64,000 nucleotides of DNA from Butyrivibrio sp. (lineage in GTDB: Bacteria; Bacillota; Clostridia; Lachnospirales; Lachnospiraceae), in assembly GCA_015056495.1 (NCBI GenBank), contig SVGC01000006.1, positions 1-64,000 of the forward strand. Direction: 5' to 3'. Shown in pieces: positions 1 through 64,000 of the stretch. The translations under genes were made by a program, and so were the position numbers. The notes below the pieces were generated by a model. It was not told the origin of the DNA. It did no database searches and saw only the letters and a list, made by a program, of their open reading frames with translations. Each line of letters begins with the position of its first letter. The first letter of the stretch is position 1.

Positions 1-75
1 AGTCTTTAGACTCAGTGCCGGTAACAGGCCCTTATAGGGCCAGAACAAACCACCGGCTAAGCCGGTGGTTCTGAT
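1..75 (+). other. Cluster of three hairpins upstream of valS, possible IS200/IS605-type end
   Basis: Three consecutive hairpins are visible: 1-12 (5-bp stem), 27-41 (6-bp stem, 3-nt loop) and 48-70 (10-bp stem, 3-nt loop), the last followed by a short T-rich stretch. The hexamer GCCGGT occurs at 17-22 and again at 61-66, so either copy could pair with ACCGGC at 52-57. No T-box consensus (GGGTGGNACC) is visible before valS, so a tRNA-dependent T-box is not supported here. From memory, the hairpin series resembles the right end of IS200/IS605-type elements (TnpB-associated RNA), but the rest lies outside the window. At minimum the last hairpin can act as a terminator. Confidence 0.4.
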
Positions 76-138
76 TTTATCCGGCAGGAGCATGCATCTT
101 GAGTGTGCTCTTTTATTTATCAAGAAAAGGAGATAATC

Positions 139-2811
139 ATGAAGAAAGAACTTGCAAAGACTTATGATCCAAAAGGCATTGAAGATCGTCTCTACAGCAA
201 GTGGGAAGAAAAGAAGTATTTCCATGCTGAAGTAGATGAAACTAAGAAACCATTTACTATAGTTATCCCACCGCCAAATATCACTGGTAAGCTGCACATG
301 GGACACGCACTTGATAACACAATGCAGGATATCCTCATTCGTTATAAGAGAATGCAGGGTTACAATGCACTGTGGCAGCCAGGAACTGACCATGCATCTA
401 TAGCTACTGAGGTTAAGATCATTGATGCCCTTAAGAGTGAAGGCATTGATAAGCAGGATCTTGGAAGAGAAAAATTCCTTGAGAGAGCATGGGAATGGAA
501 AAAGGAATATGGTGGAACTATCATCCAGCAGTTGAAAAAGCTTGGTTCTTCCTGTGACTGGGATAGAGAGCGCTTTACAATGGATGAAGGCTGTAACAAG
601 GCTGTTACAGAAGTATTCCTTAAGATGCATGAAAAAGGATATATTTACAAGGGAAGCCGTATCATAAACTGGTGTCCTGTTTGTAAGACATCTATTTCAG
701 ATGCTGAGGTTGAATACGAAGAGCAGGCTGGACATTTATGGCACATCAAGTACCCATTCATTGAGGATGATGGAAGCATCAGTACAACAAGATTTATTGA
801 ATTTGCTACAACTCGTCCTGAGACAATGCTTGGTGATACTGCAGTAGCTGTAAATCCAGAAGATGAGAGATATAAAGATTACATTGGCAAGAAGCTTCTT
901 CTTCCTATAGTTAACAGAGAACTTCCTATCATTGCAGATCAGTACGTAGATATGGAATTTGGTACTGGTGTAGTTAAGATCACTCCAGCACATGACCCTA
1001 ACGACTTTGAAGTTGGTAGAAGACATGGCCTTGAAGAAATCAGCATCTTAAACGATGATGCTACTATCAATAAAAATGGTGGTAAGTACGAGGGACTCGA
1101 TCGTTATGAGTGCCGTAAGCAGATCGTAGAAGAACTCGATAAGATGGGACTTCTTGTTAAGATTGAAGACTATACACATAATGTAGGAACTCATGACAGA
1201 TGCCATACAACAATTGAGCCTATGATCAAGGCACAGTGGTTTGTAAAGATGGACGAGCTCATCAAGCCAGCTGTTAAGGCTGTAAAAGATGGTGAGATCA
1301 AGCTTATCCCATCACGTATGGACAAGACATACTTTAACTGGACAGATAATATCCGTGACTGGTGTATTTCAAGACAGCTGTGGTGGGGACACAGAATACC
1401 TGCATACTATTGTGATGAATGTGGTGAGACTGTTGTAGCAAAAGAGATGCCTCAGGTATGTCCTAAGTGTGGCTGCAAACATTTCACACAGGATCCTGAT
1501 ACTCTTGATACATGGTTCTCATCAGCGCTTTGGCCATTTGAGACACTGGGCTGGCCAGATCAGACACCTGATCTTAAGTATTTCTTCCCAACAGATGTAC
1601 TTGTAACAGGTTATGACATTATCTTCTTCTGGGTAATCCGTATGATATTCTCAAGTTATGAGAATATGGGTCTGCCACCATTTAAGACAGTTCTTTTCCA
1701 CGGACTTGTACGTGACAGCCAGGGTCGTAAGATGAGTAAATCTCTTGGAAACGGTATTGACCCACTTGAGATCATTGATAAATATGGTGCTGATGCTCTT
1801 AGACTTACACTTATCACTGGTAATGCACCAGGTAATGATATGCGTTTCTACAACGAGCGTGTAGAGAATAGCCGTAACTTTGCTAATAAGGTATGGAATG
1901 CTTCAAGATTTATCATGATGAACATGACTGAAGGAGAAGAGGCAGCTGATATAAATAAGATGCCTGAAGGACTTGAGCCTGTTGATCATTGGATCATTTC
2001 CAAGCTTAATAATACTATCAAAGAAGTTACAGATAACATGGATCATTTTGAACTTGGTATTGCAGTTCAGAAGGTTTATGACTTTATCTGGGATGAGTTC
2101 TGTGACTGGTACATCGAGATGGTTAAGCCAAGACTTTACAACTCAGACAATAAGACTAGTCACGATGCAGCTATGTGGACATTACAGATTGTTCTTACAC
2201 AGGCGCTGAAACTTCTTCATCCATATATGCCATTTGTAACAGAGGAAATTTTCTGCACAATACAGGATAAGGAAGAATCAATCATGATATCCGAATGGCC
2301 TGTATATCGTGATGAATGGAACTTTGTTCAGGATGAAAAAGAAATCGAGACAATAAAAGAAGCAGTACGTGGTATCCGTAACATCCGTACACAGATGAAT
2401 GTTGCTCCTTCACGTAAAGCTCTTGTATATGTAGTAAGTGACAAGGATGAGGTTCTTGATATATTCAGAACAGGTAAGCTCTTCTTCGAATCTCTTGCAG
2501 GTGCGTCAGAGTCTATCTGCCAGAAAGACAAAGCAGGAATCGATGATGATGCTGTATCTGTAGTACTTGCAGAAGCTACACTTTATATGCCTTTCTCAGA
2601 TCTTGTTGATATTTCAGCTGAGATCGAAAGACTTGAAAAAGAAAAGGCAAAGCTTGAAGGTGAACTTAAGCGTTCAAAGGCAATGCTCAGCAATGAGAAA
2701 TTCCTTTCAAAGGCACCTGAAGCAAAGATCAATGAAGAAAAAGATAAGCAGCAGAAATATGAGCAGACATATGCACAGGTTTGTGAGAGACTTGGTCAGC
2801 TGAAAAAATAA
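139..2811 (+). CDS. valS: Valyl-tRNA synthetase
   Basis: Class I aminoacyl-tRNA synthetase that charges tRNA-Val in the cytoplasm and edits mischarged threonine. The 890-residue product has the HIGH signature as HMGH at residues 53-56 and the KMSKS loop exactly at 531-535. It also has Cys pairs (CPVC, and CDEC followed by CPKC) typical of the zinc-binding inserts of clostridial ValRS, and a C-terminal coiled coil rich in Glu and Lys (about 825-885), the tRNA-binding arm of the family. Length is normal for bacteria. The frame is open from 103, but ATG 139 is preceded by AAAGGAGAT at 126-134 with good spacing, so I start there. It heads a co-directional run through 8456; folC begins 10 nt after its stop. 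Confidence 0.98.
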   Translation: MKKELAKTYDPKGIEDRLYSKWEEKKYFHAEVDETKKPFTIVIPPPNITGKLHMGHALDNTMQDILIRYKRMQGYNALWQPGTDHASIATEVKIIDALKSEGIDKQDLGREKFLERAWEWKKEYGGTIIQQLKKLGSSCDWDRERFTMDEGCNKAVTEVFLKMHEKGYIYKGSRIINWCPVCKTSISDAEVEYEEQAGHLWHIKYPFIEDDGSISTTRFIEFATTRPETMLGDTAVAVNPEDERYKDYIGKKLLLPIVNRELPIIADQYVDMEFGTGVVKITPAHDPNDFEVGRRHGLEEISILNDDATINKNGGKYEGLDRYECRKQIVEELDKMGLLVKIEDYTHNVGTHDRCHTTIEPMIKAQWFVKMDELIKPAVKAVKDGEIKLIPSRMDKTYFNWTDNIRDWCISRQLWWGHRIPAYYCDECGETVVAKEMPQVCPKCGCKHFTQDPDTLDTWFSSALWPFETLGWPDQTPDLKYFFPTDVLVTGYDIIFFWVIRMIFSSYENMGLPPFKTVLFHGLVRDSQGRKMSKSLGNGIDPLEIIDKYGADALRLTLITGNAPGNDMRFYNERVENSRNFANKVWNASRFIMMNMTEGEEAADINKMPEGLEPVDHWIISKLNNTIKEVTDNMDHFELGIAVQKVYDFIWDEFCDWYIEMVKPRLYNSDNKTSHDAAMWTLQIVLTQALKLLHPYMPFVTEEIFCTIQDKEESIMISEWPVYRDEWNFVQDEKEIETIKEAVRGIRNIRTQMNVAPSRKALVYVVSDKDEVLDIFRTGKLFFESLAGASESICQKDKAGIDDDAVSVVLAEATLYMPFSDLVDISAEIERLEKEKAKLEGELKRSKAMLSNEKFLSKAPEAKINEEKDKQQKYEQTYAQVCERLGQLKK

Positions 2812-2821
2812 TGGATTAACT

Positions 2822-4222
2822 ATGGCTAACGAAGAATTATACAGTAAGGCTCGTGCTTTGATAGCACGAGCCGATGCTGGTAGCAATCCATCTCTGGGGG
2901 AGTGCGAAGAATTTATAAGCACCCTCCAGAAATTTACTACCAAGCATAGCATTGAAGAAACTAGAGAATTCCTTGATTTTATGGGTTCTCCTGATGAAAA
3001 TATGAACATCATTCATGTGGCAGGCACAAATGGAAAAGGTTCTGTGTGCAGTTTTCTGTCATCTATCATACAAAAAGCAGGATATACGGCAGGAATGTTT
3101 ATATCTCCGCATCTTGTATCAATTACTGAACGATTCAGGATAGATGATAAGCCTATAAGAAATGAGTTATTTTCAGAAATTTTTGTAGAAACATTAAAAC
3201 GTATCGATGAATATGGTTGTGAGGATTATTTTCCTACATATTTTGAGTTTTTATTTTTCATGGCTATGATCCTCTATGATGTGTATCCTGTGGATTACCT
3301 CATTCTGGAAACCGGTCTTGGTGGAAGACTTGATGCAACCAATAGTGTTCGTTCTCCAAAGTTATGCGTGATCACGGAGATTGGTCTGGATCATATGCAG
3401 TATCTTGGAGATACAGTAGAAAAAATAGCTGCAGAAAAGGCTGGTATCATTAAAGAATCAGTTCCTGTAGTGTTTTTTGATAAGAGACCTTCATGCAGTA
3501 AGGTTATAAGTGATGTTGCAGCTGACAAGGGCTCTGAATGCTATAAAGTAACTTATGAAGATATTAGTGATATTTCCTTAAGAATAGATGAATACGGTAA
3601 CAAATACATTGATTTTTCGTTAAAATCTTTGTATGATAATTCTATGTGCATAGCTTTAAGCACATGTGCTAAATATCAAGCTGAAAATGCTGCTATTGCG
3701 GCAATTGCAGCTGAGGTTCTGGGTAAAGATGATAAAAACATTACGAAAGAATGTATTTTAGCGGGCTTAAAGAGTGCCAACTGGGAAGGACGAATGGAGC
3801 AGCTTAGTCCAGGATTATTTGTGGACGGTGCTCATAATATAGACGGTATTAATGCCTTTATTGATAGTGTCAGATGCATGGCAGACAGTAATGCCGGTAC
3901 GAGCCAGACATATAGACGTCTTTTGTTTGGCGTAGTTAGTGATAAACAGTATCCGGAGATGATCAGAGCACTGATCAGTTCCAAGTTATTTGATATGATA
4001 TCTGTGACTAATCTGGCTACAGACAGATCTGTGTCAATGGATGATCTAAAGCAGACTATCAAGAGTCTCCAGTCTGATGATGATATTGTTTTACCTCAGA
4101 TCAGATATTATACCAATGTAAGGGATGCTCTTATCAACATGATCGCTGAACGTAAAGCAGGCGATATGATATATGTAGCTGGTTCTTTATACTTAGTTGG
4201 AGAGGTCAGATCAATTATTTAA
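2822..4222 (+). CDS. folC: Bifunctional folylpolyglutamate/dihydrofolate synthase
   Basis: Mur-ligase family enzyme that adds glutamate to folates, and in many bacteria also to dihydropteroate, using ATP. The 466-residue product carries the P-loop variant GTNGKGS at residues 68-74, the family signature ETGLGGRLDATN, and EKAGIIK after the central domain. A C-terminal ligase domain contains DGAHN. Length matches the family. It follows valS by 10 nt, and the valS-folC order is common in Firmicutes, so cotranscription is likely. Whether it has both activities cannot be decided from sequence alone. Confidence 0.95.
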   Translation: MANEELYSKARALIARADAGSNPSLGECEEFISTLQKFTTKHSIEETREFLDFMGSPDENMNIIHVAGTNGKGSVCSFLSSIIQKAGYTAGMFISPHLVSITERFRIDDKPIRNELFSEIFVETLKRIDEYGCEDYFPTYFEFLFFMAMILYDVYPVDYLILETGLGGRLDATNSVRSPKLCVITEIGLDHMQYLGDTVEKIAAEKAGIIKESVPVVFFDKRPSCSKVISDVAADKGSECYKVTYEDISDISLRIDEYGNKYIDFSLKSLYDNSMCIALSTCAKYQAENAAIAAIAAEVLGKDDKNITKECILAGLKSANWEGRMEQLSPGLFVDGAHNIDGINAFIDSVRCMADSNAGTSQTYRRLLFGVVSDKQYPEMIRALISSKLFDMISVTNLATDRSVSMDDLKQTIKSLQSDDDIVLPQIRYYTNVRDALINMIAERKAGDMIYVAGSLYLVGEVRSII

Positions 4223-4232
4223 GGAATCGATT

Positions 4233-4421
4233 ATGATTAACTTTGAAGAAGAATTAAAAAAGTTTAAACCAAGTATAGAAATAGAAGATGCTGAGGATGC
4301 AATATATAATCAGGATCTTGATGATATGGCGGATGTCCTGGTTAAATTTGTAAAGCAGGCATATCCGGAGACTGATAACAATAATCGCACGGTTCGTCCA
4401 AATAAAAATATGGATCAATGA
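4233..4421 (+). CDS. Small acidic hypothetical protein
   Basis: A 62-residue acidic protein of unknown function. It starts MINFEEELKKF and contains a run of Glu/Asp with two probable short helices, then a polar tail. No signal peptide, membrane segment or known motif is visible. A longer reading from TTG 4197 would overlap folC; ATG 4233 with AAGGAA just upstream is the better start. It lies 10 nt after folC and 13 nt before the next gene, so it is part of the same transcription unit. I do not recognise a family. Confidence 0.65.
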   Translation: MINFEEELKKFKPSIEIEDAEDAIYNQDLDDMADVLVKFVKQAYPETDNNNRTVRPNKNMDQ

Positions 4422-4434
4422 ATCGGAGTTTATT

Positions 4435-5844
4435 ATGAGATGTTATAATTGTGGGGCGATTCTTACAAAGCGTAACTCCTGCCCGGGATGTGGCGCTGAT
4501 GTTGAATTATATAAAAAAATCATAGTTGTATCTAACAGATATTATAATGATGGCCTTGAGCAGGCTTCTGTCAGAAATCTTTCAGGAGCCATAAGGAGTC
4601 TCAGAGAGTGTCTGAAGCTTAATAAAGCTAATATTGATGCTCGAAATCTTTTAGGACTTATTTACTATGAGATGGGCGAAGTTGTTGCCGCTCTTAGTGA
4701 ATGGGTTATTAGTAAAAATCTTCTTACTGAGGGTAATATTGCTGATGATTACATGGATATGATCAGGAATAATCCTCAGAAACTCGATGCAACTAATCAG
4801 ACGATCAAAAAATATAATATTGCCTTAAAATACTGTAACAAAGGAACTTTGGATCTGGCGGTGATACAGCTTAAGAAAGTGCTGTCTATTAACCCTAGAT
4901 TTATAAGAGCCCATCTTTTATTGTGCCTTTTGTATCTGAATAATGGCAATTATGCCAAGGCCAAGGTGGAAGCTGAGAAGACTCTAAAAATTGATACAGG
5001 TAATGTTATGGCTTCAAGATATTTACAAGAAGCAACAGAGATGATAGTTCCTGGAGACGAGAGCGAAGAGGAAATAGCTGAAGCCAAGGAAGAAGTTGTC
5101 AGATATAAGAGTGGTAATGAGATGATCATCCAGCCTAAAAAGACAGCTTCTCTTAGAGCTAATTTCCCAATATGGGGAATAGGTCTGGGTATTGCATTAG
5201 GTATATGTGCAACTTATTTTTTGATACTTCCTTCAAAATTGCAGCAGGCCGGTACTACTAATCAGCAGACTATTATTGCTATTAGTGAAGAGTCCGATGC
5301 CAAGTCTGCTCAGATTGTTCAGAATGAAACAGAAATACAGAGCCTTCAGGAAGAGCTTGAAAGCCTTAAGAGCCAGATAAGCACTTATGAGGGAACAGAT
5401 AGTTCTATGGCTGCTGTTAATAACCTTATGGAAGCTACTGCAATATATCTTTCTACTCCATCAGATATTGATGCTATTACAGCACAGCTTGATAGCCTGG
5501 ATCTGAATGCTGTAGAAGGTTCTATTTCTAATGAATTTACTGATTTATATGACAGCCTTATGAGCCATGTAGGCTCAGAGCTTGCTGTTTCATATTACAA
5601 CACTGGATATGAAGCATATAAGAATGAGGATTATGAGACAGCGATAACCAATCTTTCTAAGGCTTGTCAGTACGATACTACTAACGTCAATGCATTTTAT
5701 TATCTGGGTAACTCTTATTACAACAGCGGAGATACAGATAACGCCAAGGTCGTATACGATAAGGTGGTTACAGATTTCCCGAATACACAGAGTGCGCAGG
5801 CTGCTGAGGCAAAACTGGCAGAGATAAATAATGCATCTAATTAA
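4435..5844 (+). CDS. Zinc-ribbon, TPR and coiled-coil membrane protein
   Basis: A 469-residue protein with a clear modular layout. Residues 3-19 form a zinc ribbon (Cys3, Cys6, Cys16, Cys19). TPR-like helices follow to about 200. A single membrane segment lies near 244-265, then a coiled coil (about 285-320). The C-terminal TPR-like repeats (about 380-460) resemble those of YbgF-type outward-facing proteins. The arrangement suggests a cytoplasmic zinc-ribbon/TPR half and an extracytoplasmic coiled-coil/TPR half joined by one helix. It sits directly upstream of an MBOAT/SGNH pair, so a scaffolding role in envelope polymer modification is plausible but inferred. I know of no characterised homologue. 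Confidence 0.8.
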   Translation: MRCYNCGAILTKRNSCPGCGADVELYKKIIVVSNRYYNDGLEQASVRNLSGAIRSLRECLKLNKANIDARNLLGLIYYEMGEVVAALSEWVISKNLLTEGNIADDYMDMIRNNPQKLDATNQTIKKYNIALKYCNKGTLDLAVIQLKKVLSINPRFIRAHLLLCLLYLNNGNYAKAKVEAEKTLKIDTGNVMASRYLQEATEMIVPGDESEEEIAEAKEEVVRYKSGNEMIIQPKKTASLRANFPIWGIGLGIALGICATYFLILPSKLQQAGTTNQQTIIAISEESDAKSAQIVQNETEIQSLQEELESLKSQISTYEGTDSSMAAVNNLMEATAIYLSTPSDIDAITAQLDSLDLNAVEGSISNEFTDLYDSLMSHVGSELAVSYYNTGYEAYKNEDYETAITNLSKACQYDTTNVNAFYYLGNSYYNSGDTDNAKVVYDKVVTDFPNTQSAQAAEAKLAEINNASN

Positions 5845-5864
5845 AGAAAAATATAGATGATAAA

Positions 5865-7220
5865 ATGAGCTTTTCTGATTTAAATTTTTTATTTAGATTT
5901 ATACCTATATTCTTGATTGTATATTATATTGCTCCGGCAAAACTCCGCATGTGGGTTCTTTTTGCCGGAAGCTTTATCTTTTATAGCTTTGGAGAACCAA
6001 AGCTGTTTGTTGTACTTCTTGTAACCTCAGTCGCCAATTACCTTCTGGCTAAGGCTTCCAAGGCACATGAAAAAGCTTTGTTCATTTCGATAATCACATT
6101 GGATGTTGCTGTTTTGGCTGCATTTAAGATGCTGAGCCTATGGGTGGACAGCAGTTTATTACCTGTTGGAATCAGCTTTTTTACCTTTAAGATGATCTCA
6201 TACCAGGCTGATCTGTACATGGGACGCTTGAAAAAAACTCTGAGTCTGAAAGATTCATTGAGTTATTTCTACATGTTCCCGCAGGTATTGTCTGGACCTA
6301 TCATGAGAGCTTCAGATATGCATATTGATGAAGTTGAAGGCGGCACAAGGCTTGAGAGGATTACCAGATATCTGTCTAATATAGAAGATGGCCTGAAATT
6401 CTTTGTTGCAGGACTTGGAATGAAGGTCTTACTGGCTGATCATTTTGCGATATGCTGGAAAGATATTTATGCAATTGGTTATGAAAGTATTTCGACTCCG
6501 CTTGCCTGGTTTGGAGCAGTAATCTATTCGATGAATCTTTATTTTGATTTCTGGGGATATTCACTTATGGCAGCTGGTCTTGGCGTTGCCTTAGGCTTCC
6601 CGTTTATACAGAATTTTGATCATCCTTATGCAGCCAGAGGAGTTGGAGAATTCTATAGAAGGTGGCATGTTACTCTTGGAACATGGTTTAGAGATTATAT
6701 CTATATTCCACTTGGCGGCAGCAGAGTAGGAAAGGTCAAAACTATCCGTAATCTGTTTATTGTATGGCTGATTACAGGTTTGTGGCATGGTGTTACAGTC
6801 AATTTTATCATTTGGGGACTTAGTCTTTTTTTGATCATCATTTTTGAAAAATTTGTACTGAATAAAAATAAGCTGCTAAGTATTGTAGTTGGAAGATTTA
6901 ACGTATTTGTACTGATCCCATTGACATGGGTCGTATTTGCTATATCAGATATGACGCTTTTACAGACATATTTTGCCAGACTGTTTCCATTCTTTGGTGT
7001 AGGTATTGCGATCAATCACAATGATATTTTTAAGTACCTTGGTACTTATGGTATTTTGACTGCAATAGGACTGGTATTACTTGTTCCTAAGGTCTTTGAT
7101 TTTATGGAGAGTAAAAGAAAACATCCTTTTGCTGTAATTGTTTTGTTCATATTATTTTGGGCTTGTGTGCTGAGTCTTTCCAACGCAGCAGGCAATCCAT
7201 TTTTGTACTTTAGATTTTGA
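5865..7220 (+). CDS. MBOAT family O-acyltransferase (AlgI/PatA-like)
   Basis: A polytopic 451-residue membrane protein of the MBOAT family. Family members pass acyl groups across the membrane to an extracytoplasmic polysaccharide or peptidoglycan acceptor. The conserved block FYRRWHVTLGTWFRDYIYIP is present, followed by GLWHG with the invariant active-site His at residue 308. About ten hydrophobic helices are evident, and length matches AlgI and DltB relatives. It is followed after 10 nt by an SGNH-hydrolase-like gene, the usual partner that completes acyl transfer outside the cell (as AlgI with AlgX/AlgJ, or DltB with DltD). No dltA or dltC is nearby, so D-alanylation is unlikely; O-acetylation of a wall or exported glycan is the best inference. 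Confidence 0.9.
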   Translation: MSFSDLNFLFRFIPIFLIVYYIAPAKLRMWVLFAGSFIFYSFGEPKLFVVLLVTSVANYLLAKASKAHEKALFISIITLDVAVLAAFKMLSLWVDSSLLPVGISFFTFKMISYQADLYMGRLKKTLSLKDSLSYFYMFPQVLSGPIMRASDMHIDEVEGGTRLERITRYLSNIEDGLKFFVAGLGMKVLLADHFAICWKDIYAIGYESISTPLAWFGAVIYSMNLYFDFWGYSLMAAGLGVALGFPFIQNFDHPYAARGVGEFYRRWHVTLGTWFRDYIYIPLGGSRVGKVKTIRNLFIVWLITGLWHGVTVNFIIWGLSLFLIIIFEKFVLNKNKLLSIVVGRFNVFVLIPLTWVVFAISDMTLLQTYFARLFPFFGVGIAINHNDIFKYLGTYGILTAIGLVLLVPKVFDFMESKRKHPFAVIVLFILFWACVLSLSNAAGNPFLYFRF

Positions 7221-7230
7221 GGGATGAAAA

Positions 7231-8208
7231 ATGAAATTGAAATTGTCGCAGTTTCCTCTATTGTTTTCGCTGATTGCAGGAACTGCAGTAGTTACTGCCA
7301 TGGGCTTTGCTGGTAGGTATGGCGCCTATGGTGATTATGAATATACATATGTGGATAGCCCGGTTTTATCACTTTTCTTTAGAGGGTTTTCAGATGGAGT
7401 CTATCCATGGACTGTTTCACAGCAGGATGCTTTTGATGGTGTAACAGTAGAAGAAGTTGTGGATAACCCTGAAACTTCTGTAGCTGATGGTGGAAATGTT
7501 GCTGATATTTCCGGAGATGATCTGATTGCGGATGTTAGTGGAAATGATTCAGCTGATATTTCAGGAAACGATAATATTGATGATGTATCTGGTAATTCCA
7601 TAACATATACATTTGGCCAGGTGGATGATGATTATTTCTCTGATGCTGTATTTATAGGCGATTCAAGAACCGTGGGATTGTCAGAGTATTGTGAAGAGCT
7701 TGATAGCAGGGCAACATTCTACGGCAAGGTATCCCTTACTATTTATGATCTTATGAACAATGAGTTTGTCAAAACAGATAATGGTAAAGTGTCTGTAGAG
7801 AAAGCGTTGTCAGAAAATCAGTTTGGCAAGGTCTACATGATGGTGGGGCTTAATGAGATCGGTACTGGTACAGTGGAGACATTTACGCAGAAGTATTCGG
7901 AAGTGGTTGAGCGTATCAAGGAACTTCAGCCAGATGCAATTATTTATATACAGGGAATAATGCACGTTACAGCTAACAAGTCAGATAATGACAAGTATTT
8001 TACTAATTCCAATATAGATATTAGAAATCAGGCATTGTCTGAGCTGGCTGACGGAGAGAGAGTATTCTATATCGATATGAATGAAGCAGTTGATGATGAA
8101 AATGGTAATCTCAGAGCAGATCTTTCTTTTGATGATGTTCATTTAAAGGCTTCGTCATATGAATTATGGCATCAGTATTTATTAAACAATGCAGTTATAT
8201 TTAACTGA
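7231..8208 (+). CDS. Membrane-anchored SGNH/GDSL hydrolase-like protein
   Basis: A 325-residue protein with an N-terminal membrane anchor, an acidic linker and a C-terminal SGNH domain. The catalytic Ser block is FIGDSRTVG with GDS at about 143-145. The Asn-bearing block VGLNEIG and the C-terminal DDVHLK (Asp and His of the triad) are all present, so the domain looks active. The linker (about 91-123) has four near-copies of an ISGND-type pentapeptide. Paired with the MBOAT protein 10 nt upstream, it probably acts outside the cell as the acyl-transferring or acyl-releasing partner in polysaccharide O-acetylation. The acceptor is unknown. Confidence 0.85.
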   Translation: MKLKLSQFPLLFSLIAGTAVVTAMGFAGRYGAYGDYEYTYVDSPVLSLFFRGFSDGVYPWTVSQQDAFDGVTVEEVVDNPETSVADGGNVADISGDDLIADVSGNDSADISGNDNIDDVSGNSITYTFGQVDDDYFSDAVFIGDSRTVGLSEYCEELDSRATFYGKVSLTIYDLMNNEFVKTDNGKVSVEKALSENQFGKVYMMVGLNEIGTGTVETFTQKYSEVVERIKELQPDAIIYIQGIMHVTANKSDNDKYFTNSNIDIRNQALSELADGERVFYIDMNEAVDDENGNLRADLSFDDVHLKASSYELWHQYLLNNAVIFN

Positions 8209-8222
8209 TAAAAGGAGCAGAA

Positions 8223-8456
8223 ATGGCACGTGAAATGACTTTTAAAATGGAACGTCCGGGCCTGTTAAAAGAAGGTGACCACGTTACTGTTACAGAGGGT
8301 GTATTACCAAGTAATTACTATTATACAATTGATCCATCTCTTGCAATGTCAGGTAATTTTCCTTTCAGGGAGAGAATGCTGGAAAGAGAAGGAGTAGTTA
8401 CAAGCGTCATTGAAAATGACCGAGGTTTCTACGTTACAGCAGTTTTTGGCGAATGA
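8223..8456 (+). CDS. Small hypothetical protein, end of O-acetylation operon
   Basis: A 77-residue protein with a good ribosome binding site (AAAGGAG) 14 nt after the SGNH gene. It contains a KEGDHVTVTEG segment and a terminal GVVTSVIENDRGFYVTAVF segment, both of which look like beta strands of a small barrel. No signal peptide or membrane helix is present, so it should be cytosolic. The family is not known to me. Position and spacing make it the last gene of the run that starts at valS; a terminator follows. Confidence 0.65.
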   Translation: MAREMTFKMERPGLLKEGDHVTVTEGVLPSNYYYTIDPSLAMSGNFPFRERMLEREGVVTSVIENDRGFYVTAVFGE

Positions 8457-8467
8457 ATAAAGAATTA

Positions 8468-8510
8468 AAAAACAAGAAATCCGCATATAATGCAGGTTTC
8501 TTGTTTTTTG
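8468..8510. terminator. Bidirectional intrinsic terminator
   Basis: AAAAAACAAGAAA pairs with TTTCTTGTTTTTT around an interrupted inner stem (CCGCA/TGCAGG) and a TATAA loop. The A-rich and T-rich flanks serve as U tracts for both strands. It lies between the convergent 77-residue gene and the GGDEF gene at 8533. Confidence 0.8.
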
Positions 8511-8532
8511 TTCAATAGGAAATTTCTAAATT

Positions 8533-10221
8533 CTAAATTCGTGGAGCAAATTTCAGTTTTTCATGCTGATCTCTCTTCATGGCATACATTCTTTTGTCTG
8601 CGAGAAGATATATAGATCTGGCATTAGCTTCAACTGTTTCATGTTTAAAAGCATATCCATAAGCTACACTTCGTACGTACTTTGGAGATAATACGTTTTG
8701 CGCCTGCAGCGCACCGGTCAGCTTGCTCAGGTGGCTTTCTACTTCATCAGGAGAGCTGTTTTTCAAGATGACTGTGAACTCGTCGCCGCCAATCCTATAG
8801 CATGTACCAATTTCAGAAAAACAGTGCTTGAGGGAAGTTGAAAAATCCTTGATCAGACAATCACCTGCGTTGTGACCCTGTTTATCATTAGTTTCTTTTA
8901 ATCCATTAAGATCCAGACTTATAATACAATAATCTTTTCTCTCATGATCCAGGGCCTGAAGATCTTTTTCATATAAGGATCTGTTAGGCAGGTCTGTAAG
9001 TCCGTCTGCATAGGCAAGTCTGCTGAGTGATTCGTATTCCTTCTGAAGGGCATAAGACTCTGCTACGTAGGTTGTATAGTAGAGCAAAATACACATTGCA
9101 TAGATGATAGCAGCAATTATCAAAAGATGATATATGATCGTATGGGTTCCTTCAAAATTGCCGCCTTGTATTATTGCTATGATCAGGCATATGAATAGCA
9201 GTGTACTTGGAATAAAGAGGCTGTAGAGGATGATACTATGGCCTTTCTCCATCTTATGCTTGATAGTATCCATGATAAATTCATACCATATTATCAATAT
9301 CAAAATTCCGCCAACTAACATGGTAAATGGTAGAGTCAGCATATAATTGGCTATTCCCGCAAAATTCATGATAATAAACAGTATGCAACCGGATATCGAT
9401 GAAATGGATATTACAGTAAATACATGCTTATTAAGGTACTGACTAATTTCAGATAATATGATAAAGATAATTGGAATACCTACGTTTAGGGCAGTAAAAC
9501 CTATTACCGTATTATAGTGGTCATTCATAAATATAAAAATGATATCGTAAAAGCAGTGCAGCCATATGCCTAGTACAAAGCATAGGAGCGAACTGAATAT
9601 CTGTATCCTTAGGTTTGGTATGAATGAATAAAAAATTATAGAGATAAATAGCAATGACGCTCCAAACACAATCAAAAAGATACCTACAAATAGTGGAGAA
9701 GAATAATTATCAATGGTAAATGCCTGCAAGGAATAATAATCACCATAATACATATTTGTGCAGAAATCATTGATGCCATTTTGAGTAGGATACAGGTAAA
9801 TGGAGAGTCTTGTATTGTCAAAGTCTGTGTTGAAAGATATCAGATGATGTCTGTTAACAACGAACTTATCTGATGCATATTCCATAGTGCACCAGTCATA
9901 GATCATGTCGTCATCCAAATATATTTCCACAGCGGTAAATTCTGTCTTAAATATGAGAGCAGGGAAAAGCTCATCTTTGTTGCCTTTCAATACTCTTGTA
10001 AGTAATATCTTATCACCTTTGACCACGTAGGAGTCTTTTTTAAACTGAGCTAAGCTGTCAGTAGAAGCCAGGACTCCATTTTGGTATATTTCCCAACCTT
10101 TATCAAAGGTGAAAATTTTCTTACGGCTTGTAAAAGAAATGTTTTGCAGAATTGTAAGCACCAACACAAGTAAGATAAAGGAGATGATTGGAGCGACAAT
10201 TATTTTGTCATGTTTTGTCAT
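8533..10221 (-). CDS. Membrane GGDEF protein (putative diguanylate cyclase)
   Basis: A 562-residue protein that would make c-di-GMP from two GTP. The N-terminal transmembrane segment is followed by an extracytoplasmic domain of about 150 residues. Six to eight hydrophobic helices come next, arranged like the 7TMR-DISM sensor class. The C-terminal GGDEF domain has the intact signature GGDEF from residue 478, and LTDLPNR and DLNGLKETND blocks upstream of it. No EAL domain is present, and no RxxD inhibitory site was recognised. The frame opens at 10284, but ATG 10221 has a strong ribosome binding site (AGGAGGT) and overlaps the upstream GGDEF gene by 14 nt, so the two are probably translationally coupled. 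Confidence 0.9.
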   Translation of the reverse strand: MTKHDKIIVAPIISFILLVLVLTILQNISFTSRKKIFTFDKGWEIYQNGVLASTDSLAQFKKDSYVVKGDKILLTRVLKGNKDELFPALIFKTEFTAVEIYLDDDMIYDWCTMEYASDKFVVNRHHLISFNTDFDNTRLSIYLYPTQNGINDFCTNMYYGDYYSLQAFTIDNYSSPLFVGIFLIVFGASLLFISIIFYSFIPNLRIQIFSSLLCFVLGIWLHCFYDIIFIFMNDHYNTVIGFTALNVGIPIIFIILSEISQYLNKHVFTVISISSISGCILFIIMNFAGIANYMLTLPFTMLVGGILILIIWYEFIMDTIKHKMEKGHSIILYSLFIPSTLLFICLIIAIIQGGNFEGTHTIIYHLLIIAAIIYAMCILLYYTTYVAESYALQKEYESLSRLAYADGLTDLPNRSLYEKDLQALDHERKDYCIISLDLNGLKETNDKQGHNAGDCLIKDFSTSLKHCFSEIGTCYRIGGDEFTVILKNSSPDEVESHLSKLTGALQAQNVLSPKYVRSVAYGYAFKHETVEANARSIYLLADKRMYAMKRDQHEKLKFAPRI

Positions 10222-11977
10222 TGTCAGCACCTCCTTCCAGTATTGAGTCCTGTATTGCCTGATATATGCGAGATATAGTATCACTGTGGTGACGCTGCTT
10301 CATTGAGTACATATTGCTGTCTGCGATCATGTAGATATCTTTTGCAGAACCTGTATATTCAGGTCTTGAGGCAGCATATCCCCAGGATGCTGAGTAACTG
10401 AATTTGGACTCTTGAGTATTATGCTCATTCATCATTTCCTGTAATTTATTAAAATAGTCAGGACAACGATCAGAATGATCGCCTCTGAAGATAACTATAA
10501 ATTCATCGCCACCCATACGGCCAATAAGATATGAAGTTGCAAATACCTCTTTTAACATATTGGCAAAGCCCTGAATAAAGATATCACCTTCATGATGACC
10601 TAGTGTATCGTTGACCTGCTTGAGATGATCAAGGTCAAGACTGATGATGGTGTAGATTGCATGAGAATAGGATAACTCTGCAAGAACCTGCTCACAACGA
10701 GCTCTATTGGCAAGACCTGTAAGAGCATCACTGTATGCCAGTCCTTTAAGATGCTCTTTTACATTGAGTGAATTGATAGTCTCCATGCAGTGTAAAAAAT
10801 AGTTAACCATGATGCACAATGTCAGTATGATCGAGCCATAGGTCACAGCTACAATAGCAAAAGGATCATTTGGAATTTCAAGATAGTATTTACGACAATA
10901 TAATCTGATCATGTCTATAAGTGAGCATAACATGATAATAATAACTCCCAGGAGCAGGGTGGATTTAGAACTGGCAGTACCAGGATTGCTGGATAAGCGC
11001 GGGTTGAGTTTAATGTCTGTAAACAGTTTATATGCTATATAAATTACTGATAGAAGTATGATGATATGTGAAACTGATAGCAGGCGGCATAGATGTAGCA
11101 CGCCTGTTATATGTAATATAAATGCTATGACTGGAAACAGCAGATTGACTGTGATAAGCAGGTTATCAAACTGATCGATGCTGCTTTTATCAATACTGTA
11201 GAGGTATAGCCCGACTGCGCTAAAAGGTATAAGGTACAATGGCATATATCTAAGATATACATATAAATCGGAATTGCCTATCAGGATGTTCAGAAAGCCA
11301 TCATATGCAAAGATATACAGCCCAAGGCATAATGAGATAAGAGCACTGAAAAGTCCGCTTAAGTCATTAGCTTTTTTGATCATCAAAAGTGGCATCATGA
11401 TCAGCATCATGATACTGAATAGTACCAGGAAAACGCTGACAAATAGAGGAATTCTGTTGAATTCCATGATTTTTTTATAGATGTCATTCCTGCCGCCATA
11501 TATGATTTCAGAAAGGCTTTCAAATTTCGTTTTCTCTGTGGATGTAAGAACGATAGTTAAGATATGAGACTTTGTGGCGTCTTCCACTGCAATATAGTGA
11601 GTGGCATCTGGAAGCATCTTGTTTTGAGCAAGATAATCCTGCCCGTAACTATAGACATTGGCGCCATCTATAGATACATCAACTGCATAAAAAGAAGTAA
11701 AGAACGAAACACAGGCTTTTTGGTATACAGTCGGTGGCAATTCTATAGAGAGAGTCGCAGAATCGCCCATAGAAAGAGAAGATAAATTAACATCAGAAAA
11801 AGAGACATTACTTGTAGTAGTGCCATTTATAGTAAATGTGAAATTATCATCTAGACTTATCAGCTCATGCTCATAAGGCATGTTGGTGACAGTTGAACCA
11901 AATATCACCATACTCATAGGTATAAGCATAGCAAGCATTATTATGAGCATGACCTTAAATGGAGAAAACTCTTTCAT
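10208..11977 (-). CDS. Membrane GGDEF protein (putative diguanylate cyclase)
   Basis: A 589-residue protein with the same plan as its downstream neighbour: an N-terminal TM helix, an extracytoplasmic sensor of about 140 residues, a block of about seven TM helices and a cytoplasmic GGDEF domain. The signature GGDEF starts at residue 489 inside RMGGDEFIVIF, and the ALTGLANR and SLDLDHLKQVND blocks are intact, so an active cyclase is expected. The two proteins look like an old tandem duplication whose sensor halves have diverged, which would let them read different signals. It starts 42 nt after a TPR lipoprotein gene whose product could share the outer membrane face. Confidence 0.9.
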   Translation of the reverse strand: MKEFSPFKVMLIIMLAMLIPMSMVIFGSTVTNMPYEHELISLDDNFTFTINGTTTSNVSFSDVNLSSLSMGDSATLSIELPPTVYQKACVSFFTSFYAVDVSIDGANVYSYGQDYLAQNKMLPDATHYIAVEDATKSHILTIVLTSTEKTKFESLSEIIYGGRNDIYKKIMEFNRIPLFVSVFLVLFSIMMLIMMPLLMIKKANDLSGLFSALISLCLGLYIFAYDGFLNILIGNSDLYVYLRYMPLYLIPFSAVGLYLYSIDKSSIDQFDNLLITVNLLFPVIAFILHITGVLHLCRLLSVSHIIILLSVIYIAYKLFTDIKLNPRLSSNPGTASSKSTLLLGVIIIMLCSLIDMIRLYCRKYYLEIPNDPFAIVAVTYGSIILTLCIMVNYFLHCMETINSLNVKEHLKGLAYSDALTGLANRARCEQVLAELSYSHAIYTIISLDLDHLKQVNDTLGHHEGDIFIQGFANMLKEVFATSYLIGRMGGDEFIVIFRGDHSDRCPDYFNKLQEMMNEHNTQESKFSYSASWGYAASRPEYTGSAKDIYMIADSNMYSMKQRHHSDTISRIYQAIQDSILEGGADNDKT

Positions 11978-12019
11978 ATAGGTCGTTCCTCACATGTAGC
12001 TATTTGCTGGTATTTGCCT

Positions 12020-13087
12020 TTAAGACCTAGTTGATAAAAATATGTACTCTCTCTTGGCTGTATCGTCATCCGGATACATAGATAAATATGTCTCCATCAA
12101 AGAAAGGGCTGTAGTATAATCACCGTAATATTCATAGGCGGTTATTTTGTTTAAGAATAAAGCCTGATTATATTCAGGGTCATCCAGTGAAAGACCGGAT
12201 TCAAAACTTTGTATCGCCTGTTCATATTCACCCATTTTTAATTGACAAATACCTAGCTGATTATATATATCGGCATGATTTGCATCTTCCTCAAGATACG
12301 TTTTGTAAACACTTATAGCATAATTGTAATCGCCCTGATTTTCACCGGTCTGACCAAGTAATAATACGACAGGAGCCTTTTCGGTGTCTCGTTCATTTCT
12401 GGCAAGCTCCAGATAACGCTGGGCATCAGCATTATTTCCGAGATAAAAAGAAATCTGGCCTTTTTCATAATTGGTCATGAACTGGTCGTTTTTATCAATG
12501 GCTGATTGCAATATGGACAAGCCTTCCTCTTCATAGCCATTTTCACTAAGGGCTTTATAAATAGTGATCATCATGTCATAGTCTCTTGGAGCAATTGCGA
12601 TTGCCCTATCAAAATCAGCTGTAGCACTATCATGATCACCATTTTTAAGGAAAGCCACACCTCTAAGATAGCAGGCTGATTTATCCTTTGGATGAAGAGC
12701 GGTTATTGCGTTGTATACTTCAATTGCTGATGCATAATCTCCAAGTTTGGAATAGCATTCAGCCAGATAAAAATTGGTGTCAAAATCTATATCAGTAGCG
12801 ATACCGCTTCCTGAAGAAAGTGAAGTCAACAGAGCTTCTGCTGCTTCATCATATCTGCCAAGTTCCAGATAAGCAATGCCAAGACCTCTATAAGTGAGAT
12901 GCTTGTTTTCGCCTGCAGCGATAGCTTCTTCAAAAGAGGCAATGGCAGAGTCATACTCATGTGATGACAAATAAGACATTCCCTTGTCAGCATTTTCATG
13001 GGCTGTAAGAGAGCTACAACCGGTTGTGCCTATGCAAATGGCTGACAAGAGAGTGCATATTAATAGTCGTTTATTATTCCCCATCAT
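12020..13087 (-). CDS. TPR-repeat lipoprotein
   Basis: A 355-residue protein with a lipoprotein signal sequence: basic MMGNNKR, a hydrophobic core and lipobox IGTTGC. Nearly all of the rest is made of about nine TPR-like 34-residue repeats (for example YRGLGIAYLELGRYDEAAEA), so it is a superhelical binding scaffold attached to the outer face of the membrane. The frame is open from TTG 13105, but that codon is part of the GGAG ribosome binding site; ATG 13087 is 12 nt downstream of it. It lies between ridA and two membrane GGDEF genes in one unit. A role as a periplasm-side partner of the GGDEF sensors is inference. Confidence 0.85.
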   Translation of the reverse strand: MMGNNKRLLICTLLSAICIGTTGCSSLTAHENADKGMSYLSSHEYDSAIASFEEAIAAGENKHLTYRGLGIAYLELGRYDEAAEALLTSLSSGSGIATDIDFDTNFYLAECYSKLGDYASAIEVYNAITALHPKDKSACYLRGVAFLKNGDHDSATADFDRAIAIAPRDYDMMITIYKALSENGYEEEGLSILQSAIDKNDQFMTNYEKGQISFYLGNNADAQRYLELARNERDTEKAPVVLLLGQTGENQGDYNYAISVYKTYLEEDANHADIYNQLGICQLKMGEYEQAIQSFESGLSLDDPEYNQALFLNKITAYEYYGDYTTALSLMETYLSMYPDDDTAKREYIFLSTRS

Positions 13088-13132
13088 AGAATAAAGAATC
13101 TCCAAATGTTGATAGTAAAAAATTCAGGTAAA

Positions 13133-13507
13133 TTATGCTAAATATGCAGTAATCTCAACTTCGCATAATACATTCTTTGGAAGCTGCTTTACAGCTACAC
13201 AGCTACGTGCTGGCTTGCTTGTAAAATATTTCTCATAAACTGAATTGAATGCTGCAAAATCCCCCATATCTGCCAGGAAGCAGGTTGTCTTAACAACATG
13301 CTCATAATCTGTTCCTGCTGCACTTAAGATCTCACCGATGTTCTTGCAGACAAGATCAGCCTGAGCTGTGATGTCGTTTCCTTCAATTTCACCAGTAGCC
13401 GGATTGATAGGAATCTGACCTGAAGCAAATAAAAACTGGCCTGCCTTGATGGCCTGTGAATAAGGTCCGATTGCTGCTGGTGCTTTACTTGTAGATATTT
13501 TTTCCAT
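13133..13507 (-). CDS. ridA: RidA family reactive-intermediate deaminase
   Basis: A 124-residue protein of the YjgF/YER057c/UK114 family, which hydrolyses reactive enamine and imine intermediates formed by PLP enzymes such as threonine dehydratase. Family marks are the N-terminal APAAIGPYSQAI, the FASGQIPINP block, and the C-terminal RSCVAVKQLPKNVLCEVE, in which the Arg is the substrate-carboxylate ligand. Full length. The start is ATG 13507 with GGAGGA upstream. It is first in a unit leading into the TPR lipoprotein and GGDEF genes (46 nt gap), a pairing with no known functional logic. Confidence 0.95.
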   Translation of the reverse strand: MEKISTSKAPAAIGPYSQAIKAGQFLFASGQIPINPATGEIEGNDITAQADLVCKNIGEILSAAGTDYEHVVKTTCFLADMGDFAAFNSVYEKYFTSKPARSCVAVKQLPKNVLCEVEITAYLA

Positions 13508-13545
13508 AACTGACTCCTCCGATATTTTTTCTATTTATTATGTTA

Positions 13546-13551
13546 ATTATA
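13546..13551 (-). promoter_or_regulatory. Extended -10 promoter element for ridA unit
   Basis: Reading the minus strand, TGATATAAT (an extended -10, TGnTATAAT) lies about 40 nt before the ridA start. No convincing -35 is seen, which is tolerable for an extended -10. Confidence 0.5.
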
Positions 13552-13873
13552 TCACATGAGAGCAGTGCTGGACGAGTGTTTGCACCTTGCAGAAATTAAT
13601 ATTTTTTTCTAAATAAGATAGTAAAAATATCATTAAGAAAAAATAATTTGTTTTATGATCGTGATTTTGGATATAAAAGAGATTTAGATGTAGTTATTTC
13701 TCTCAAAATAATGTTTAAGCTGTATAATATAAATGATATAACGATAATAAGCAACAAGTTATAGCTTGTATGTTTTTTATCCGGCTATAGCATAACGTTT
13801 CCTCTTGGATCACTGGAATACAGGAAAGTAAAGATTCAAGAAGCCATCTATTTAAATATGGAGGACAAAAGAT
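13552..13873. other. AT-rich intergenic region between divergent ridA and DUF4342-like gene
   Basis: About 320 nt with no open frame. It holds a TATAAT at 13723-13728 that may serve the plus-strand gene at 13874. A transcribed leader of about 140 nt would follow, with a weak stem (CAAG/CTTG) near 13753-13766. I recognise no known riboswitch or attenuator in it. Confidence 0.4.
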
Positions 13874-14272
13874 ATGGAAATTACATTAGAGGCAGTTGAA
13901 AAGGTTATGAATGCAACAGGAGCAGACTATCAGACAGCAAAAACTGTACTTGAACAGGCTGACGGCAACCCAGATGAAGCAATTAAGCTCCTTACACCGG
14001 TTTCTGACGAAACAAAGGCTTCAACTGATGATATTATCAATAAAATGAAAGCTAAGGTTAAGGAAGGAAACGTAGATCGCATTCAGATCAAGAGAAATGA
14101 TGAGATCCTTTTGAGCATTCCTGTTAATGTAGGAATTGTAGGCGGCATCATTGGTCTGGCATGCATCCCTTGGGCACTTATTGCTGGAGCAGCTGCTGCA
14201 TTCGGTCTTGGATGCACTTATGAGATCATCAAAAAAGACGGAACTACAGACGAAATTAAGACAGAAGAATAA
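13874..14272 (+). CDS. UBA-like/DUF4342 domain protein
   Basis: A 132-residue protein. Residues 1-45 form a UBA/TS-N-like three-helix domain (VEKVMNATGADYQTAKTVLEQADGNPDEAI split by its loops), the fold found in EF-Ts. Residues about 55-125 match the DUF4342 pattern, with RIQIKRNDEILLSIPVNVG followed by a hydrophobic Gly/Ala-rich hairpin (about 93-115) that could dip into a membrane. The function of this combination is unknown; such proteins are widespread in Clostridia. It is a single-gene unit ending at a terminator. Start ATG 13874 has GGAGG upstream. Confidence 0.8.
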   Translation: MEITLEAVEKVMNATGADYQTAKTVLEQADGNPDEAIKLLTPVSDETKASTDDIINKMKAKVKEGNVDRIQIKRNDEILLSIPVNVGIVGGIIGLACIPWALIAGAAAAFGLGCTYEIIKKDGTTDEIKTEE

Positions 14273-14314
14273 GTACTCGGCAAAAAATATAAAGGATGAA
14301 ATATTACTAAAAAT

Positions 14315-14350
14315 AAGGCGCTCAGTTTTTAACTGAACGCCTTTAGTATT
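14315..14350. terminator. Bidirectional intrinsic terminator
   Basis: A 13-bp stem with one mismatch (14315-14327 with 14331-14343) and a 3-nt loop, flanked by A-rich and T-rich runs. It separates the convergent DUF4342-like and HU genes. Confidence 0.8.
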
Positions 14351-14363
14351 TTGCATTAGCAAA

Positions 14364-14642
14364 TTATTTCTTATTAACAGCATCCTTAAGAGCTTTACCA
14401 GCTTTGAACTTAGGAGCTACAGATGCAGCAATCTTGATTTCCTTGCCTGTCTGTGGGTTGCGGCCTGTTCTAGCAGCTCTCTTAGCTGTTTCGAATGTAC
14501 CAAAGCCTACAAGCTGAACCTTACCCTTTTTCTTAAGTTCCTTTGTTACAGCGTTTGTGAATGCGTTAAGTGCATTACCAGCGTCTTTCTTTGAAAGACC
14601 AGCTTCTTTTGCGATAGCATCGATTAATTCTGTCTTGTTCAT
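14364..14642 (-). CDS. HU family DNA-binding protein
   Basis: A 92-residue histone-like nucleoid protein. It starts [20 protein letters not shown] and carries the family hallmark [20 protein letters not shown], whose Arg-rich beta arm wraps DNA and whose Pro intercalates. The C-terminal lysine-rich helix is intact and length is standard. It is monocistronic, with GGAGGG upstream of ATG 14642. A promoter is visible on the minus strand: TTAACG at 14706-14701 and TATAGT at 14684-14679, with a 16-nt spacer. Confidence 0.97.
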
Positions 14643-14738
14643 TTTATAGTACCCTCCAAAAAGAAATATTTGTAACTTACTATATTTTACTACTATTTGA
14701 CGTTAATGCAAAGGGAAAATGGTGTAAAATGGGCGCTT

Positions 14739-16244
14739 TTATGCATTTTTTTTATGAGCAAGCACATATAGTACTGAAATTGTTAATAATATTCCTGCTA
14801 CAAGCGGAACCACAGGACTCTGAACAAATCCGGCAATCATATATGTAGCAAATGAAATAGCTGCAACTGTCATGGCATATGGAAGCTGAGTGGATACATG
14901 TGAAATGTGATCGCACTGAGCACCTGCTGATGACATGATCGTTGTATCTGAAATAGGTGAACAGTGGTCACCGCAAACAGCACCTGCCATGCAAGCTGAT
15001 ACGCAAATGATTGAAATAGGGTTGCCATCGGTAAGTGGGAACACGTTTAAGGTAATAGGAATCAGGATTCCAAAAGTTCCCCAGGATGTTCCTGTTGCAA
15101 AAGCAAGGAAAGCAGCAATTATAAAGATAATAGCTGGAAGGAAATTCAATAATGAACCTGCTGTCATGGATACGATCTGAGCAACATACTCTTTTGCACC
15201 AAGAGAATCTGTCATACCCTTAAGTGTCCAGGCAAGAGCCAGGATAGTGATAGCTGGAACCATTGATATAAATCCTTCTGTAAGGCATTTCATACAGTCT
15301 TTGAAAGGAAGGACTCTTCTGATCAAATAGAAGATAACAGTAATTACAAGAGCTACAAAGCTTCCAAGGACAAGTCCTACAGACGCGTCGCTGTTTGCAA
15401 AGGAGTCAATGAATGAAGTACCGTCAAAGAATCCACCTGTGTAGATCATTCCAATGACACATGAGATGATGAGGACAACAACAGGAAGGATCAGGTCAAT
15501 AACTTTTCCTTTGCCAATGACATCATTATTTTCAAGCGCTTTATCATCTTTTATTGTGAAAAGATCGCCTGCCATAGCATTTTTTTCATATTTAGCCATA
15601 GCTCCGTATTCAACATGGAATACAGACATGAGCACCATCATAAGGATGGTAAGCAGAGCATAGTAGTTGTATGGAATTGCTTTTATGAACAGCATAAGCC
15701 CATTTGTTCCTTCTGGTGCGAAGCCTGAAACGGCAGCAGCCCAGGAAGAAATAGGAGCTATGATACATATTGGAGCAGCTGTGGCATCTATAAGGTAAGC
15801 CAGCTTAGCTCTGGAAATCTTGTGTTTGTCTGTAACAGGTCTCATAACGCTGCCTACTGTAAGGCAATTGAAATAGTCATCGATAAAGATGAGACATCCT
15901 AAAAGGATCGTTGTGAGCTGCGCAGCAGTCTTGTTCTTAACGTGATTTGCTGCCCAATTACCAAAAGCGGCAGAACCACCGGCTTTATTCATAAGGCTGA
16001 CCATTACGCCAAGAAATACAAGGAATAGCAGGATTCCTACATTGTATGAATCGGACAACTGAGCGATAAGCCCATAATCTTCATTAGTAAAAATGTGGTT
16101 TAAAGTTCCCTCAAAATTAAATCCGGAATAAAAAAGACCTCCGAAAATGATTCCCACAAATAAAGAACTATAAACTTCTTTTGTTATAAGAGCCAAGATA
16201 ATGGCAACAAGTGGCGGAACTAAAGCCCAAAATGTTGCGTACAT
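14739..16244 (-). CDS. nhaC: NhaC family Na+/H+ antiporter
   Basis: A 501-residue membrane transporter that exchanges sodium, or in some relatives small organic acids or amines, for protons. It has about 11-12 hydrophobic helices and the conserved family blocks FIDDYFNCLTVGSVMRPV and ATGTSWGTFGILIPI, plus GDHCSPISDTTIMSSAGA near the C-terminus. The frame is open from 16301, but ATG 16244 lies behind AGGGAGGAAA and is the preferred start. It is transcribed alone; no terminator is evident between it and the HU gene. Substrate cannot be fixed from sequence: the wider NhaC group includes malate/lactate and amino-acid/proton exchangers. Confidence 0.9.
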   Translation of the reverse strand: MYATFWALVPPLVAIILALITKEVYSSLFVGIIFGGLFYSGFNFEGTLNHIFTNEDYGLIAQLSDSYNVGILLFLVFLGVMVSLMNKAGGSAAFGNWAANHVKNKTAAQLTTILLGCLIFIDDYFNCLTVGSVMRPVTDKHKISRAKLAYLIDATAAPICIIAPISSWAAAVSGFAPEGTNGLMLFIKAIPYNYYALLTILMMVLMSVFHVEYGAMAKYEKNAMAGDLFTIKDDKALENNDVIGKGKVIDLILPVVVLIISCVIGMIYTGGFFDGTSFIDSFANSDASVGLVLGSFVALVITVIFYLIRRVLPFKDCMKCLTEGFISMVPAITILALAWTLKGMTDSLGAKEYVAQIVSMTAGSLLNFLPAIIFIIAAFLAFATGTSWGTFGILIPITLNVFPLTDGNPISIICVSACMAGAVCGDHCSPISDTTIMSSAGAQCDHISHVSTQLPYAMTVAAISFATYMIAGFVQSPVVPLVAGILLTISVLYVLAHKKNA

Positions 16245-16540
16245 AATATATTTCCTCCCTAGGTTTTGGTAGTAATTGATGTGTAAAAATAGATTTAGCA
16301 CAATCTTTTTCTAAGTATAAGATTTATAATTATGCATTGCAAGGGGTATTTTTTTTACAGAGGGCGGATGATGAAACGGATTAGTGCTTATGAAAACTAC
16401 TGAAAGAAGCTGATGGTTAGGGAATTGAATATTTAATACGTGGGAATTTATAGTTTATTTAATTTTTTTATTTTCATTTTTATGTAAAAAAAGATATTGC
16501 AATTTTATTAATGGTTATGTTATATTATGATTCGCTGTCA
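16245..16540. other. AT-rich intergenic region, divergent nhaC and Rpn-like copy 1
   Basis: About 300 nt with no gene-sized frame. It contains a T-rich tract around 16346-16352 and candidate -10 elements (for example TATATT near 16521) ahead of the duplicated leader that begins at 16541. I see no repeats or known RNA elements in the first 200 nt. Confidence 0.35.
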
Positions 16541-16648
16541 GAATTCTATCTGATAGCAAGTTAATCATTATTTCATGGGTTTATCACCCGTAAGCTCCAT
16601 TATTGCATGCAAAGGCTTATTAAGAAATAAAAAATGAAAGGATAAAAG
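16541..16648 (+). repeat. Duplicated 5' leader of Rpn-like genes, copy A
   Basis: This 108-nt segment from GAATTCTATCTGATAG to the GTG start is almost identical to 18863-18971. It contains a short palindrome (CTATCTGATAG) and a small GGGT/ACCC hairpin. Conservation of the leader shows that the repeat unit includes regulatory sequence as well as coding sequence. Confidence 0.85.
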
Positions 16649-17776
16649 GTGAGTAGTAGTAATAATAAATTATCGCAATATTTTCCTGTCATAAGGGCAA
16701 GGGAAGATATAAGTAATGAAATAGAAAATAATGAGAAACTGAAGACTGTTTTTAACAGTTGGAGTGAAGAACACCGGGAAGAATTTCTTGAAATATGCAC
16801 GGGTAATAAAGGTGTAAAAATGTTATACGATACATATTTTAAGGAGCTGCTTAATCCGGAAACTGTCCCGGAAAGGCTTTCAGCGTTACTCAGCGTAATC
16901 TTAAAAAGAAAAGTAACAGTTAAATATGTGCTTCCAAATGACGGGACAAGGCTTGGAGATGAGATGTCACTCATTATTACTGACATAGTGGTAGAACTCG
17001 AAGATCATTCTATAGCTAATATAGAAGTTCAGAAAATAGGATACGCATTCACTGGCGAAAGAGCATCCTGCTACTCTGCAGATTTGCTACTAAGACAATA
17101 CAAACGAGTCAAAGACAAGTTGAAAGAGAAATTCACCTATAAAAATATAGGATCTGTTTATACAATAGTATTTTTGGAAAGAAGTCCAGCAGTATTCAAA
17201 GAATATCCTGAGAAGTATGTTCACTACTTCAAAAGCACATCAGATACAGGCCTGGAGCTTGGAATGCTTCAAAATATTATCTTCATTCCGGTTGATATTT
17301 TTCTGGAAAAACTTCATAATAAAGGTATACAAGATGAGTTGGATGCTTGGCTTACATTCCTTGGATGCGATGAGCCGGAGTATATAGTTGAACTTATAAA
17401 TAAGTATCCTATCTTCAAAGGCATGTATGCGGATTTATACAATATGTGTCTAAATGTGGAAGGGGTGATGAATATGTTTTCAAAAGAACTTCAGATTCTA
17501 GACCAAAATACTGTTAAATATATGATCGATGAAATGCAGGAAGAGCTTGATAATATAAAGGATGAGCTGGATACAGCTAAGAGTGAACTGGATACAACTA
17601 AGACTGAACTGGATACAACCAAGACTGAGCTGGATACAACTAAGAGTGAACTAGATACAGCTAAGACTGAGCTAGATACAGCCAATACCACGATTTCCAA
17701 TCAATCCAAGGAAATTGCTGATAAGGAAAAACTTATCGCAAAGCTTCAAGCTGAGTTGAAAAAGCATCAAAAGTAA
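16649..17776 (+). CDS. PD-(D/E)XK nuclease family protein (Rpn/transposase_31-like), copy 1
   Basis: A 375-residue protein of the PD-(D/E)XK superfamily group linked to recombination-promoting nucleases (Rpn). The catalytic pattern is visible as Asp near residue 112 (LIITDIVVE) and ExQ near 126 (NIEVQK), the usual form in this family, followed by the conserved RASCYSADLLLRQY. The N-terminal YDTYFKELLNPETVPERLSA matches the family entry region. Residues about 305-346 are six perfect-length heptad repeats of ELDTTKT type encoded by 21-bp units, predicting a coiled coil. The start is GTG 16649. It lies in tandem with a second intact copy at 18972 and a broken one at 20148. The biological role of such chromosomal copies is unresolved. 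Confidence 0.85.
   Translation: MSSSNNKLSQYFPVIRAREDISNEIENNEKLKTVFNSWSEEHREEFLEICTGNKGVKMLYDTYFKELLNPETVPERLSALLSVILKRKVTVKYVLPNDGTRLGDEMSLIITDIVVELEDHSIANIEVQKIGYAFTGERASCYSADLLLRQYKRVKDKLKEKFTYKNIGSVYTIVFLERSPAVFKEYPEKYVHYFKSTSDTGLELGMLQNIIFIPVDIFLEKLHNKGIQDELDAWLTFLGCDEPEYIVELINKYPIFKGMYADLYNMCLNVEGVMNMFSKELQILDQNTVKYMIDEMQEELDNIKDELDTAKSELDTTKTELDTTKTELDTTKSELDTAKTELDTANTTISNQSKEIADKEKLIAKLQAELKKHQK
17561..17686 (+). repeat. Six 21-bp in-frame tandem repeats (heptad coiled coil)
   Basis: Six consecutive 21-bp units encode D/SELDTAK/TTK heptads at the C-terminus of Rpn-like copy 1. Units differ by a few mostly silent changes, as expected for slippage- or recombination-driven copy-number variation. 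Confidence 0.9.
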
Positions 17777-17805
17777 TGAAGTAATAATAAAATATAGTTC
17801 ATATC

Positions 17806-17850
17806 AATCCCAATTCAAAGGTAGCAATTATCTTTGAATTGGGATTTTTT
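17806..17850 (+). terminator. Intrinsic terminator after Rpn-like copy 1
   Basis: A perfect 15-bp stem (17806-17820 with 17832-17846), an 11-nt loop, then a T run to 17850. Confidence 0.9.
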
Positions 17851-17985
17851 ACGTATATGATATAAATAATTATGAACGATAAACCGATAATTATATTGAA
17901 GATGATTAATGAAAAAGAATAATTTTTAAAAATTTACTAAAAGATGTATAAAATATATCAAAATACAGAAAAATCCACTATCGTT

Positions 17986-17996
17986 TGTGCTAGAAT
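17986..17996 (+). promoter_or_regulatory. Extended -10 promoter before the priming transferase
   Basis: TGTGCTAGAAT contains TGnTAGAAT, an extended -10, about 60 nt upstream of the sugar-phosphate transferase start. No clear -35 is seen. Confidence 0.45.
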
Positions 17997-18054
17997 TAAC
18001 CTGTGAGATAGTCTAAAGATGTATGGCGCATAAATATTTTATGAGGGATCAAAT

Positions 18055-18756
18055 ATGAATGAAAGCGTAGTTATTAAGAGTAATGTGGGTTCAGTCGAAA
18101 TGGCTAACATAACCTACATTACAACTTACAAGGATGTTTACAAACAGAAATCTTTAGCATATAAATTTGCAAAAAGAGCTTTTGATATTATAGCGTCATC
18201 TTTTGCGCTAGTCGTATTATCACCGCTTTTATTGCTTACAGCCCTTGCAATCGTCATTGAAGACGGAGGACCTGTTTTATTTACCCAGCAGCGAGCAGGC
18301 AAAGATTTAAAGCCATTTAAGATATACAAATTTAGAAGCATGTATAGAAACGCTGAAGCGCAATTTGCTAAGATGCAAGAGCAGAATGAGCAGACTGGGC
18401 ATGCGTTTAAAATAAAAGATGATCCAAGAGTGACCAAGGTTGGAAAGTTTATCAGAAAGTATTCTATTGATGAACTACCTCAACTTCTCAATATCATAAA
18501 AGGTGATATGAGTATAGTTGGTCCTCGACCAATTCTTCAAAGCCAGATGGAAGAGTGCAATCCATATGAGCAACAGCGACTTATAGTTCGTCCTGGTCTT
18601 ACTTGTTACTGGCAGGTAAGTGGTAGAGCGAATATTAAATGGGAAGAATGGGTTGAACTTGATCTTCGCTATATCAGAGATATGAATGCTTTAGAGGATA
18701 TCAAGCTGATATTTAGAACTATTCCAGCGGTATTTGATTCAGATGGTGCATATTAA
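18055..18756 (+). CDS. Priming sugar-1-phosphate transferase (monotopic phosphoglycosyl transferase)
   Basis: A 233-residue enzyme that transfers a sugar-1-phosphate from a UDP-sugar to undecaprenyl phosphate, the first step of exopolysaccharide repeat-unit assembly. A basic segment and one hydrophobic helix (FDIIASSFALVVLSPLLLLT) form the reentrant membrane anchor. FKIYKFRSM, the catalytic Asp-Glu pair at 139-140 (SIDELPQLLN), GDMSIVGPRP and the RPGLTCYWQVSGR block follow. It is the short PglC/WcaJ-core form without extra N-terminal helices. It lies between two Rpn-like copies and about 2 kb before the rest of the polysaccharide cluster, with its own promoter and terminator, and probably primes that pathway. 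Confidence 0.93.
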   Translation: MNESVVIKSNVGSVEMANITYITTYKDVYKQKSLAYKFAKRAFDIIASSFALVVLSPLLLLTALAIVIEDGGPVLFTQQRAGKDLKPFKIYKFRSMYRNAEAQFAKMQEQNEQTGHAFKIKDDPRVTKVGKFIRKYSIDELPQLLNIIKGDMSIVGPRPILQSQMEECNPYEQQRLIVRPGLTCYWQVSGRANIKWEEWVELDLRYIRDMNALEDIKLIFRTIPAVFDSDGAY

Positions 18757-18763
18757 ATAATCC

Positions 18764-18803
18764 GTCACTTCACATAATAAATGTTGTGTGAAGTGACTTT
18801 TTT
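18764..18803 (+). terminator. Intrinsic terminator after priming transferase
   Basis: An 11-bp stem (18764-18774 with 18787-18797), a 12-nt loop and a T6 tail. Confidence 0.9.
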
Positions 18804-18862
18804 ATGGTAAAAAAAATATTGCAATTAGAATACTACTTGTGCTATATTACATTCTGTTGTCG

Positions 18863-18971
18863 GAATTCTATCTGATAGCAAGTTAATCTTTATTTCATGG
18901 GTTTATCACCCGTAAGCTCCATTATTGCATGCAAAGGCTTATTAAGAAATAAAAATATGAAAGGATAAAAG
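18863..18971 (+). repeat. Duplicated 5' leader of Rpn-like genes, copy B
   Basis: Nearly identical to 16541-16648, differing by a few bases and one small indel. It continues without a break into the almost identical first part of the coding sequence. Confidence 0.85.
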
Positions 18972-20078
18972 GTGAGTAGTAATAATAATAAATTATCGCA
19001 ATATTTTCCTGTCATAAGGGCAAGGGAAGATATAAGTAATGAAATAGAAAATAATGAGAAACTGAAGACTGTTTTTAACAGTTGGAGTGAAGAACACCGG
19101 GAAGAATTTCTTGAAATATGCACGGGTAATAAAGGTGTAAAAATGTTATACGATACATATTTTAAGGAGCTGCTTAATCCGGAAACTGTCCCGGAAAGGC
19201 TTTCAGCGTTACTCAGCGTAATCTTAAAAAGAAAAGTAACAGTTAAATATGTGCTTCCAAATGACGGGACAAGGCTTGGAGATGAGATGTCACTCATTAT
19301 TACTGACATAGTGGTAGAACTTGAAGATCATTCTATAGCAAATATAGAAGTTCAGAAAATCGGCTATGCGTTCACAGGTGAAAGAGCCTCCTGTTACTCG
19401 GCAGACCTGCTATTGAGACAATATAAGCGAGTTAAAGATAAGCTGAAAGAGAAATTCACCTATAAAAATATAGGATCTGTTTATACAATAGTTTTTCTGG
19501 AAAGAAGTCCTGCAGTATTCAAAGAATATCCTGAGAAGTATGTTCACTACTTCAAAAGCACATCAAATACAGGCCTTGAGCTTGGAATGCTTCAAAATAT
19601 TATCTTCATTCCGATTGATATTTTTCTTGAAAAACTACATAATAAAGGTATACAAGATGAGTTGGATGCTTGGCTTACATTCCTTGGATGTGATGAGCCG
19701 GAGTATATAGTTGAACTTATAAATAAGTATCCTATCTTCAAAGAGATGTATGCTGATTTGTACAACATGTGTCTAAATGTGGAAGGAGTGATGAATATGT
19801 TTTCAAAAGAACTTCAGATTCTAGACCAAAACACTGTTAAATATATGATCGATGAAATGCAGGAAGAGCTTGATAATGTCAAGGATGAGTTGGATACTGC
19901 AAATGCAACTATTTCTAATCAGTCCAAAGCTATAGCTGATCAATCCAGGGAGATTGCTAATCAATCCAGAGAGATTGCTAATCAGTCCAGGGAGATTGCT
20001 AATCAGTCCAAAGAGATTGCTGCTAAGGAAGAGATTATTGCAAAGCTTCAAGCTGAGTTGAAAAAGTATCAAAAGTAA
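18972..20078 (+). CDS. PD-(D/E)XK nuclease family protein (Rpn/transposase_31-like), copy 2
   Basis: A 368-residue paralogue of the protein at 16649, starting at GTG 18972 with the same leader. Over the first ~370 nt I find one base difference to copy 1. There follows a stretch of about 90 nt with many silent changes, and then a return to high identity. The catalytic Asp and ExQ are intact. The C-terminal coiled coil is built from a different heptad, NQSREIA, in five 21-bp units instead of the ELDTTKT units of copy 1; the final KLQAELKK tail is shared. This mosaic is best explained by gene conversion between copies plus independent expansion of different heptads. A terminator follows at 20106. 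Confidence 0.85.
   Translation: MSSNNNKLSQYFPVIRAREDISNEIENNEKLKTVFNSWSEEHREEFLEICTGNKGVKMLYDTYFKELLNPETVPERLSALLSVILKRKVTVKYVLPNDGTRLGDEMSLIITDIVVELEDHSIANIEVQKIGYAFTGERASCYSADLLLRQYKRVKDKLKEKFTYKNIGSVYTIVFLERSPAVFKEYPEKYVHYFKSTSNTGLELGMLQNIIFIPIDIFLEKLHNKGIQDELDAWLTFLGCDEPEYIVELINKYPIFKEMYADLYNMCLNVEGVMNMFSKELQILDQNTVKYMIDEMQEELDNVKDELDTANATISNQSKAIADQSREIANQSREIANQSREIANQSKEIAAKEEIIAKLQAELKKYQK
19917..20021 (+). repeat. Five 21-bp in-frame tandem repeats (NQSREIA heptads)
   Basis: Five consecutive 21-bp units near the 3' end of Rpn-like copy 2. They have the same unit length and position as the six units in copy 1 but an unrelated unit sequence. Confidence 0.9.
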
Positions 20079-20105
20079 TAATTCATATGACATAGTATGC
20101 AGAAT

Positions 20106-20150
20106 TCCCCGCCACTTCATAGTGAATATGAAGTGGCGGGGGATTTTATT
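20106..20150 (+). terminator. Intrinsic terminator after Rpn-like copy 2
   Basis: A G+C-rich stem of about 14 bp (20107-20120 with 20128-20142), a 7-nt loop, then a T-rich tail. Homology to the third copy begins immediately behind it. Confidence 0.85.
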
Positions 20151-20662
20151 TATATAATAGTATTTCTTGAGAAGAGTCCTTCGGTATTCAAAGAATATCC
20201 TGAGAAGTATGTTCACTACTTCAAAAGCACATCAGATACAGGTCTGGAGCTGGAATGCTTCAAATTATTATCTTTATTCCCGTTGATATTTTCATGGAAA
20301 AATTTCATAATGAAGGTATACAAGACTAATGGGATGCTTGGTTTACATTTTTAGGATGAGATGAGCCTGAGTATATAGTAGAACTAATAAATGAGTATCC
20401 TATCTTCAAAGGCATGTATGCGGATTTGTATAATATGTGTCTAAATGTGGAAGGGGTGATGAACATGTTTTCAAAAGAACTTCAGATTCTAGACCAAAAT
20501 ACTGTTAAATATATGATTGATGAAATGCAGGAAGAGTTGGATACAGCAAAGGCGGAATTGACTACAGCTAATGCAACTATTTCTGAGCAATCCAAGGTCA
20601 TTGCCGATAATGAAGAGCTTATAGCAAAGCTTCAAGCTGAGTTGAAGAAATATCAACATTAA
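20148..20662 (+). pseudogene. Decayed third copy of the Rpn-like gene (5' truncated, frameshifted)
   Basis: The sequence aligns to the 3' two-thirds of copies 1 and 2, beginning at the codons for SVYTIVFLE. The first ~510 nt, including the catalytic Asp and ExQ, are missing. One base is lost in the GLELGML codons (about 20250), an in-frame TAA replaces the EL codons of DELDAW (about 20328), and TAG replaces the LG codons of FLGCDE (about 20354). The last part is open and ends in a tail that combines ELDTAKAELTTA with an EQSKVIAD heptad, that is, both repeat types found separately in the two intact copies. Not expected to make an active nuclease. Confidence 0.85.
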
Positions 20663-20690
20663 CAGCGTATAACAAAATATAACGCAGATT

Positions 20691-20729
20691 AATCCCAATG
20701 TAAAAATATTCTTTACATTGGGATTTTTT
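20691..20729 (+). terminator. Intrinsic terminator after the decayed third copy
   Basis: A perfect 14-bp stem (20691-20704 with 20712-20725), a 7-nt loop and a T6 tail. The stem begins with the same AATCCCAAT as the terminator of copy 1. Confidence 0.88.
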
Positions 20730-20763
20730 ATGGGATTTCAATACAAAATCTACGTTTTTTTCT

Positions 20764-20792
20764 ATGACAAATAGCAATATATAGATTATAAT
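20764..20792 (+). promoter_or_regulatory. Promoter of the exopolysaccharide cluster
   Basis: ATGACA (20764-20769) and TATAAT (20787-20792) are separated by 17 nt, close to sigma-A consensus, just upstream of the first gene of the cluster. Confidence 0.65.
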
Positions 20793-20842
20793 TATATTAT
20801 GTAACCGTAGTAAAATTGAGCTTTTGCATAATGGTTTGCTAT

Positions 20843-21442
20843 ATGGAAAACAAAGACGACAAAATTGTACCTGTAAATAATGAGGTTATCAAAATAGCTG
20901 AGGAGTTGCCTAAATATAGAAGAAAAAAGACGATAAGAGATTTTATTAAGGTTGTAAGAATGATTTTTAAGCGTATTTTTCCTACATATAGTTATTGGTG
21001 GACAAATAGCAAGGAAGACTATGATGCTATTGAAAATGATGGTTTTTATCAGATTATAATTCGGCAAGATTGTGTAAAAGCAAATACAATTGATTTGGGA
21101 CAATTTGAGATTGATTTTCCTTGGCATGGACATACATATGCTGATTTTGAGAGGCTAAGCAATAGATATAAAGCGTGTATGAAGAGATATAAGCTTGATG
21201 GTGGAAAGAAGACAGCAATAGCCATAAAACGATGGTATCCGGATGTATATCAGGCTTTTTTTGAGCATCCTATTATCGTAGATAAGGATACTCGCAGAAT
21301 AAATGACGGTCGACATAGAGTATTTGTATTAGAGAAAATTGGAATGGAAATACCAGTTTGGATAGTAGAATGGAAAATGGGAAGGGATATAACATTCGAA
21401 GAATATCATAATAACGACACCATAGGGGAATGGCGCTTTTGA
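20843..21442 (+). CDS. ParB/sulfiredoxin-fold protein in polysaccharide cluster
   Basis: A hypothetical protein of about 199 residues. The C-terminal half contains RRINDGRHRVFVLEKIGMEIPVWIVEW, quoted here in part: the DGRHR motif followed by a hydrophobic strand is the hallmark of the ParB N-terminal/sulfiredoxin fold, which binds nucleotides and in some members hydrolyses CTP or ATP. No DNA-binding ParB helix-turn-helix follows, so partitioning is unlikely. No signal or TM is seen. The frame is open from TTG 20816, with ATGs at 20831 and 20843; none has a good ribosome binding site, so the start is uncertain. First gene of the cluster; a role in sugar-nucleotide or lipid-carrier chemistry is possible but unproven. 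Confidence 0.65.
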   Translation: MENKDDKIVPVNNEVIKIAEELPKYRRKKTIRDFIKVVRMIFKRIFPTYSYWWTNSKEDYDAIENDGFYQIIIRQDCVKANTIDLGQFEIDFPWHGHTYADFERLSNRYKACMKRYKLDGGKKTAIAIKRWYPDVYQAFFEHPIIVDKDTRRINDGRHRVFVLEKIGMEIPVWIVEWKMGRDITFEEYHNNDTIGEWRF

Positions 21443-21460
21443 TTTATGTAAGGGGATAGC

Positions 21461-22387
21461 ATGAGTAATAATGAAGTATGTGCTGTAGTAGTCACTTATA
21501 ACAGAAAAGATCTGGTTGAGAAATGTATATGTGGAATATTAGCTCAAAAGAATTCTAACTGCGATATTATCGTCATTGATAATGGAAGTACTGATGGTAC
21601 TGAAATATTATTCAAAGAAAAATTTAATATAGATAATCTTCGGTATTTCAATATGGGAGAAAATCTTGGCTGTGCTGCAGGAACATCACGGGGCATCAAA
21701 GAAGCTGTAATTGCTGGCTATAAATATATATGGGTGATGGATGATGATGTGCTTCCACACGAAGATACATTGTATGAATTACTTAAAGCAGATAAAGAAC
21801 TTCACGGAGAATGGGGAATTCTTTCAAGTGCTGCTTACTGGACAGATGGTTCAATTTGCGAATCTAATAGACAAAAGAAGACTTTGTTCAAATTCATGAA
21901 GGATGAAGATTATAATAAACGTTATGTTCGAGTGTGCATGGTATCTTTGGCATCTATGTTTATAAAAGCAAAAGTAGTCAAAAAAGTTGGACTTCCGCTT
22001 TCGGAATACTTTATATATACCGAAGACTATGAGTTTTGCAGCAGAGTTGGGAAAATATTTCCTATATATGTAGTCCCAGCAAGTAAAGTCACACATGCTA
22101 TGAAGATTAATAGAAAAGCAAATTTAGTAAAAGATACTCCTGATAGATTATACAGATATAAACATCTGTATAGGAATGATGTTCACTGTTACAGAAAGCT
22201 GGGAATAATGGGGCATTTATATTTGGCTTTAAAGTTTGTTTATACATTTATTATGGTTTTGTTAAAGGAAAAAGGACATAAAAAAGAAAAAATCGATACT
22301 TTGATTACTGGTTATTCTGAAGGATTTAAGTTCAATCCATCTGTTGAAAAGTTAGATAGTATAATTATAAGTTTTCGGCAAACATGA
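21461..22387 (+). CDS. Family 2 glycosyltransferase (GlfT2/rhamnosyltransferase-like)
   Basis: A 308-residue GT-A enzyme. It shows the N-terminal nucleotide-binding strand VCAVVVTYNRKDLVEKCI, IVIDNGSTDGT, and the metal-binding WVMDDDVLP with an Asp triplet. The catalytic base region is SEYFIYTEDYEFCSRVG. The DDD variant and spacing resemble rhamnosyl- and galactofuranosyl-transferases of the GlfT2 type, which use UDP-Galf or dTDP-Rha. There is a hydrophobic stretch near residues 245-270 that may sit on the membrane. Start ATG 21461 has AAGGGG upstream; it lies 18 nt after the ParB-fold gene. The precise donor is not predictable. Confidence 0.88.
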   Translation: MSNNEVCAVVVTYNRKDLVEKCICGILAQKNSNCDIIVIDNGSTDGTEILFKEKFNIDNLRYFNMGENLGCAAGTSRGIKEAVIAGYKYIWVMDDDVLPHEDTLYELLKADKELHGEWGILSSAAYWTDGSICESNRQKKTLFKFMKDEDYNKRYVRVCMVSLASMFIKAKVVKKVGLPLSEYFIYTEDYEFCSRVGKIFPIYVVPASKVTHAMKINRKANLVKDTPDRLYRYKHLYRNDVHCYRKLGIMGHLYLALKFVYTFIMVLLKEKGHKKEKIDTLITGYSEGFKFNPSVEKLDSIIISFRQT

Positions 22388-22440
22388 AAGACTTTTTGAA
22401 AACTGAGCAACGAGCTTGCTGCTGATGGGAGCAAAATGAC

Positions 22441-23313
22441 ATGGGGAAATTTAAGAATAAGATAAAAGTATATATACCAGATCACTTATGGCAAGTAATG
22501 AGAATCATTTTTAACCCCAAAAAGCCAAAGAAAAAGCTTAGGGTTGAGATACATGTTGCAGATCATTGCAATCTTAATTGTAGGGGGTGTGACAATTTTT
22601 CGTGTCTGGCAAAACCAAATTATCTTGACCTGGATGATTATAGAAAGGATTTGGAACGGTTAAGAGAGTTGTTTGGTGATGACGTTGAGTGGATAACAAT
22701 GATGGGCGGAGAACCATTACTCAATAAAGATATAACAGCATACTGTAGCATAGCAAGAGCACTATTTCCAAAGGCGCTAGTACGCATAATAACGAATGGA
22801 ACACTTTTGCTTAATCAGGATAATGCGTTTTGGGAGTCATTAAAGAAAGATCGCATATTATTATATGTAACTAAATATCCTATCAGTTTTGATTATGATG
22901 CAGCAAAGGCATATGCAGAAAAGATGGGGGTGGGATTTGATTACGCGTTTGAATCAGGAGATGTTCTTAAGACAATGTATATGACACCTATAGACATTGA
23001 GGGAAAGCAAAATCCCAAATTGAGCTATCAGTTATGCGGTAAGGGAAATAAGTGTATTACTTTAAAACATGGAAAAATGTATACTTGTGAGACCATTCCA
23101 AACTTTTTTACGTTCAATAATTTTTTTGGGACAAATATAAATGTTACTGATGATGATTGTATAGATATTTATGAATGCGATGATCCTAAAAAGATTATGA
23201 AAAAGATGGCGTCATATGTACCAGCGTGTAGATATTGCGACAATATTCATTATTCAAGTGGCATAGAATGGGGATTAACAGAGAAGAAAATTACAGAGTG
23301 GGTTAAAAAATGA
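22441..23313 (+). CDS. Radical SAM protein in polysaccharide cluster
   Basis: A 290-residue radical SAM enzyme. The [4Fe-4S] motif CNLNCRGC gives CX3CX2C at Cys43, Cys47 and Cys50, followed by MMGGEPLL, the GGE motif that contacts SAM. The C-terminal half has further Cys (LCGKGNKC, YTCE, CRYCDN), suggesting a SPASM/twitch-like auxiliary cluster. Members beside glycosyltransferases are usually uncharacterised; modification of a sugar or of a short peptide are both possible. It starts 53 nt after the GT2 gene and overlaps the next gene by 4 nt (ATGA), so coupling is clear. No precursor peptide gene is evident next to it. Confidence 0.88.
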   Translation: MGKFKNKIKVYIPDHLWQVMRIIFNPKKPKKKLRVEIHVADHCNLNCRGCDNFSCLAKPNYLDLDDYRKDLERLRELFGDDVEWITMMGGEPLLNKDITAYCSIARALFPKALVRIITNGTLLLNQDNAFWESLKKDRILLYVTKYPISFDYDAAKAYAEKMGVGFDYAFESGDVLKTMYMTPIDIEGKQNPKLSYQLCGKGNKCITLKHGKMYTCETIPNFFTFNNFFGTNINVTDDDCIDIYECDDPKKIMKKMASYVPACRYCDNIHYSSGIEWGLTEKKITEWVKK

Positions 23314-24488
23314 GGATACTATATGTTGCTGATACTTATGAGATTGGTGGAGCTTTTTTAGCTTTTATAGATCTGGTTGGTGATATTCTGGAAAAACATC
23401 AAGATATAACACCGATTATTTTGGCATCAAAACAAGGAAAAAATAATGGATTTGCTGATAAACATGGAGTAGAGAATTATAGTATTGGTCATAAAGCCTA
23501 TTATATGAATAATGGTTCAACGCTTCCTAGAAAGATAATAAGATTTGTTTTACGTCCAGTCTTAAAGATTAGGTATGAGTTGGCAAATAGAAAAGCGGTA
23601 AAAAAAGCTGAAAACCTAATTGACTTTAAAACGATAGATTTAATTCATTCGAATTCAAATAGAAATGATATAGGAGCCATATTGGCTCAAAAATATGGAA
23701 TACCTCATATCTGGCATTTGAGAGAATATGGCGAAGAATGTTTTACTTTGAGAAAAAACTATATCGACTATATGAATAACCATGCAGATTGCTTTATTGC
23801 GATTTCACATGCTGTAGCAGATAGATGGATTGAGAAAGGACTTGATCGGGATAAAATTATTGTTATTTACGATGGGGTTGGCTGTGTGCCGGAGAAATCT
23901 CAGAAGTTGAATGATAGGATTGTAAAGGGTGTGATCGCCGGATTTGTTTCTCCATTTAAGGGACAATTTGATCTTATAAAGTCTTTGGAACTCATAAAAA
24001 ACGATATAAGACACAAGTTTCAATTAGATATTTATGGTAATGTCGCGTTAGAATATCTGATGAGATTAAAGCTTTATGTTGCTATGCATAGAATGGGTGA
24101 TATTGTGAAATTCAAGGGGTATGTAGAAGGAGTTGAGAAACTCTATTCTGATTATGACATTGGATTTATGTGTTCAAAGGCAGAAGGCTTTGGAAGAGTT
24201 ACTGTAGAATATATGATGAGTAATCTGTGCGTGATAGCATCGGATACCGGAGCTAATCAGGAAATAATAGAAGATGGTATCAATGGATACTTATATAAGT
24301 ACAAAGACAGAATAGATTTGGCTATGAAGGTTAAAAATGTAATTCTTGATCCGAGTCGAGCAACGATATGTGCTAATAGAGGGATGGAAGATGCAAAGAG
24401 AAAATATACTAAAGAAATAAATGCAGATAATATTTGCAAATTATATTATAAAGTCTTAAAAAAGAGGGCGAAAAATGAGTTCGAGTAG
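23310..24488 (+). CDS. Family 4 glycosyltransferase
   Basis: A 392-residue retaining GT-B enzyme. The N-terminal half has VADTYEIGGAFLAFIDLV, with the glycine loop that binds the acceptor. The C-terminal donor domain has GFVSPFKGQFDLIKSL, the E-x7-E block (AEGFGRVTVEYM) and ASDTGANQEIIEDGINGYLY, which are diagnostic of GT4. Length is normal. It overlaps the radical SAM gene by 4 nt and the EpsG-like gene by 14 nt, so it is in the middle of a tightly coupled run. It adds one sugar of the repeat unit; which one is unknown. Confidence 0.92.
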   Translation: MRILYVADTYEIGGAFLAFIDLVGDILEKHQDITPIILASKQGKNNGFADKHGVENYSIGHKAYYMNNGSTLPRKIIRFVLRPVLKIRYELANRKAVKKAENLIDFKTIDLIHSNSNRNDIGAILAQKYGIPHIWHLREYGEECFTLRKNYIDYMNNHADCFIAISHAVADRWIEKGLDRDKIIVIYDGVGCVPEKSQKLNDRIVKGVIAGFVSPFKGQFDLIKSLELIKNDIRHKFQLDIYGNVALEYLMRLKLYVAMHRMGDIVKFKGYVEGVEKLYSDYDIGFMCSKAEGFGRVTVEYMMSNLCVIASDTGANQEIIEDGINGYLYKYKDRIDLAMKVKNVILDPSRATICANRGMEDAKRKYTKEINADNICKLYYKVLKKRAKNEFE

Positions 24489-25602
24489 TTCCTTACTGCT
24501 ATATCTGAGCGGTTTGGGGATGACTGTGTTATTCCTATTTATAATTGAAGTGCAGAAGAAACTAGATATGTTTGATAGAACAGTATATTTTGAGGGGGAA
24601 AACTTGTGTATTAGAAGAAGCCTTTTTTTGGCAATTTTGGCTTTCATTCCGCTCTGGTATCTTATGGCCTTTAGAGGGATAAGAGTTGGATCTGATACTG
24701 TAGGAACATATTATAGATATTACGAATATTCAATAAGAGATTATCCTATATCAACCTTTGGCTCGGAATTTGGATATTATGTTTTGAATAAAGCTATTAT
24801 ATGGTTTGCATCTTCTTATCATATAGTTTTGATTGTGGTCAGTAGCATTATGTGGTTTTTGTTTTTTTCATATATATGCAAAAACTCTGTATCGCCATGC
24901 TTGAGTATGGTTGTTTTCTTTCTTACTTTTTTTTATTTTCGTCAGTATAACGGTGTACGACAGTTATTAGCAGAAGCAATTATTCTACAAGGTTTTCATT
25001 ACATATATGAAAGAAAGTTTATAAAGTATTGTTTTGTTATAGCATTGGCATTTACTTTTCATAATACAGCTATTTTTCTTTTGCCAGTATATTTTCTTTA
25101 CAAGATAAAGCTTACACCTAAAATGACAGGGATTATAATTATAGTGGCTAAGTTTGGAACCTCGATTATGGTTAATAATGTTTTGCCATTTTTTTTGATG
25201 GGAACTAAATACTATAGAATGATATACGATATCACTGCATATAAGGGAGGCTATTGGATATCTGATATTATTGTGTCTGGGACAGTGCTTTTGTTCTGTG
25301 TCTTCGTACTTGGATATGATAATGATAGTAAGATGAGTTTTAATACTTGGCTTATATTGATTTCATTTCTACTGGCTGTAAATTCGAACATGATTCCTAT
25401 GGTAGGAAGGTTGTTATGGTATTCGAACATTAATCTGATGGTGTGTGTACCTTTGATGATTAGCAAATATCAAAGAAAACTTGATAAAGCGTTAGTTTTC
25501 TGTAGTACAATGCTTATTTTGGGAATGTACTTCTATCAGCAATGGTCACTTGGGATTGAGTCAGTTCAGCATTATTCTTTCTGGTTGGAAGACATGACGT
25601 AG
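24475..25602 (+). CDS. EpsG family polysaccharide polymerase-like membrane protein
   Basis: A 375-residue protein with about ten hydrophobic helices. The segment MAFRGIRVGSDTVGTYYRYY after the second helix is the characteristic EpsG pattern (Arg, Gly-x-Asp-Thr, Tyr), placing it in the EpsG/Wzy-like group that polymerises repeat units on the outer face of the membrane. The following helices carry RQYNGVRQLLAEAI, another family block. It overlaps the preceding GT4 gene by 14 nt. It is the only polymerase candidate in the cluster. Confidence 0.85.
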   Translation: MSSSSSLLLYLSGLGMTVLFLFIIEVQKKLDMFDRTVYFEGENLCIRRSLFLAILAFIPLWYLMAFRGIRVGSDTVGTYYRYYEYSIRDYPISTFGSEFGYYVLNKAIIWFASSYHIVLIVVSSIMWFLFFSYICKNSVSPCLSMVVFFLTFFYFRQYNGVRQLLAEAIILQGFHYIYERKFIKYCFVIALAFTFHNTAIFLLPVYFLYKIKLTPKMTGIIIIVAKFGTSIMVNNVLPFFLMGTKYYRMIYDITAYKGGYWISDIIVSGTVLLFCVFVLGYDNDSKMSFNTWLILISFLLAVNSNMIPMVGRLLWYSNINLMVCVPLMISKYQRKLDKALVFCSTMLILGMYFYQQWSLGIESVQHYSFWLEDMT

Positions 25603-25618
25603 GAGATAAGGGTGAATA

Positions 25619-26563
25619 ATGAAGTTTAGCATAATTGTTCCAGTTTATAATGTGGAAAATGAACTGAAAAGATGCATTCAGAGCCTTCAGAATCAATCTT
25701 ACCAGAACTATGAAGTGATATTGGTTGATGATGGGAGCACAGATGGATCTGGGAAATTGTGCGACAAGTTTGGCAAAGAAGACTCAAAGATAATAGTTGT
25801 TCATAAAGAAAACGGTGGGTTATCTTCGGCGCGGAATAAAGGTATGGAATATGCTAATGGCGAATATCTGATTTTTTTAGATTCAGATGATTATATTGAA
25901 GCTGATTACTGTGATGTTATTTCAAGGATTGTAAAAAAAACAAATGCAGATATAGTGGCTGTTGAAATGCTATTTGAGCGGAATGGGAAAATTGAAGAGA
26001 AAAGAATAAATAGTATTAAACCGTATTGTGAAATAGATAGCAAGAATTTTTTATTAACAACACTTAAATCTGCTTCATTTAATGCTGAAGCATGTGGCAA
26101 TGTATATAAGAGAAAGTTCTGGAAAGAAAATGGCTTTAAGTTTGCGGATGTATATCATGAAGATTTGGAAATAGCTTTAAAAGTTTTCTTAGAGGCTAAA
26201 ACAATTGTTTATTGCCCGGATGCTAAATATCATGCGGTTTCAAGAATTGGGTCAATCATGAATGACGGGGAAAAAGCAGAAAAAAGACAGAAAGATCTTC
26301 TATATATTTTGCAGGAGTGGATTGGAATTGCAGACAACGTAAATAATAGGGGATTATGCAGGGCGATAAAAGGAACTGCCAGCAGAACATATATATACTC
26401 TTGTGCACATAATGAGATTAAAAATCCTGGCTATACAGTTGTGAAAAAAAAAGATATAGTCAAATATGCACTAAATGTATCGGATCTTATTAAAGGAATA
26501 TTATTTATTATTTCTCCAGAAGCTTACTCTAAAGCATGGAAGAAAAAACATTTTTATCAGTGA
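25619..26563 (+). CDS. Family 2 glycosyltransferase
   Basis: A 314-residue inverting GT-A enzyme with textbook motifs: SIIVPVYNVENELKRCIQSL, VDDGSTDGS, NGGLSSARNKG and FLDSDD (the metal-binding DxD variant). YHEDLEIALK follows with the likely catalytic Glu-Asp. No TM helix is present beyond a mildly hydrophobic stretch near the C-terminus. It is 16 nt downstream of the EpsG-like gene and 10 nt upstream of the GT8-like gene. Confidence 0.93.
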   Translation: MKFSIIVPVYNVENELKRCIQSLQNQSYQNYEVILVDDGSTDGSGKLCDKFGKEDSKIIVVHKENGGLSSARNKGMEYANGEYLIFLDSDDYIEADYCDVISRIVKKTNADIVAVEMLFERNGKIEEKRINSIKPYCEIDSKNFLLTTLKSASFNAEACGNVYKRKFWKENGFKFADVYHEDLEIALKVFLEAKTIVYCPDAKYHAVSRIGSIMNDGEKAEKRQKDLLYILQEWIGIADNVNNRGLCRAIKGTASRTYIYSCAHNEIKNPGYTVVKKKDIVKYALNVSDLIKGILFIISPEAYSKAWKKKHFYQ

Positions 26564-26573
26564 GGTATTTTAG

Positions 26574-27554
26574 GTGCAGACGAAAATTGTATATACATTA
26601 ATAAGCAGTAATAATGACTATTATACTGAGCAGTTGTTGGCGTCTGCCTGGTCAGCCAAGTTTTATAATGCAAATACGGAAATACTATTATTATGTGACG
26701 AATCCACTAAGAAATATATTGGACATAAATATGGTAATATTATTTGGGATGTTATAAATGAAATTAAAGCGATAGATGTTCCAATAGGTCTTGGATTAAA
26801 GGAGAGGTCTCGCTGGTTAAAAACTAACGCAAGAGAGTATGTGTCAGGAGCTATGATTCAGGTTGATACAGATACAATTATTTGCGGAGAATTATCTGAG
26901 CTGGATTCTTTAGAATCTGATATTGCAGCAGTTTATGATTACCATTGCCCGTTGGCTTGTGCACCATACAAAAACACAGTATTTGACAATGTTTGTAAGC
27001 TATATGATTTATCAATGGATGTGGTAAGAAAAATGGAGATTAACTATTATAATAGTGGCGTCATATTTTCGAATGATACGGAAAAGGCTAGAACTTTTTA
27101 TCGAGATTGGCATAAGTTTTGGAAAGTTGGGATTGATAAGGGAATGCCTAGAGATCAGTTTGCTTTTTTTAGAGCGGCTATGGATAATAGTGTTGATAGA
27201 CTTGATGATGTTTATAATTGTATGATACGGACTAGCATTAGATTTCTGCATACTGCAAAGATTATGCATTTTTTTAATTCTGGCTGGGGAAGCGATGAAA
27301 TTAGTCCCTTTTTTTCAGATGAAATATATAGAAGAATAAAAGAAAATGGTAATATCGCTGATTCTGATAAGAAAAGAATATTAAATTGTAAGTCGGAGTT
27401 TTCAAGCCCTTCGGTAATAATGGACTCTTATGAATCAGAGGTTGTTTTTAGCCCGGTATTTATCTTATTAAGGGTGTGGCATAACGATAAAAGTATAATG
27501 TTTAAATTTGCAAACTATTTATCAAGGGCAATGCTTAAACTCAAGGGATTATAA
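26574..27554 (+). CDS. Nucleotide-diphospho-sugar transferase (GT8-like)
   Basis: A 326-residue protein starting at GTG 26574 (MQTKIVYTLISSNNDYY). The VDTDTIICGEL segment gives the DxD motif that binds Mn and the UDP-sugar, and NYYNSGVIFS resembles the FNSGVML block of GT8 enzymes. RDQFAFF follows in the usual position. The overall pattern is GT8-like, but conservation is weaker than in LgtC relatives, so a related GT-A family remains possible. It abuts the flippase gene (1-nt gap). Confidence 0.75.
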   Translation: MQTKIVYTLISSNNDYYTEQLLASAWSAKFYNANTEILLLCDESTKKYIGHKYGNIIWDVINEIKAIDVPIGLGLKERSRWLKTNAREYVSGAMIQVDTDTIICGELSELDSLESDIAAVYDYHCPLACAPYKNTVFDNVCKLYDLSMDVVRKMEINYYNSGVIFSNDTEKARTFYRDWHKFWKVGIDKGMPRDQFAFFRAAMDNSVDRLDDVYNCMIRTSIRFLHTAKIMHFFNSGWGSDEISPFFSDEIYRRIKENGNIADSDKKRILNCKSEFSSPSVIMDSYESEVVFSPVFILLRVWHNDKSIMFKFANYLSRAMLKLKGL

Positions 27555-27555
27555 G

Positions 27556-29004
27556 ATGATGATAAATTTAAAAAAATTCAAAAAAGCGCCTATTCAGGTT
27601 AAATCATCGCTATTGTTCTTTGTGGGATTGGCTATTCAGAAGGTATCGACTGCGTTGTCATTAATGCTATTTACAAGACTTATGCAGTCAGAGCAATATG
27701 GCCATTTTAGTATTTTTAATTCATGGTTGAGCATATGGAGAATTGTTATTACCTTGTGTTTAAGTGCAGGAATCTATATGCAAGGATTAGTCAAATTTGA
27801 AGATGATAGGAAGAGGTTTGAATCTTCAATGCAAGGCTTGTCCTTTTTTTTATGTATGAGTTGGCTTATTATATATATTTTTTTTAGGAAATATATAAAC
27901 CTTTTTTTTGGCTTTTCTACGTTTCAGATGATTATGGCATTTGGAATAATATGGTCTGGTTCGACACTTGATTTTTGGTCAGCAAGTGAAAGAGTGGAAT
28001 ATAGATGTAAAAGAATTCTCGTGTTGTCAGTGATAGTTGCGATAGTTAAGCCACTTATTTGTTATTTGGGAATAATGCATTTTAGTGATAAAGTTACTGG
28101 CTGGATTTTCGGAATAGCAATAACAGAGTTAGTATTTTTCTCAGGATTCTTTATTTCTGCAATGAAGAATGGAAGAGTTTTTTTTGATAAGACCTACTGG
28201 ACATATGCGATATCATTTAGCATACCACTAATACCACATTACTTATCACAGACTGTACTTAATTCAGCAGACAGGATAATGATTGGAAAAATGGTTGGTG
28301 ATAGTGAAGCAGGAATCTATAATTTAGCGTATTCAATTGCTATGATGCTTACGATGCTCAGTAAAGCGATAGTAAGCATGTTGAACCCATGGATTTACAA
28401 AAAGATAAAAGTAAAAAAAGTGAATGAAATTGAAAATGTTGGATATCTTTCTTTGTGTTTGGTTGCAATAGTAAATCTGTTCTTAATTGCTTTGGCGCCA
28501 GAAATAGTTTTTATTATAGCACCGGCTGACTATTTTGATGCTATATGGATTATCCCGCCTATAGCTATTAGTAGCTATTTTATGTTTAGCTATGATTTGT
28601 TCTCGGAATTTGCATTTTATTATAATAAAACAGTAAAGATAATGTTTGCTAGTATAATTGGCGCGGTTTTAAATATTATATTGAACATGCTCTGCATACG
28701 GCACTGGGGATATTTTGCTGCATCTTACACAACACTAATATGTTTTATGATTTATGCGTTTATTCATTATTTGCTTATGAATAAAATCTGTAAACAGTAT
28801 GTACAAGAAGATGAAGTATATGATTGGCGAAAACTTATAGCTATCTCTGTTGTGTTTATGGCAACTGGATTTGGGTACATGTACTCATATAGCAATTTGA
28901 CTATAAGATTAGGGATTAGTTTGGCATTGATTATCTTAACAACTTTGGAATGGAAAAAGGTAATGGGATTTATTAAAAACACAATGAATATGCAAGAGAA
29001 ATGA
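27556..29004 (+). CDS. Wzx-like polysaccharide flippase
   Basis: A 482-residue polytopic protein of the MOP exporter superfamily that moves lipid-linked repeat units across the membrane. It has about 12-14 hydrophobic helices, an N-terminal KVSTALSLMLFTRLMQSEQYG block and NSADRIMIGKMVGDSEAGIY in the middle, both typical of Wzx proteins. The frame is open from 27508, but that overlaps the previous gene; ATG 27556 with AAGGGA upstream is preferred (a second ATG follows immediately). Last gene of the cluster. No Wzz-type chain-length regulator or tyrosine kinase is present in the window. Confidence 0.9.
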   Translation: MMINLKKFKKAPIQVKSSLLFFVGLAIQKVSTALSLMLFTRLMQSEQYGHFSIFNSWLSIWRIVITLCLSAGIYMQGLVKFEDDRKRFESSMQGLSFFLCMSWLIIYIFFRKYINLFFGFSTFQMIMAFGIIWSGSTLDFWSASERVEYRCKRILVLSVIVAIVKPLICYLGIMHFSDKVTGWIFGIAITELVFFSGFFISAMKNGRVFFDKTYWTYAISFSIPLIPHYLSQTVLNSADRIMIGKMVGDSEAGIYNLAYSIAMMLTMLSKAIVSMLNPWIYKKIKVKKVNEIENVGYLSLCLVAIVNLFLIALAPEIVFIIAPADYFDAIWIIPPIAISSYFMFSYDLFSEFAFYYNKTVKIMFASIIGAVLNIILNMLCIRHWGYFAASYTTLICFMIYAFIHYLLMNKICKQYVQEDEVYDWRKLIAISVVFMATGFGYMYSYSNLTIRLGISLALIILTTLEWKKVMGFIKNTMNMQEK

Positions 29005-29118
29005 GAGGTGAATTCTGAGCTGAAATAATGATGTTGTATATGCAATAAGTATCTAGATGGATAAAAGTATTATGAAAAGTTTGGATTGACTATTTTGCGA
29101 ATATTAGGAGAATGCTTC

Positions 29119-30147
29119 ATGAATGAGATGGTTGTAAAGACAAGGCATAAGGTTTTTTTGAGTAATCCAGTCCCGATGTTTTGTTCTAAAATAGATAACA
29201 GCGCTATAATTATCAGCTCAAGAGGAGATGAATTAACTATCCATATTAAAACAAGAAAGAATGAAGATAATTCAAAGCATTTGTTTTTTGACATTTATTC
29301 CATGCTATATATTTGCTTAGGGGCTTTTCCAAAAATTGAGTCGATGATGTTCAACGAGCGTCGATTAGACATTGACCATCTTGCAAAGAAATACTATACG
29401 CGCGAATCATTGTTTCGTAATGATTTGAGAATAGCAAATATTTGTGGTCAAACAATTAATCAGGCAATTATAGATAAGTACAGAATAAAGCAGCAGGAAC
29501 CAATATCGTCATTGCAGTATTTGGACTCGGCTGGCTATGATAGTATTGTGGCAGATCATAGAATAACATTATTATTGCATATAATAGATGGAATTTGCGA
29601 TGCGCAAAATACTGTTCTGACAGCCATCAGGGCTGAGATGATTAAGAAATACAAATTGAATGCTACTCAGCAAAATAATCTTAAGCCAGATAATCTTGGA
29701 AAGTATATCTGTAAAGCGTATATGGTGACAAATGAGTGCTTATTCTATTATCATAGAAAGTTTAATTGTGAGATATTGAAACTGATGCATATAAGTCAAT
29801 ATGAGTTTTTGTGCATGTTAAGTGATACGCGAAATTGGAATTCTCACTTTTTGAATAAAAAAAAGCCGAATCGGATAAAGGATGGTACCAAGATTGTAAT
29901 ATTCTTTGAAATCGTACACTACATGATCAGAATAAAAATAGCCAAAGATATAGGAATAAAACCGGATGAGGTAAGTATCAAAGAATACTATTATACAGTT
30001 CATGATTGGATTTTGGATATACTTTACAATAGAGATGATGCATTAAAATCTAAGATATACTTGGATAATAAGAGAAGAAAAGAGTTTCAGAAAGCAATTA
30101 AAAGTTTCCCAATCTGCCGGACTATAGATTTCCAGCAGAAGGGTTAG
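29119..30147 (+). CDS. HEPN-domain protein (ApeA-like), 3' end runs into IS remnant
   Basis: A 342-residue protein of uncertain function. Near the C-terminus, SDTRNWNSHF supplies the RNxxxH motif (Arg238, Asn239, His243) that defines HEPN ribonucleases, in the sequence form seen in ApeA-type HEPN proteins. These act in abortive anti-phage responses by cleaving RNA. The N-terminal half is a predicted alpha/beta region without motifs I recognise. I start at ATG 29119, which has AGGAG 8 nt upstream, rather than the TTG at 29086. The last codons overlap the stop of a transposase remnant on the other strand, so the native C-terminus may have been replaced. Possible defence gene; specificity unknown. 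Confidence 0.6.
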   Translation: MNEMVVKTRHKVFLSNPVPMFCSKIDNSAIIISSRGDELTIHIKTRKNEDNSKHLFFDIYSMLYICLGAFPKIESMMFNERRLDIDHLAKKYYTRESLFRNDLRIANICGQTINQAIIDKYRIKQQEPISSLQYLDSAGYDSIVADHRITLLLHIIDGICDAQNTVLTAIRAEMIKKYKLNATQQNNLKPDNLGKYICKAYMVTNECLFYYHRKFNCEILKLMHISQYEFLCMLSDTRNWNSHFLNKKKPNRIKDGTKIVIFFEIVHYMIRIKIAKDIGIKPDEVSIKEYYYTVHDWILDILYNRDDALKSKIYLDNKRRKEFQKAIKSFPICRTIDFQQKG

Positions 30148-30506
30148 CGTTCTTTCTGGGACGACCACGTGGCCGCTTGGGTTTTATTTCAACCTGATCC
30201 TTTGGCTTCGGCTTTCGCTCGCGTTTCTTAGGTTCAGGCTTTGGAGCCGGCTTTGAAAGCCCAAGGGCTTCGAGCTCTTCCATTGCGGTTTGTATTGTGT
30301 GCACCCAAAAAACCGTCATCGGATGATGGCTCTGCTAGTGCATCTGCCCTACGCCATGCTGATGAAAGATCATCCATAAGTTCACCATAGGACATCTGTT
30401 TCAGAAGTCCACCAGTTTTTTCGGCTTTGCGGATAATCCTGCAGGTTGCAACAGTTGAGATAAAGTTTACAAACTCGCTGCCTATTACAGCAAAGTCAAT
30501 TCCCAA
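30122..30506 (-). pseudogene. Transposase C-terminal remnant, frameshifted
   Basis: Two overlapping minus-strand frames together encode the C-terminal end of a transposase-like protein. The first part (30506 down to about 30305) reads FVNFISTVATCRIIRKA to SSDDGF. A frameshift follows, and the second part continues as VHTIQTAMEELEALGLSKP and a Lys/Pro/Arg-rich tail (RPRGRPRKN). From memory this resembles DDE transposases of the IS4/IS1634 type in Lachnospiraceae. The 5' portion with the catalytic DDE is absent and there is no ATG at the left edge. It is therefore a truncated and frameshifted relic, not mobile on its own. Confidence 0.75.
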
Positions 30507-30619
30507 GTGGGAAGTTTGTTTGAGTTAATAAAAAAAGAGCCTTCTTATTCTTATAAGCAATTATTGTTATTTGATATTTAATTTGCTATCTATGGTTATT
30601 GATAATCGGTTGCGCACGA

Positions 30620-30625
30620 TATAAT
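30620..30625 (+). promoter_or_regulatory. Candidate -10 element for the ABC exporter
   Basis: TATAAT about 65 nt before the ABC exporter start, with TTATTG 18 nt upstream as a weak -35. Confidence 0.4.
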
Positions 30626-30690
30626 TTGATGGTACCATATCTATTTGTAACACAATTTTTTTACAATCCAACAGAAAGAACCCAACCACA

Positions 30691-32526
30691 ATGACAACAA
30701 AATCTAAATCACCAGCAGACGCAACCAATAACCAATCAGCACGCCTATCCTCCATAGAGACTACCTCCGGAGCGCAGACCTACTCCTCCCGAGTACTTAT
30801 CGGAAGATTTCTTCCCTACATCAAAAAATACCAGGTTCTTTTATACCTGGATCTATTTTTCGCATCGCTTACAACTCTTTGCGACATAGCACTTCCTATG
30901 ATCATGAGGAGGCTGACCAATTCAGCGCTGGGTAATGCAGAAGTGCTGACAATAACAGTGCTTTTGAAGATGGCATTCTTATATATATTCTTAAGGCTGG
31001 TAGATGCCGGAGCCTTTTTCTATATGCAGTCTCAGGGGCATATTATGGGTGTTTACATCGAGACTGATATGAGAAGGGATGCGTTCGAGCATCTTCAGAG
31101 ACTTTCAGCCACATATTATTCCAATCACAAGATCGGCCAGATCATGGGCCGCATAACCAATGACCTCTTTGATGTTACTGAGTTTGCACACCATTGTCCG
31201 GAAGAGTTTTTTATTGCAGGTATCAAGATGGTAGTGTCATTTGTGATACTCTCTAGCGCATCGCTTCCGCTGACAATCATGATATTTGCATGCCTCCCGG
31301 TTATGTTTGTAGTTTCAGCCAAAATAAATCACTGGCTTAGACAGACACAGAAAGCTCAGAGGGTACAGATTGGAGAGCTCAATGCTGCTATTGAAGAGAG
31401 TCTTCTAGGAGAACGTATTGTCAAAGCCTTTACTGGCGAGGACGAGGAAAAGAGAAAATTCGAAGAAGGAAACATCAAGTTTCAGACCATCAAAAAGAGA
31501 TTCTATTATGCCATGGCAACATTTGGAACATCAACAAGATTGTTTGATGGCCTGATGTACTCTGTAGTTATCCTTGGCGGAGGAATGTTCCTCATCAATG
31601 ATCTTATAAGTGCCGGTGACCTTGTAGCCTATATATTATATGTGTCTACGCTGATCGCAACAATCAGACGAATAGTAGAGTTTGCTGAGCAGTTCCAGCG
31701 TGGAATGACCGGAATAGAGCGATTTATAGAGATAATGGATACACCGATAGATATAAAAGATGCTGAGGACGCAGTAGATTTAAAAGTTGCCAGCGGATCG
31801 ATCAGATTTGAAGATGTAAGTTTTGAGTATCCCGATGACCATAACAAAGTGCTCCATGATTTCAATCTTGAAGTCAAGGCAGGAGAGAACCTTGCAATTG
31901 TTGGTTCTTCCGGAGGCGGTAAGACTACGGTATGTAATCTGATTCCAAGATTTTATGATGTTACTGAAGGTCACATAGATATTGATGGTCAGGATATCAG
32001 CAAGGTCACATTGAAGAGCCTCAGACAGTCTATCGGTATCGTTCAGCAGGATGTGTACCTCTTTAGTGGTACGATTCGAGACAATATTGCCTATGGAAGA
32101 CCTGATGCTACAGAAGAGGAGATAAAAGAGGCTGCTAATATGGCCGGAGCTAACGAGTTTATAAGCCTGTTGCCAAAGGGCATGGACACATATATTGGCG
32201 AACGTGGTGTGAAATTATCAGGTGGACAGAAGCAGCGTATATCAATAGCAAGAGTCTTCCTTAAAAATCCTAAGATATTGATTCTTGATGAAGCTACATC
32301 AGCTCTTGATAATGAAAGCGAACTTTATGTGACCAAGAGCCTTGAGAAGCTTGCTAAAGGAAGAACAACAATTACTATTGCCCACAGACTTACCACTGTC
32401 CAGAATGCTGACAGGATAATAGTTCTTGGAAAAGATGGAATTCTTGAAGAGGGTACACATGATGCCCTCCTTGCAAAAGAAGGTACATATTACAAGCTCT
32501 GGAATCGTATGGCAGAGCTTGATTGA
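30691..32526 (+). CDS. ABC exporter, fused permease and ATPase
   Basis: A 611-residue half-transporter that works as a homodimer or heterodimer. A polar Ser/Thr-rich N-terminal extension of about 35 residues precedes six TM helices (about 50-330) of the type I exporter fold. The nucleotide-binding domain has Walker A GSSGGGKTT, Q-loop VQQDVYLF, the LSGGQKQR signature, Walker B ILILDEATSALD and the switch His in AHRLTT, so it is complete. Substrate is unknown: relatives export lipids, peptides or drugs. It is transcribed alone, convergent with the MATE gene; no partner subunit is adjacent. The ribosome binding site before ATG 30691 is weak. Confidence 0.93.
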   Translation: MTTKSKSPADATNNQSARLSSIETTSGAQTYSSRVLIGRFLPYIKKYQVLLYLDLFFASLTTLCDIALPMIMRRLTNSALGNAEVLTITVLLKMAFLYIFLRLVDAGAFFYMQSQGHIMGVYIETDMRRDAFEHLQRLSATYYSNHKIGQIMGRITNDLFDVTEFAHHCPEEFFIAGIKMVVSFVILSSASLPLTIMIFACLPVMFVVSAKINHWLRQTQKAQRVQIGELNAAIEESLLGERIVKAFTGEDEEKRKFEEGNIKFQTIKKRFYYAMATFGTSTRLFDGLMYSVVILGGGMFLINDLISAGDLVAYILYVSTLIATIRRIVEFAEQFQRGMTGIERFIEIMDTPIDIKDAEDAVDLKVASGSIRFEDVSFEYPDDHNKVLHDFNLEVKAGENLAIVGSSGGGKTTVCNLIPRFYDVTEGHIDIDGQDISKVTLKSLRQSIGIVQQDVYLFSGTIRDNIAYGRPDATEEEIKEAANMAGANEFISLLPKGMDTYIGERGVKLSGGQKQRISIARVFLKNPKILILDEATSALDNESELYVTKSLEKLAKGRTTITIAHRLTTVQNADRIIVLGKDGILEEGTHDALLAKEGTYYKLWNRMAELD

Positions 32527-32583
32527 TATATGCAAACAGAAATCCGCACACTAGCTGCGTATTTCGTGAGAACATAATTCAAG

Positions 32584-32627
32584 ATGCAAATAGGCTTTGC
32601 GACGCCTTCAAAATAGCCTATTTGCAT
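32584..32627. repeat. Inverted repeat between convergent exporter and MATE genes
   Basis: A perfect 13-bp inverted repeat (32584-32596 with 32615-32627) with an 18-nt loop. Neither side has a real T run, so it is not a standard intrinsic terminator; it could still stop or protect transcripts from both sides. Confidence 0.6.
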
Positions 32628-32633
32628 AGAATC

Positions 32634-33953
32634 TTATTTAATTTTAAGATTACGATACAGCCCATAGGCTATCGCCAGCGTTAAAGTATCAGCCACAAAC
32701 TGAGCCATGATAACGCCCTGAAGTCCTAAGGCAAATGACAAAATAACAATGCAAGGAAGATACACTATGCCCTGTCTGCAAGCTGATAATATCAATGCAC
32801 TCAGGGCTTTTCCCATAGCCTGAAAAGTGCAGATGATAGTAAGACTCATGCCCATGAAAGCTATTCCCAATAGCTGGAAGCGGAGCATGACAATGCCAGT
32901 ATTTATCATTTCAGGATCTGTTAAAAATCTTGATATGATTGGCCTTGATAAAATAGATAGAATGATCAGCATAAAAAGACCTGTTCCGCCAGTTACAGCA
33001 AGACCAAATCTTATAAATTTCTTTAGACGCTCTTTATTTCCAGCTCCATAGCAATATCCAAACAGAGGCTGACCGCCAAAGGCAAGACCAACAATAACAA
33101 GAACAGCTATGTTGACTACTTTTAACACAATGCCCATAATAGCGATATTATCGTTACCATAAGGCTGCAGAAATCTGTTTGTCATAGTAAGACCAAGAGT
33201 CTGCATCAGATTGGTCACGCTTGAAGGCAGACCTATGGAAAGAACAGCAGCAAGAGATGAAAAATCAGATTTCAATAATCTTGGATCAAGTGACAATACC
33301 TTACTTTTCTTATTTATGTATATTATAAAAAATACACAAGTGCAGATATATCCGATAACAGTAGCAATAGCCGCACCTGCAGCTCCAAGACCAAAGCCAA
33401 AGATCAGCACAGGATCAAGTATGATATTCACAACAGTTCCAAACACAGAAGCTATCATAGAAGCCATAGCAGCACCTTCTGCTCTTAGTAGGTTAGATGG
33501 TACCAGAGAAAAAATAACAAAGGTTGATCCAAGAATAAACCAAGAATAATACTGATCAGCATAGACATAAGTCTCAGCAGTAGCACTCAAAAGCAATAAG
33601 ATATTTCTTTTAAACACAAGCATGATAGCAGTAAATATAAGCCCGCATACTATAGAACTATAAAAGCAGAAAACACTTTTTCCCCTCGCAAGCTCTGTAT
33701 CACCAGTACCAAGTATCCTTGATATCACAGAGCTGCCACCGATTCCAAAGATATCGCCAAGAGCAAGCAGCAATGTGAATAGTGGTGCGCAAATAGATAT
33801 ACCTGCTATAAGCTCAGTATTTCCAGTCAGTGCGATAAAATAAGTATCAACAAGACTATATATTAAAGTAACGATCATACCCATTACGACAGGCATGGCC
33901 ATCTTCATATACGCTTTGTGAATAGGTGCTTTTTCAAATAATTCGTTTTCCAT
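32634..33953 (-). CDS. MATE family efflux transporter
   Basis: A 439-residue polytopic pump of the multidrug and toxin extrusion family, driven by Na+ or H+. It has about 12 TM helices, the N-terminal PVVMGMIVTLIYSLVDTYFI block and GDIFGIGGSSVISRILGTG typical of the DinF/NorM branch, and the second-half repeat LAFGGQPLFGYCYGAGN. The longest frame begins at 33977, but that ATG sits in the stem of a leader terminator; ATG 33953 has GAAAGG 6 nt upstream and is preferred. Its leader contains a terminator hairpin (33966-34004), which suggests expression controlled by attenuation. Substrate unknown. Confidence 0.9.
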   Translation of the reverse strand: MENELFEKAPIHKAYMKMAMPVVMGMIVTLIYSLVDTYFIALTGNTELIAGISICAPLFTLLLALGDIFGIGGSSVISRILGTGDTELARGKSVFCFYSSIVCGLIFTAIMLVFKRNILLLLSATAETYVYADQYYSWFILGSTFVIFSLVPSNLLRAEGAAMASMIASVFGTVVNIILDPVLIFGFGLGAAGAAIATVIGYICTCVFFIIYINKKSKVLSLDPRLLKSDFSSLAAVLSIGLPSSVTNLMQTLGLTMTNRFLQPYGNDNIAIMGIVLKVVNIAVLVIVGLAFGGQPLFGYCYGAGNKERLKKFIRFGLAVTGGTGLFMLIILSILSRPIISRFLTDPEMINTGIVMLRFQLLGIAFMGMSLTIICTFQAMGKALSALILSACRQGIVYLPCIVILSFALGLQGVIMAQFVADTLTLAIAYGLYRNLKIK

Positions 33954-33965
33954 ATTTTTCCTTTC

Positions 33966-34004
33966 AAAAAAATCCATAACCCCTGAAATATGGGATTATG
34001 GATT
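33966..34004 (-). terminator. Terminator hairpin in the MATE leader (putative attenuator)
   Basis: On the minus strand a 9-bp stem, extended by three G-C pairs past a one-base bulge, is followed by seven T residues. It ends about 10 nt before the MATE start codon and next to its ribosome binding site. A further stem (GGCGGA with TCTGCC) lies just upstream around 34016-34033. Position inside the leader points to regulated readthrough. I cannot match the upstream part to a known riboswitch class. Confidence 0.6.
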
Positions 34005-34122
34005 TCCTTACCGTGGCAGATATGCATCCGCCCTACTATCGATATTTATTATTTGTTCACTCAAAAAGTTATAACATGCAAAAACATTTTAGTCAAATAA
34101 AATAAAGATATAGACATAACAC

Positions 34123-34142
34123 TATTTGACGCACGTCAAATA
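34123..34142. promoter_or_regulatory. Palindromic operator-like site 1
   Basis: TATTTGACGCACGTCAAATA: a 20-bp palindrome broken only at its central pair. A second copy is centred 45 bp downstream, and both lie ahead of the HipA-like kinase gene. Confidence 0.7.
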
Positions 34143-34167
34143 ATATAATAATATATTTATGTAATAC

Positions 34168-34187
34168 TATTTGACGTACGTCAAATA
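34168..34187. promoter_or_regulatory. Palindromic operator-like site 2
   Basis: TATTTGACGTACGTCAAATA: a perfect 20-bp palindrome ending 28 nt before the kinase gene start. It would overlap or adjoin the promoter, as expected for an autoregulatory operator. Confidence 0.75.
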
Positions 34188-34215
34188 CTTTTGGGATTTA
34201 TAAGAGGATTGAGAT

Positions 34216-35025
34216 ATGGCAATTATTATCAAAGATAAGCAGGATCTAACGTATTTACGATGGTCACATATACGCAGTTCAAGTGGAACAGCAGGAACTT
34301 TTTTAAAAGCCACTTCAACATTGGGCGGAGCTAAGGAGTACTATAAATTGTCCAATTTCGATCCAATAAAAGGAGTGATTGGACATGAATGTGTCAACGA
34401 AATTATTGTTGATAGGCTTTTGACCCTGTTCAATATTGAGCATTTAGAATATAAGCTGATCAATGCAATGATTGAAGTAGAAGGAAATACATTTGACACA
34501 TATTTGTGCGCATCCAATGATTTTAAAAAGCCAGGTGAGAGTAAGATAGCTTTAGATGACTATTATAGAGTTAATTGTTTGTCTGGTGAGTCCCATTATG
34601 ATTTTTGTAAACGTATGGGGTGGCAGAAATATATTGATACAATGCTGGTAATAGATTTTCTTATTTTAAACAGAGATAGGCATGGCGCTAATATTGAAGT
34701 GTTAAGAAATGCCAGAGCTCATACTATCAGGATTGCACCATTATTTGATCACGGAGTATCGTTGTTATATTCTTGTAATACAGACAGTATGGCAGCAGAG
34801 TTTGATATATTTAGCGATAAACCTTGCAATAATTTTATTGGTACTTTTTCATGTCGTGAAAATTTAGAACTTATAGATAAGAATAGTAAGCCACTTGCAT
34901 ATAAGTTAAAAAAATCAGATAAAAAAATTATTTTTGATGGATTAGAAGATATTCTTTCAAAAATCTTTATAGACAAGATTTGGGAAATGATTTACGAAAG
35001 GTATAAAATCTATGAAAATCTTTGA
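34216..35025 (+). CDS. HipA/CtkA-like protein kinase
   Basis: A 269-residue protein with the kinase core of the HipA/CtkA group. A candidate ATP-binding lysine lies at Lys44 (EYYKLSNFD), the catalytic loop is NRDRHGAN at residues 152-159, and the metal-binding motif is DHG at 178-180 within APLFDHGVSLL. It is shorter than HipA (about 440) and lacks the HipA N-terminal subdomain, closer in size to the CtkA type. Preceded by two 20-bp palindromes and overlapping the next gene by 14 nt, it forms a two-gene module with the HTH-tailed protein. Family members phosphorylate proteins such as GltX and can act as growth-inhibiting toxins; that role here is inference. Confidence 0.75.
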   Translation: MAIIIKDKQDLTYLRWSHIRSSSGTAGTFLKATSTLGGAKEYYKLSNFDPIKGVIGHECVNEIIVDRLLTLFNIEHLEYKLINAMIEVEGNTFDTYLCASNDFKKPGESKIALDDYYRVNCLSGESHYDFCKRMGWQKYIDTMLVIDFLILNRDRHGANIEVLRNARAHTIRIAPLFDHGVSLLYSCNTDSMAAEFDIFSDKPCNNFIGTFSCRENLELIDKNSKPLAYKLKKSDKKIIFDGLEDILSKIFIDKIWEMIYERYKIYENL

Positions 35026-35809
35026 GATAATCGATGAAGAGAATCATATAGATATTGGTACATTACTATACTTTGAAAGAAAAAAAATATTTATAATTGA
35101 ACTAATGGATAATCTTGATGAATGGACTGCACCACTTATTTTTTCTAATTTTGTTACAAGGGGTATATATACTATTCAAAGAGAATTCAGTAAAATGTGG
35201 GTAAATGAAAGAATAATCCCCAGTGGCAGACAAAATATCGGATCAATATTGAAAAATCATAAATTACAATCATATGATGAAATGAAATTTCTTGAATTAT
35301 CGAATGGACGATGCTCTCAGGATAGTATGTATATTAAGAAAATAGAGCTACTTCCAGGATATGTACAAAAAAGAAATCTCAAAAACCTAATAGATTGTGT
35401 CGCATTGGATAATAATGAACTGCTATGTTTTTTTTATGATGATACAGTAAAGAAAATCAATATGGATTCGCTTCTCTCAGTAGAAGGCGTTGATAAAGTA
35501 TTAGAAAATAAAAGACTTTTCAATTCTTGCCAAGTTGGTGTTGGCGGATACTACATAACTTTTGATGATTCGATAGACATTCCTGCACAGATTTTATATG
35601 AAAAAGGGAAAAAAATTCCGCTTTCTTACAAGGATTTTATAAGCTTTGTCAGTTCAAATATTATTGATACGGCAGATGCTTGTGAGGTTCTTGAATGTTC
35701 TAGACAAAACATATCATACATGGTCAAACGTAACCAGCTAGCGCCATTAAAAGAAAATGTTAAAGGAAACCTGTTCCTAAAAGGAGATATAGTTAAATAC
35801 GAGCCATGA
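35012..35809 (+). CDS. Hypothetical protein with C-terminal MerR/excisionase-type HTH
   Basis: A 265-residue protein coupled to the kinase gene (14-nt overlap, GAAAGG upstream of ATG 35012). The N-terminal 210 residues have no motif I recognise. The last 45 residues read DTADACEVLECSRQNISYMV and then LAPLKENVKGNLFLKGDIV, the layout of the HTH_17/excisionase domain: helix-turn-helix, a short wing and a strand. It is the best candidate to bind the palindromes at 34123-34187 and to control or neutralise the kinase. Unlike HipB, the HTH is C-terminal and of a different class. Its last base pairs overlap the sfsA start by 4 nt. Confidence 0.6.
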   Translation: MKIFEIIDEENHIDIGTLLYFERKKIFIIELMDNLDEWTAPLIFSNFVTRGIYTIQREFSKMWVNERIIPSGRQNIGSILKNHKLQSYDEMKFLELSNGRCSQDSMYIKKIELLPGYVQKRNLKNLIDCVALDNNELLCFFYDDTVKKINMDSLLSVEGVDKVLENKRLFNSCQVGVGGYYITFDDSIDIPAQILYEKGKKIPLSYKDFISFVSSNIIDTADACEVLECSRQNISYMVKRNQLAPLKENVKGNLFLKGDIVKYEP

Positions 35810-36483
35810 AGTACAATAGTGTTATTCCGGCAAAATTCATATCAAGGCCTAATCGTTTTATCGCTAAAGTGGAAGTAGACGGCACAGAACTGACAGTCCA
35901 TGTCAAAAACACTGGAAGATGCAGAGAACTGCTGATTCCTGGCTGCAGGGTCTACCTTGAAAAAGCGGATAACCCTGAGCGGAAAACGCCCTATGACCTC
36001 ATTGCAGTGGAGCATGATGGAAGGATCATAAATATTGATTCTCAGGCGCCCAACAAGGTGGTCAAGGAATGGCTTGAAAGTCAGGGACAATATGACTTTA
36101 TTAAGCCTGAATATAAATATGGCAATTCCAGGATAGATTTTTACATGGAAAAAGAAGATACCAAATACCTTATGGAAGTGAAAGGGTGTACACTTTTTAT
36201 AGATGGCATAGGATATTTTCCTGATGCACCAACAGAGCGCGGAGCCAAGCACCTAAGGGAACTAGCCGCAGCTGTGAAAAAAGGTTATAAGACAAGAGTA
36301 GCCTTTGTTATACAGGGCGAAGGAATATCTGAAGTGCGTCCTAACACTGATACAGATCCTGAATTTGCTAAAGCTTTTGAAGATGCCAGGGCAGCAGGTG
36401 TAGAAGTTGTTTTTTACAAATGCAGAGTAACAGCTGATAGCCTGTGCATAGACTCAGAAGAAGTCTGCTCAAGCATAGGATAA
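35806..36483 (+). CDS. sfsA: SfsA family DNA/RNA nuclease-like protein
   Basis: A 225-residue homologue of sugar fermentation stimulation protein A. Family blocks present are RPNRFIAKVEVDG, HVKNTGRCRELL, DSQAPNKVV and the PD-(D/E)XK-like core EYKYGNSRIDFYM with YLMEVKGCTL (Asp, Glu and Lys of the nuclease site), then FPDAPTERGAKHLREL. In E. coli the protein was linked to maltose metabolism and binds DNA; its real activity is unclear. Length is normal. The ATG overlaps the stop of the HTH gene (ATGA), so it is translationally coupled to the kinase/HTH module although it is a widespread housekeeping-type gene. Confidence 0.95.
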   Translation: MKYNSVIPAKFISRPNRFIAKVEVDGTELTVHVKNTGRCRELLIPGCRVYLEKADNPERKTPYDLIAVEHDGRIINIDSQAPNKVVKEWLESQGQYDFIKPEYKYGNSRIDFYMEKEDTKYLMEVKGCTLFIDGIGYFPDAPTERGAKHLRELAAAVKKGYKTRVAFVIQGEGISEVRPNTDTDPEFAKAFEDARAAGVEVVFYKCRVTADSLCIDSEEVCSSIG

Positions 36484-36523
36484 TAGCTTACGGAAGAAAA
36501 AAGACATAATAAGAGGTATTACC

Positions 36524-37645
36524 ATGTTCAATAAATCAGATATATCAAGAAATCAATGCCAGCTCTTTGGCGGTCAGGCCAAACTTGGCTACGACTGGTG
36601 GTGGCATTCATTTACAGCAATAGACAGCGAGAGTGGAGAGGAAAAGCCATTTTTTCTGGAATTCTTTGTATGCAATCCTGCCAGTGGACAGAATAAACCG
36701 GTATTTGGACAGCTTCCTGCTAATCAGGAAAAAGGCATCAGACCATCCTATCTCATGATCAAAGCAGGTACATGGGGCGAGGATGCCAGACAGATCCATA
36801 ATTTCTACGGTTGGAATGAAATAACTGTGGATATGAACGTTCCTTTTAGTGTAAAAGCAGGACAGTGCTACCTTTCAGAGGATAAGACCTGGGGAAAAGT
36901 GTCTCTTTCCAAGGAAGAAGCAGAAAGCCATCCTGAATACATGAGCTCTTATGGAGAAATCAGTTGGAACCTGACTATAGATAAAAAAATTGCATTTAAC
37001 GTAGGATACGGAGCAAGCTCCCTTTTTAGAAAAATACAGGCCTTTGAGATGTTCTGGCACGCAGAAGGCATGAAGAGTGCATATTCTGGAGAGGTCTTCT
37101 ACAACGGCCACAGATACAACGTTATTCCTGACAAATGTTATGGATATGCTGATAAAAACTGGGGAAAAGATTTTACATCACCATGGGTATGGCTCTCATC
37201 CAACAACCTTACCAGCAACATCACAGGCAGAAAGCTTGAAAACAGTGTATTTGACATAGGTGGAGGAAGACCAAAGGTAGGCCCTATAGCCCTTGACAGA
37301 AAACTGTTATCAGCATTCTGGTACGAAGGAAAGCCTTTTGAATTCAATTTTTCCAAGTTTTGGACCTTCACAAAAACAAGCTTTAACAGCACAGAGACCG
37401 AAGATGAGATTATCTGGCATGTTGAGCAGAGTAACCTCACAAGCCGCATGGTCACTGACATTACCTGCAAGAAAAAGGACATGCTCCTTGTAAACTATGA
37501 AGCTCCAAATGGTAAAAAGCTTCATAACCGCCTATGGAACGGAGGAAACGGCATCGGAACAGTCAGACTCTACCATTTTGGCAAACTTATCGATGAGATA
37601 TCCTGCGCCAATGTCGGTTGCGAATATGGCGAATATGATTCCTAA
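36524..37645 (+). CDS. Tocopherol cyclase-like family protein
   Basis: A 373-residue protein with the sequence pattern of the tocopherol cyclase (VTE1-like) family: GYDWWWHSFTAIDSESGEEK near the start, AEGMKSAYSGEVFYNG, and the signature YADKNWGKDFTSPWVWLSS in the middle. No signal peptide or TM helix is evident. Anaerobic Firmicutes make no tocopherol, so the substrate must be something else, perhaps a lipid or isoprenoid; the activity is unknown. It is 40 nt after sfsA with AAGAGG upstream, and an AraC regulator gene follows 65 nt later. Confidence 0.8.
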   Translation: MFNKSDISRNQCQLFGGQAKLGYDWWWHSFTAIDSESGEEKPFFLEFFVCNPASGQNKPVFGQLPANQEKGIRPSYLMIKAGTWGEDARQIHNFYGWNEITVDMNVPFSVKAGQCYLSEDKTWGKVSLSKEEAESHPEYMSSYGEISWNLTIDKKIAFNVGYGASSLFRKIQAFEMFWHAEGMKSAYSGEVFYNGHRYNVIPDKCYGYADKNWGKDFTSPWVWLSSNNLTSNITGRKLENSVFDIGGGRPKVGPIALDRKLLSAFWYEGKPFEFNFSKFWTFTKTSFNSTETEDEIIWHVEQSNLTSRMVTDITCKKKDMLLVNYEAPNGKKLHNRLWNGGNGIGTVRLYHFGKLIDEISCANVGCEYGEYDS

Positions 37646-37710
37646 TTCCCGCCACAATATGTTAAAATATATCTACTTGGGGATGAATTTAGTATTGTGG
37701 GGTACAATAT

Positions 37711-39876
37711 ATGTTTCAGAGTAAGCTTTTTAAAAGAATGTTCTTTAGCTATCTGATAGTCATTGCATCCTGTGTGCTTTTGTACACAGGATTTATTTTA
37801 TTCGAAAACTATCAGATCAGTTCTATGCAGCAGGAAAGAGATAACGAATATACTCTAAGTGAGATATCCGATATCATTGATCAAAGGGTCCTTGATGCGC
37901 AAAATGCGGTTCAGAATCTTCGCTTTTCCTCGTCCATGAAAAATTTGTACATGGCAATTAAACTTGGTACTACCATTGATGCCTACGAATCTCAGCTGAT
38001 CGCATCAGAAATGCGTGGCGCTGTCACTTCACGAGGATTTTCGCTCTATGGAATAACTATTTTTGCCTATAACAGTGAAAAAGCATATTCCAGCAGTGGT
38101 GTCATTTATTTGCCAGATAAGTTCATAAAACCAGAAAATAAGGAACTACCATTTTATTCTGTGGGAACAGTAGTAGATACCTTGGATCTCCAAGGCCAGC
38201 AGTGGTACGCCTTTAACAAGACCAATCTGATTTATTGTGATGAGTATACATACCAATATGGCACTAGTGTCGGTACAATTTGTGTTCTGATGGACATGTC
38301 AGATATTGAAAGTGAGATCAAAAAAGTCTTAGGAACAGAGGAAGGCGTAACAGCTTTTTATAATGGTGAAGAGCTGTTTTCCGTAGGAGATATTTCAGGA
38401 AAAACAGTTTTTACAACAACCTCAAGACAGACCAATACCATTACCTTTGAACTTCATAGCACAGGCACAAGGCTCTTTTCCAATTGGATAGCCATCATGC
38501 CAATATTGATCGTTATTATAGTAGTATCTATGTTCTTCATCTGGCTTGCCTATTGGGAATCCAAGAAATACTACCAGCCTATTGATGAGATAAGCAGACT
38601 TGTCTCACAGGCTCCCGCGGCAGAAAATGATGACGAGCTGTCCAGTATCACTAAAGGAATTGAAAAACTCATTGGTGAGAAAAACAGTTATAGAGAGCAG
38701 ATGCTCACCATAAGCCCCTATGCTGGTGCCGGCATGATGCAGGCGATAGTTAATGGCAAAGAAGATCAGGACAAAATAAGCATCCAGTCAGTTGAAAACT
38801 TTTTGGACCTGAAGCGCCCTTACTATATAGTTTCTGTTGTGAATTTTGCCTACGAAGGCGGCTCAGCTCAGAAGCATGTTCTGAGTCAGGCTGTGGAAAA
38901 CGTCCTTTCCCAGGTAACGGACATGTTTACAACTGAAGAATGCGGCGTCACCTACTATTTTAAAGACATTTTTAATAGTTACCTGATCCTCAATTATGAT
39001 GAGGATGGAGACAAGGACGAGCTGTTTTTTAATATACACAAGACAATTTCTGCCCTTATTGCAACAGACCATTGCGTAGTATCCATGGGCGTTGACAGAC
39101 AGCGTGACGATATTACAGAGTTAAAAGAGGCCTGCGAGAACGCAATGAAGGCATTGGATGGAGTCCTTCGAGATAGCAGGGGCGAGATCTTCTTCCATGA
39201 AGATGGCCAGATTGAAGGCGTCACCTACTATTTTCCGAGTGATTTCAGGATCCGTCTTCAATTGTGTCTGGAAAAAAGAGATCGTATCGGAGTTCACGAA
39301 CTTCTTTTTAGCATATATAAAAAGAATCTCGACTTGGATGCTCCTTCTGAGGTATACAGAGCTCTTTTGGATGAAGTGCACCTGAGTATAATCAAGCAGC
39401 TCCGGGATATGACGCAGCTACGTACAGTGCATCTGAATGTGGACAAGCCAATGGGACTCATAACACTGCAGGAAGCCTTTGATTACTACGATGCAGCCCT
39501 TATATCAGCTATTGACTACCTGGAATCCATGGATGATGCTGCTCAGGAAGATCAGATGCTGGATGAGACCATTGTAAAATATGTGGATGAGAATTTCTGC
39601 AAAGAGGATATATCCCTGCAGAGCCTGTCTGACAGATTTAATGTAAGCAATAAATACATTTTGCTCCTTTTTAAGCACAGGTATTCAACTACATACCTTC
39701 AATACATACAGAATAAAAGGATCGAGATGGCAATTGAACTCATAAAAGAAGGCCGGTTCTCCTTTGCAGATATTGGTACTAAATGCGGTTATGCCAATCA
39801 GCTGACCTTCCGACGTAACTTCAAGAGCATTGTAGGCTGTAACCCTAGTGAATATCTACTTACCAGCCAAAATTGA
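37711..39876 (+). CDS. Two-TM AraC family transcriptional regulator (sugar sensor type)
   Basis: A 721-residue membrane-bound regulator. TM1 lies near residues 11-31, an extracytoplasmic sensor of about 230 residues follows, and TM2 lies near 262-283. A cytoplasmic linker leads to a C-terminal AraC domain (about 620-720) with two helix-turn-helix motifs: LQSLSDRFNVSNKYILLLFK, and FADIGTKCGYANQLTFRRNF with the second recognition helix. This plan is typical of regulators beside LplB/YtcP-type polysaccharide importers in Lachnospiraceae and Paenibacillus. It very likely activates the permease and binding-protein genes downstream in response to an extracellular sugar or a sugar-bound binding protein. 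Confidence 0.93.
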   Translation: MFQSKLFKRMFFSYLIVIASCVLLYTGFILFENYQISSMQQERDNEYTLSEISDIIDQRVLDAQNAVQNLRFSSSMKNLYMAIKLGTTIDAYESQLIASEMRGAVTSRGFSLYGITIFAYNSEKAYSSSGVIYLPDKFIKPENKELPFYSVGTVVDTLDLQGQQWYAFNKTNLIYCDEYTYQYGTSVGTICVLMDMSDIESEIKKVLGTEEGVTAFYNGEELFSVGDISGKTVFTTTSRQTNTITFELHSTGTRLFSNWIAIMPILIVIIVVSMFFIWLAYWESKKYYQPIDEISRLVSQAPAAENDDELSSITKGIEKLIGEKNSYREQMLTISPYAGAGMMQAIVNGKEDQDKISIQSVENFLDLKRPYYIVSVVNFAYEGGSAQKHVLSQAVENVLSQVTDMFTTEECGVTYYFKDIFNSYLILNYDEDGDKDELFFNIHKTISALIATDHCVVSMGVDRQRDDITELKEACENAMKALDGVLRDSRGEIFFHEDGQIEGVTYYFPSDFRIRLQLCLEKRDRIGVHELLFSIYKKNLDLDAPSEVYRALLDEVHLSIIKQLRDMTQLRTVHLNVDKPMGLITLQEAFDYYDAALISAIDYLESMDDAAQEDQMLDETIVKYVDENFCKEDISLQSLSDRFNVSNKYILLLFKHRYSTTYLQYIQNKRIEMAIELIKEGRFSFADIGTKCGYANQLTFRRNFKSIVGCNPSEYLLTSQN

Positions 39877-40079
39877 ACCATGGGTTCAAAAATGATGCAT
39901 GAAAAAAATGAACTATTTTGAAAGTGGCGTGTTCTTTGGAATGCGTCATTTTTTTCTGGCAAAAATGATGGAAATTAATGAAACTTATTTTTCATTCCTC
40001 AATAGAATATGATTAGTGTGTCAGCAGCAAGAACTGATTTCTGTTAGAAGTCACAAGAATTATTAAATTGGAGGAGTAT

Positions 40080-41045
40080 ATGAAAAGGGGTAATCAAAAC
40101 AAAAATAAAAGTCTAATAATTCCCCAGAAAAAACTGACATTAAAACAACTGATATTCAGAGATAGATTTCTTTTACTTATGATGTTACCAGTTGTGATCT
40201 ACTATCTTGTCTTTTGTTACTTTCCAATGACCGGAATAGTCATGGCATTTAATCAGTACAAGATAGGCTCAGGACTCATGGGTATATTTACCAGCGAATG
40301 GGTTGGTTTTAAATGGTTCAATCAGTTTTTTAGTTCAGTATATTTATGGAGACTTGTAAGGAATACATTCCTATTATCATTCTATTCACTGATATTTGGA
40401 TTTCCTATTCCAATACTGTTTGCTATAGCAGTAACACAGGTAACAAATAAGAAACTACAGAAGTCAATTCAGGTATGCACCTACTTACCATACTTCATCT
40501 CAACTGTTGTAGTTTGTGGTATGATCAACAATTTCCTGTCACCTTCAGGAGGTATCATCAATCAGCTCCTAAACAAAATAGGAATTGAGAGTATCAACTT
40601 CATGAACTTGCCGGAGTGGTTCAGACCAATATATGTAATTTCTGGTTCATGGCAGTCCTTTGGCTTTAACTCCATTATATTTGTGGCAGCTATCATGGGA
40701 ATCTCACCGGATCTCTATGAAGCCATGAAGGTAGATGGTGCCAACAGAAGACAGATCATCTGGCATCTGATACTTCCTTCCATCAAGCCGACTATCATAC
40801 TCTTACTGATCATGACACTGGGAAGCATGATGAGCGTTGGATTTGAAAAAGTGTATCTTTTATACAATACAGCAGTTTATGAAACTGCAGACGTAATCCA
40901 GACATACGTGTACAGACAAGGTATCCAGAGCAATAACTACAGCTACGCGGCAGCAGTCGGTCTTTTTAATTCAGTGATCAATTTTGCAATAGTATTTATC
41001 GCCAATAGATTTAGCCGAAAGCTTTCGGATACAGCAATATGGTGA
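40080..41045 (+). CDS. Sugar ABC transporter permease (LplB type)
   Basis: A 321-residue inner-membrane permease with six TM helices, an N-terminal basic tail and the EAA loop EAMKVDGANRRQIIWHLILP that docks to the ATPase. Family features YLVFCYFPMTGIVMAFNQYK and GINNFL-like segments place it with LplB/YteP permeases for aldouronates and other complex oligosaccharides. The frame begins at TTG 40068, but ATG 40080 follows GGAGGA at 40070-40075 and is the better start. The upstream gap (39877-40079) has a TAGAAT at 40003-40008 without a good -35, as expected for an activator-dependent promoter. Confidence 0.93.
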   Translation: MKRGNQNKNKSLIIPQKKLTLKQLIFRDRFLLLMMLPVVIYYLVFCYFPMTGIVMAFNQYKIGSGLMGIFTSEWVGFKWFNQFFSSVYLWRLVRNTFLLSFYSLIFGFPIPILFAIAVTQVTNKKLQKSIQVCTYLPYFISTVVVCGMINNFLSPSGGIINQLLNKIGIESINFMNLPEWFRPIYVISGSWQSFGFNSIIFVAAIMGISPDLYEAMKVDGANRRQIIWHLILPSIKPTIILLLIMTLGSMMSVGFEKVYLLYNTAVYETADVIQTYVYRQGIQSNNYSYAAAVGLFNSVINFAIVFIANRFSRKLSDTAIW

Positions 41046-41060
41046 TAGGGGAGTGGGCAT

Positions 41061-41951
41061 ATGATAAAGAGAATTAAGAACAGCACCTTTGGAGATATAC
41101 TTTTTGACCTGCTCATAGCTATATTCCTGATCTTGGCAGTTGTTATCTGTGTATATCCATTCATCTACGTAGTGAGCGTATCCATCAGCTCAGGAGAAGC
41201 AGTTAACAAGGGACTGGTCACTTTTTTGCCTGTAGATCTAAGCTTTGATGCACTGGTCACAGTATTTAATTACGACCTGTTATGGACAGCATACGGCAAT
41301 ACCCTTTTTTACACAGTAGTTGGAACTTTTTTAAATGTAATATTTACTTGCCTTGCAGCCTACCCATTATCCAGAAAAAGATTTTTCCTAAGGAAACAAA
41401 TGAATTTCCTTTTGGCATTTACAATGTATTTTTCAGGTGGACTGATACCAATCTATATAGTTGTGACCAAGCTTGGACTCTATAATTCCAGATGGGCCAT
41501 GATCTTGCCGGTATTGGTAAGTGCCTACAATGTCATGATATGCAGGTCAGCTTTTGAATCCATATCAGAAGAACTCTTTGAAGAGGCAGCCATAGAAGGC
41601 GCCAATGATATCTATATCATGACCAAGATAGCAGTTCCGCTGATCAAGCCAACACTTGCAGTGCTGACCTTGTACTATGCAGTGGCAAGATACAATGACT
41701 TCTTCAATGCCATGCTGTACATAAGCGACAAAAGCAAGGAGCCACTTCAGATATTCCTTAGAAGGATACTGTTACAGGCTTCCATGGAGATCACTCAGAC
41801 CACTAATGTTTCAATGGCAGCAGCAAGTCAGTCAACTATCCAGGTACGATATGTATGTATCGTTGTGGCAGTGGTTCCGATCATGCTGGTAGTTCCTTTC
41901 GTACAGAAATATCTCGTTCAGGGAACCATGCTTGGTGCTGTAAAGGGATGA
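41061..41951 (+). CDS. Carbohydrate ABC transporter permease (YtcP type)
   Basis: The second permease of the importer, 296 residues with six TM helices. The EAA loop is EEAAIEGANDIYIMTKIAVP. It starts 15 nt after the first permease with GGGGAG upstream. Together the two form the heterodimeric channel. The long C-terminal extension after the EAA loop (YISDKSKEPLQIFLRRILLQ and beyond) is typical of the YtcP branch. Confidence 0.93.
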   Translation: MIKRIKNSTFGDILFDLLIAIFLILAVVICVYPFIYVVSVSISSGEAVNKGLVTFLPVDLSFDALVTVFNYDLLWTAYGNTLFYTVVGTFLNVIFTCLAAYPLSRKRFFLRKQMNFLLAFTMYFSGGLIPIYIVVTKLGLYNSRWAMILPVLVSAYNVMICRSAFESISEELFEEAAIEGANDIYIMTKIAVPLIKPTLAVLTLYYAVARYNDFFNAMLYISDKSKEPLQIFLRRILLQASMEITQTTNVSMAAASQSTIQVRYVCIVVAVVPIMLVVPFVQKYLVQGTMLGAVKG

Positions 41952-41965
41952 TAATAAAGAGAAAA

Positions 41966-42037
41966 TGAGTCACCGGGGACGTATCAGATTGACTCATTGT
42001 GCACAATGAGTCAATTTGATACGTCCCCAGTGACTCA
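41966..42037. repeat. 72-nt near-perfect palindrome (REP-like) between permease and binding-protein genes
   Basis: Two 36-nt arms pair with only one mismatch and one G-T pair, with no loop (centre between 42001 and 42002). It includes GTCACCGGGGACGTATCA on one arm. Such GGGGACG-containing palindromes resemble REP elements of REP-associated tyrosine transposases in Firmicutes (from memory). In the mRNA it would make a very stable hairpin immediately before the binding-protein ribosome binding site at 42050. Confidence 0.9.
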
Positions 42038-42062
42038 CTTTAAACAAAAAAGGAGGATTTAT

Positions 42063-43718
42063 ATGAAAAGGAAAAAGTTACTTGCATTAACACTGGTTGC
42101 AGCAATAGCTGTAGGCGCCGTAACAGGTTGTGGTAGTTCCTCAGATACAGGTTCTACATCAACAGATACGCAGACAGCCCAGACAGAGACAGCTACATCG
42201 GGAGATGCTGCTCAGACAACAGCCCAGGCAGATTCTACAGGATATGTCTATGAGGGAACAGCGCCTATCACACAGGAAGAGGGCAAATCGCTTAAGATCC
42301 TTGCTGAGACATCCAATTATTCCAATGTTGATATAGCAAGCGCAAGAATTGTTACAACAGTAGTTGAGCAGTCTGGAGTAGACGTAGAGTGGCAGCTGCT
42401 TGACTATAATAGCTATCAGGATGCTGCTACACCAATGCTTACATCCGGTAATGTGGATGCTGATATCGTGTTACTTCCTGATCAGGATACCAATCAGACA
42501 TATATCAAGTCAGGACTTTTTGCACCACTTGATGAGCATTTTGATTCAATGCCAAACTTTACAGCATGGCTGGACGCTAACCCTGTTATCAAAGCTGAGA
42601 TAACTGCAGAAGACGGACATATCTACTACGTTCCGGGAACCAATGTTGGTAAGGATTATCAACCTTGCCTTATGTACAACCAGGTATGGCTGGATAAAGC
42701 AGGAGTTGAAGCTCCAGAGACTCTGGATGAATTTGTAGAACTTCTTAGATATTTCAAAGAAAATGACATGAATGATAATGGCGATACTACTGATGAGATT
42801 CCTATGAGTATCATGAGTGCATTCCTGCCATACATGTTTGGACCAGCCTTTGGTCTTGACCTTGTAAGTGGATTCCAGGCAGATGAAGCTGGAAATGTAA
42901 CTTATGCGTATGCTGATTCAGTTAATTACAAAAAATATCTTGAATTCCTGAATGGCTTATATGAAGAAGGTCTTCTTGAAGTAGAATATACATCTCTTGA
43001 CAGAGATCAGGTAATTGCAAGAATTTCTAATGATCTCACAGGTGTTGCATATGACTTTAGCTGGGCTATGTCAATGATGTATTCCAACGTACTTCCATAT
43101 TATGATGGAACAGCAGCTACAGCATTTGTTGGAGCTAAGCCTCTTTCAGGTGAGTATGAAGGCTATTATGTAGGCAGAGTAGAGCTTGGAAATATGTTTG
43201 GTGTCAGCTCATCATCTTCAGATATTGATCTTGCCTGCAAATTCCTTGATTATGCTATGAGTGATGCATGTCAGGAACTGTATCAGTGGGGTATCCTTGG
43301 AGAGAGCTATGAAGTAGATGACAGCGGAAACAAGTATTTCACAGAACAGGGACAGGACAATGACTGGCTCCAGCAACTTGGTATCAACCCATCATTTGTA
43401 TTTCCTGCACAGCAGTCTGTAGAAGCTACAGATATTCTTGTTGCTGACTGGCACGCAGAGTGCAACGCAGAGCTTCGCCAGTATGTTGTTGATCCATGGC
43501 CATTCATCTATTCAACAACTGATGAGTCGGATGTAGTAAACACATACATGACAGATATCCAGACTCTGGTTGATGAAAATGCTACAGCCTTTGTAACAGG
43601 CAACCGTTCACTGGATGAATTTGATACATACATCAATGAGCTCAATGCAATCTGCCTTGGAGATGTACTTACAGTTAAGCAGGCTCAGTATGACAGATAT
43701 AAGGCTGCACTGGAGTAA
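42063..43718 (+). CDS. Extracellular sugar-binding lipoprotein of the ABC importer
   Basis: A 551-residue family 1 solute-binding protein of the LplA type. The signal is a basic MKRKK, a hydrophobic core and lipobox VTGC with Cys23 as lipidated residue. A Thr/Ser/Gln-rich linker of about 40 residues follows, then the bilobed domain. PGTNVGKDYQPCLMYNQVWL and the C-terminal FVTGNRSLDEFDTYINEL are typical of this group. The longest frame opens at 41997 inside the palindrome; ATG 42063 with AAGGAGG upstream is the real start. Substrate probably an oligosaccharide. A strong terminator follows. Confidence 0.93.
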   Translation: MKRKKLLALTLVAAIAVGAVTGCGSSSDTGSTSTDTQTAQTETATSGDAAQTTAQADSTGYVYEGTAPITQEEGKSLKILAETSNYSNVDIASARIVTTVVEQSGVDVEWQLLDYNSYQDAATPMLTSGNVDADIVLLPDQDTNQTYIKSGLFAPLDEHFDSMPNFTAWLDANPVIKAEITAEDGHIYYVPGTNVGKDYQPCLMYNQVWLDKAGVEAPETLDEFVELLRYFKENDMNDNGDTTDEIPMSIMSAFLPYMFGPAFGLDLVSGFQADEAGNVTYAYADSVNYKKYLEFLNGLYEEGLLEVEYTSLDRDQVIARISNDLTGVAYDFSWAMSMMYSNVLPYYDGTAATAFVGAKPLSGEYEGYYVGRVELGNMFGVSSSSSDIDLACKFLDYAMSDACQELYQWGILGESYEVDDSGNKYFTEQGQDNDWLQQLGINPSFVFPAQQSVEATDILVADWHAECNAELRQYVVDPWPFIYSTTDESDVVNTYMTDIQTLVDENATAFVTGNRSLDEFDTYINELNAICLGDVLTVKQAQYDRYKAALE

Positions 43719-43779
43719 TAATACATTTAGAACTACTATTACAAATACGCCCCATAATTGCATTTATATAATTTAAAAT

Positions 43780-43831
43780 AACACCTCGAACTCGTAAAGA
43801 TCACATTGCTGATGAGTTCGAGGTGTTCTTT
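43780..43831 (+). terminator. Intrinsic terminator after the sugar importer operon
   Basis: A perfect 14-bp stem (43780-43793 with 43814-43827), a 20-nt loop, then TCTTTCTTT. Confidence 0.85.
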
Positions 43832-44022
43832 CTTTATAATGCCGCAAAAAAATTAAGATATTTTTAGATAAAATTCAGTATAGTTTAACAGGGAGTTTAG
43901 TCTGAAACGATATTATTAACCATATGAGAATGATGGGGTACCGGCGGTAAAAATGAAAAATAGTTAGTTTTTATTTTTTACTCAGGTAATCATATGATCA
44001 AATAAATCATGGAGTTAATAAT
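43832..44022 (+). promoter_or_regulatory. Leader region of the giant surface protein gene
   Basis: About 190 nt with no frame. TATAGT at 43879-43884 is a candidate -10 with a poor -35, and GGAG lies 8 nt before ATG 44023. Between them is a T-rich stretch with no recognised RNA element. Confidence 0.4.
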
Positions 44023-47000
44023 ATGAAAAAATTTATGAGGGACCTTGCGCTCCCTATTGCTATTCTTGTCACTGCATCGGAGTTAAATTGTCTATCGACA
44101 TCCGTGTCATTGGCTTCATCTTTTAATGACGGAAATGAAGGAATCCATTCTATTGTTGCGATTGAGGACCTGCCGGACATAGTAGCTCATCAAAAACTGA
44201 CTGTTGGTGCAAGTGAAGATGAGATATTTTTCCCGGATACTCTTAAGGTTACAGTAGAAAATATCTGTGAAAAAAAGGTTACTTGTAATCCTGCGGAGCT
44301 TAAATCTGGTGCAGATGCATCTGTAGAGAGCTCTGAGGATAATGCGGTAGAACAGAATAGTAGTGCTGGAAATACCGCTACTGCGGGTGTAAGTAACACT
44401 GCTGGTAGTAGCAATTCTACTAATAACAATGGCAGCTCTGAGACTACAACGACAACTGATGCTGGTTCTGGTACAACAGTCACATCACAGACCCAGCAGA
44501 CTACAGAGACGCAGCAGACTACAGAGACCCAGCAGACCACAGAGACAAGGCAGACTACTGAAACTGAACAGACTCCAGATTCAACCGGTACAGGTGATGG
44601 TTCAGGCTTAAATACAGAAAATACAGAAAATTCAGATGGAGCCAGTCTGCCTAAAAATACAGACGGCCTCACAGCATTTGACCTTAAAAATATATTTGCA
44701 CCACTGACAGTTTATGCATCAGACATCTCATCGGCAGGTGCAGGAAGTTCCGGTATGACTACTTCTGCAGCGACTATAGGCAATTCCGGCGCCACCACTT
44801 CTACGGCTGGTTCAACTGGCGCAACTACAGAAACTGTAGTAACAACTGAGGAAATTGTTCTTGAAAACGTTGTCTGGAAAATTAATTCAGCACAAAGTAG
44901 TTACAGCACCTTTACTTCTGAAGAAGCAGGAGCAAAGTTCGTATATGAGCCTGCAATCCCTTATGTTTATAACATTGATACAGAGGTTCCCCTCATAGTT
45001 GTCAGGATTGTGGATGAAGAGATCACACTTGAGTACATGACTTTAGAGCAGGATGGCGTCAAAGTAGAGGGTAATCTCCCTGTAGGCAGCGAACTTGTAG
45101 TTACAGCCCTCACAGATCAGGAAGCACTTGATCTTGTTGGGGAAGATTCCAGAGAAGTTGTATTTGCCTACGATATAACCATATATGTTGATGGCGAAGA
45201 ATGGACTCTCGATGAATCTGTAAAAGTCACAATAACTCCGCCGTCAGATGTAGATACACAAAACATTGATTCTGAGGACCTTGAACTTATCCACGTTGCT
45301 GATGATACAACCAACACTTCTGTTGATGCTGATATCAACAATGATGGAGATATCGAATTCACAGCTGACGGATTTTCAGTATATGTAGCTTTATTGTCTG
45401 AAACAGTTAAGGCTACAGCTGATGTTGAGCTGGCTACAGGCAAGACTTTTTCTCAGAGTGTGAGAGTAACTTTTTCAGATGCTTCCCTTATAGATAAAGA
45501 TACTGCTACGATCAAGCTATCTCTTTACGGTAATCTCAACAAACAGACTGTTGAAGTGGAAGAAGGCGAAGGCTCTACAACAGGTCTGATCCTTATCGCA
45601 GAAGCTGAAAATGTTAGTATTACCAGCTACACTGATAGCGGCACTACTCCAACTGCTTATATAGATTACACATTTTCTGATATTCCTGTTTATGTCAATA
45701 CAGGAACAGGCGATGCTACTGAAGGTGGAACAGGCGCATACACTATGCCTTCAGATTTTTACGGTATACAGATAGAGACAGTCAGCGGTTATACTCCAAG
45801 TGGAGGAACAGGCGATAACTACATTGCTATGTCTCCTGAAAAAGATTCCAATGATGCTGCATGGACAACTTCACTCATTACTATCACCAATAGTATCATG
45901 GAGCTTGCCAGTCCTTCATTTACAATAGAATGGCAGGACAATCGTAACTATGCCGGAAAGCGTCCGTATTCTGACAGTTACAATCTGACTTCAGATGGAG
46001 CTACTGCTGTAGCAGATAAAATAGATCTCTATTACAATGATGGAAATAATTATATCAAAGTTGAGGACACCTCATCTATTTTGGTATCCTCCGGTTCAAA
46101 TCATCCTACAGTTACTATGTCATCTTTTAGTAACTGGAATGTTTCATTTAGCAGCCTTCCTAAATATTCATCAGGAGTAACTGAATATAACTGGTTTATC
46201 AAACCTGGAGATGAATTTTTAACAGATAATAGCACAGATTATAGCTCTTATTACAATATCTCCGGCCTAAATGATGATGGCTATCTGCCAGTATCAGGTA
46301 CCCTTGTTCTGACATACTCGGACGAGATCACAGGCACCATTAATTGGCGCGTGGGATCAGCAGCTACAACTGGCTCTAGCAAGGTAATACCAGATCTGCC
46401 AGATGGCACATTGTTTACAGATGCCGGTATGACACTCTATAGCCAGACAGGAAGTAATGCTGCAGTAACAGTCGCTTCCGGCACTTATACTATAACTTGG
46501 GAAAAAAGCACTGATGGCTCAGCCTGGACCTATTCCATATCCGGGCTTCCTTTGTATGCATCCAGCGGAGATGCAATAGTCTACTATGTGGTCATGAATA
46601 CTGATACCTATACTTATACCAATGCCGACACGGCCACGGACTCATCCTATAAATTTACCTATGACAATGGAACAAGCAGTACCGATACAGACAAGTGTTA
46701 TACCGGACAGAATATCTATGCAACCCTCACAGGCGATGCGGAGTTTTCTTTTAACAAGGTCTGGCATGATGACGATGATACTGACAGCATAGCAAGAAGA
46801 CGGACAGCCATTTCTAAAGGAATCACCCTATATCTTTGGAGATATCCGAGCAATAAGACTCAGGAAGATGGCGCTCCTGTAACTAATAATGCCATGCAGT
46901 ATACCTATGCATTTACTTCTGATGATGCCAACTATAAGACTAAGACCCTGGAATTATCTGATTTTTCAGGTGACACTACTGTCAGCTTTGCAAAATATGA

Positions 47001-50000
47001 TGAGCAGGGCTATGAGTATGTATATTACGTAACAGAAGTCTCTGATTCCGAGCTTTATACAACATATTATTACAACGGCGATGGAGAATATAGCGGAGAA
47101 TCCACGCACAAATATGTTTTAAACGGCGGCAGTATCTGCAACGTCAGAAGTGCTAAGATTGCCCTCAAAGTGACCAAGGAGTGGAAAGTATCAGCAGTAT
47201 CAGATTATGTCAGCTCAAAGTGTGAATTGGTTCTTCAGAAAAAGGATAATGATGCCTGGGAAGATGTAGCACCTATCACCCTGACAGGTTTTTCATCTAG
47301 TAAAAAGAAGGTGACAGGTTCCTTTGATTCTGTTGAATTCTATGATGGACTTGGCAAGCAAAATGAGTTCAGAGTAGTAGAAAGAACAGTTACATCCGGA
47401 AGCGGCACATCAGTTACTATAAGCGATGACAGCTATGCTTACAATGAGACTGAAAATAATTATTCAGCTCAATATGAGCTTAATGACTATAGTTATAAGG
47501 TCATATCAAGCTATAGCGTATCCATGGACGATGGCGTAGAATCAGCATCCTGTACAGTTACCAACAAAGTCTATGGAACCAAGGAGCTTACGATCATCAA
47601 GACCTGGTCAGGTGATGACTGGGGCATTGGAACTGATAGTAATGGCACAGGGGATGTTTCATTAACGCTTAAACGTGCTGTTGATAGTGGTACTGCCAGC
47701 GAATATGCAACTATTGTATTGCAAAAACCTGACTCATCAAACGAACTGTCAGGAACAGGCACCTTTACTATAGAAGACTGCGATGATACAGAGGTCAGTG
47801 CTACAGACCTGACTTATACAATAACAAGTAATGGTAAGACCTGGACCACCGCTGCAATTACTGTTCCGGCATATACTGACGACGGAGAACAGTATGTCTA
47901 CAGTATTGTCGAGACTGGAGTAGTTACGACTGTTACCTATGGAAAAGAGTATGACAAAAATATTACCGGTAAAAAAATTGAGCTTAAAGTAAATAACTAC
48001 ACCGGCAGTCAGACCTACATGACCAGGATAGATGTATCCAAGATATGGAATGATGACTCTGATATTTCTCAGAGAGCAGACGTACTTGTTGAGTTTGGTT
48101 ATTATAGTGGCGGCACCTTTGTCCCTGTACAGAATTCAAGTACTGAAAATTATTATACTCTGACACTTTCTTCCAGTAAGGACTACGAGAACTACATTTG
48201 GATACACGGTGAAGACTTCCTTATAACGAATGATGAAAAGACTGATTTTAATGCTGCAACCACTGATGATGAAAAAAATACGCTACGTGCCAATGCCATT
48301 GCCAACCATCTGAGCATAAGAGCTTCTATATATAATGAAGCCACAGGAGCATATGACAGAGCGATAGTAAATGCCACTATTGATTCAGACGGCAACCTTA
48401 CTGGAGGCGTAATACCTGCAGTAGTGGATGAGACAAATAAAATCTACAGACCTGGCTACCATGTGACTGTAGACAAGTCAGTTGATGGAACAGATTTTAC
48501 TATAACAAATACCAGATTCGCCAGCAGAAGCTTTAAATTTACCAAGACCTGGACAGATTCTGGCAATATACTGGGACTTCGAGGCGACTTCCTAAGAGTA
48601 GCTCTGTTCAGAGCGGTTGGAGATACTGAAGAGGAAGTGGCTTACATTGACATTCCTACTTATTCTGATGACGAGGGCACAACTCTGACAAGTGGTGATG
48701 CTCTTACAGTAACCTTTGAATGCAATAAAGAATACAATAATGAATACTATAAAGAATACTATCCTGCATATGATGATAGTGGAAATAACTATTCTTATAG
48801 TATTAAAGAATACATATGCACTGGAACTCCTGTGACAAAAGAAACACAGTGTATTAATGGTGCAGAATCTGATACTCCAACTACAAAAGTCGAGATTGAC
48901 GTTGATGCTACAAAAGATACTACAACTACAGGATACGTAGTAACCCAGGCAAGCGATACGGCTATAAAATATTCATCAATTAGCATAGATAGTTCAAGTA
49001 CATCTACATCAGATAGTACTTCAACAGATACAACATCTGGTATCACCAGCCTTCTTATGACTGAGGACTTTGCCTACACCAATCAGGCATCAGGTGCAAG
49101 AAATGAAGTAACATTTTATGTTATCTGGCATGACTATGCCAAGAACGACCAGAGACCTGACCTTTACTATACCCTGTATTATTCTGTGGCTGGAACAGAT
49201 ACAATACAGCCTTACACTGGAGAGTATACACAGAAATGGGAGAGTGTGATATCTGGTAACAAGTACATCCAGAAAGCTGTCTATACAGGACTACCATCGG
49301 CAGATGATAACGGTAATGTATATATTTACTATGTGGCAGAGACTCTGAACAATGAGTCTTCTTCCGATGGAACATCCATTTATGTAAAAGAGCACTATAC
49401 TGTTGATCTATATAAAGATAATGCACTGAATTCTGCAATAGCAGGGACTGTTGACGTAACATCGGATAATGCTACTGTTACACAGATCAAGATATTAGAC
49501 GGCAGCGAGGATACAACATCAACAACTACCAGCACATCAGCCACAACCACGTCTACAGTAGAGGAGCCAGATCAGGTACAAGCTTCAGATGGAACATATC
49601 TGACAAAAGAAGGAAGTTTTACCCTTATAAGTATTGCTGATACAGTTCATATGGAAGGTAAAAAGCTCTGGACTAATGTTCCTGAGGGAATACTTGCAGC
49701 TAACCTTCCGGATGTTTCTATTTACCTGTTTAGACAAAGCGCATATGACACGACTCATAAAGCTCCTGAAGTCGCAGCAACAGCAACAACTAAAAATAAA
49801 AAAGATGCATATGACCGAAATTTTGTACCTGAAATATCATCAGGTGATGGATCTAAGTCTCCAAGGACATTAAATAGCCTTAAGTCTCTTTATGCCTATG
49901 GAACGTACAATTCGGATGGTACAGTTGCTTCCTATGCGGATTTTCCAAAATATGATGAGCTTGGATATCTCTATACTTATAGTGTAAGAGAAATTATATA

Positions 50001-53000
50001 TAATGCTTATAATCATGAGCTTCCATCAGATATCATGCAGCCAAGCTACTCTGATAATACAGCTGATCTTACCAATGTATATCAGATTTCGTCTACAACC
50101 AATTTAAGAGATTTCCAGGTAACTAAGCAATGGGATCTGGATTCTAAAAAGGACTATCAGAGTGTATATGCCAAAGCTACATTCAGACTCTATAGAATGG
50201 AGCTTAAAAGTGATGGTAATACTTATAATGCACTTTTATATGCTGAGAATGATTCTACTACATCTGAATCATCATCAGCAACTGCTGCAGCTAATTTCGA
50301 TATTGCAACAGCAGAACTTGTATATGAGACAGTAGTGACGACGGATGGTACAAATACGACATCCACCATCACCTGGGATGATTGCCCTATTTTTGCCCCA
50401 AGTGGTAAGATCTATGGCTATTTTGTACTTGAGATGACTTCAGATATGCCAGGTTACACTTCAGCAATCTACGGACCGGATGGAAAAGGTGCAACAGCAG
50501 GCAATACTGCATTATCTACTATAACTGATAGTGAAGGCAACACATTTATTGGAGTTGCTTTTGCAAATAATGGAATCACTATTGCATCAACTGCTGAGAC
50601 TGATACTAATGGCAATTTAAAGACTGAAACCTTTAAGAACACATATAATTCTGGCGAGGTGAATTCTATCGTATTCTACAAGGAATGGGATAGCAAAGAT
50701 AACAAAGGTAATATCATAAAGCCGGGCATCGAAGATACTGCAAAAGCACTGAATATCACTGTCAAGGCAACTGCAAGTACGCAGTCTGGAAAGGATAATG
50801 CAGATACAATCACTTTCACGGAAAACACAGATTATACATTAAGTGTAGAAAACGTAGAAAGTGATAATACCTGGAAATACACGATTACATTTACGAAGGC
50901 AGCTCCCGTATATTCTGCAAATGGTAATTTATATACCTATACAGTTTCAGAAACATTAAATTCTGATTTTGTAAAAACAAATTACAAGATTGCTACCGGA
51001 TCTATAGCAGCTAAGGCAGACACAACATCATCAGATGGTGTTTTGACCATGTCTAATAAGTTAAAAAACAGCCTTAAAGGAGGCTTTACTGTCCAGAAGC
51101 GTTGGGACGACTATAGCAATGACTATGGAATGAGAGAAGGCTCTGTATTTTTCAAAGTCTATTACAGACTTGGAACCAGCGGAGATTGGACACAATTAAC
51201 ATATAACGGCGCAACTACTTTTGAATTAAGTAGCTCTAATAGTTGGAAAAAGACATTTAGTGCCCTTCCTGCATCTGTTGATAGTTCAGGTGCAAATGGC
51301 TCTTATTACCAATATAGAGTAGTTGAGACTTCAATTGAGCAAACTGACGGTACTACTACCAGCGCTATTACTGTAACTGAGCCAAGTAATCCAAATAGTG
51401 ATACGCAGACTTCAACCTGGACACAGCATGGATTAACTACACCCGATAGTGATAAGTTTTATAGTCCTGTATCAGCTGGAAACTATCTGGTCTACAACCC
51501 TGCAAATATTACAGATATATCTTCATCACCTTCTGTAAAGATTGTAAATCAGCTTGATTCAGACAATGCAGTAACAAGCCTTACAGTTACCAAGAAATGG
51601 AATGATGATTCTGATAAATACTCAATCAGACCGACTTCCATAACTGTCCTGATACAGAAATCTACAGACAAGGGTGATAACTGGACTGATGTTACTTCCA
51701 GAACAATAACAAGCTCTGCTGTTTCGGAGAATGATGCAAACACATGGACTATGACCTTTAGCAATCTTCCTAAATACTATGGATCATCTGCTTCAGATCA
51801 GACCTATATGTACCGCGCTGTAGAGACCAAGATAGGAAGCACAGAGACTACTCTGACTACAGAGTCAAGCAGCACCACCTCAGTTACAACTTACAATTCT
51901 GGCTATGGTGGCTCATATTCCATCACTCACGAGTTATCAGGCGATACTTCAGCTTTTGCAGTTACTATTACCAACACATTAAGGGTAAAAGATAAAGCTA
52001 TCAATGTGGCTCTTCGTTGGAATGATGATGCTTTAAGGCACGAGGATATAAATGTTGCTCTTTATAGCGCCAACTTTACTGGTGGCACTGTGTCATCAGG
52101 AGTTGTAACTGATGAATCAACTCTTAAGCGCTTGTCCTTTACAGATAATGTTCAGACACTGAATGATAGCACTACTTCTCATATATATAGCGGCCTTCCT
52201 GAATATAACAAGGACGGAGACCTCATAGTTTATTATGTAAAAGAGGATACAACAGGGACCTTTAAGACTCAGTATGTATCTGCCACGGATGACTGGCCAG
52301 CTGCTGGCTCAATTACTGATGATGCACTTCAATACTATGAGTCTGCTACCGGAGATACCGAGAAGAGCTTTTATGTTTATGTTATAAATACACCACTTAT
52401 CAGCATTACAGGCAGTAAGGCGTGGTCAGATGATGAAAACGGTTTTGACCTAAGACCAACAAGACTGACCCTTACTTTGCAGAGAACTGATGTTGATTCT
52501 GAGGGCAATATTGCAGATAATGCGACCTGGGAAAATGTAACTGTTACAGAAATAAATAAGACCAATGCGAATCCTACAGGTGTTAGCGAGGCATCAGATG
52601 GTTCAGCAATCATTACTGTTTCTGATGCTAATAGCTGGACTGCCACTGTTTCATCACTACCATTATATGAGCTTGGTGATGCTACATCAAAGCAGCGTTA
52701 TAGATATAGACTTGCAGAAACTACAGTTCCTAATGGTTACAGCCAGACTGGTTATACATATGGAACTACAGCAGATTCTGATAATAACCAGACAAGCAGC
52801 GTTACAAACACTCTTTCGACCAGAGAAGCAATCACTGTAGAAAAGGTATGGAATGCATCTACTTCAGAAATGGCAGATGTTAAGGTTTCACTTTTATCAA
52901 GGAACTTCTTTAGAGGCGTAGATAGTGATACAGCTGAATTGTCAGTAGTAAAAAATGGTGATCAGGCTTATACTCGTACAATTTCTGCTTCCGATAAATG

Positions 53001-56000
53001 GAAAACTGTATTTGAAGGCCTGCCATCTACCAATATGGATGGCAATCCGATAGTTTATTACATTGCTGAAGAAGCAGGTGACGGTTATTATACGACCTAT
53101 TATGTAGATAGAAACGATACTTATGTAGAACTGTCATCTTCAAATGAAGCTAAAACAGATGGTACAGATGTAGCTGCCACATTCCGCATATTGAATACAC
53201 CTTATGCAAGTGCGACAGCTACCATAAAGTGGACTGATAAAGGCAATGCTTTTGGCACAAGGCCTGAGAGCGTTTATGTGAAGCTCCAGCGAAGAGTTGA
53301 AAATACTATCGATTGGACTGATGTGACCTGGGCAGACATACCGGACAATGCTACTGCTGCGGGTAAAATTGCATATGGAAACGGAAGTGACAAGGTATTA
53401 GCCCAGCTTAATGATCAGGGTCAGTGGACCATAACCTATGACAAGTTGCCATTGTATGTAAAAGATGTTAATGGCGCCGCAGATCAGTATGAGTACAGAT
53501 TCCTTGAGACTGATAGCAGCGGAACGGCTGTAATCCCTATAGGTTATAGCCTTGAAGCTAATGCATCTGAATATGTTGCGGCATATGATTGCAATGAGAG
53601 TGGATATGCTAATACATATACTTCTGGTCAGGCTCAATCAGGCACTGACAGTGCGGTTACAGGTTCATATGCTACAACAATTACTAATACTCTTATTACC
53701 AAAGAGATTACAGTTATCAAAAACTGGGAAGATGAGAGTAATGCCAGAAACAAGAGACCGGATTCACTTGTTCTGTATATAACCGAAGATACTACTGCTG
53801 CAGGAAGCACGGGAGCCTTTAATAAGCTTGCCCTTGGCGGAGTTAGTACTGATGCGCCTTATGGAGTTACTGCGCTTACTAATGATAGTCAGAGCCTGAC
53901 CACTAACTTGGCTACAAGCGATGATGGAAATACATGGACTTATACTATTTCAGGTCTTCCTAAGTACGCTTACGGTAGTAGTGCGTCTACTTCATCACCT
54001 GCCGAGATGCTCTATATAGTTACAGAAGATATCAATGCAGAATATTCGGGCAGTATATTAAAGAACTACTATTCAACACAGTCAAGTACAGAGGGTGATA
54101 TTACAACTATTACAAATACAGCCTATGAGAATTTTGTAAGTCTGCAGGTAGACCTGACCTGGGTAGACTCATCTGATAAATACGGCCTTAGACCGGAAGA
54201 TGTAATCATTACTGTCCAGAATTCTGAAAACGGTACTACATGGAATGATTACATGACCATGCAGCCTGTAAGCAGTACGGATGTTAGTAACTCAGATTCT
54301 GATAAATGGACAGTAACCTTTAGTGACCTTCCTGAATATAAAGGAAGCGTTGAAGATGGCGTTAAATACTCTTACAGGGCTATTGTGACCAAGGTAGGAG
54401 AGGCTGACGCTGATATATCTACTGATACCTTAAGTGGACAGGGCGGTGCATATTTAGTAACTCATGCAAATGCTTTTGATGAGGATGCCAAGCTGTATAC
54501 AACAAGTATCGAGAATACTCTTGAAGCAAGCTCCTCCAAGATCCATGTTAAAAAGATATGGAATGATGATCAGTCAAGCCATGAGAATATTACAATTGCA
54601 CTTTATAGTGCCAATTATTATAGCGGAACTACAGCCTCCGGAATAGTTACAGATAAAAGCAAGCTGACTAAGTTGACCTTTACGGGTAGTGAAGTGACTC
54701 TTAGTGATGCTTCACTTGAGGCTGCTTTTGACAATCTGCCTGAATTTAATAAGGACGGCAATCAAATCATCTATTATGTTTTAGAAAATGCAAGCGGAGA
54801 GTATAAGACACAGTACGCTTATGCTGTAGGTAATTGGCCTGATTATACAGACCTGTCTGATGACGTATGGCATTCAGATGCCAGTGAAACTACAACAACA
54901 GGTTCAGGAAATACTTCAAGTACGGGTGATACATATATATCAATCATCAATACATCTGTGACCAGTGCTGTCGTTGATATGGCATTTGCAGATGACGACA
55001 ACAGGTATGAGACAAGACCTGAAAGTGTTTATGTGAAGCTCCAGCAAAAGACAACATCAGATACCACATGGACTGATGTGACCTGGGGAGATATCCCTGA
55101 TAGCACCGTTTCTGATGGCGTAACAAAAGGAGCAGCAGGCTCCAAGGTAGTATTTTCACTGGATGAAGCTAATGACTGGACAGCTTCGTTTGAGACTATA
55201 CCTCTTTTCAAGACCTTTGAAGGCACAGTTTCTAAGCTGGAATACAGATTTATAGAGACTGATGAGGATGGAACGCCTGTAGTGCCGATTGGTTATACAC
55301 TTACAACCGGTTCAGATACTTATGTAGAGTCCAATGATGGAACAGAGACCAATGGATATGACCATAGTTATGCCGCAGATTCAGGCTATGCAACCAGCAT
55401 TACTAATACCCTTATCACCAAGGATCTGACTGTCCTCAAGATCTGGGATGATAATAATGATTCCAGAAAGATACGTCCTGATGATATTACACTGTATATC
55501 ACTGAGGATACATCTGTAACAGGCACTGTAGGCGGATTTGATGAACTTGTTTTGTCCGGAGTAAGTGAAGAACACCCTTATGGACAGACACCTGTCTCCA
55601 ATGTGAGTCTGGGAATATCTTATACAGCAAGTAGTGATGGAAATACCTGGACATACAATATTACAGGTCTTCCTAAGTACGCATATGGCAGTGGAGCATC
55701 CACATCACAACCTATAGAGATGGTCTACAAAGTGACTGAGGATACGGAGACTCCTAATGCTGATCTACTTATACTTAGGGATAAATATGAAACAACCTAT
55801 GAGGTTAATGGTGATACTACAACAATAACCAATACTGTCTACACCAATGACGGTGTTTTGATCATCAGAAAAGAAATTGAGAAGAGAACCGATGATGAGA
55901 ATATAACAAGTTATTCATTCCCATTTAAAGTAACTCTGTCCAATCCTGATGGTACAACCGGTTTATTTAATGGAACATATTACCTATATGATGCTGAAGA

Positions 56001-57249
56001 AGTCGCATCTCTTACAGCATCACAGCTCAGAGAGGATTCTTTCCTTGATATAGGAAGGTATAGTAGCAGAGTCAAGATGACTGCCCAAAACGGTATTGTT
56101 CGCGTGGCAGCAGGCAAAGTGGCTGTACTGGTCAATATCAATACCGGATGTACTTATGAAGTCACTGAGGATCCATCCAGCGCAGGCTATGAGGTATACA
56201 AGGTTACTAATAATTCAGAGACCTGTCAGGCTACATATCCGAAAGATGCCAATGGTTCCATTACCCTTAGTGGTGGGTCTTCCAGTACTACTGTAAAACA
56301 GGATGATACCGGAGCTTACTATGCATATGCTTCAGGCAAGATAACAGGTACTGACGCTGATCCTTGCGAGGTTACTGTTACCAACATGGTATTAGATTCC
56401 AGATCACATTATCTTGGAATTGAGAATGTTACTGTAGCAGTTACTGATATTGCAGGAAATGAGATAACTGGTGGTGAGGTTAAGACCTACAAGAAATATA
56501 TTGTTGTTGATAATGAAGATAAGGTAGGAAATGACGATTATTGGTATGTAAATACCCAGACACCATATGTAGAAGCAGCTCTTGCAATAGAGTTTGAACC
56601 GGCACTGGCCCTGGGATATACCTATTCAGATAGCCTTACTGTATGCTATTGGGAAGAAGGAGAAGACTTTACTGCAGAAGCGCCTCATAAGATAGTGATC
56701 TCCGGATATGTATATACAGATGCTGAGGGCAATCAGGTTCCTTATACTGGTACCTTGACTAAAAATGATGATGGAACCATTACTTCAACTGATGGCTCAG
56801 AAGAATTTATTCAGGTATGGTCACCATTACTGGCTTCTGATACGCCTTACAAACAAATAACAGTACTTAAGGGATCTGTTGTTGTAAACCTTGCTACGGA
56901 TCCGGATGATATGCCTCCAGTTACACTTATCCAGGTATCCTTCGTAGCACCAAGCTCAAGCTCAGGCTCAGGCTCCGGAAGTACACCTTCTGACAGCTCG
57001 GGCTCTGATGGTGATAGCGGAAGCAGTGATAGCACTGACAGTACTACAAGTCAGACCGATACAAAGCTTACTGCCCTTATTTCAGAAGAAGTACAAAACC
57101 TTCTTGTAGATAAGAGCCAGCTTAAAGGCGTTCGAACAGGTGATGACAACCCTATCCACCTGCTTGGAGCACTGTTTGCTTTATTTGCAGCAGCCTTTGG
57201 AGTGGTATTGATCATTCTTTTAAGAATCATGCACAAAGAGAAAAAATAA
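44023..57249 (+). CDS. Giant Cna-B repeat surface adhesin with sortase signal
   Basis: A 4408-residue cell-surface protein. A signal-like N-terminus (MKKFMRDLALPIAILVTA) is followed by Thr/Ser/Gln-rich linkers (about 100-190 and 240-290) and an uncharacterised N-terminal region to about 620. From about 630 to 3940 I count 22 degenerate Cna-B-like beta domains by their KxWxD start, a YxYxVxE strand and a closing ITNT. A SpaA/FctA-like domain near 3943 (LIIRKEIEKR) comes next, then a further region, a Ser/Gly/Asp-rich wall-spanning stretch, and VRTGDDNP followed by a TM helix and MHKEKK. The last is a noncanonical sorting signal. Cna-B domains usually form Lys-Asn isopeptide bonds; 15 of the 22 here keep the lysine. 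The next gene is a class B sortase. Confidence 0.93.
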   Translation: MKKFMRDLALPIAILVTASELNCLSTSVSLASSFNDGNEGIHSIVAIEDLPDIVAHQKLTVGASEDEIFFPDTLKVTVENICEKKVTCNPAELKSGADASVESSEDNAVEQNSSAGNTATAGVSNTAGSSNSTNNNGSSETTTTTDAGSGTTVTSQTQQTTETQQTTETQQTTETRQTTETEQTPDSTGTGDGSGLNTENTENSDGASLPKNTDGLTAFDLKNIFAPLTVYASDISSAGAGSSGMTTSAATIGNSGATTSTAGSTGATTETVVTTEEIVLENVVWKINSAQSSYSTFTSEEAGAKFVYEPAIPYVYNIDTEVPLIVVRIVDEEITLEYMTLEQDGVKVEGNLPVGSELVVTALTDQEALDLVGEDSREVVFAYDITIYVDGEEWTLDESVKVTITPPSDVDTQNIDSEDLELIHVADDTTNTSVDADINNDGDIEFTADGFSVYVALLSETVKATADVELATGKTFSQSVRVTFSDASLIDKDTATIKLSLYGNLNKQTVEVEEGEGSTTGLILIAEAENVSITSYTDSGTTPTAYIDYTFSDIPVYVNTGTGDATEGGTGAYTMPSDFYGIQIETVSGYTPSGGTGDNYIAMSPEKDSNDAAWTTSLITITNSIMELASPSFTIEWQDNRNYAGKRPYSDSYNLTSDGATAVADKIDLYYNDGNNYIKVEDTSSILVSSGSNHPTVTMSSFSNWNVSFSSLPKYSSGVTEYNWFIKPGDEFLTDNSTDYSSYYNISGLNDDGYLPVSGTLVLTYSDEITGTINWRVGSAATTGSSKVIPDLPDGTLFTDAGMTLYSQTGSNAAVTVASGTYTITWEKSTDGSAWTYSISGLPLYASSGDAIVYYVVMNTDTYTYTNADTATDSSYKFTYDNGTSSTDTDKCYTGQNIYATLTGDAEFSFNKVWHDDDDTDSIARRRTAISKGITLYLWRYPSNKTQEDGAPVTNNAMQYTYAFTSDDANYKTKTLELSDFSGDTTVSFAKYDEQGYEYVYYVTEVSDSELYTTYYYNGDGEYSGESTHKYVLNGGSICNVRSAKIALKVTKEWKVSAVSDYVSSKCELVLQKKDNDAWEDVAPITLTGFSSSKKKVTGSFDSVEFYDGLGKQNEFRVVERTVTSGSGTSVTISDDSYAYNETENNYSAQYELNDYSYKVISSYSVSMDDGVESASCTVTNKVYGTKELTIIKTWSGDDWGIGTDSNGTGDVSLTLKRAVDSGTASEYATIVLQKPDSSNELSGTGTFTIEDCDDTEVSATDLTYTITSNGKTWTTAAITVPAYTDDGEQYVYSIVETGVVTTVTYGKEYDKNITGKKIELKVNNYTGSQTYMTRIDVSKIWNDDSDISQRADVLVEFGYYSGGTFVPVQNSSTENYYTLTLSSSKDYENYIWIHGEDFLITNDEKTDFNAATTDDEKNTLRANAIANHLSIRASIYNEATGAYDRAIVNATIDSDGNLTGGVIPAVVDETNKIYRPGYHVTVDKSVDGTDFTITNTRFASRSFKFTKTWTDSGNILGLRGDFLRVALFRAVGDTEEEVAYIDIPTYSDDEGTTLTSGDALTVTFECNKEYNNEYYKEYYPAYDDSGNNYSYSIKEYICTGTPVTKETQCINGAESDTPTTKVEIDVDATKDTTTTGYVVTQASDTAIKYSSISIDSSSTSTSDSTSTDTTSGITSLLMTEDFAYTNQASGARNEVTFYVIWHDYAKNDQRPDLYYTLYYSVAGTDTIQPYTGEYTQKWESVISGNKYIQKAVYTGLPSADDNGNVYIYYVAETLNNESSSDGTSIYVKEHYTVDLYKDNALNSAIAGTVDVTSDNATVTQIKILDGSEDTTSTTTSTSATTTSTVEEPDQVQASDGTYLTKEGSFTLISIADTVHMEGKKLWTNVPEGILAANLPDVSIYLFRQSAYDTTHKAPEVAATATTKNKKDAYDRNFVPEISSGDGSKSPRTLNSLKSLYAYGTYNSDGTVASYADFPKYDELGYLYTYSVREIIYNAYNHELPSDIMQPSYSDNTADLTNVYQISSTTNLRDFQVTKQWDLDSKKDYQSVYAKATFRLYRMELKSDGNTYNALLYAENDSTTSESSSATAAANFDIATAELVYETVVTTDGTNTTSTITWDDCPIFAPSGKIYGYFVLEMTSDMPGYTSAIYGPDGKGATAGNTALSTITDSEGNTFIGVAFANNGITIASTAETDTNGNLKTETFKNTYNSGEVNSIVFYKEWDSKDNKGNIIKPGIEDTAKALNITVKATASTQSGKDNADTITFTENTDYTLSVENVESDNTWKYTITFTKAAPVYSANGNLYTYTVSETLNSDFVKTNYKIATGSIAAKADTTSSDGVLTMSNKLKNSLKGGFTVQKRWDDYSNDYGMREGSVFFKVYYRLGTSGDWTQLTYNGATTFELSSSNSWKKTFSALPASVDSSGANGSYYQYRVVETSIEQTDGTTTSAITVTEPSNPNSDTQTSTWTQHGLTTPDSDKFYSPVSAGNYLVYNPANITDISSSPSVKIVNQLDSDNAVTSLTVTKKWNDDSDKYSIRPTSITVLIQKSTDKGDNWTDVTSRTITSSAVSENDANTWTMTFSNLPKYYGSSASDQTYMYRAVETKIGSTETTLTTESSSTTSVTTYNSGYGGSYSITHELSGDTSAFAVTITNTLRVKDKAINVALRWNDDALRHEDINVALYSANFTGGTVSSGVVTDESTLKRLSFTDNVQTLNDSTTSHIYSGLPEYNKDGDLIVYYVKEDTTGTFKTQYVSATDDWPAAGSITDDALQYYESATGDTEKSFYVYVINTPLISITGSKAWSDDENGFDLRPTRLTLTLQRTDVDSEGNIADNATWENVTVTEINKTNANPTGVSEASDGSAIITVSDANSWTATVSSLPLYELGDATSKQRYRYRLAETTVPNGYSQTGYTYGTTADSDNNQTSSVTNTLSTREAITVEKVWNASTSEMADVKVSLLSRNFFRGVDSDTAELSVVKNGDQAYTRTISASDKWKTVFEGLPSTNMDGNPIVYYIAEEAGDGYYTTYYVDRNDTYVELSSSNEAKTDGTDVAATFRILNTPYASATATIKWTDKGNAFGTRPESVYVKLQRRVENTIDWTDVTWADIPDNATAAGKIAYGNGSDKVLAQLNDQGQWTITYDKLPLYVKDVNGAADQYEYRFLETDSSGTAVIPIGYSLEANASEYVAAYDCNESGYANTYTSGQAQSGTDSAVTGSYATTITNTLITKEITVIKNWEDESNARNKRPDSLVLYITEDTTAAGSTGAFNKLALGGVSTDAPYGVTALTNDSQSLTTNLATSDDGNTWTYTISGLPKYAYGSSASTSSPAEMLYIVTEDINAEYSGSILKNYYSTQSSTEGDITTITNTAYENFVSLQVDLTWVDSSDKYGLRPEDVIITVQNSENGTTWNDYMTMQPVSSTDVSNSDSDKWTVTFSDLPEYKGSVEDGVKYSYRAIVTKVGEADADISTDTLSGQGGAYLVTHANAFDEDAKLYTTSIENTLEASSSKIHVKKIWNDDQSSHENITIALYSANYYSGTTASGIVTDKSKLTKLTFTGSEVTLSDASLEAAFDNLPEFNKDGNQIIYYVLENASGEYKTQYAYAVGNWPDYTDLSDDVWHSDASETTTTGSGNTSSTGDTYISIINTSVTSAVVDMAFADDDNRYETRPESVYVKLQQKTTSDTTWTDVTWGDIPDSTVSDGVTKGAAGSKVVFSLDEANDWTASFETIPLFKTFEGTVSKLEYRFIETDEDGTPVVPIGYTLTTGSDTYVESNDGTETNGYDHSYAADSGYATSITNTLITKDLTVLKIWDDNNDSRKIRPDDITLYITEDTSVTGTVGGFDELVLSGVSEEHPYGQTPVSNVSLGISYTASSDGNTWTYNITGLPKYAYGSGASTSQPIEMVYKVTEDTETPNADLLILRDKYETTYEVNGDTTTITNTVYTNDGVLIIRKEIEKRTDDENITSYSFPFKVTLSNPDGTTGLFNGTYYLYDAEEVASLTASQLREDSFLDIGRYSSRVKMTAQNGIVRVAAGKVAVLVNINTGCTYEVTEDPSSAGYEVYKVTNNSETCQATYPKDANGSITLSGGSSSTTVKQDDTGAYYAYASGKITGTDADPCEVTVTNMVLDSRSHYLGIENVTVAVTDIAGNEITGGEVKTYKKYIVVDNEDKVGNDDYWYVNTQTPYVEAALAIEFEPALALGYTYSDSLTVCYWEEGEDFTAEAPHKIVISGYVYTDAEGNQVPYTGTLTKNDDGTITSTDGSEEFIQVWSPLLASDTPYKQITVLKGSVVVNLATDPDDMPPVTLIQVSFVAPSSSSGSGSGSTPSDSSGSDGDSGSSDSTDSTTSQTDTKLTALISEEVQNLLVDKSQLKGVRTGDDNPIHLLGALFALFAAAFGVVLIILLRIMHKEKK
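44494..44571 (+). repeat. 18-bp tandem repeats encoding QQTTET
   Basis: Four consecutive 18-bp units in the Thr-rich linker of the giant protein, the last two slightly diverged (RQTTET, then EQ). Likely length-variable between strains. Confidence 0.85.
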
Positions 57250-57307
57250 ATTTATTCTTGTGACTATGAAATGAAAATGTGGATCAAGAGAAAAGTAAGA
57301 GACGATT

Positions 57308-58120
57308 ATGGAAAAAACAAAAAGAATAAAAGTGATCTTAAAAACTTTATTGGGAATATTTGCTGCAGGCATGGTCATCACAGGTGGGATGCTACTATAT
57401 TACGGCTATGGATACTGGTCTGATAGAAAGGCTAATGATGCGGTAAAAGAAGTGGCATATGATTCAGCCTCAGATGCTGATCTTTTAGAAGATGCAGACT
57501 CTGAAGATAAAAGCATTGATTTTGCTGCACTTTCTGAGATCAATCCTGAAATCATAGGCTGGGTCACTGCCTGCGCAGGCGCCATTGACGGTCCAATTGT
57601 CCAGACAGACAATAATGATTATTATCTGTCGCATCTTTTTGATAACACCACAGGCAATGCAGGATGCTTTTTTGCTGATACATATTCTGTGCCAGCCTTT
57701 GATTGCCCATTTACAGTAGTCTATGGTCACTATAAGAAGGATAAGAGCATGTTTTATTCTCTGCATTATTACAAGGACCAGGACTATTATGAGGAGAATC
57801 CTACCTTTACCATTTATACTGAAAATGGATCAAAGGTCTATCAGATCTTTTCAGTATTCTACGGTGATTACGAGGCTGATTTTGAGGATATCTATGAATA
57901 TGGCATAACAAGTGAGGATGCAGACATTGATAAGGTCAAGAACATATTTGATCAGGCGGTTTCCAAATCCCTTTATGACATCCTCAGCACTTCAGCAGGC
58001 GCTGATATTGCTGATAGCTTAGACCAGATGACAGATGCAGATATTGCAGTTCTTTATACCTGCGAGTATTCAGGTGTTAATAACAGAATGCTGGTATTTG
58101 GTATTAATTTTAGTAATTAG
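57308..58120 (+). CDS. srtB: Class B sortase
   Basis: A 270-residue membrane-anchored transpeptidase that cleaves the sorting signal of a surface protein and links it to the wall or to another subunit. An N-terminal TM helix (about 10-35) precedes the sortase domain. Catalytic His141 is in VVYGHY, Cys252 in LYTCEYS and Arg260 in NNRMLVFG, all in class B order, and the ALSEINPEIIGWV start of the domain is also typical of SrtB. It lies 58 nt after the giant Cna-B protein and is most likely its dedicated anchoring enzyme. Confidence 0.95.
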   Translation: MEKTKRIKVILKTLLGIFAAGMVITGGMLLYYGYGYWSDRKANDAVKEVAYDSASDADLLEDADSEDKSIDFAALSEINPEIIGWVTACAGAIDGPIVQTDNNDYYLSHLFDNTTGNAGCFFADTYSVPAFDCPFTVVYGHYKKDKSMFYSLHYYKDQDYYEENPTFTIYTENGSKVYQIFSVFYGDYEADFEDIYEYGITSEDADIDKVKNIFDQAVSKSLYDILSTSAGADIADSLDQMTDADIAVLYTCEYSGVNNRMLVFGINFSN

Positions 58121-58127
58121 TTTAATG

Positions 58128-58158
58128 TTCATAGGTAGCACATCCTGCTACCTATGAA
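58128..58158 (+). repeat. Inverted repeat after sortase gene
   Basis: A perfect 13-bp stem (58128-58140 with 58146-58158) and a 5-nt loop; no T run follows, so it is a transcript-end hairpin at most. Confidence 0.6.
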
Positions 58159-58249
58159 TATGAATATTATCGTACAAATCATTCTCATTATTGCATCCCA
58201 TAATAAAACGTTATAAAATACACTTTGTTTTAATGGAAAGGTGTGTTTT

Positions 58250-59533
58250 ATGATTTTATTTATTGCTCTTGTAGTCCTTATAATTGGTCTTTTTGCGGAA
58301 ATATTCAGATATAACAAGGTCAAGGCCAATGCTTTCAGTAAGGAAGAAGTAAAAAAAGCTGCCGCTGAGCAGGCTCAAAAAATAAGATATAGGGATCCTA
58401 TCGTTTCCTGTGATTATTGCGGTGCCAAGGTGGATACATCTACACAAAAGGTGTGTCCTCACTGTGGTGCGCCATATGACAAGGATGAGGAATGGACCAG
58501 CAGATTTGAGGTTCAGGATTCTTTTATAAATAAAAGCACTCAGGAGATCATTGCCCAGAGGGAAGAAAAGGCTAAGATCAAAGGTGATGAAATCCTGAAG
58601 CGCATCAAGATCAGGATCAGAGTTCTTGTTTTCTTGAATTTAGCTTTGATTGCCATAGGTATTTTTGCGTTGGTAGTTGAGACCGGTGTCAAAATACGTG
58701 GTAATGATGAGCTTAATGAAAGTAGTTTTGATGATTATATTCAGGCTGATTATACTATAGAAGGAGATGGCGTCCTCATAGATGAGAATGGAATAAAAGT
58801 CACCGTGGAAGGCTTTTATGTTGAAGAAGATGCCTTGGAAGAGCTTAGAGATTATCAGCATACGTCAGTAAAAGTAGCTATCAGAATAGAGAATACCACG
58901 AAAAAGAACCTTAAAGTTATTATTGATTGCAGTTCCATAAACGGTATTACCAAAGAAGTATACTATATCTATACCTATGATTATTTCAAGAAAAACAGTG
59001 TGACAGACATATATGAAAAGCTTAGTTATGTGCCATTTTCAGATATTTCTGAAATGATCTTTGATAAAATAGAAATAAGAGATGAAGATTATAATGTAGT
59101 AGCTGAAAGTGATGGGCCTGTTACGATAACTACAACAGCGGATATGCCTGAGAATATTGTGGATATCGATACTGCAGAACAGATATTTACCAATGAAAAA
59201 GTGGATATCTATGCCAAAAATGTATTTAAGTCAGAAGATAATGGCACTCAAAACGGTTATGTATTTTATATTGTAAATAAAACAAACGATACATATAGCT
59301 TTGAAAGAAGCGATTTCAAACTTAACGGTATAAAAGATATAAATGCTTATGGAGCACACGAGGCCACCATACCGGGTGGTTATACCTATGTTTCTGATAG
59401 GGCATACTCCTATGATGATGATTATAATAATCTTGGAAATAATGCATTGACAGTATCATTTTCATTTTCTACAGAAGAGCATCCGGAAAATAATTTTTCC
59501 ACAGGTTACATAGATATTAGTGAATTGCGCTAA
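58250..59533 (+). CDS. Zinc-ribbon membrane protein, DUF4352-like outer part
   Basis: A 427-residue protein. An N-terminal TM helix precedes a cytoplasmic stretch with a zinc ribbon (CDYCGAKV and CPHCGAPY, four Cys). A second TM helix (about 123-145) leads to an extracytoplasmic part of about 280 residues with two Ig-like segments of the kind seen in DUF4352/DUF5067 proteins (VKVAIRIENTTKKNLKV). No enzyme motif is seen. The frame begins at GTG 58241, but that overlaps GGAAAGG; ATG 58250 is preferred. Function unknown. It is 130 nt after the sortase gene and separated from infC by a promoter. Confidence 0.75.
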   Translation: MILFIALVVLIIGLFAEIFRYNKVKANAFSKEEVKKAAAEQAQKIRYRDPIVSCDYCGAKVDTSTQKVCPHCGAPYDKDEEWTSRFEVQDSFINKSTQEIIAQREEKAKIKGDEILKRIKIRIRVLVFLNLALIAIGIFALVVETGVKIRGNDELNESSFDDYIQADYTIEGDGVLIDENGIKVTVEGFYVEEDALEELRDYQHTSVKVAIRIENTTKKNLKVIIDCSSINGITKEVYYIYTYDYFKKNSVTDIYEKLSYVPFSDISEMIFDKIEIRDEDYNVVAESDGPVTITTTADMPENIVDIDTAEQIFTNEKVDIYAKNVFKSEDNGTQNGYVFYIVNKTNDTYSFERSDFKLNGIKDINAYGAHEATIPGGYTYVSDRAYSYDDDYNNLGNNALTVSFSFSTEEHPENNFSTGYIDISELR

Positions 59534-59547
59534 AAAAATAAAAAGTA

Positions 59548-59576
59548 TTGACATTGTTTTTTGTTGATGATATAGT
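59548..59576 (+). promoter_or_regulatory. Sigma-A promoter of infC-rpmI-rplT
   Basis: A perfect -35 TTGACA (59548-59553), a 17-nt spacer and -10 TATAGT (59571-59576). This is the clearest promoter in the window. Confidence 0.9.
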
Positions 59577-59584
59577 ATCTGTGT

Positions 59585-59710
59585 TTGAAAACAAAGCAGA
59601 GTATCCACTCTCACCCTGAGGCATAGCTGTCAGGCGTTTATACTTCAAATTTCCTAAGAGGAAAAGGTATGAAATTATTAAGTGGATACGAATGTGTATC
59701 CACTTTTTTA
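59585..59710 (+). promoter_or_regulatory. infC leader with attenuator (L20-leader-like)
   Basis: The 5' leader contains a terminator: AAGTGGATAC (59680-59689), a 6-nt loop, GTATCCACTT (59696-59705), then a T run. The 9-mer GTATCCACT occurs a second time at 59601-59609 and can pair with the same AGTGGATAC arm, giving mutually exclusive terminator and antiterminator folds. In Firmicutes, infC-rpmI-rplT operons are autoregulated by ribosomal protein L20 binding such leaders; the sequence here fits that logic, but L20 binding is inferred. Confidence 0.8.
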
Positions 59711-59738
59711 GTGTATAGTTTGTCGGAGGTATAAAACA

Positions 59739-60245
59739 ATTAGCGAATTATTTATTAACGAACAGATCAGAGACAAAGAAGTACGAGTAATCGGAATTGA
59801 CGGTGAGCAGCTCGGTGTTATGGCAATTCAGGAAGCAAGAAAGCTTGCAGATGAAGCTGGAGTTGACCTTGTAAAGATTGCACCAAATGCTAAGCCACCA
59901 GTTTGCAGGATCGTTGATTATGGAAAGTTCAAGTATGAACAGCTCCGTAAGGAAAAAGAAGCTAAGAAGAAACAGAAAACAGTAGAGATTAAGGAAATCA
60001 GACTTTCTCCTAACATCGATACTAATGATCTGAACACAAAGGTTAATGCTGCTAAGAAGTTTTTGGAAAAAGGAAACAGAGTTAAGGTTACACTTCGTTT
60101 CCGTGGACGTGAGATGGCTCATATGGGTGCCAGCGTACATATTCTGACAGACTTTGCAGAGTCTCTTGCTGATGTAGCTGTTGTTGAGAAACAGCCTAAG
60201 GTAGAGGGAAGAAGTATGACAATGTTTTTAACTGAAAAACGTTAA
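59739..60245 (+). CDS. infC: Translation initiation factor IF-3
   Basis: A 168-residue initiation factor that binds the 30S subunit, prevents premature 50S joining and checks the start codon. I start at ATT 59739, the noncanonical codon conserved for infC, with GGAGGT 9 nt upstream; it gives [19 protein letters not shown], the usual IF-3 N-terminus. An ATG start at 59820 would cut off 27 residues. The [13 protein letters not shown] linker helix region, [10 protein letters not shown] and FRGREMAHM are family marks. The ATT codon lets IF-3 lower its own translation. First gene of infC-rpmI-rplT. Confidence 0.96.
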
Positions 60246-60342
60246 TAACTCTGACGTAAAGGTTAATTTAAATATTGTAAGTGATTATTACAGCACGTTT
60301 AGATTGTGCAATCGTAAAATGAAGTACAGGAGGATTTTTGCA

Positions 60343-60540
60343 ATGCAGAAAATGAAGACAAAAAGAGCTGCTGCCAAGAGATTCAAGGTAACAGGTACAG
60401 GTAAGTTAGTAAGAAATAAAGCGTATAAGCGTCATATCTTAACAAAGAAGTCAACAAAGAGAAAGAGAAACTTAAGACAGCCTGGTCTTGTTGATGGAAC
60501 ACAGGTTAAGACAATGAAGAAGATTCTGCCATATTTATAA
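60343..60540 (+). CDS. rpmI: 50S ribosomal protein L35
   Basis: A 65-residue basic ribosomal protein with the family start [19 protein letters not shown], the central [17 protein letters not shown] and the end [10 protein letters not shown]. The frame is open from 60304, but ATG 60343 has AGGAGGA 8 nt upstream; ATG 60352 is the alternative. It lies between infC and rplT. Confidence 0.96.
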
Positions 60541-60602
60541 TTCGTTCTGGAATATAAAATATTGAATGGTAGATTTATGTGAATATTTAGGAGGATATAA
60601 AA

Positions 60603-60959
60603 ATGGCACGAGTTAAAGGCGCATTAAATGCTAAGAAAAAGCACAATAGAGTATTAAAGCTTGCTAAGGGTTATAGAGGAGCAAGATCAAAGCAGTATAG
60701 AGTAGCTAAGCAGTCAGTTATGAGAGCACTTACATCAGCATTCGCTGGACGTAAGCAGAAGAAGAGAGATATGAGATCTCTTTGGATCACACGTATCAAC
60801 GCTGCTGCAAGACTTAACGGTCTTTCATACAGCAAGATGATGCACGGTCTCAAGCTCGCTAACGTTGATATCAACAGAAAGATGCTTGCTGAGATGGCAG
60901 TTAACGATGCTGAAGGCTTCAAGACACTTGCTGAGCTTGCAAAGTCAAAGATTGCATAA
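60603..60959 (+). CDS. rplT: 50S ribosomal protein L20
   Basis: A 118-residue protein that binds 23S rRNA early in 50S assembly. It starts [19 protein letters not shown] and has [15 protein letters not shown] and [10 protein letters not shown], all family signatures. In related bacteria it represses its own operon by binding the infC leader; the leader here has the needed alternative folds. AGGAGG precedes ATG 60603 and a terminator follows. Confidence 0.97.
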
Positions 60960-60975
60960 TTTAATTATGATTATT

Positions 60976-61010
60976 AAGAGCTTCGATTTTTTCGAGGCTC
61001 TTTTTTTTAT
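60976..61010 (+). terminator. Intrinsic terminator of infC-rpmI-rplT
   Basis: AAGAGC-TTCGA pairs with TCGA-GGCTCTT around a T-rich loop, and eight T residues follow. Confidence 0.9.
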
Positions 61011-61128
61011 TACAGAGTTGTGAGATAATGCATAGGTGATTTTTTATACAATATTTATGTCACAAATCTTTGCTGATAGCTTTTAGTTATAGGCAAAGCT
61101 TAAAAATACATAGTTCGGAGGTAATAAA

Positions 61129-62571
61129 ATGGCAGTATTAGAAAACTTACAGCCAAAGGAAGTATTTAACTTCTTTGAAGAAATATGCAATATCCCTCAT
61201 GGATCAGGAAATCTTCAGCAGATCAGTGATTATCTGGTGAAATTTGCAAAAGACAGAAATCTTGATGTGATCCAGGATGAAGAACTTAACGTTATCATCA
61301 AAAAGCCTGGAACAGCCGGATATGAGGACAGAGAGCCTATCATCCTTCAGGGACATATGGATATGGTTGCAGTAAAAGATCCAGATGTTAACAAGGATAT
61401 GACCAAGGAAGGCCTTGATGTTGAGACAGATGGCAAGTTTGTATGGGCTAAGGGAACAAGCCTTGGTGGTGATGATGGAATCGCTGTAGCTTATTGTCTT
61501 GCTCTCTTGGATAGTGACACTATTCCTCACCCACCTCTTGAGGTTGTTATTACAACCAATGAGGAGACAGGAATGGACGGTGCAAGAGCTATCGACCTTT
61601 CTTCACTTAAGGGCAAAAAGCTCCTGAACATGGATAATGAAGAAGAAGGCGTACTCCTTGTAAGCTGTGCAGGTGGTGCCAGATTCCACAGTAATATCAA
61701 GGTATCCAGAAAAGAAATGACAGGTGAGGCTTATGAAGTAGCTATCGGCGGACTTCTTGGCGGTCACTCAGGTGAGATGATCAAGAAAGAGCGTGGTAAT
61801 GCCAACTACATTCTTGCAAGAACTCTTATGAATGTTGCAGATACAGTTAAATTTGGCGTATTAACAATGGAAGGCGGAGTAGCAGATAATGCCATCCCAT
61901 CCCTTGCCAAGGCTACTATCATTCTTGACAGTGCAGCAGATAAGGCAGCATTTGATGCAGCTATAGCAAAGGTTGAAAAAGAAATCCATGAAGAACTCGC
62001 GGTAAAGGATCCTGGATTTAAGATTGAGACTAAAGCACTTGGAAATAAGACAGAACAGGTAGTTGATGAAGCATCCTTCAAAAAGATGGTTGGTCTTACA
62101 ATTTCTCTTCCTAATGGTGTCCAGGCTAACAGTGCATCAATCGAAGGCCTCGTTGAGACTTCTCTTAACCTTGGTATCATGAAGCTTACAGCTGATGAAC
62201 TTCAGCTTGAGTATTCAGTAAGAAGTAGCGTAGAGCAGTCAAAAGAGCTTCTTTTAAAGAAACTTGAGCTTATTACAGAAGCTTTTGGTGGATATCATTC
62301 AACTAACAGCTCATACCCGGGATGGGCATACAAGGAAGATTCAGAACTCAGAAAGCATATGGTAGCTGTATACAAAGAGCTTAACGGAGTTGAGCCACAG
62401 GTAGTTGCTATACATGCCGGTGTCGAGTGTGGTCTCTTTAGTGAAAAGATTGAAGACCTTGACTGTGTATCAATAGGTCCTGATATGGAAGCAATCCATT
62501 CAACAGGTGAGCGCCTCTCAGTAGAGTCAACAGCCAAGACATGGGAATTTGTTAAAGCTATCCTGAAGTAA
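61129..62571 (+). CDS. pepD: Aminoacyl-histidine dipeptidase (M20 family)
   Basis: A 480-residue di-zinc peptidase of the M20C/PepD group that splits Xaa-His dipeptides such as carnosine and other dipeptides in the cytosol. Metal and catalytic motifs are intact: GHMDMVA, GTSLGGDDGI, TTNEETGMDGA, LNMDNEEEG and C-terminal AIHAGVECGLF. Length is standard. It is monocistronic, with CGGAGG before ATG 61129 and a terminator at 62641. Confidence 0.95.
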   Translation: MAVLENLQPKEVFNFFEEICNIPHGSGNLQQISDYLVKFAKDRNLDVIQDEELNVIIKKPGTAGYEDREPIILQGHMDMVAVKDPDVNKDMTKEGLDVETDGKFVWAKGTSLGGDDGIAVAYCLALLDSDTIPHPPLEVVITTNEETGMDGARAIDLSSLKGKKLLNMDNEEEGVLLVSCAGGARFHSNIKVSRKEMTGEAYEVAIGGLLGGHSGEMIKKERGNANYILARTLMNVADTVKFGVLTMEGGVADNAIPSLAKATIILDSAADKAAFDAAIAKVEKEIHEELAVKDPGFKIETKALGNKTEQVVDEASFKKMVGLTISLPNGVQANSASIEGLVETSLNLGIMKLTADELQLEYSVRSSVEQSKELLLKKLELITEAFGGYHSTNSSYPGWAYKEDSELRKHMVAVYKELNGVEPQVVAIHAGVECGLFSEKIEDLDCVSIGPDMEAIHSTGERLSVESTAKTWEFVKAILK

Positions 62572-62640
62572 TATATTTAGTTCAAATGTCCCGTTTTATA
62601 TGGAGCCCATTTCGAACTAAGTTGTCTAAGGATTGATCAT

Positions 62641-62704
62641 AATAACCAAAATAGTATTTAGATTAAGTTACAAAAACCATAATACTATTTTGGTTATTTT
62701 TTTA
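62641..62704 (+). terminator. Intrinsic terminator after pepD
   Basis: A perfect 17-bp stem (62641-62657 with 62682-62698), a 24-nt loop and a T7 tail. Confidence 0.9.
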
Positions 62705-62801
62705 TTATTTATTTATATCATTTTGGACTCAATGATGATAAAATGGAAACTGTGAAAACTATATTAGTTTCTATAAATGCAGTGAGTTGAAAGGAATTGT
62801 A

Positions 62802-63368
62802 ATGGACGAGAATCAGAAGAAAATTTTGGAAACTGTAATTGTTGAATTTAATAATAAGGGTATGAAGTTTACTATGGATGATGTTGCCAAGGACCTTCAT
62901 ATGAGTAAAAAAACAATTTACAAAGAGTTTGGAGATAAAGAAGATCTTTTTAACAAGATGGTAGATTACTGCTTTTCTTCTATTAAGGAAAAAGAGGCTG
63001 AAATTCTTCGGGATCCAAATTTATCAACAATAGAACGTATATCCAAACTTTTGGTATGTCTTCCTGACAATTATCAACATGTGGATTTTCGTAAAATCTA
63101 TCAGGTAAAAGATAAATATCCTAATATCTATGCCAGAGTAGCTCAGAGGATCGAAAGTGACTGGGATGAGACAATTGCGCTGCTTGAAAAAGGTATGGAT
63201 GAAGGCGTTATAAAGAGAATTCCTATACCAGTCATCAAGCTTGTTGTAGAGGCTTCAATTGAGAAGTTCCTTACATCTGAGACCCTCATTGAGACAGGTA
63301 CTAATTATGAAGATGCATTAGGTATCATGATCGAGATGCTCATGAATGGAATTGCTACAGGCAAATAA
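62802..63368 (+). CDS. TetR/AcrR family transcriptional regulator
   Basis: A 188-residue repressor. The N-terminal helix-turn-helix is FTMDDVAKDLHMSKKTIYKE followed by FGDKEDLFN, matching the TetR signature. The C-terminal ligand domain is helical and unclassified. The frame opens at TTG 62787, but ATG 62802 follows AAAGGA with correct spacing. The next gene, a GH36 alpha-galactosidase, is 68 nt downstream beyond a terminator hairpin, so control of it is possible but not shown. Confidence 0.92.
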   Translation: MDENQKKILETVIVEFNNKGMKFTMDDVAKDLHMSKKTIYKEFGDKEDLFNKMVDYCFSSIKEKEAEILRDPNLSTIERISKLLVCLPDNYQHVDFRKIYQVKDKYPNIYARVAQRIESDWDETIALLEKGMDEGVIKRIPIPVIKLVVEASIEKFLTSETLIETGTNYEDALGIMIEMLMNGIATGK

Positions 63369-63382
63369 TTGGTCATTTTACG

Positions 63383-63408
63383 AAATCCGCAGATAATGCG
63401 GATTTTGT
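63383..63408 (+). terminator. Intrinsic terminator after the TetR gene
   Basis: A perfect 9-bp stem (AAATCCGCA/TGCGGATTT) with a GATAA loop and a short T run. The same AATCCGCA core appears in the terminator at 8468 and near 32540. Confidence 0.75.
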
Positions 63409-63436
63409 TTACAAAAAAACTTATTTGGAGGCTATT

Positions 63437-64000
63437 ATGATCACTTTTCATAAGAATGCTTTTTTGATCCAGACCAGAAATACCTCTTATCTGTTTCATG
63501 TATTACCTTCTGGTCATTTGGAACATTTATATTATGGACATAATCTTTCAGGAGTTAAATCCTACGAAAGATTAGTCAGTCATGACAGAAACTGGATCAC
63601 AGCCAAGGCTATAGAAGTTATGGATGCCAATATCAGAGCGATGACACCGGTCCACTCTTTTGCCAATGGTAATATGATCTCATATTCAGATGATGCTGAG
63701 TCACTGTGCTTAGAGAACAGATGTCTCGAAATGTCATCCTTTGGAAAAGGAGATATAAGAGAGCCTTTCATAGAACTGGTTTATCCGGACGGATCTTCAA
63801 CCTGTGATTTCTTATATGACAGCTATGTCATAAAGGACGAGATTGAGCCATTAGAGACCCTTCCATCTGCGTATGATGAAAACGGAATATCAGAAGCAGA
63901 TCATGCGCAGCAGTTGGTCATGACATTAAAGGACAAGAAACACGGTACAGTTCTTGAACTGATCTACAGTGTTTTCCCTGATTGCGATATCATTACCCGT
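63437..64000 (+). CDS. GH36 alpha-galactosidase, N-terminal part (cut by window end)
   Basis: The first 188 codons of a frame that runs off the window. ATG 63437 is preceded by TTGGAGG. The sequence MITFHKNAFLIQTRNTSYLF, LEHLYYGH, FGKGDIREPFIELVYPDGS and LELIYSVFPDCDIITR corresponds to the N-terminal beta-supersandwich of GH36 alpha-galactosidases, which remove alpha-1,6-galactose from raffinose-type oligosaccharides and galactomannan. The catalytic Asp residues lie in the missing part. Confidence 0.88.
   Translation, partial: MITFHKNAFLIQTRNTSYLFHVLPSGHLEHLYYGHNLSGVKSYERLVSHDRNWITAKAIEVMDANIRAMTPVHSFANGNMISYSDDAESLCLENRCLEMSSFGKGDIREPFIELVYPDGSSTCDFLYDSYVIKDEIEPLETLPSAYDENGISEADHAQQLVMTLKDKKHGTVLELIYSVFPDCDIITR

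Follow-up and report, generated by a model that had tools for sequence, protein, structure and literature searches.

Two overlapping genes for a HipA-like kinase and a helix-turn-helix (HTH) protein, preceded by two palindromes, raise the question of whether they form a toxin-antitoxin module and, if so, where it stands among the Hip systems already known. The genes lie in the window, that is, the whole stretch of 64,000 nucleotides of Butyrivibrio sp. DNA analysed here. Both open reading frames (ORFs) and their overlap of 14 nt, as given in a preliminary description of the locus, were recovered at the same coordinates on the plus strand (Table 1). The GC content of positions 34001-36000 is 0.325, compared with 0.393 and 0.409 in the flanking 2-kb windows, and the 5' neighbour of the kinase gene is a MATE transporter gene on the opposite strand. 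Searches of the pair against Pfam and NCBIfam yielded no match above cut-off; the Pfam family HipA_C reached E 0.0083 on the kinase, under its family cut-off.

Table 1. Features of the module, in positions of the window
Feature	Position	Strand	Remark
Operator 1	34123..34142	.	TATTTGACG-CA-CGTCAAATA; 9-bp arms round a non-palindromic CA; holds the putative -35 box
Putative -35 box TTGACG	34126..34131	+	inside operator 1
Putative -10 box TAATAT	34149..34154	+	17-bp spacer; weak, with two mismatches to TATAAT, so outside the 72 of 86 regions given in the text
Operator 2	34168..34187	.	TATTTGACGTACGTCAAATA; perfect palindrome, 45 bp downstream of operator 1
Ribosome-binding-like AAGAGGA	34202..34208	+	5' of the kinase ATG; putative, read from the sequence
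Kinase gene	34216..35025	+	269 aa; HipA/CtkA-type core kinase without N-subdomain-1; putative toxin
Gly-rich loop region, residues 21-27	34276..34296	+	poorly ordered in the model, pLDDT < 50 at 21-26
Lys44, putative ATP-binding lysine	34345..34347	+	invariant in 24 sequences
Catalytic loop NRDRHGAN, residues 152-159	34669..34692	+	alignment of 24 sequences
DHG metal-binding motif, residues 178-180	34747..34755	+	alignment of 24 sequences
Partner gene	35012..35809	+	265 aa; HipS-like + DUF2442 + HTH; putative antitoxin/autorepressor
HipS-like domain, residues 1-112	35012..35347	+	
RIIPSGRQN, residues 67-75	35210..35236	+	most conserved stretch; putative equivalent of the HipS loop
DUF2442 domain, residues 122-204	35375..35623	+	fold match
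MerR/excisionase-type HTH, residues 210-265	35639..35806	+	

A core kinase and a partner of three domains

The modelled kinase has fold matches in CtkA and HipT/HipA, which supports the kinase class proposed in the preliminary description. The motifs named there (Lys44, NRDRHGAN and DHG) lie where they had been placed and are conserved: K44, N152, D154-G157, N159 and D178 are invariant across 24 aligned kinases, and H179 and G180 almost so (alignment A1 includes L027, a locus described below). Kinase fold, Gly-rich loop, ATP-binding Lys, NxDRHxxN and metal-binding Asp, the features of HipA-superfamily kinases, are all present. CtkA of H. pylori is the best match by both fold and sequence, yet the two proteins are 15-16% identical. 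The same genome holds four more HipA-like loci (C5:52096, C70:78335, C36:31858 and C36:49108), one of which carries Couple_hipA (E 8.3e-23).

An AF2 model of the partner (pLDDT 93, pTM 0.83) resolves into three domains. The C-terminal excisionase/MerR-type HTH is the one that the preliminary description had already recognised; the 210 residues ahead of it, left there as unrecognised, comprise a HipS-like fold followed by DUF2442, and this places the system among the Hip systems. For residues 1-112, the best fold matches in the PDB are HipS and the N-subdomain-1 of HipA. A direct profile comparison of Couple_hipA domains with the HipS-like domain was not significant (probability 0.56%), and a search of 21 partner members for PF13657 (Couple_hipA) gave no match at E 0.1, so that homology to HipS stands on fold and on intermediates. 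One intermediate in the chain of sequences from the partner to HipS is the N-domain of PDC-M03B/HipN, which is Couple_hipA above the Pfam cut-off; a second route runs through the HipS-only partners of related kinases at the loci L025, L027 and L214. The DUF2442 region matches NE0471 (2auw) in fold, with a weak sequence match over DUF2442 and the HTH (E 0.063), and PMC8198452 lists DUF4160/DUF2442 as the two domains that make up dhiTA, a toxin-antitoxin system. Unlike the partner and its kinase, NE0471 and DhiTA have neither a kinase nor a HipS-like domain in the parts compared. Our guess is that DUF2442 most likely serves for dimerisation or sensing.

Within the HipS-like domain one loop stands out. 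An alignment of 21 partners (A2) has 13 positions without variation, and R67, P70, R73, Q74 and N75 are five of them. Of all 256 windows of ten residues, residues 67-76 score highest, with a mean conservation of 0.81; the mean is 0.60 in residues 1-66, 0.66 in 77-110, 0.45 in DUF2442 and 0.58 in the HTH. The motif RxxPxxRQN is kept in L025, L027 and L214. Over a larger collection, 95 distinct sequences that were mostly motif-selected, loop conservation is 0.90, a biased value because the 80 loci behind it were found with a single peptide pattern, RxxPxxRQN itself; loop conservation was taken from A2, which was built by whole-protein searches and omits the partners of L025, L027, L021 (L055, two pieces) and L047 (internal stop) as well as the partial matches L058 and L060-L063. 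According to the accessible parts of PMC10627512 and PMC9325769, HipS inhibits HipT, and HipS binding blocks ATP binding of the kinase; a helix-loop-helix of E. coli HipS carries P62-E63-G64-W65, and the corresponding loop of L. pneumophila HipS carries E63 and I65, both making contact at or near the Gly-rich loop of the kinase. Fold and conservation suggest that residues 67-75 of the partner act like this kinase-entering loop. HipS Glu63 and Trp65 are not conserved in the partner, in which Ser71 and Arg73 would occupy these places.

Conservation, operators and decay of the module

The preliminary description made its case depend in part on whether the two genes stay together in other genomes; they do so in two overlapping sets of loci. 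Among 250 genomes of the family, that of the window included, the kinase found a match at E 0.001 in 90; counted were the 24 near-full-length kinases (E 4e-34 or better), those other than the window's being 32-77% identical, and the remaining matches are partial, mostly to the C-lobe, and fall on other HipA-like ORFs. The partner adjoins the kinase in all 24 near-full-length loci; its ORF, taken at its longest, begins anywhere from 44 nt ahead of the kinase end to 4 nt past it. It is of three-domain size in 22 of them (262-320 aa) and HipS-like only in the other two, L025 (112 aa) and L027 (123 aa). Some partner match occurs in 37 of the 250 genomes. The second set came from a partner-led scan of a GTDB genome collection, which gave 245 relatives; the best 80 were fetched, and their titles name mostly Lachnospiraceae or genera of that family. 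Among these best 80 of 245, the kinase lies upstream of the partner in 75 of the 78 loci with upstream sequence (L138 and L162 have none and were left out). Of these kinases, 73 were parsed as ORFs and two were recognised by tblastn (L089 and L102, excluded from all 73-locus counts), and 55 of the 73 parsed loci show the 14-nt overlap.

In a phylum-wide sample of 398 genomes, the partner was matched at E 1e-6 in 25. Two of these matches are full-length and come from the window's own genus, one is HipS-only (L214), and the others cover a single domain, DUF2442 or HTH. L214 belongs to another family of the same class, and its kinase adjoins the HipS-only partner. The module kinases, L214 and L027 form one group in a midpoint-rooted FastTree tree of 47 kinases, to which we give little weight because only the C-lobe was aligned for many of the 47. 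The HipS-like-only partners of L025, L027 and L214 measure 112-130 aa, and no DUF2442 or HTH was found downstream of them in the available stretches.

Both 20-bp palindromes of the preliminary description are where it put them; the second is perfect, whereas the first is interrupted at its centre. The window has two occurrences of the 20-bp pattern with up to three mismatches, where 0.03 would be expected, and the 16-bp operator core has two exact matches in the 3.93-Mb genome, both at the module. A look into other genomes, as had also been proposed, found the palindrome conserved along with the HTH protein in relatives. TTTGACGNNCGTCAAA, with up to two mismatches, is present within 330 nt upstream in all 73 parsed loci (best 80 of 245), and 60 of the 73 have at least two operator copies; the strict pattern appeared in 2 of 1460 mononucleotide shuffles and in 1 of 189 real control windows. 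A looser palindrome pattern, used without a shuffle control and after removal of identical site regions (97 reduced to 88), is present in 86 of the 88 distinct regions, the two regions without it being those of the HipS-only loci L025 and L027. An orphan partner, L088, from which the kinase is absent, has an operator just upstream. The presence of the operator thus tracks the HTH protein rather than the kinase.

The arrangement of sites is equally regular. In 62 two-site regions the operators are spaced 40-46 bp apart in 51 and 50-52 bp in six. A -10-like hexamer (up to one mismatch to TATAAT) stands 16-18 bp after the TTGAC hexamer of the operator in 72 of the 86 regions, compared with 10.6% for the same placement at random positions; the -35/-10 spacing is exactly 17 bp in 64 of the 72, and the promoter-bearing operator is the upstream copy in 53 of 55 two-site regions. 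A palindromic operator over the operon promoter, a trait of type II toxin-antitoxin systems, is therefore present, the promoter being assigned by consensus only. Exact copies of the operator core number 17 in the 250 family genomes and are spread over 11 of them: 15 at the module, one by a partner remnant (G177) and one at an unrelated place (G107). A control pattern was found in seven of the 250 genomes, once each, among the matches listed. Covariation of operator and HTH was considered and rejected: the variants CTTGACA and CTTGACG are mostly found in one clade, so that kinship and covariation are indistinguishable.

No conserved third gene was found in 100 loci of the two overlapping sets (ORFs of at least 100 codons, 25 largest clusters). 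The commonest flanking families are ABC ATPases (17 loci), XRE-type regulators (11, by reading) and sfsA (9), and since no family recurs widely, the neighbourhood gives defence no support. In the window, the start of sfsA (35806-36483) overlaps the end of the partner gene by 4 nt. By tblastn, 10 of the 100 loci have sfsA (one copy is incomplete, at the end of a contig, and L066 and L098 represent one genome); it lies upstream on the opposite strand in eight, downstream on the opposite strand at L091 and upstream on the same strand at L110. Given these differences in position and strand, a functional tie to sfsA was rejected, and the overlap with the partner is local to the window, as sfsA elsewhere is mostly upstream and on the other strand. 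Further away in the window, a 353-aa ORF (29086-30147) closes a low-GC stretch at about 16-30 kb; its match to Apea-like HEPN (PF18739, E 0.0018) is weak and under cut-off.

In 3 of the 78 loci (best 80 of 245) the kinase is lost or mostly lost and the partner gene is open: L088 (partner 6001-6786) has no kinase, L140 retains only the C-terminal end and at L156 the kinase is internally deleted. None of the 24 near-full-length kinases is without a HipS-like partner. Retention of the partner after loss of the kinase, together with the lack of partnerless kinases, fits the pattern of toxin and antitoxin; the lack of partnerless kinases among the 24 could also reflect plain co-inheritance. Partners decay too: in G153 the partner copy is interrupted by an in-frame stop and the kinase found no match, and in the only one of 72,556 plasmid records with the pair, pNP95 of Pseudobutyrivibrio xylanivorans, the first ~20 codons of the partner are in another frame. 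The remnant in G177 (C5:3788, L225), where the exact core stands by partner residues 89-118, indicates that the operator is conserved enough to mark a decayed module copy.

With the kinase as query, 50,697 phage records gave one partial match (29%), and two IMG/VR viral contigs carry relatives. L166 has both genes, which by our reading of the ORFs lie after lysis-like ORFs and beside AAA-like and Fic-like ones. On L167 a deletion joins residues 1-85 of the kinase to the last part of the partner's DUF2442 and its HTH in a 170-aa ORF (5989-6501), which keeps two operator-like sites upstream and sits, again by ORF reading, between HNH-like and terminase-like ORFs in a phage-like gene order; this fusion could be either a leftover of the module or a repressor that the phage has retained.

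Relation to known Hip and defence systems

Ten Hip gene organisations were described by Gerdes et al. (PMC8262856). The reversed gene order that the preliminary description took as distinctive is already published there: kinase-first pairs are known in which the partner is HipS alone, HipS with HIRAN, or resolvase-like, and hipAB too occurs reversed. Nor is a non-Xre partner new, being preceded by hipIN, hipJS and hipMP (PMC8262856) and, as far as the available part of PMC13092281 goes, by HipAD/DS-6. A HipS-DUF2442-HTH partner is absent from the organisations described in the text of PMC8262856 (hipMP and hipJS were compared by description only, and the partner may be related to HipP), and we found no description of a three-domain partner of HipS-like domain, DUF2442 and HTH among the papers listed in an open-licence library. 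The earlier proposal of a distinct toxin-antitoxin-like module therefore stands in so far as the pair is real, with a specific duplicated operator and a toxin-antitoxin-like build, and gives way in so far as the module falls among the Hip systems and has a remote relative, PDC-M03, listed by PADLOC.

Whereas hipBA combines a full HipA, including N-subdomain-1, with a small HipB encoded upstream, the window has a 269-aa core kinase followed by a 265-aa partner. The module resembles hipBST of E. coli O127:H6 and L. pneumophila, as portrayed in PMC8262856 and in the accessible parts of PMC10627512 and PMC9325769, in its core kinase without N-subdomain-1, its HipS-fold partner and its putative HTH autoregulator; however, hipBST consists of three genes in the order B-S-T and the module of two, kinase first, with HipS-like domain, DUF2442 and MerR/Xis-type HTH in the second. 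With hipIN, which is PDC-M03 of PADLOC, it shares the leading kinase gene, the overlapping downstream partner and its HipS-like start (L168; PMC8262856), but HipN ends in HIRAN and the window's partner in DUF2442 and HTH. HIRAN was absent among the families matched by 21 partner members, whereas L168 and L169, true M03B proteins, do carry it. The kinases are also remote from the M03A models (E 6.6e-10 for that of the window and 3.6e-14 for the best of 24 members), and the PADLOC candidate matches of the window pair are remote as a whole. A kinase followed by a HipS-only antitoxin, as at L025, L027 and L214, recalls hipJS (PMC8262856), from the description of which the window's partner is set apart by its 265 aa and two more domains. 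HipAD/DS-6/PDC-M66 similarly joins a HipA-like kinase to a non-HipB partner (DUF3037) in the available parts of PMC13092281 and PMC12548924, but the partner domains differ, and 4 of the 24 kinases match M66A, weakly (best E 3.8e-4). For HipA-like kinase and DUF3037, PMC12548924 reports that defence disappeared without the kinase and that cells suffered toxicity without the partner; PMC13092281 reports a HipAD kinase mutant that lost phage defence.

Proposed function and mechanism

What these findings make probable is a bicistronic toxin-antitoxin module of the Hip type, in which the partner is kinase inhibitor and autorepressor in one chain. Chance adjacency or an artefact is refuted, to the point of being negligible, by the conserved pair, the 14-nt overlap in 55 of 73 parsed loci (best 80 of 245) and the conserved operator. 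A more serious alternative is a signalling or autoregulatory pair without a toxin, whose kinase would phosphorylate the partner or itself to control the operon, or else some host pathway, with no growth arrest. A kinase with an HTH protein and an autoregulatory promoter layout would suit it, as would the finding that, in the 250 genomes, 16 of the 17 exact cores adjoin the module or one of its remnants and that the only visible target is the module's own operon; toxin-antitoxin control, however, fits such a target better than signalling does. The HipS-type inhibitory domain of the partner, the loci that have lost the kinase and retained the partner, and the patchy presence (24 of 250 genomes) with plasmid and viral carriage all speak against signalling, which we consider improbable.

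If the toxin-antitoxin mechanism is right, its use may be anti-phage abortive infection, with DUF2442/HTH or the contact between kinase and partner as the phage sensor. The nearest listed relative is a PADLOC candidate defence system, PDC-M03, although the matches to it are partial and remote; PDC-M66 (HipA and DUF3037), in the accessible parts of PMC12548924 and PMC13092281, defends and behaves as toxin and antitoxin. On viral contig L166 the pair keeps company with lysis-like, AAA-like and Fic-like ORFs (by ORF reading), but no flanking family recurs apart from ABC ATPases, XRE-type regulators and sfsA. On balance we rate this use at somewhat under an even chance. Maintenance of plasmids or chromosomal segments (addiction), or else antibiotic tolerance, appears distinctly less likely: the pair is present on pNP95 and lies near sfsA, in differing orientation, in several Butyrivibrio genomes, yet a single plasmid record of 72,556 has it, and with a partner that looks damaged.

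For the toxin-antitoxin reading, we infer how the module may act from what computation shows, namely the fold of the kinase, the domains of the two proteins, the operator and the layout of the promoter. By its family, the core kinase domain would be the toxin, phosphorylating an essential host protein so that growth stops. Fold, conservation and the published HipS-HipT structures suggest that the HipS-like domain of the partner docks on the N-lobe of the kinase, where the RxxPxxRQN loop, set against the Gly-rich loop, would keep ATP out. The HTH would bind both operators, and because operator 1 covers the -35 box, the complex of kinase and partner would repress its own promoter. With HipS-like inhibitor and HTH in one chain, a single protein would do the jobs of HipS and HipB in hipBST. 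Loss of the element or a phage trigger could then free the kinase and arrest the cell. A bolder picture, which we put forward as speculative and rather doubtful, is of a mainly Lachnospiraceae subfamily of Hip systems in which HipS holds the kinase, DUF2442 reads a phage or cell signal, the MerR-type HTH occupies two operators separated by about four turns of the helix, a single event releases the kinase and at the same time opens the promoter, and the target of the kinase is new.

A HipS-like inhibitor and a DNA-binding domain, split between two proteins in hipBST, are thus found here in one chain, and DUF2442 gains a place in a kinase system. Cultured carriers of the module exist, Butyrivibrio hungatei DSM 14810 (L098) being one.
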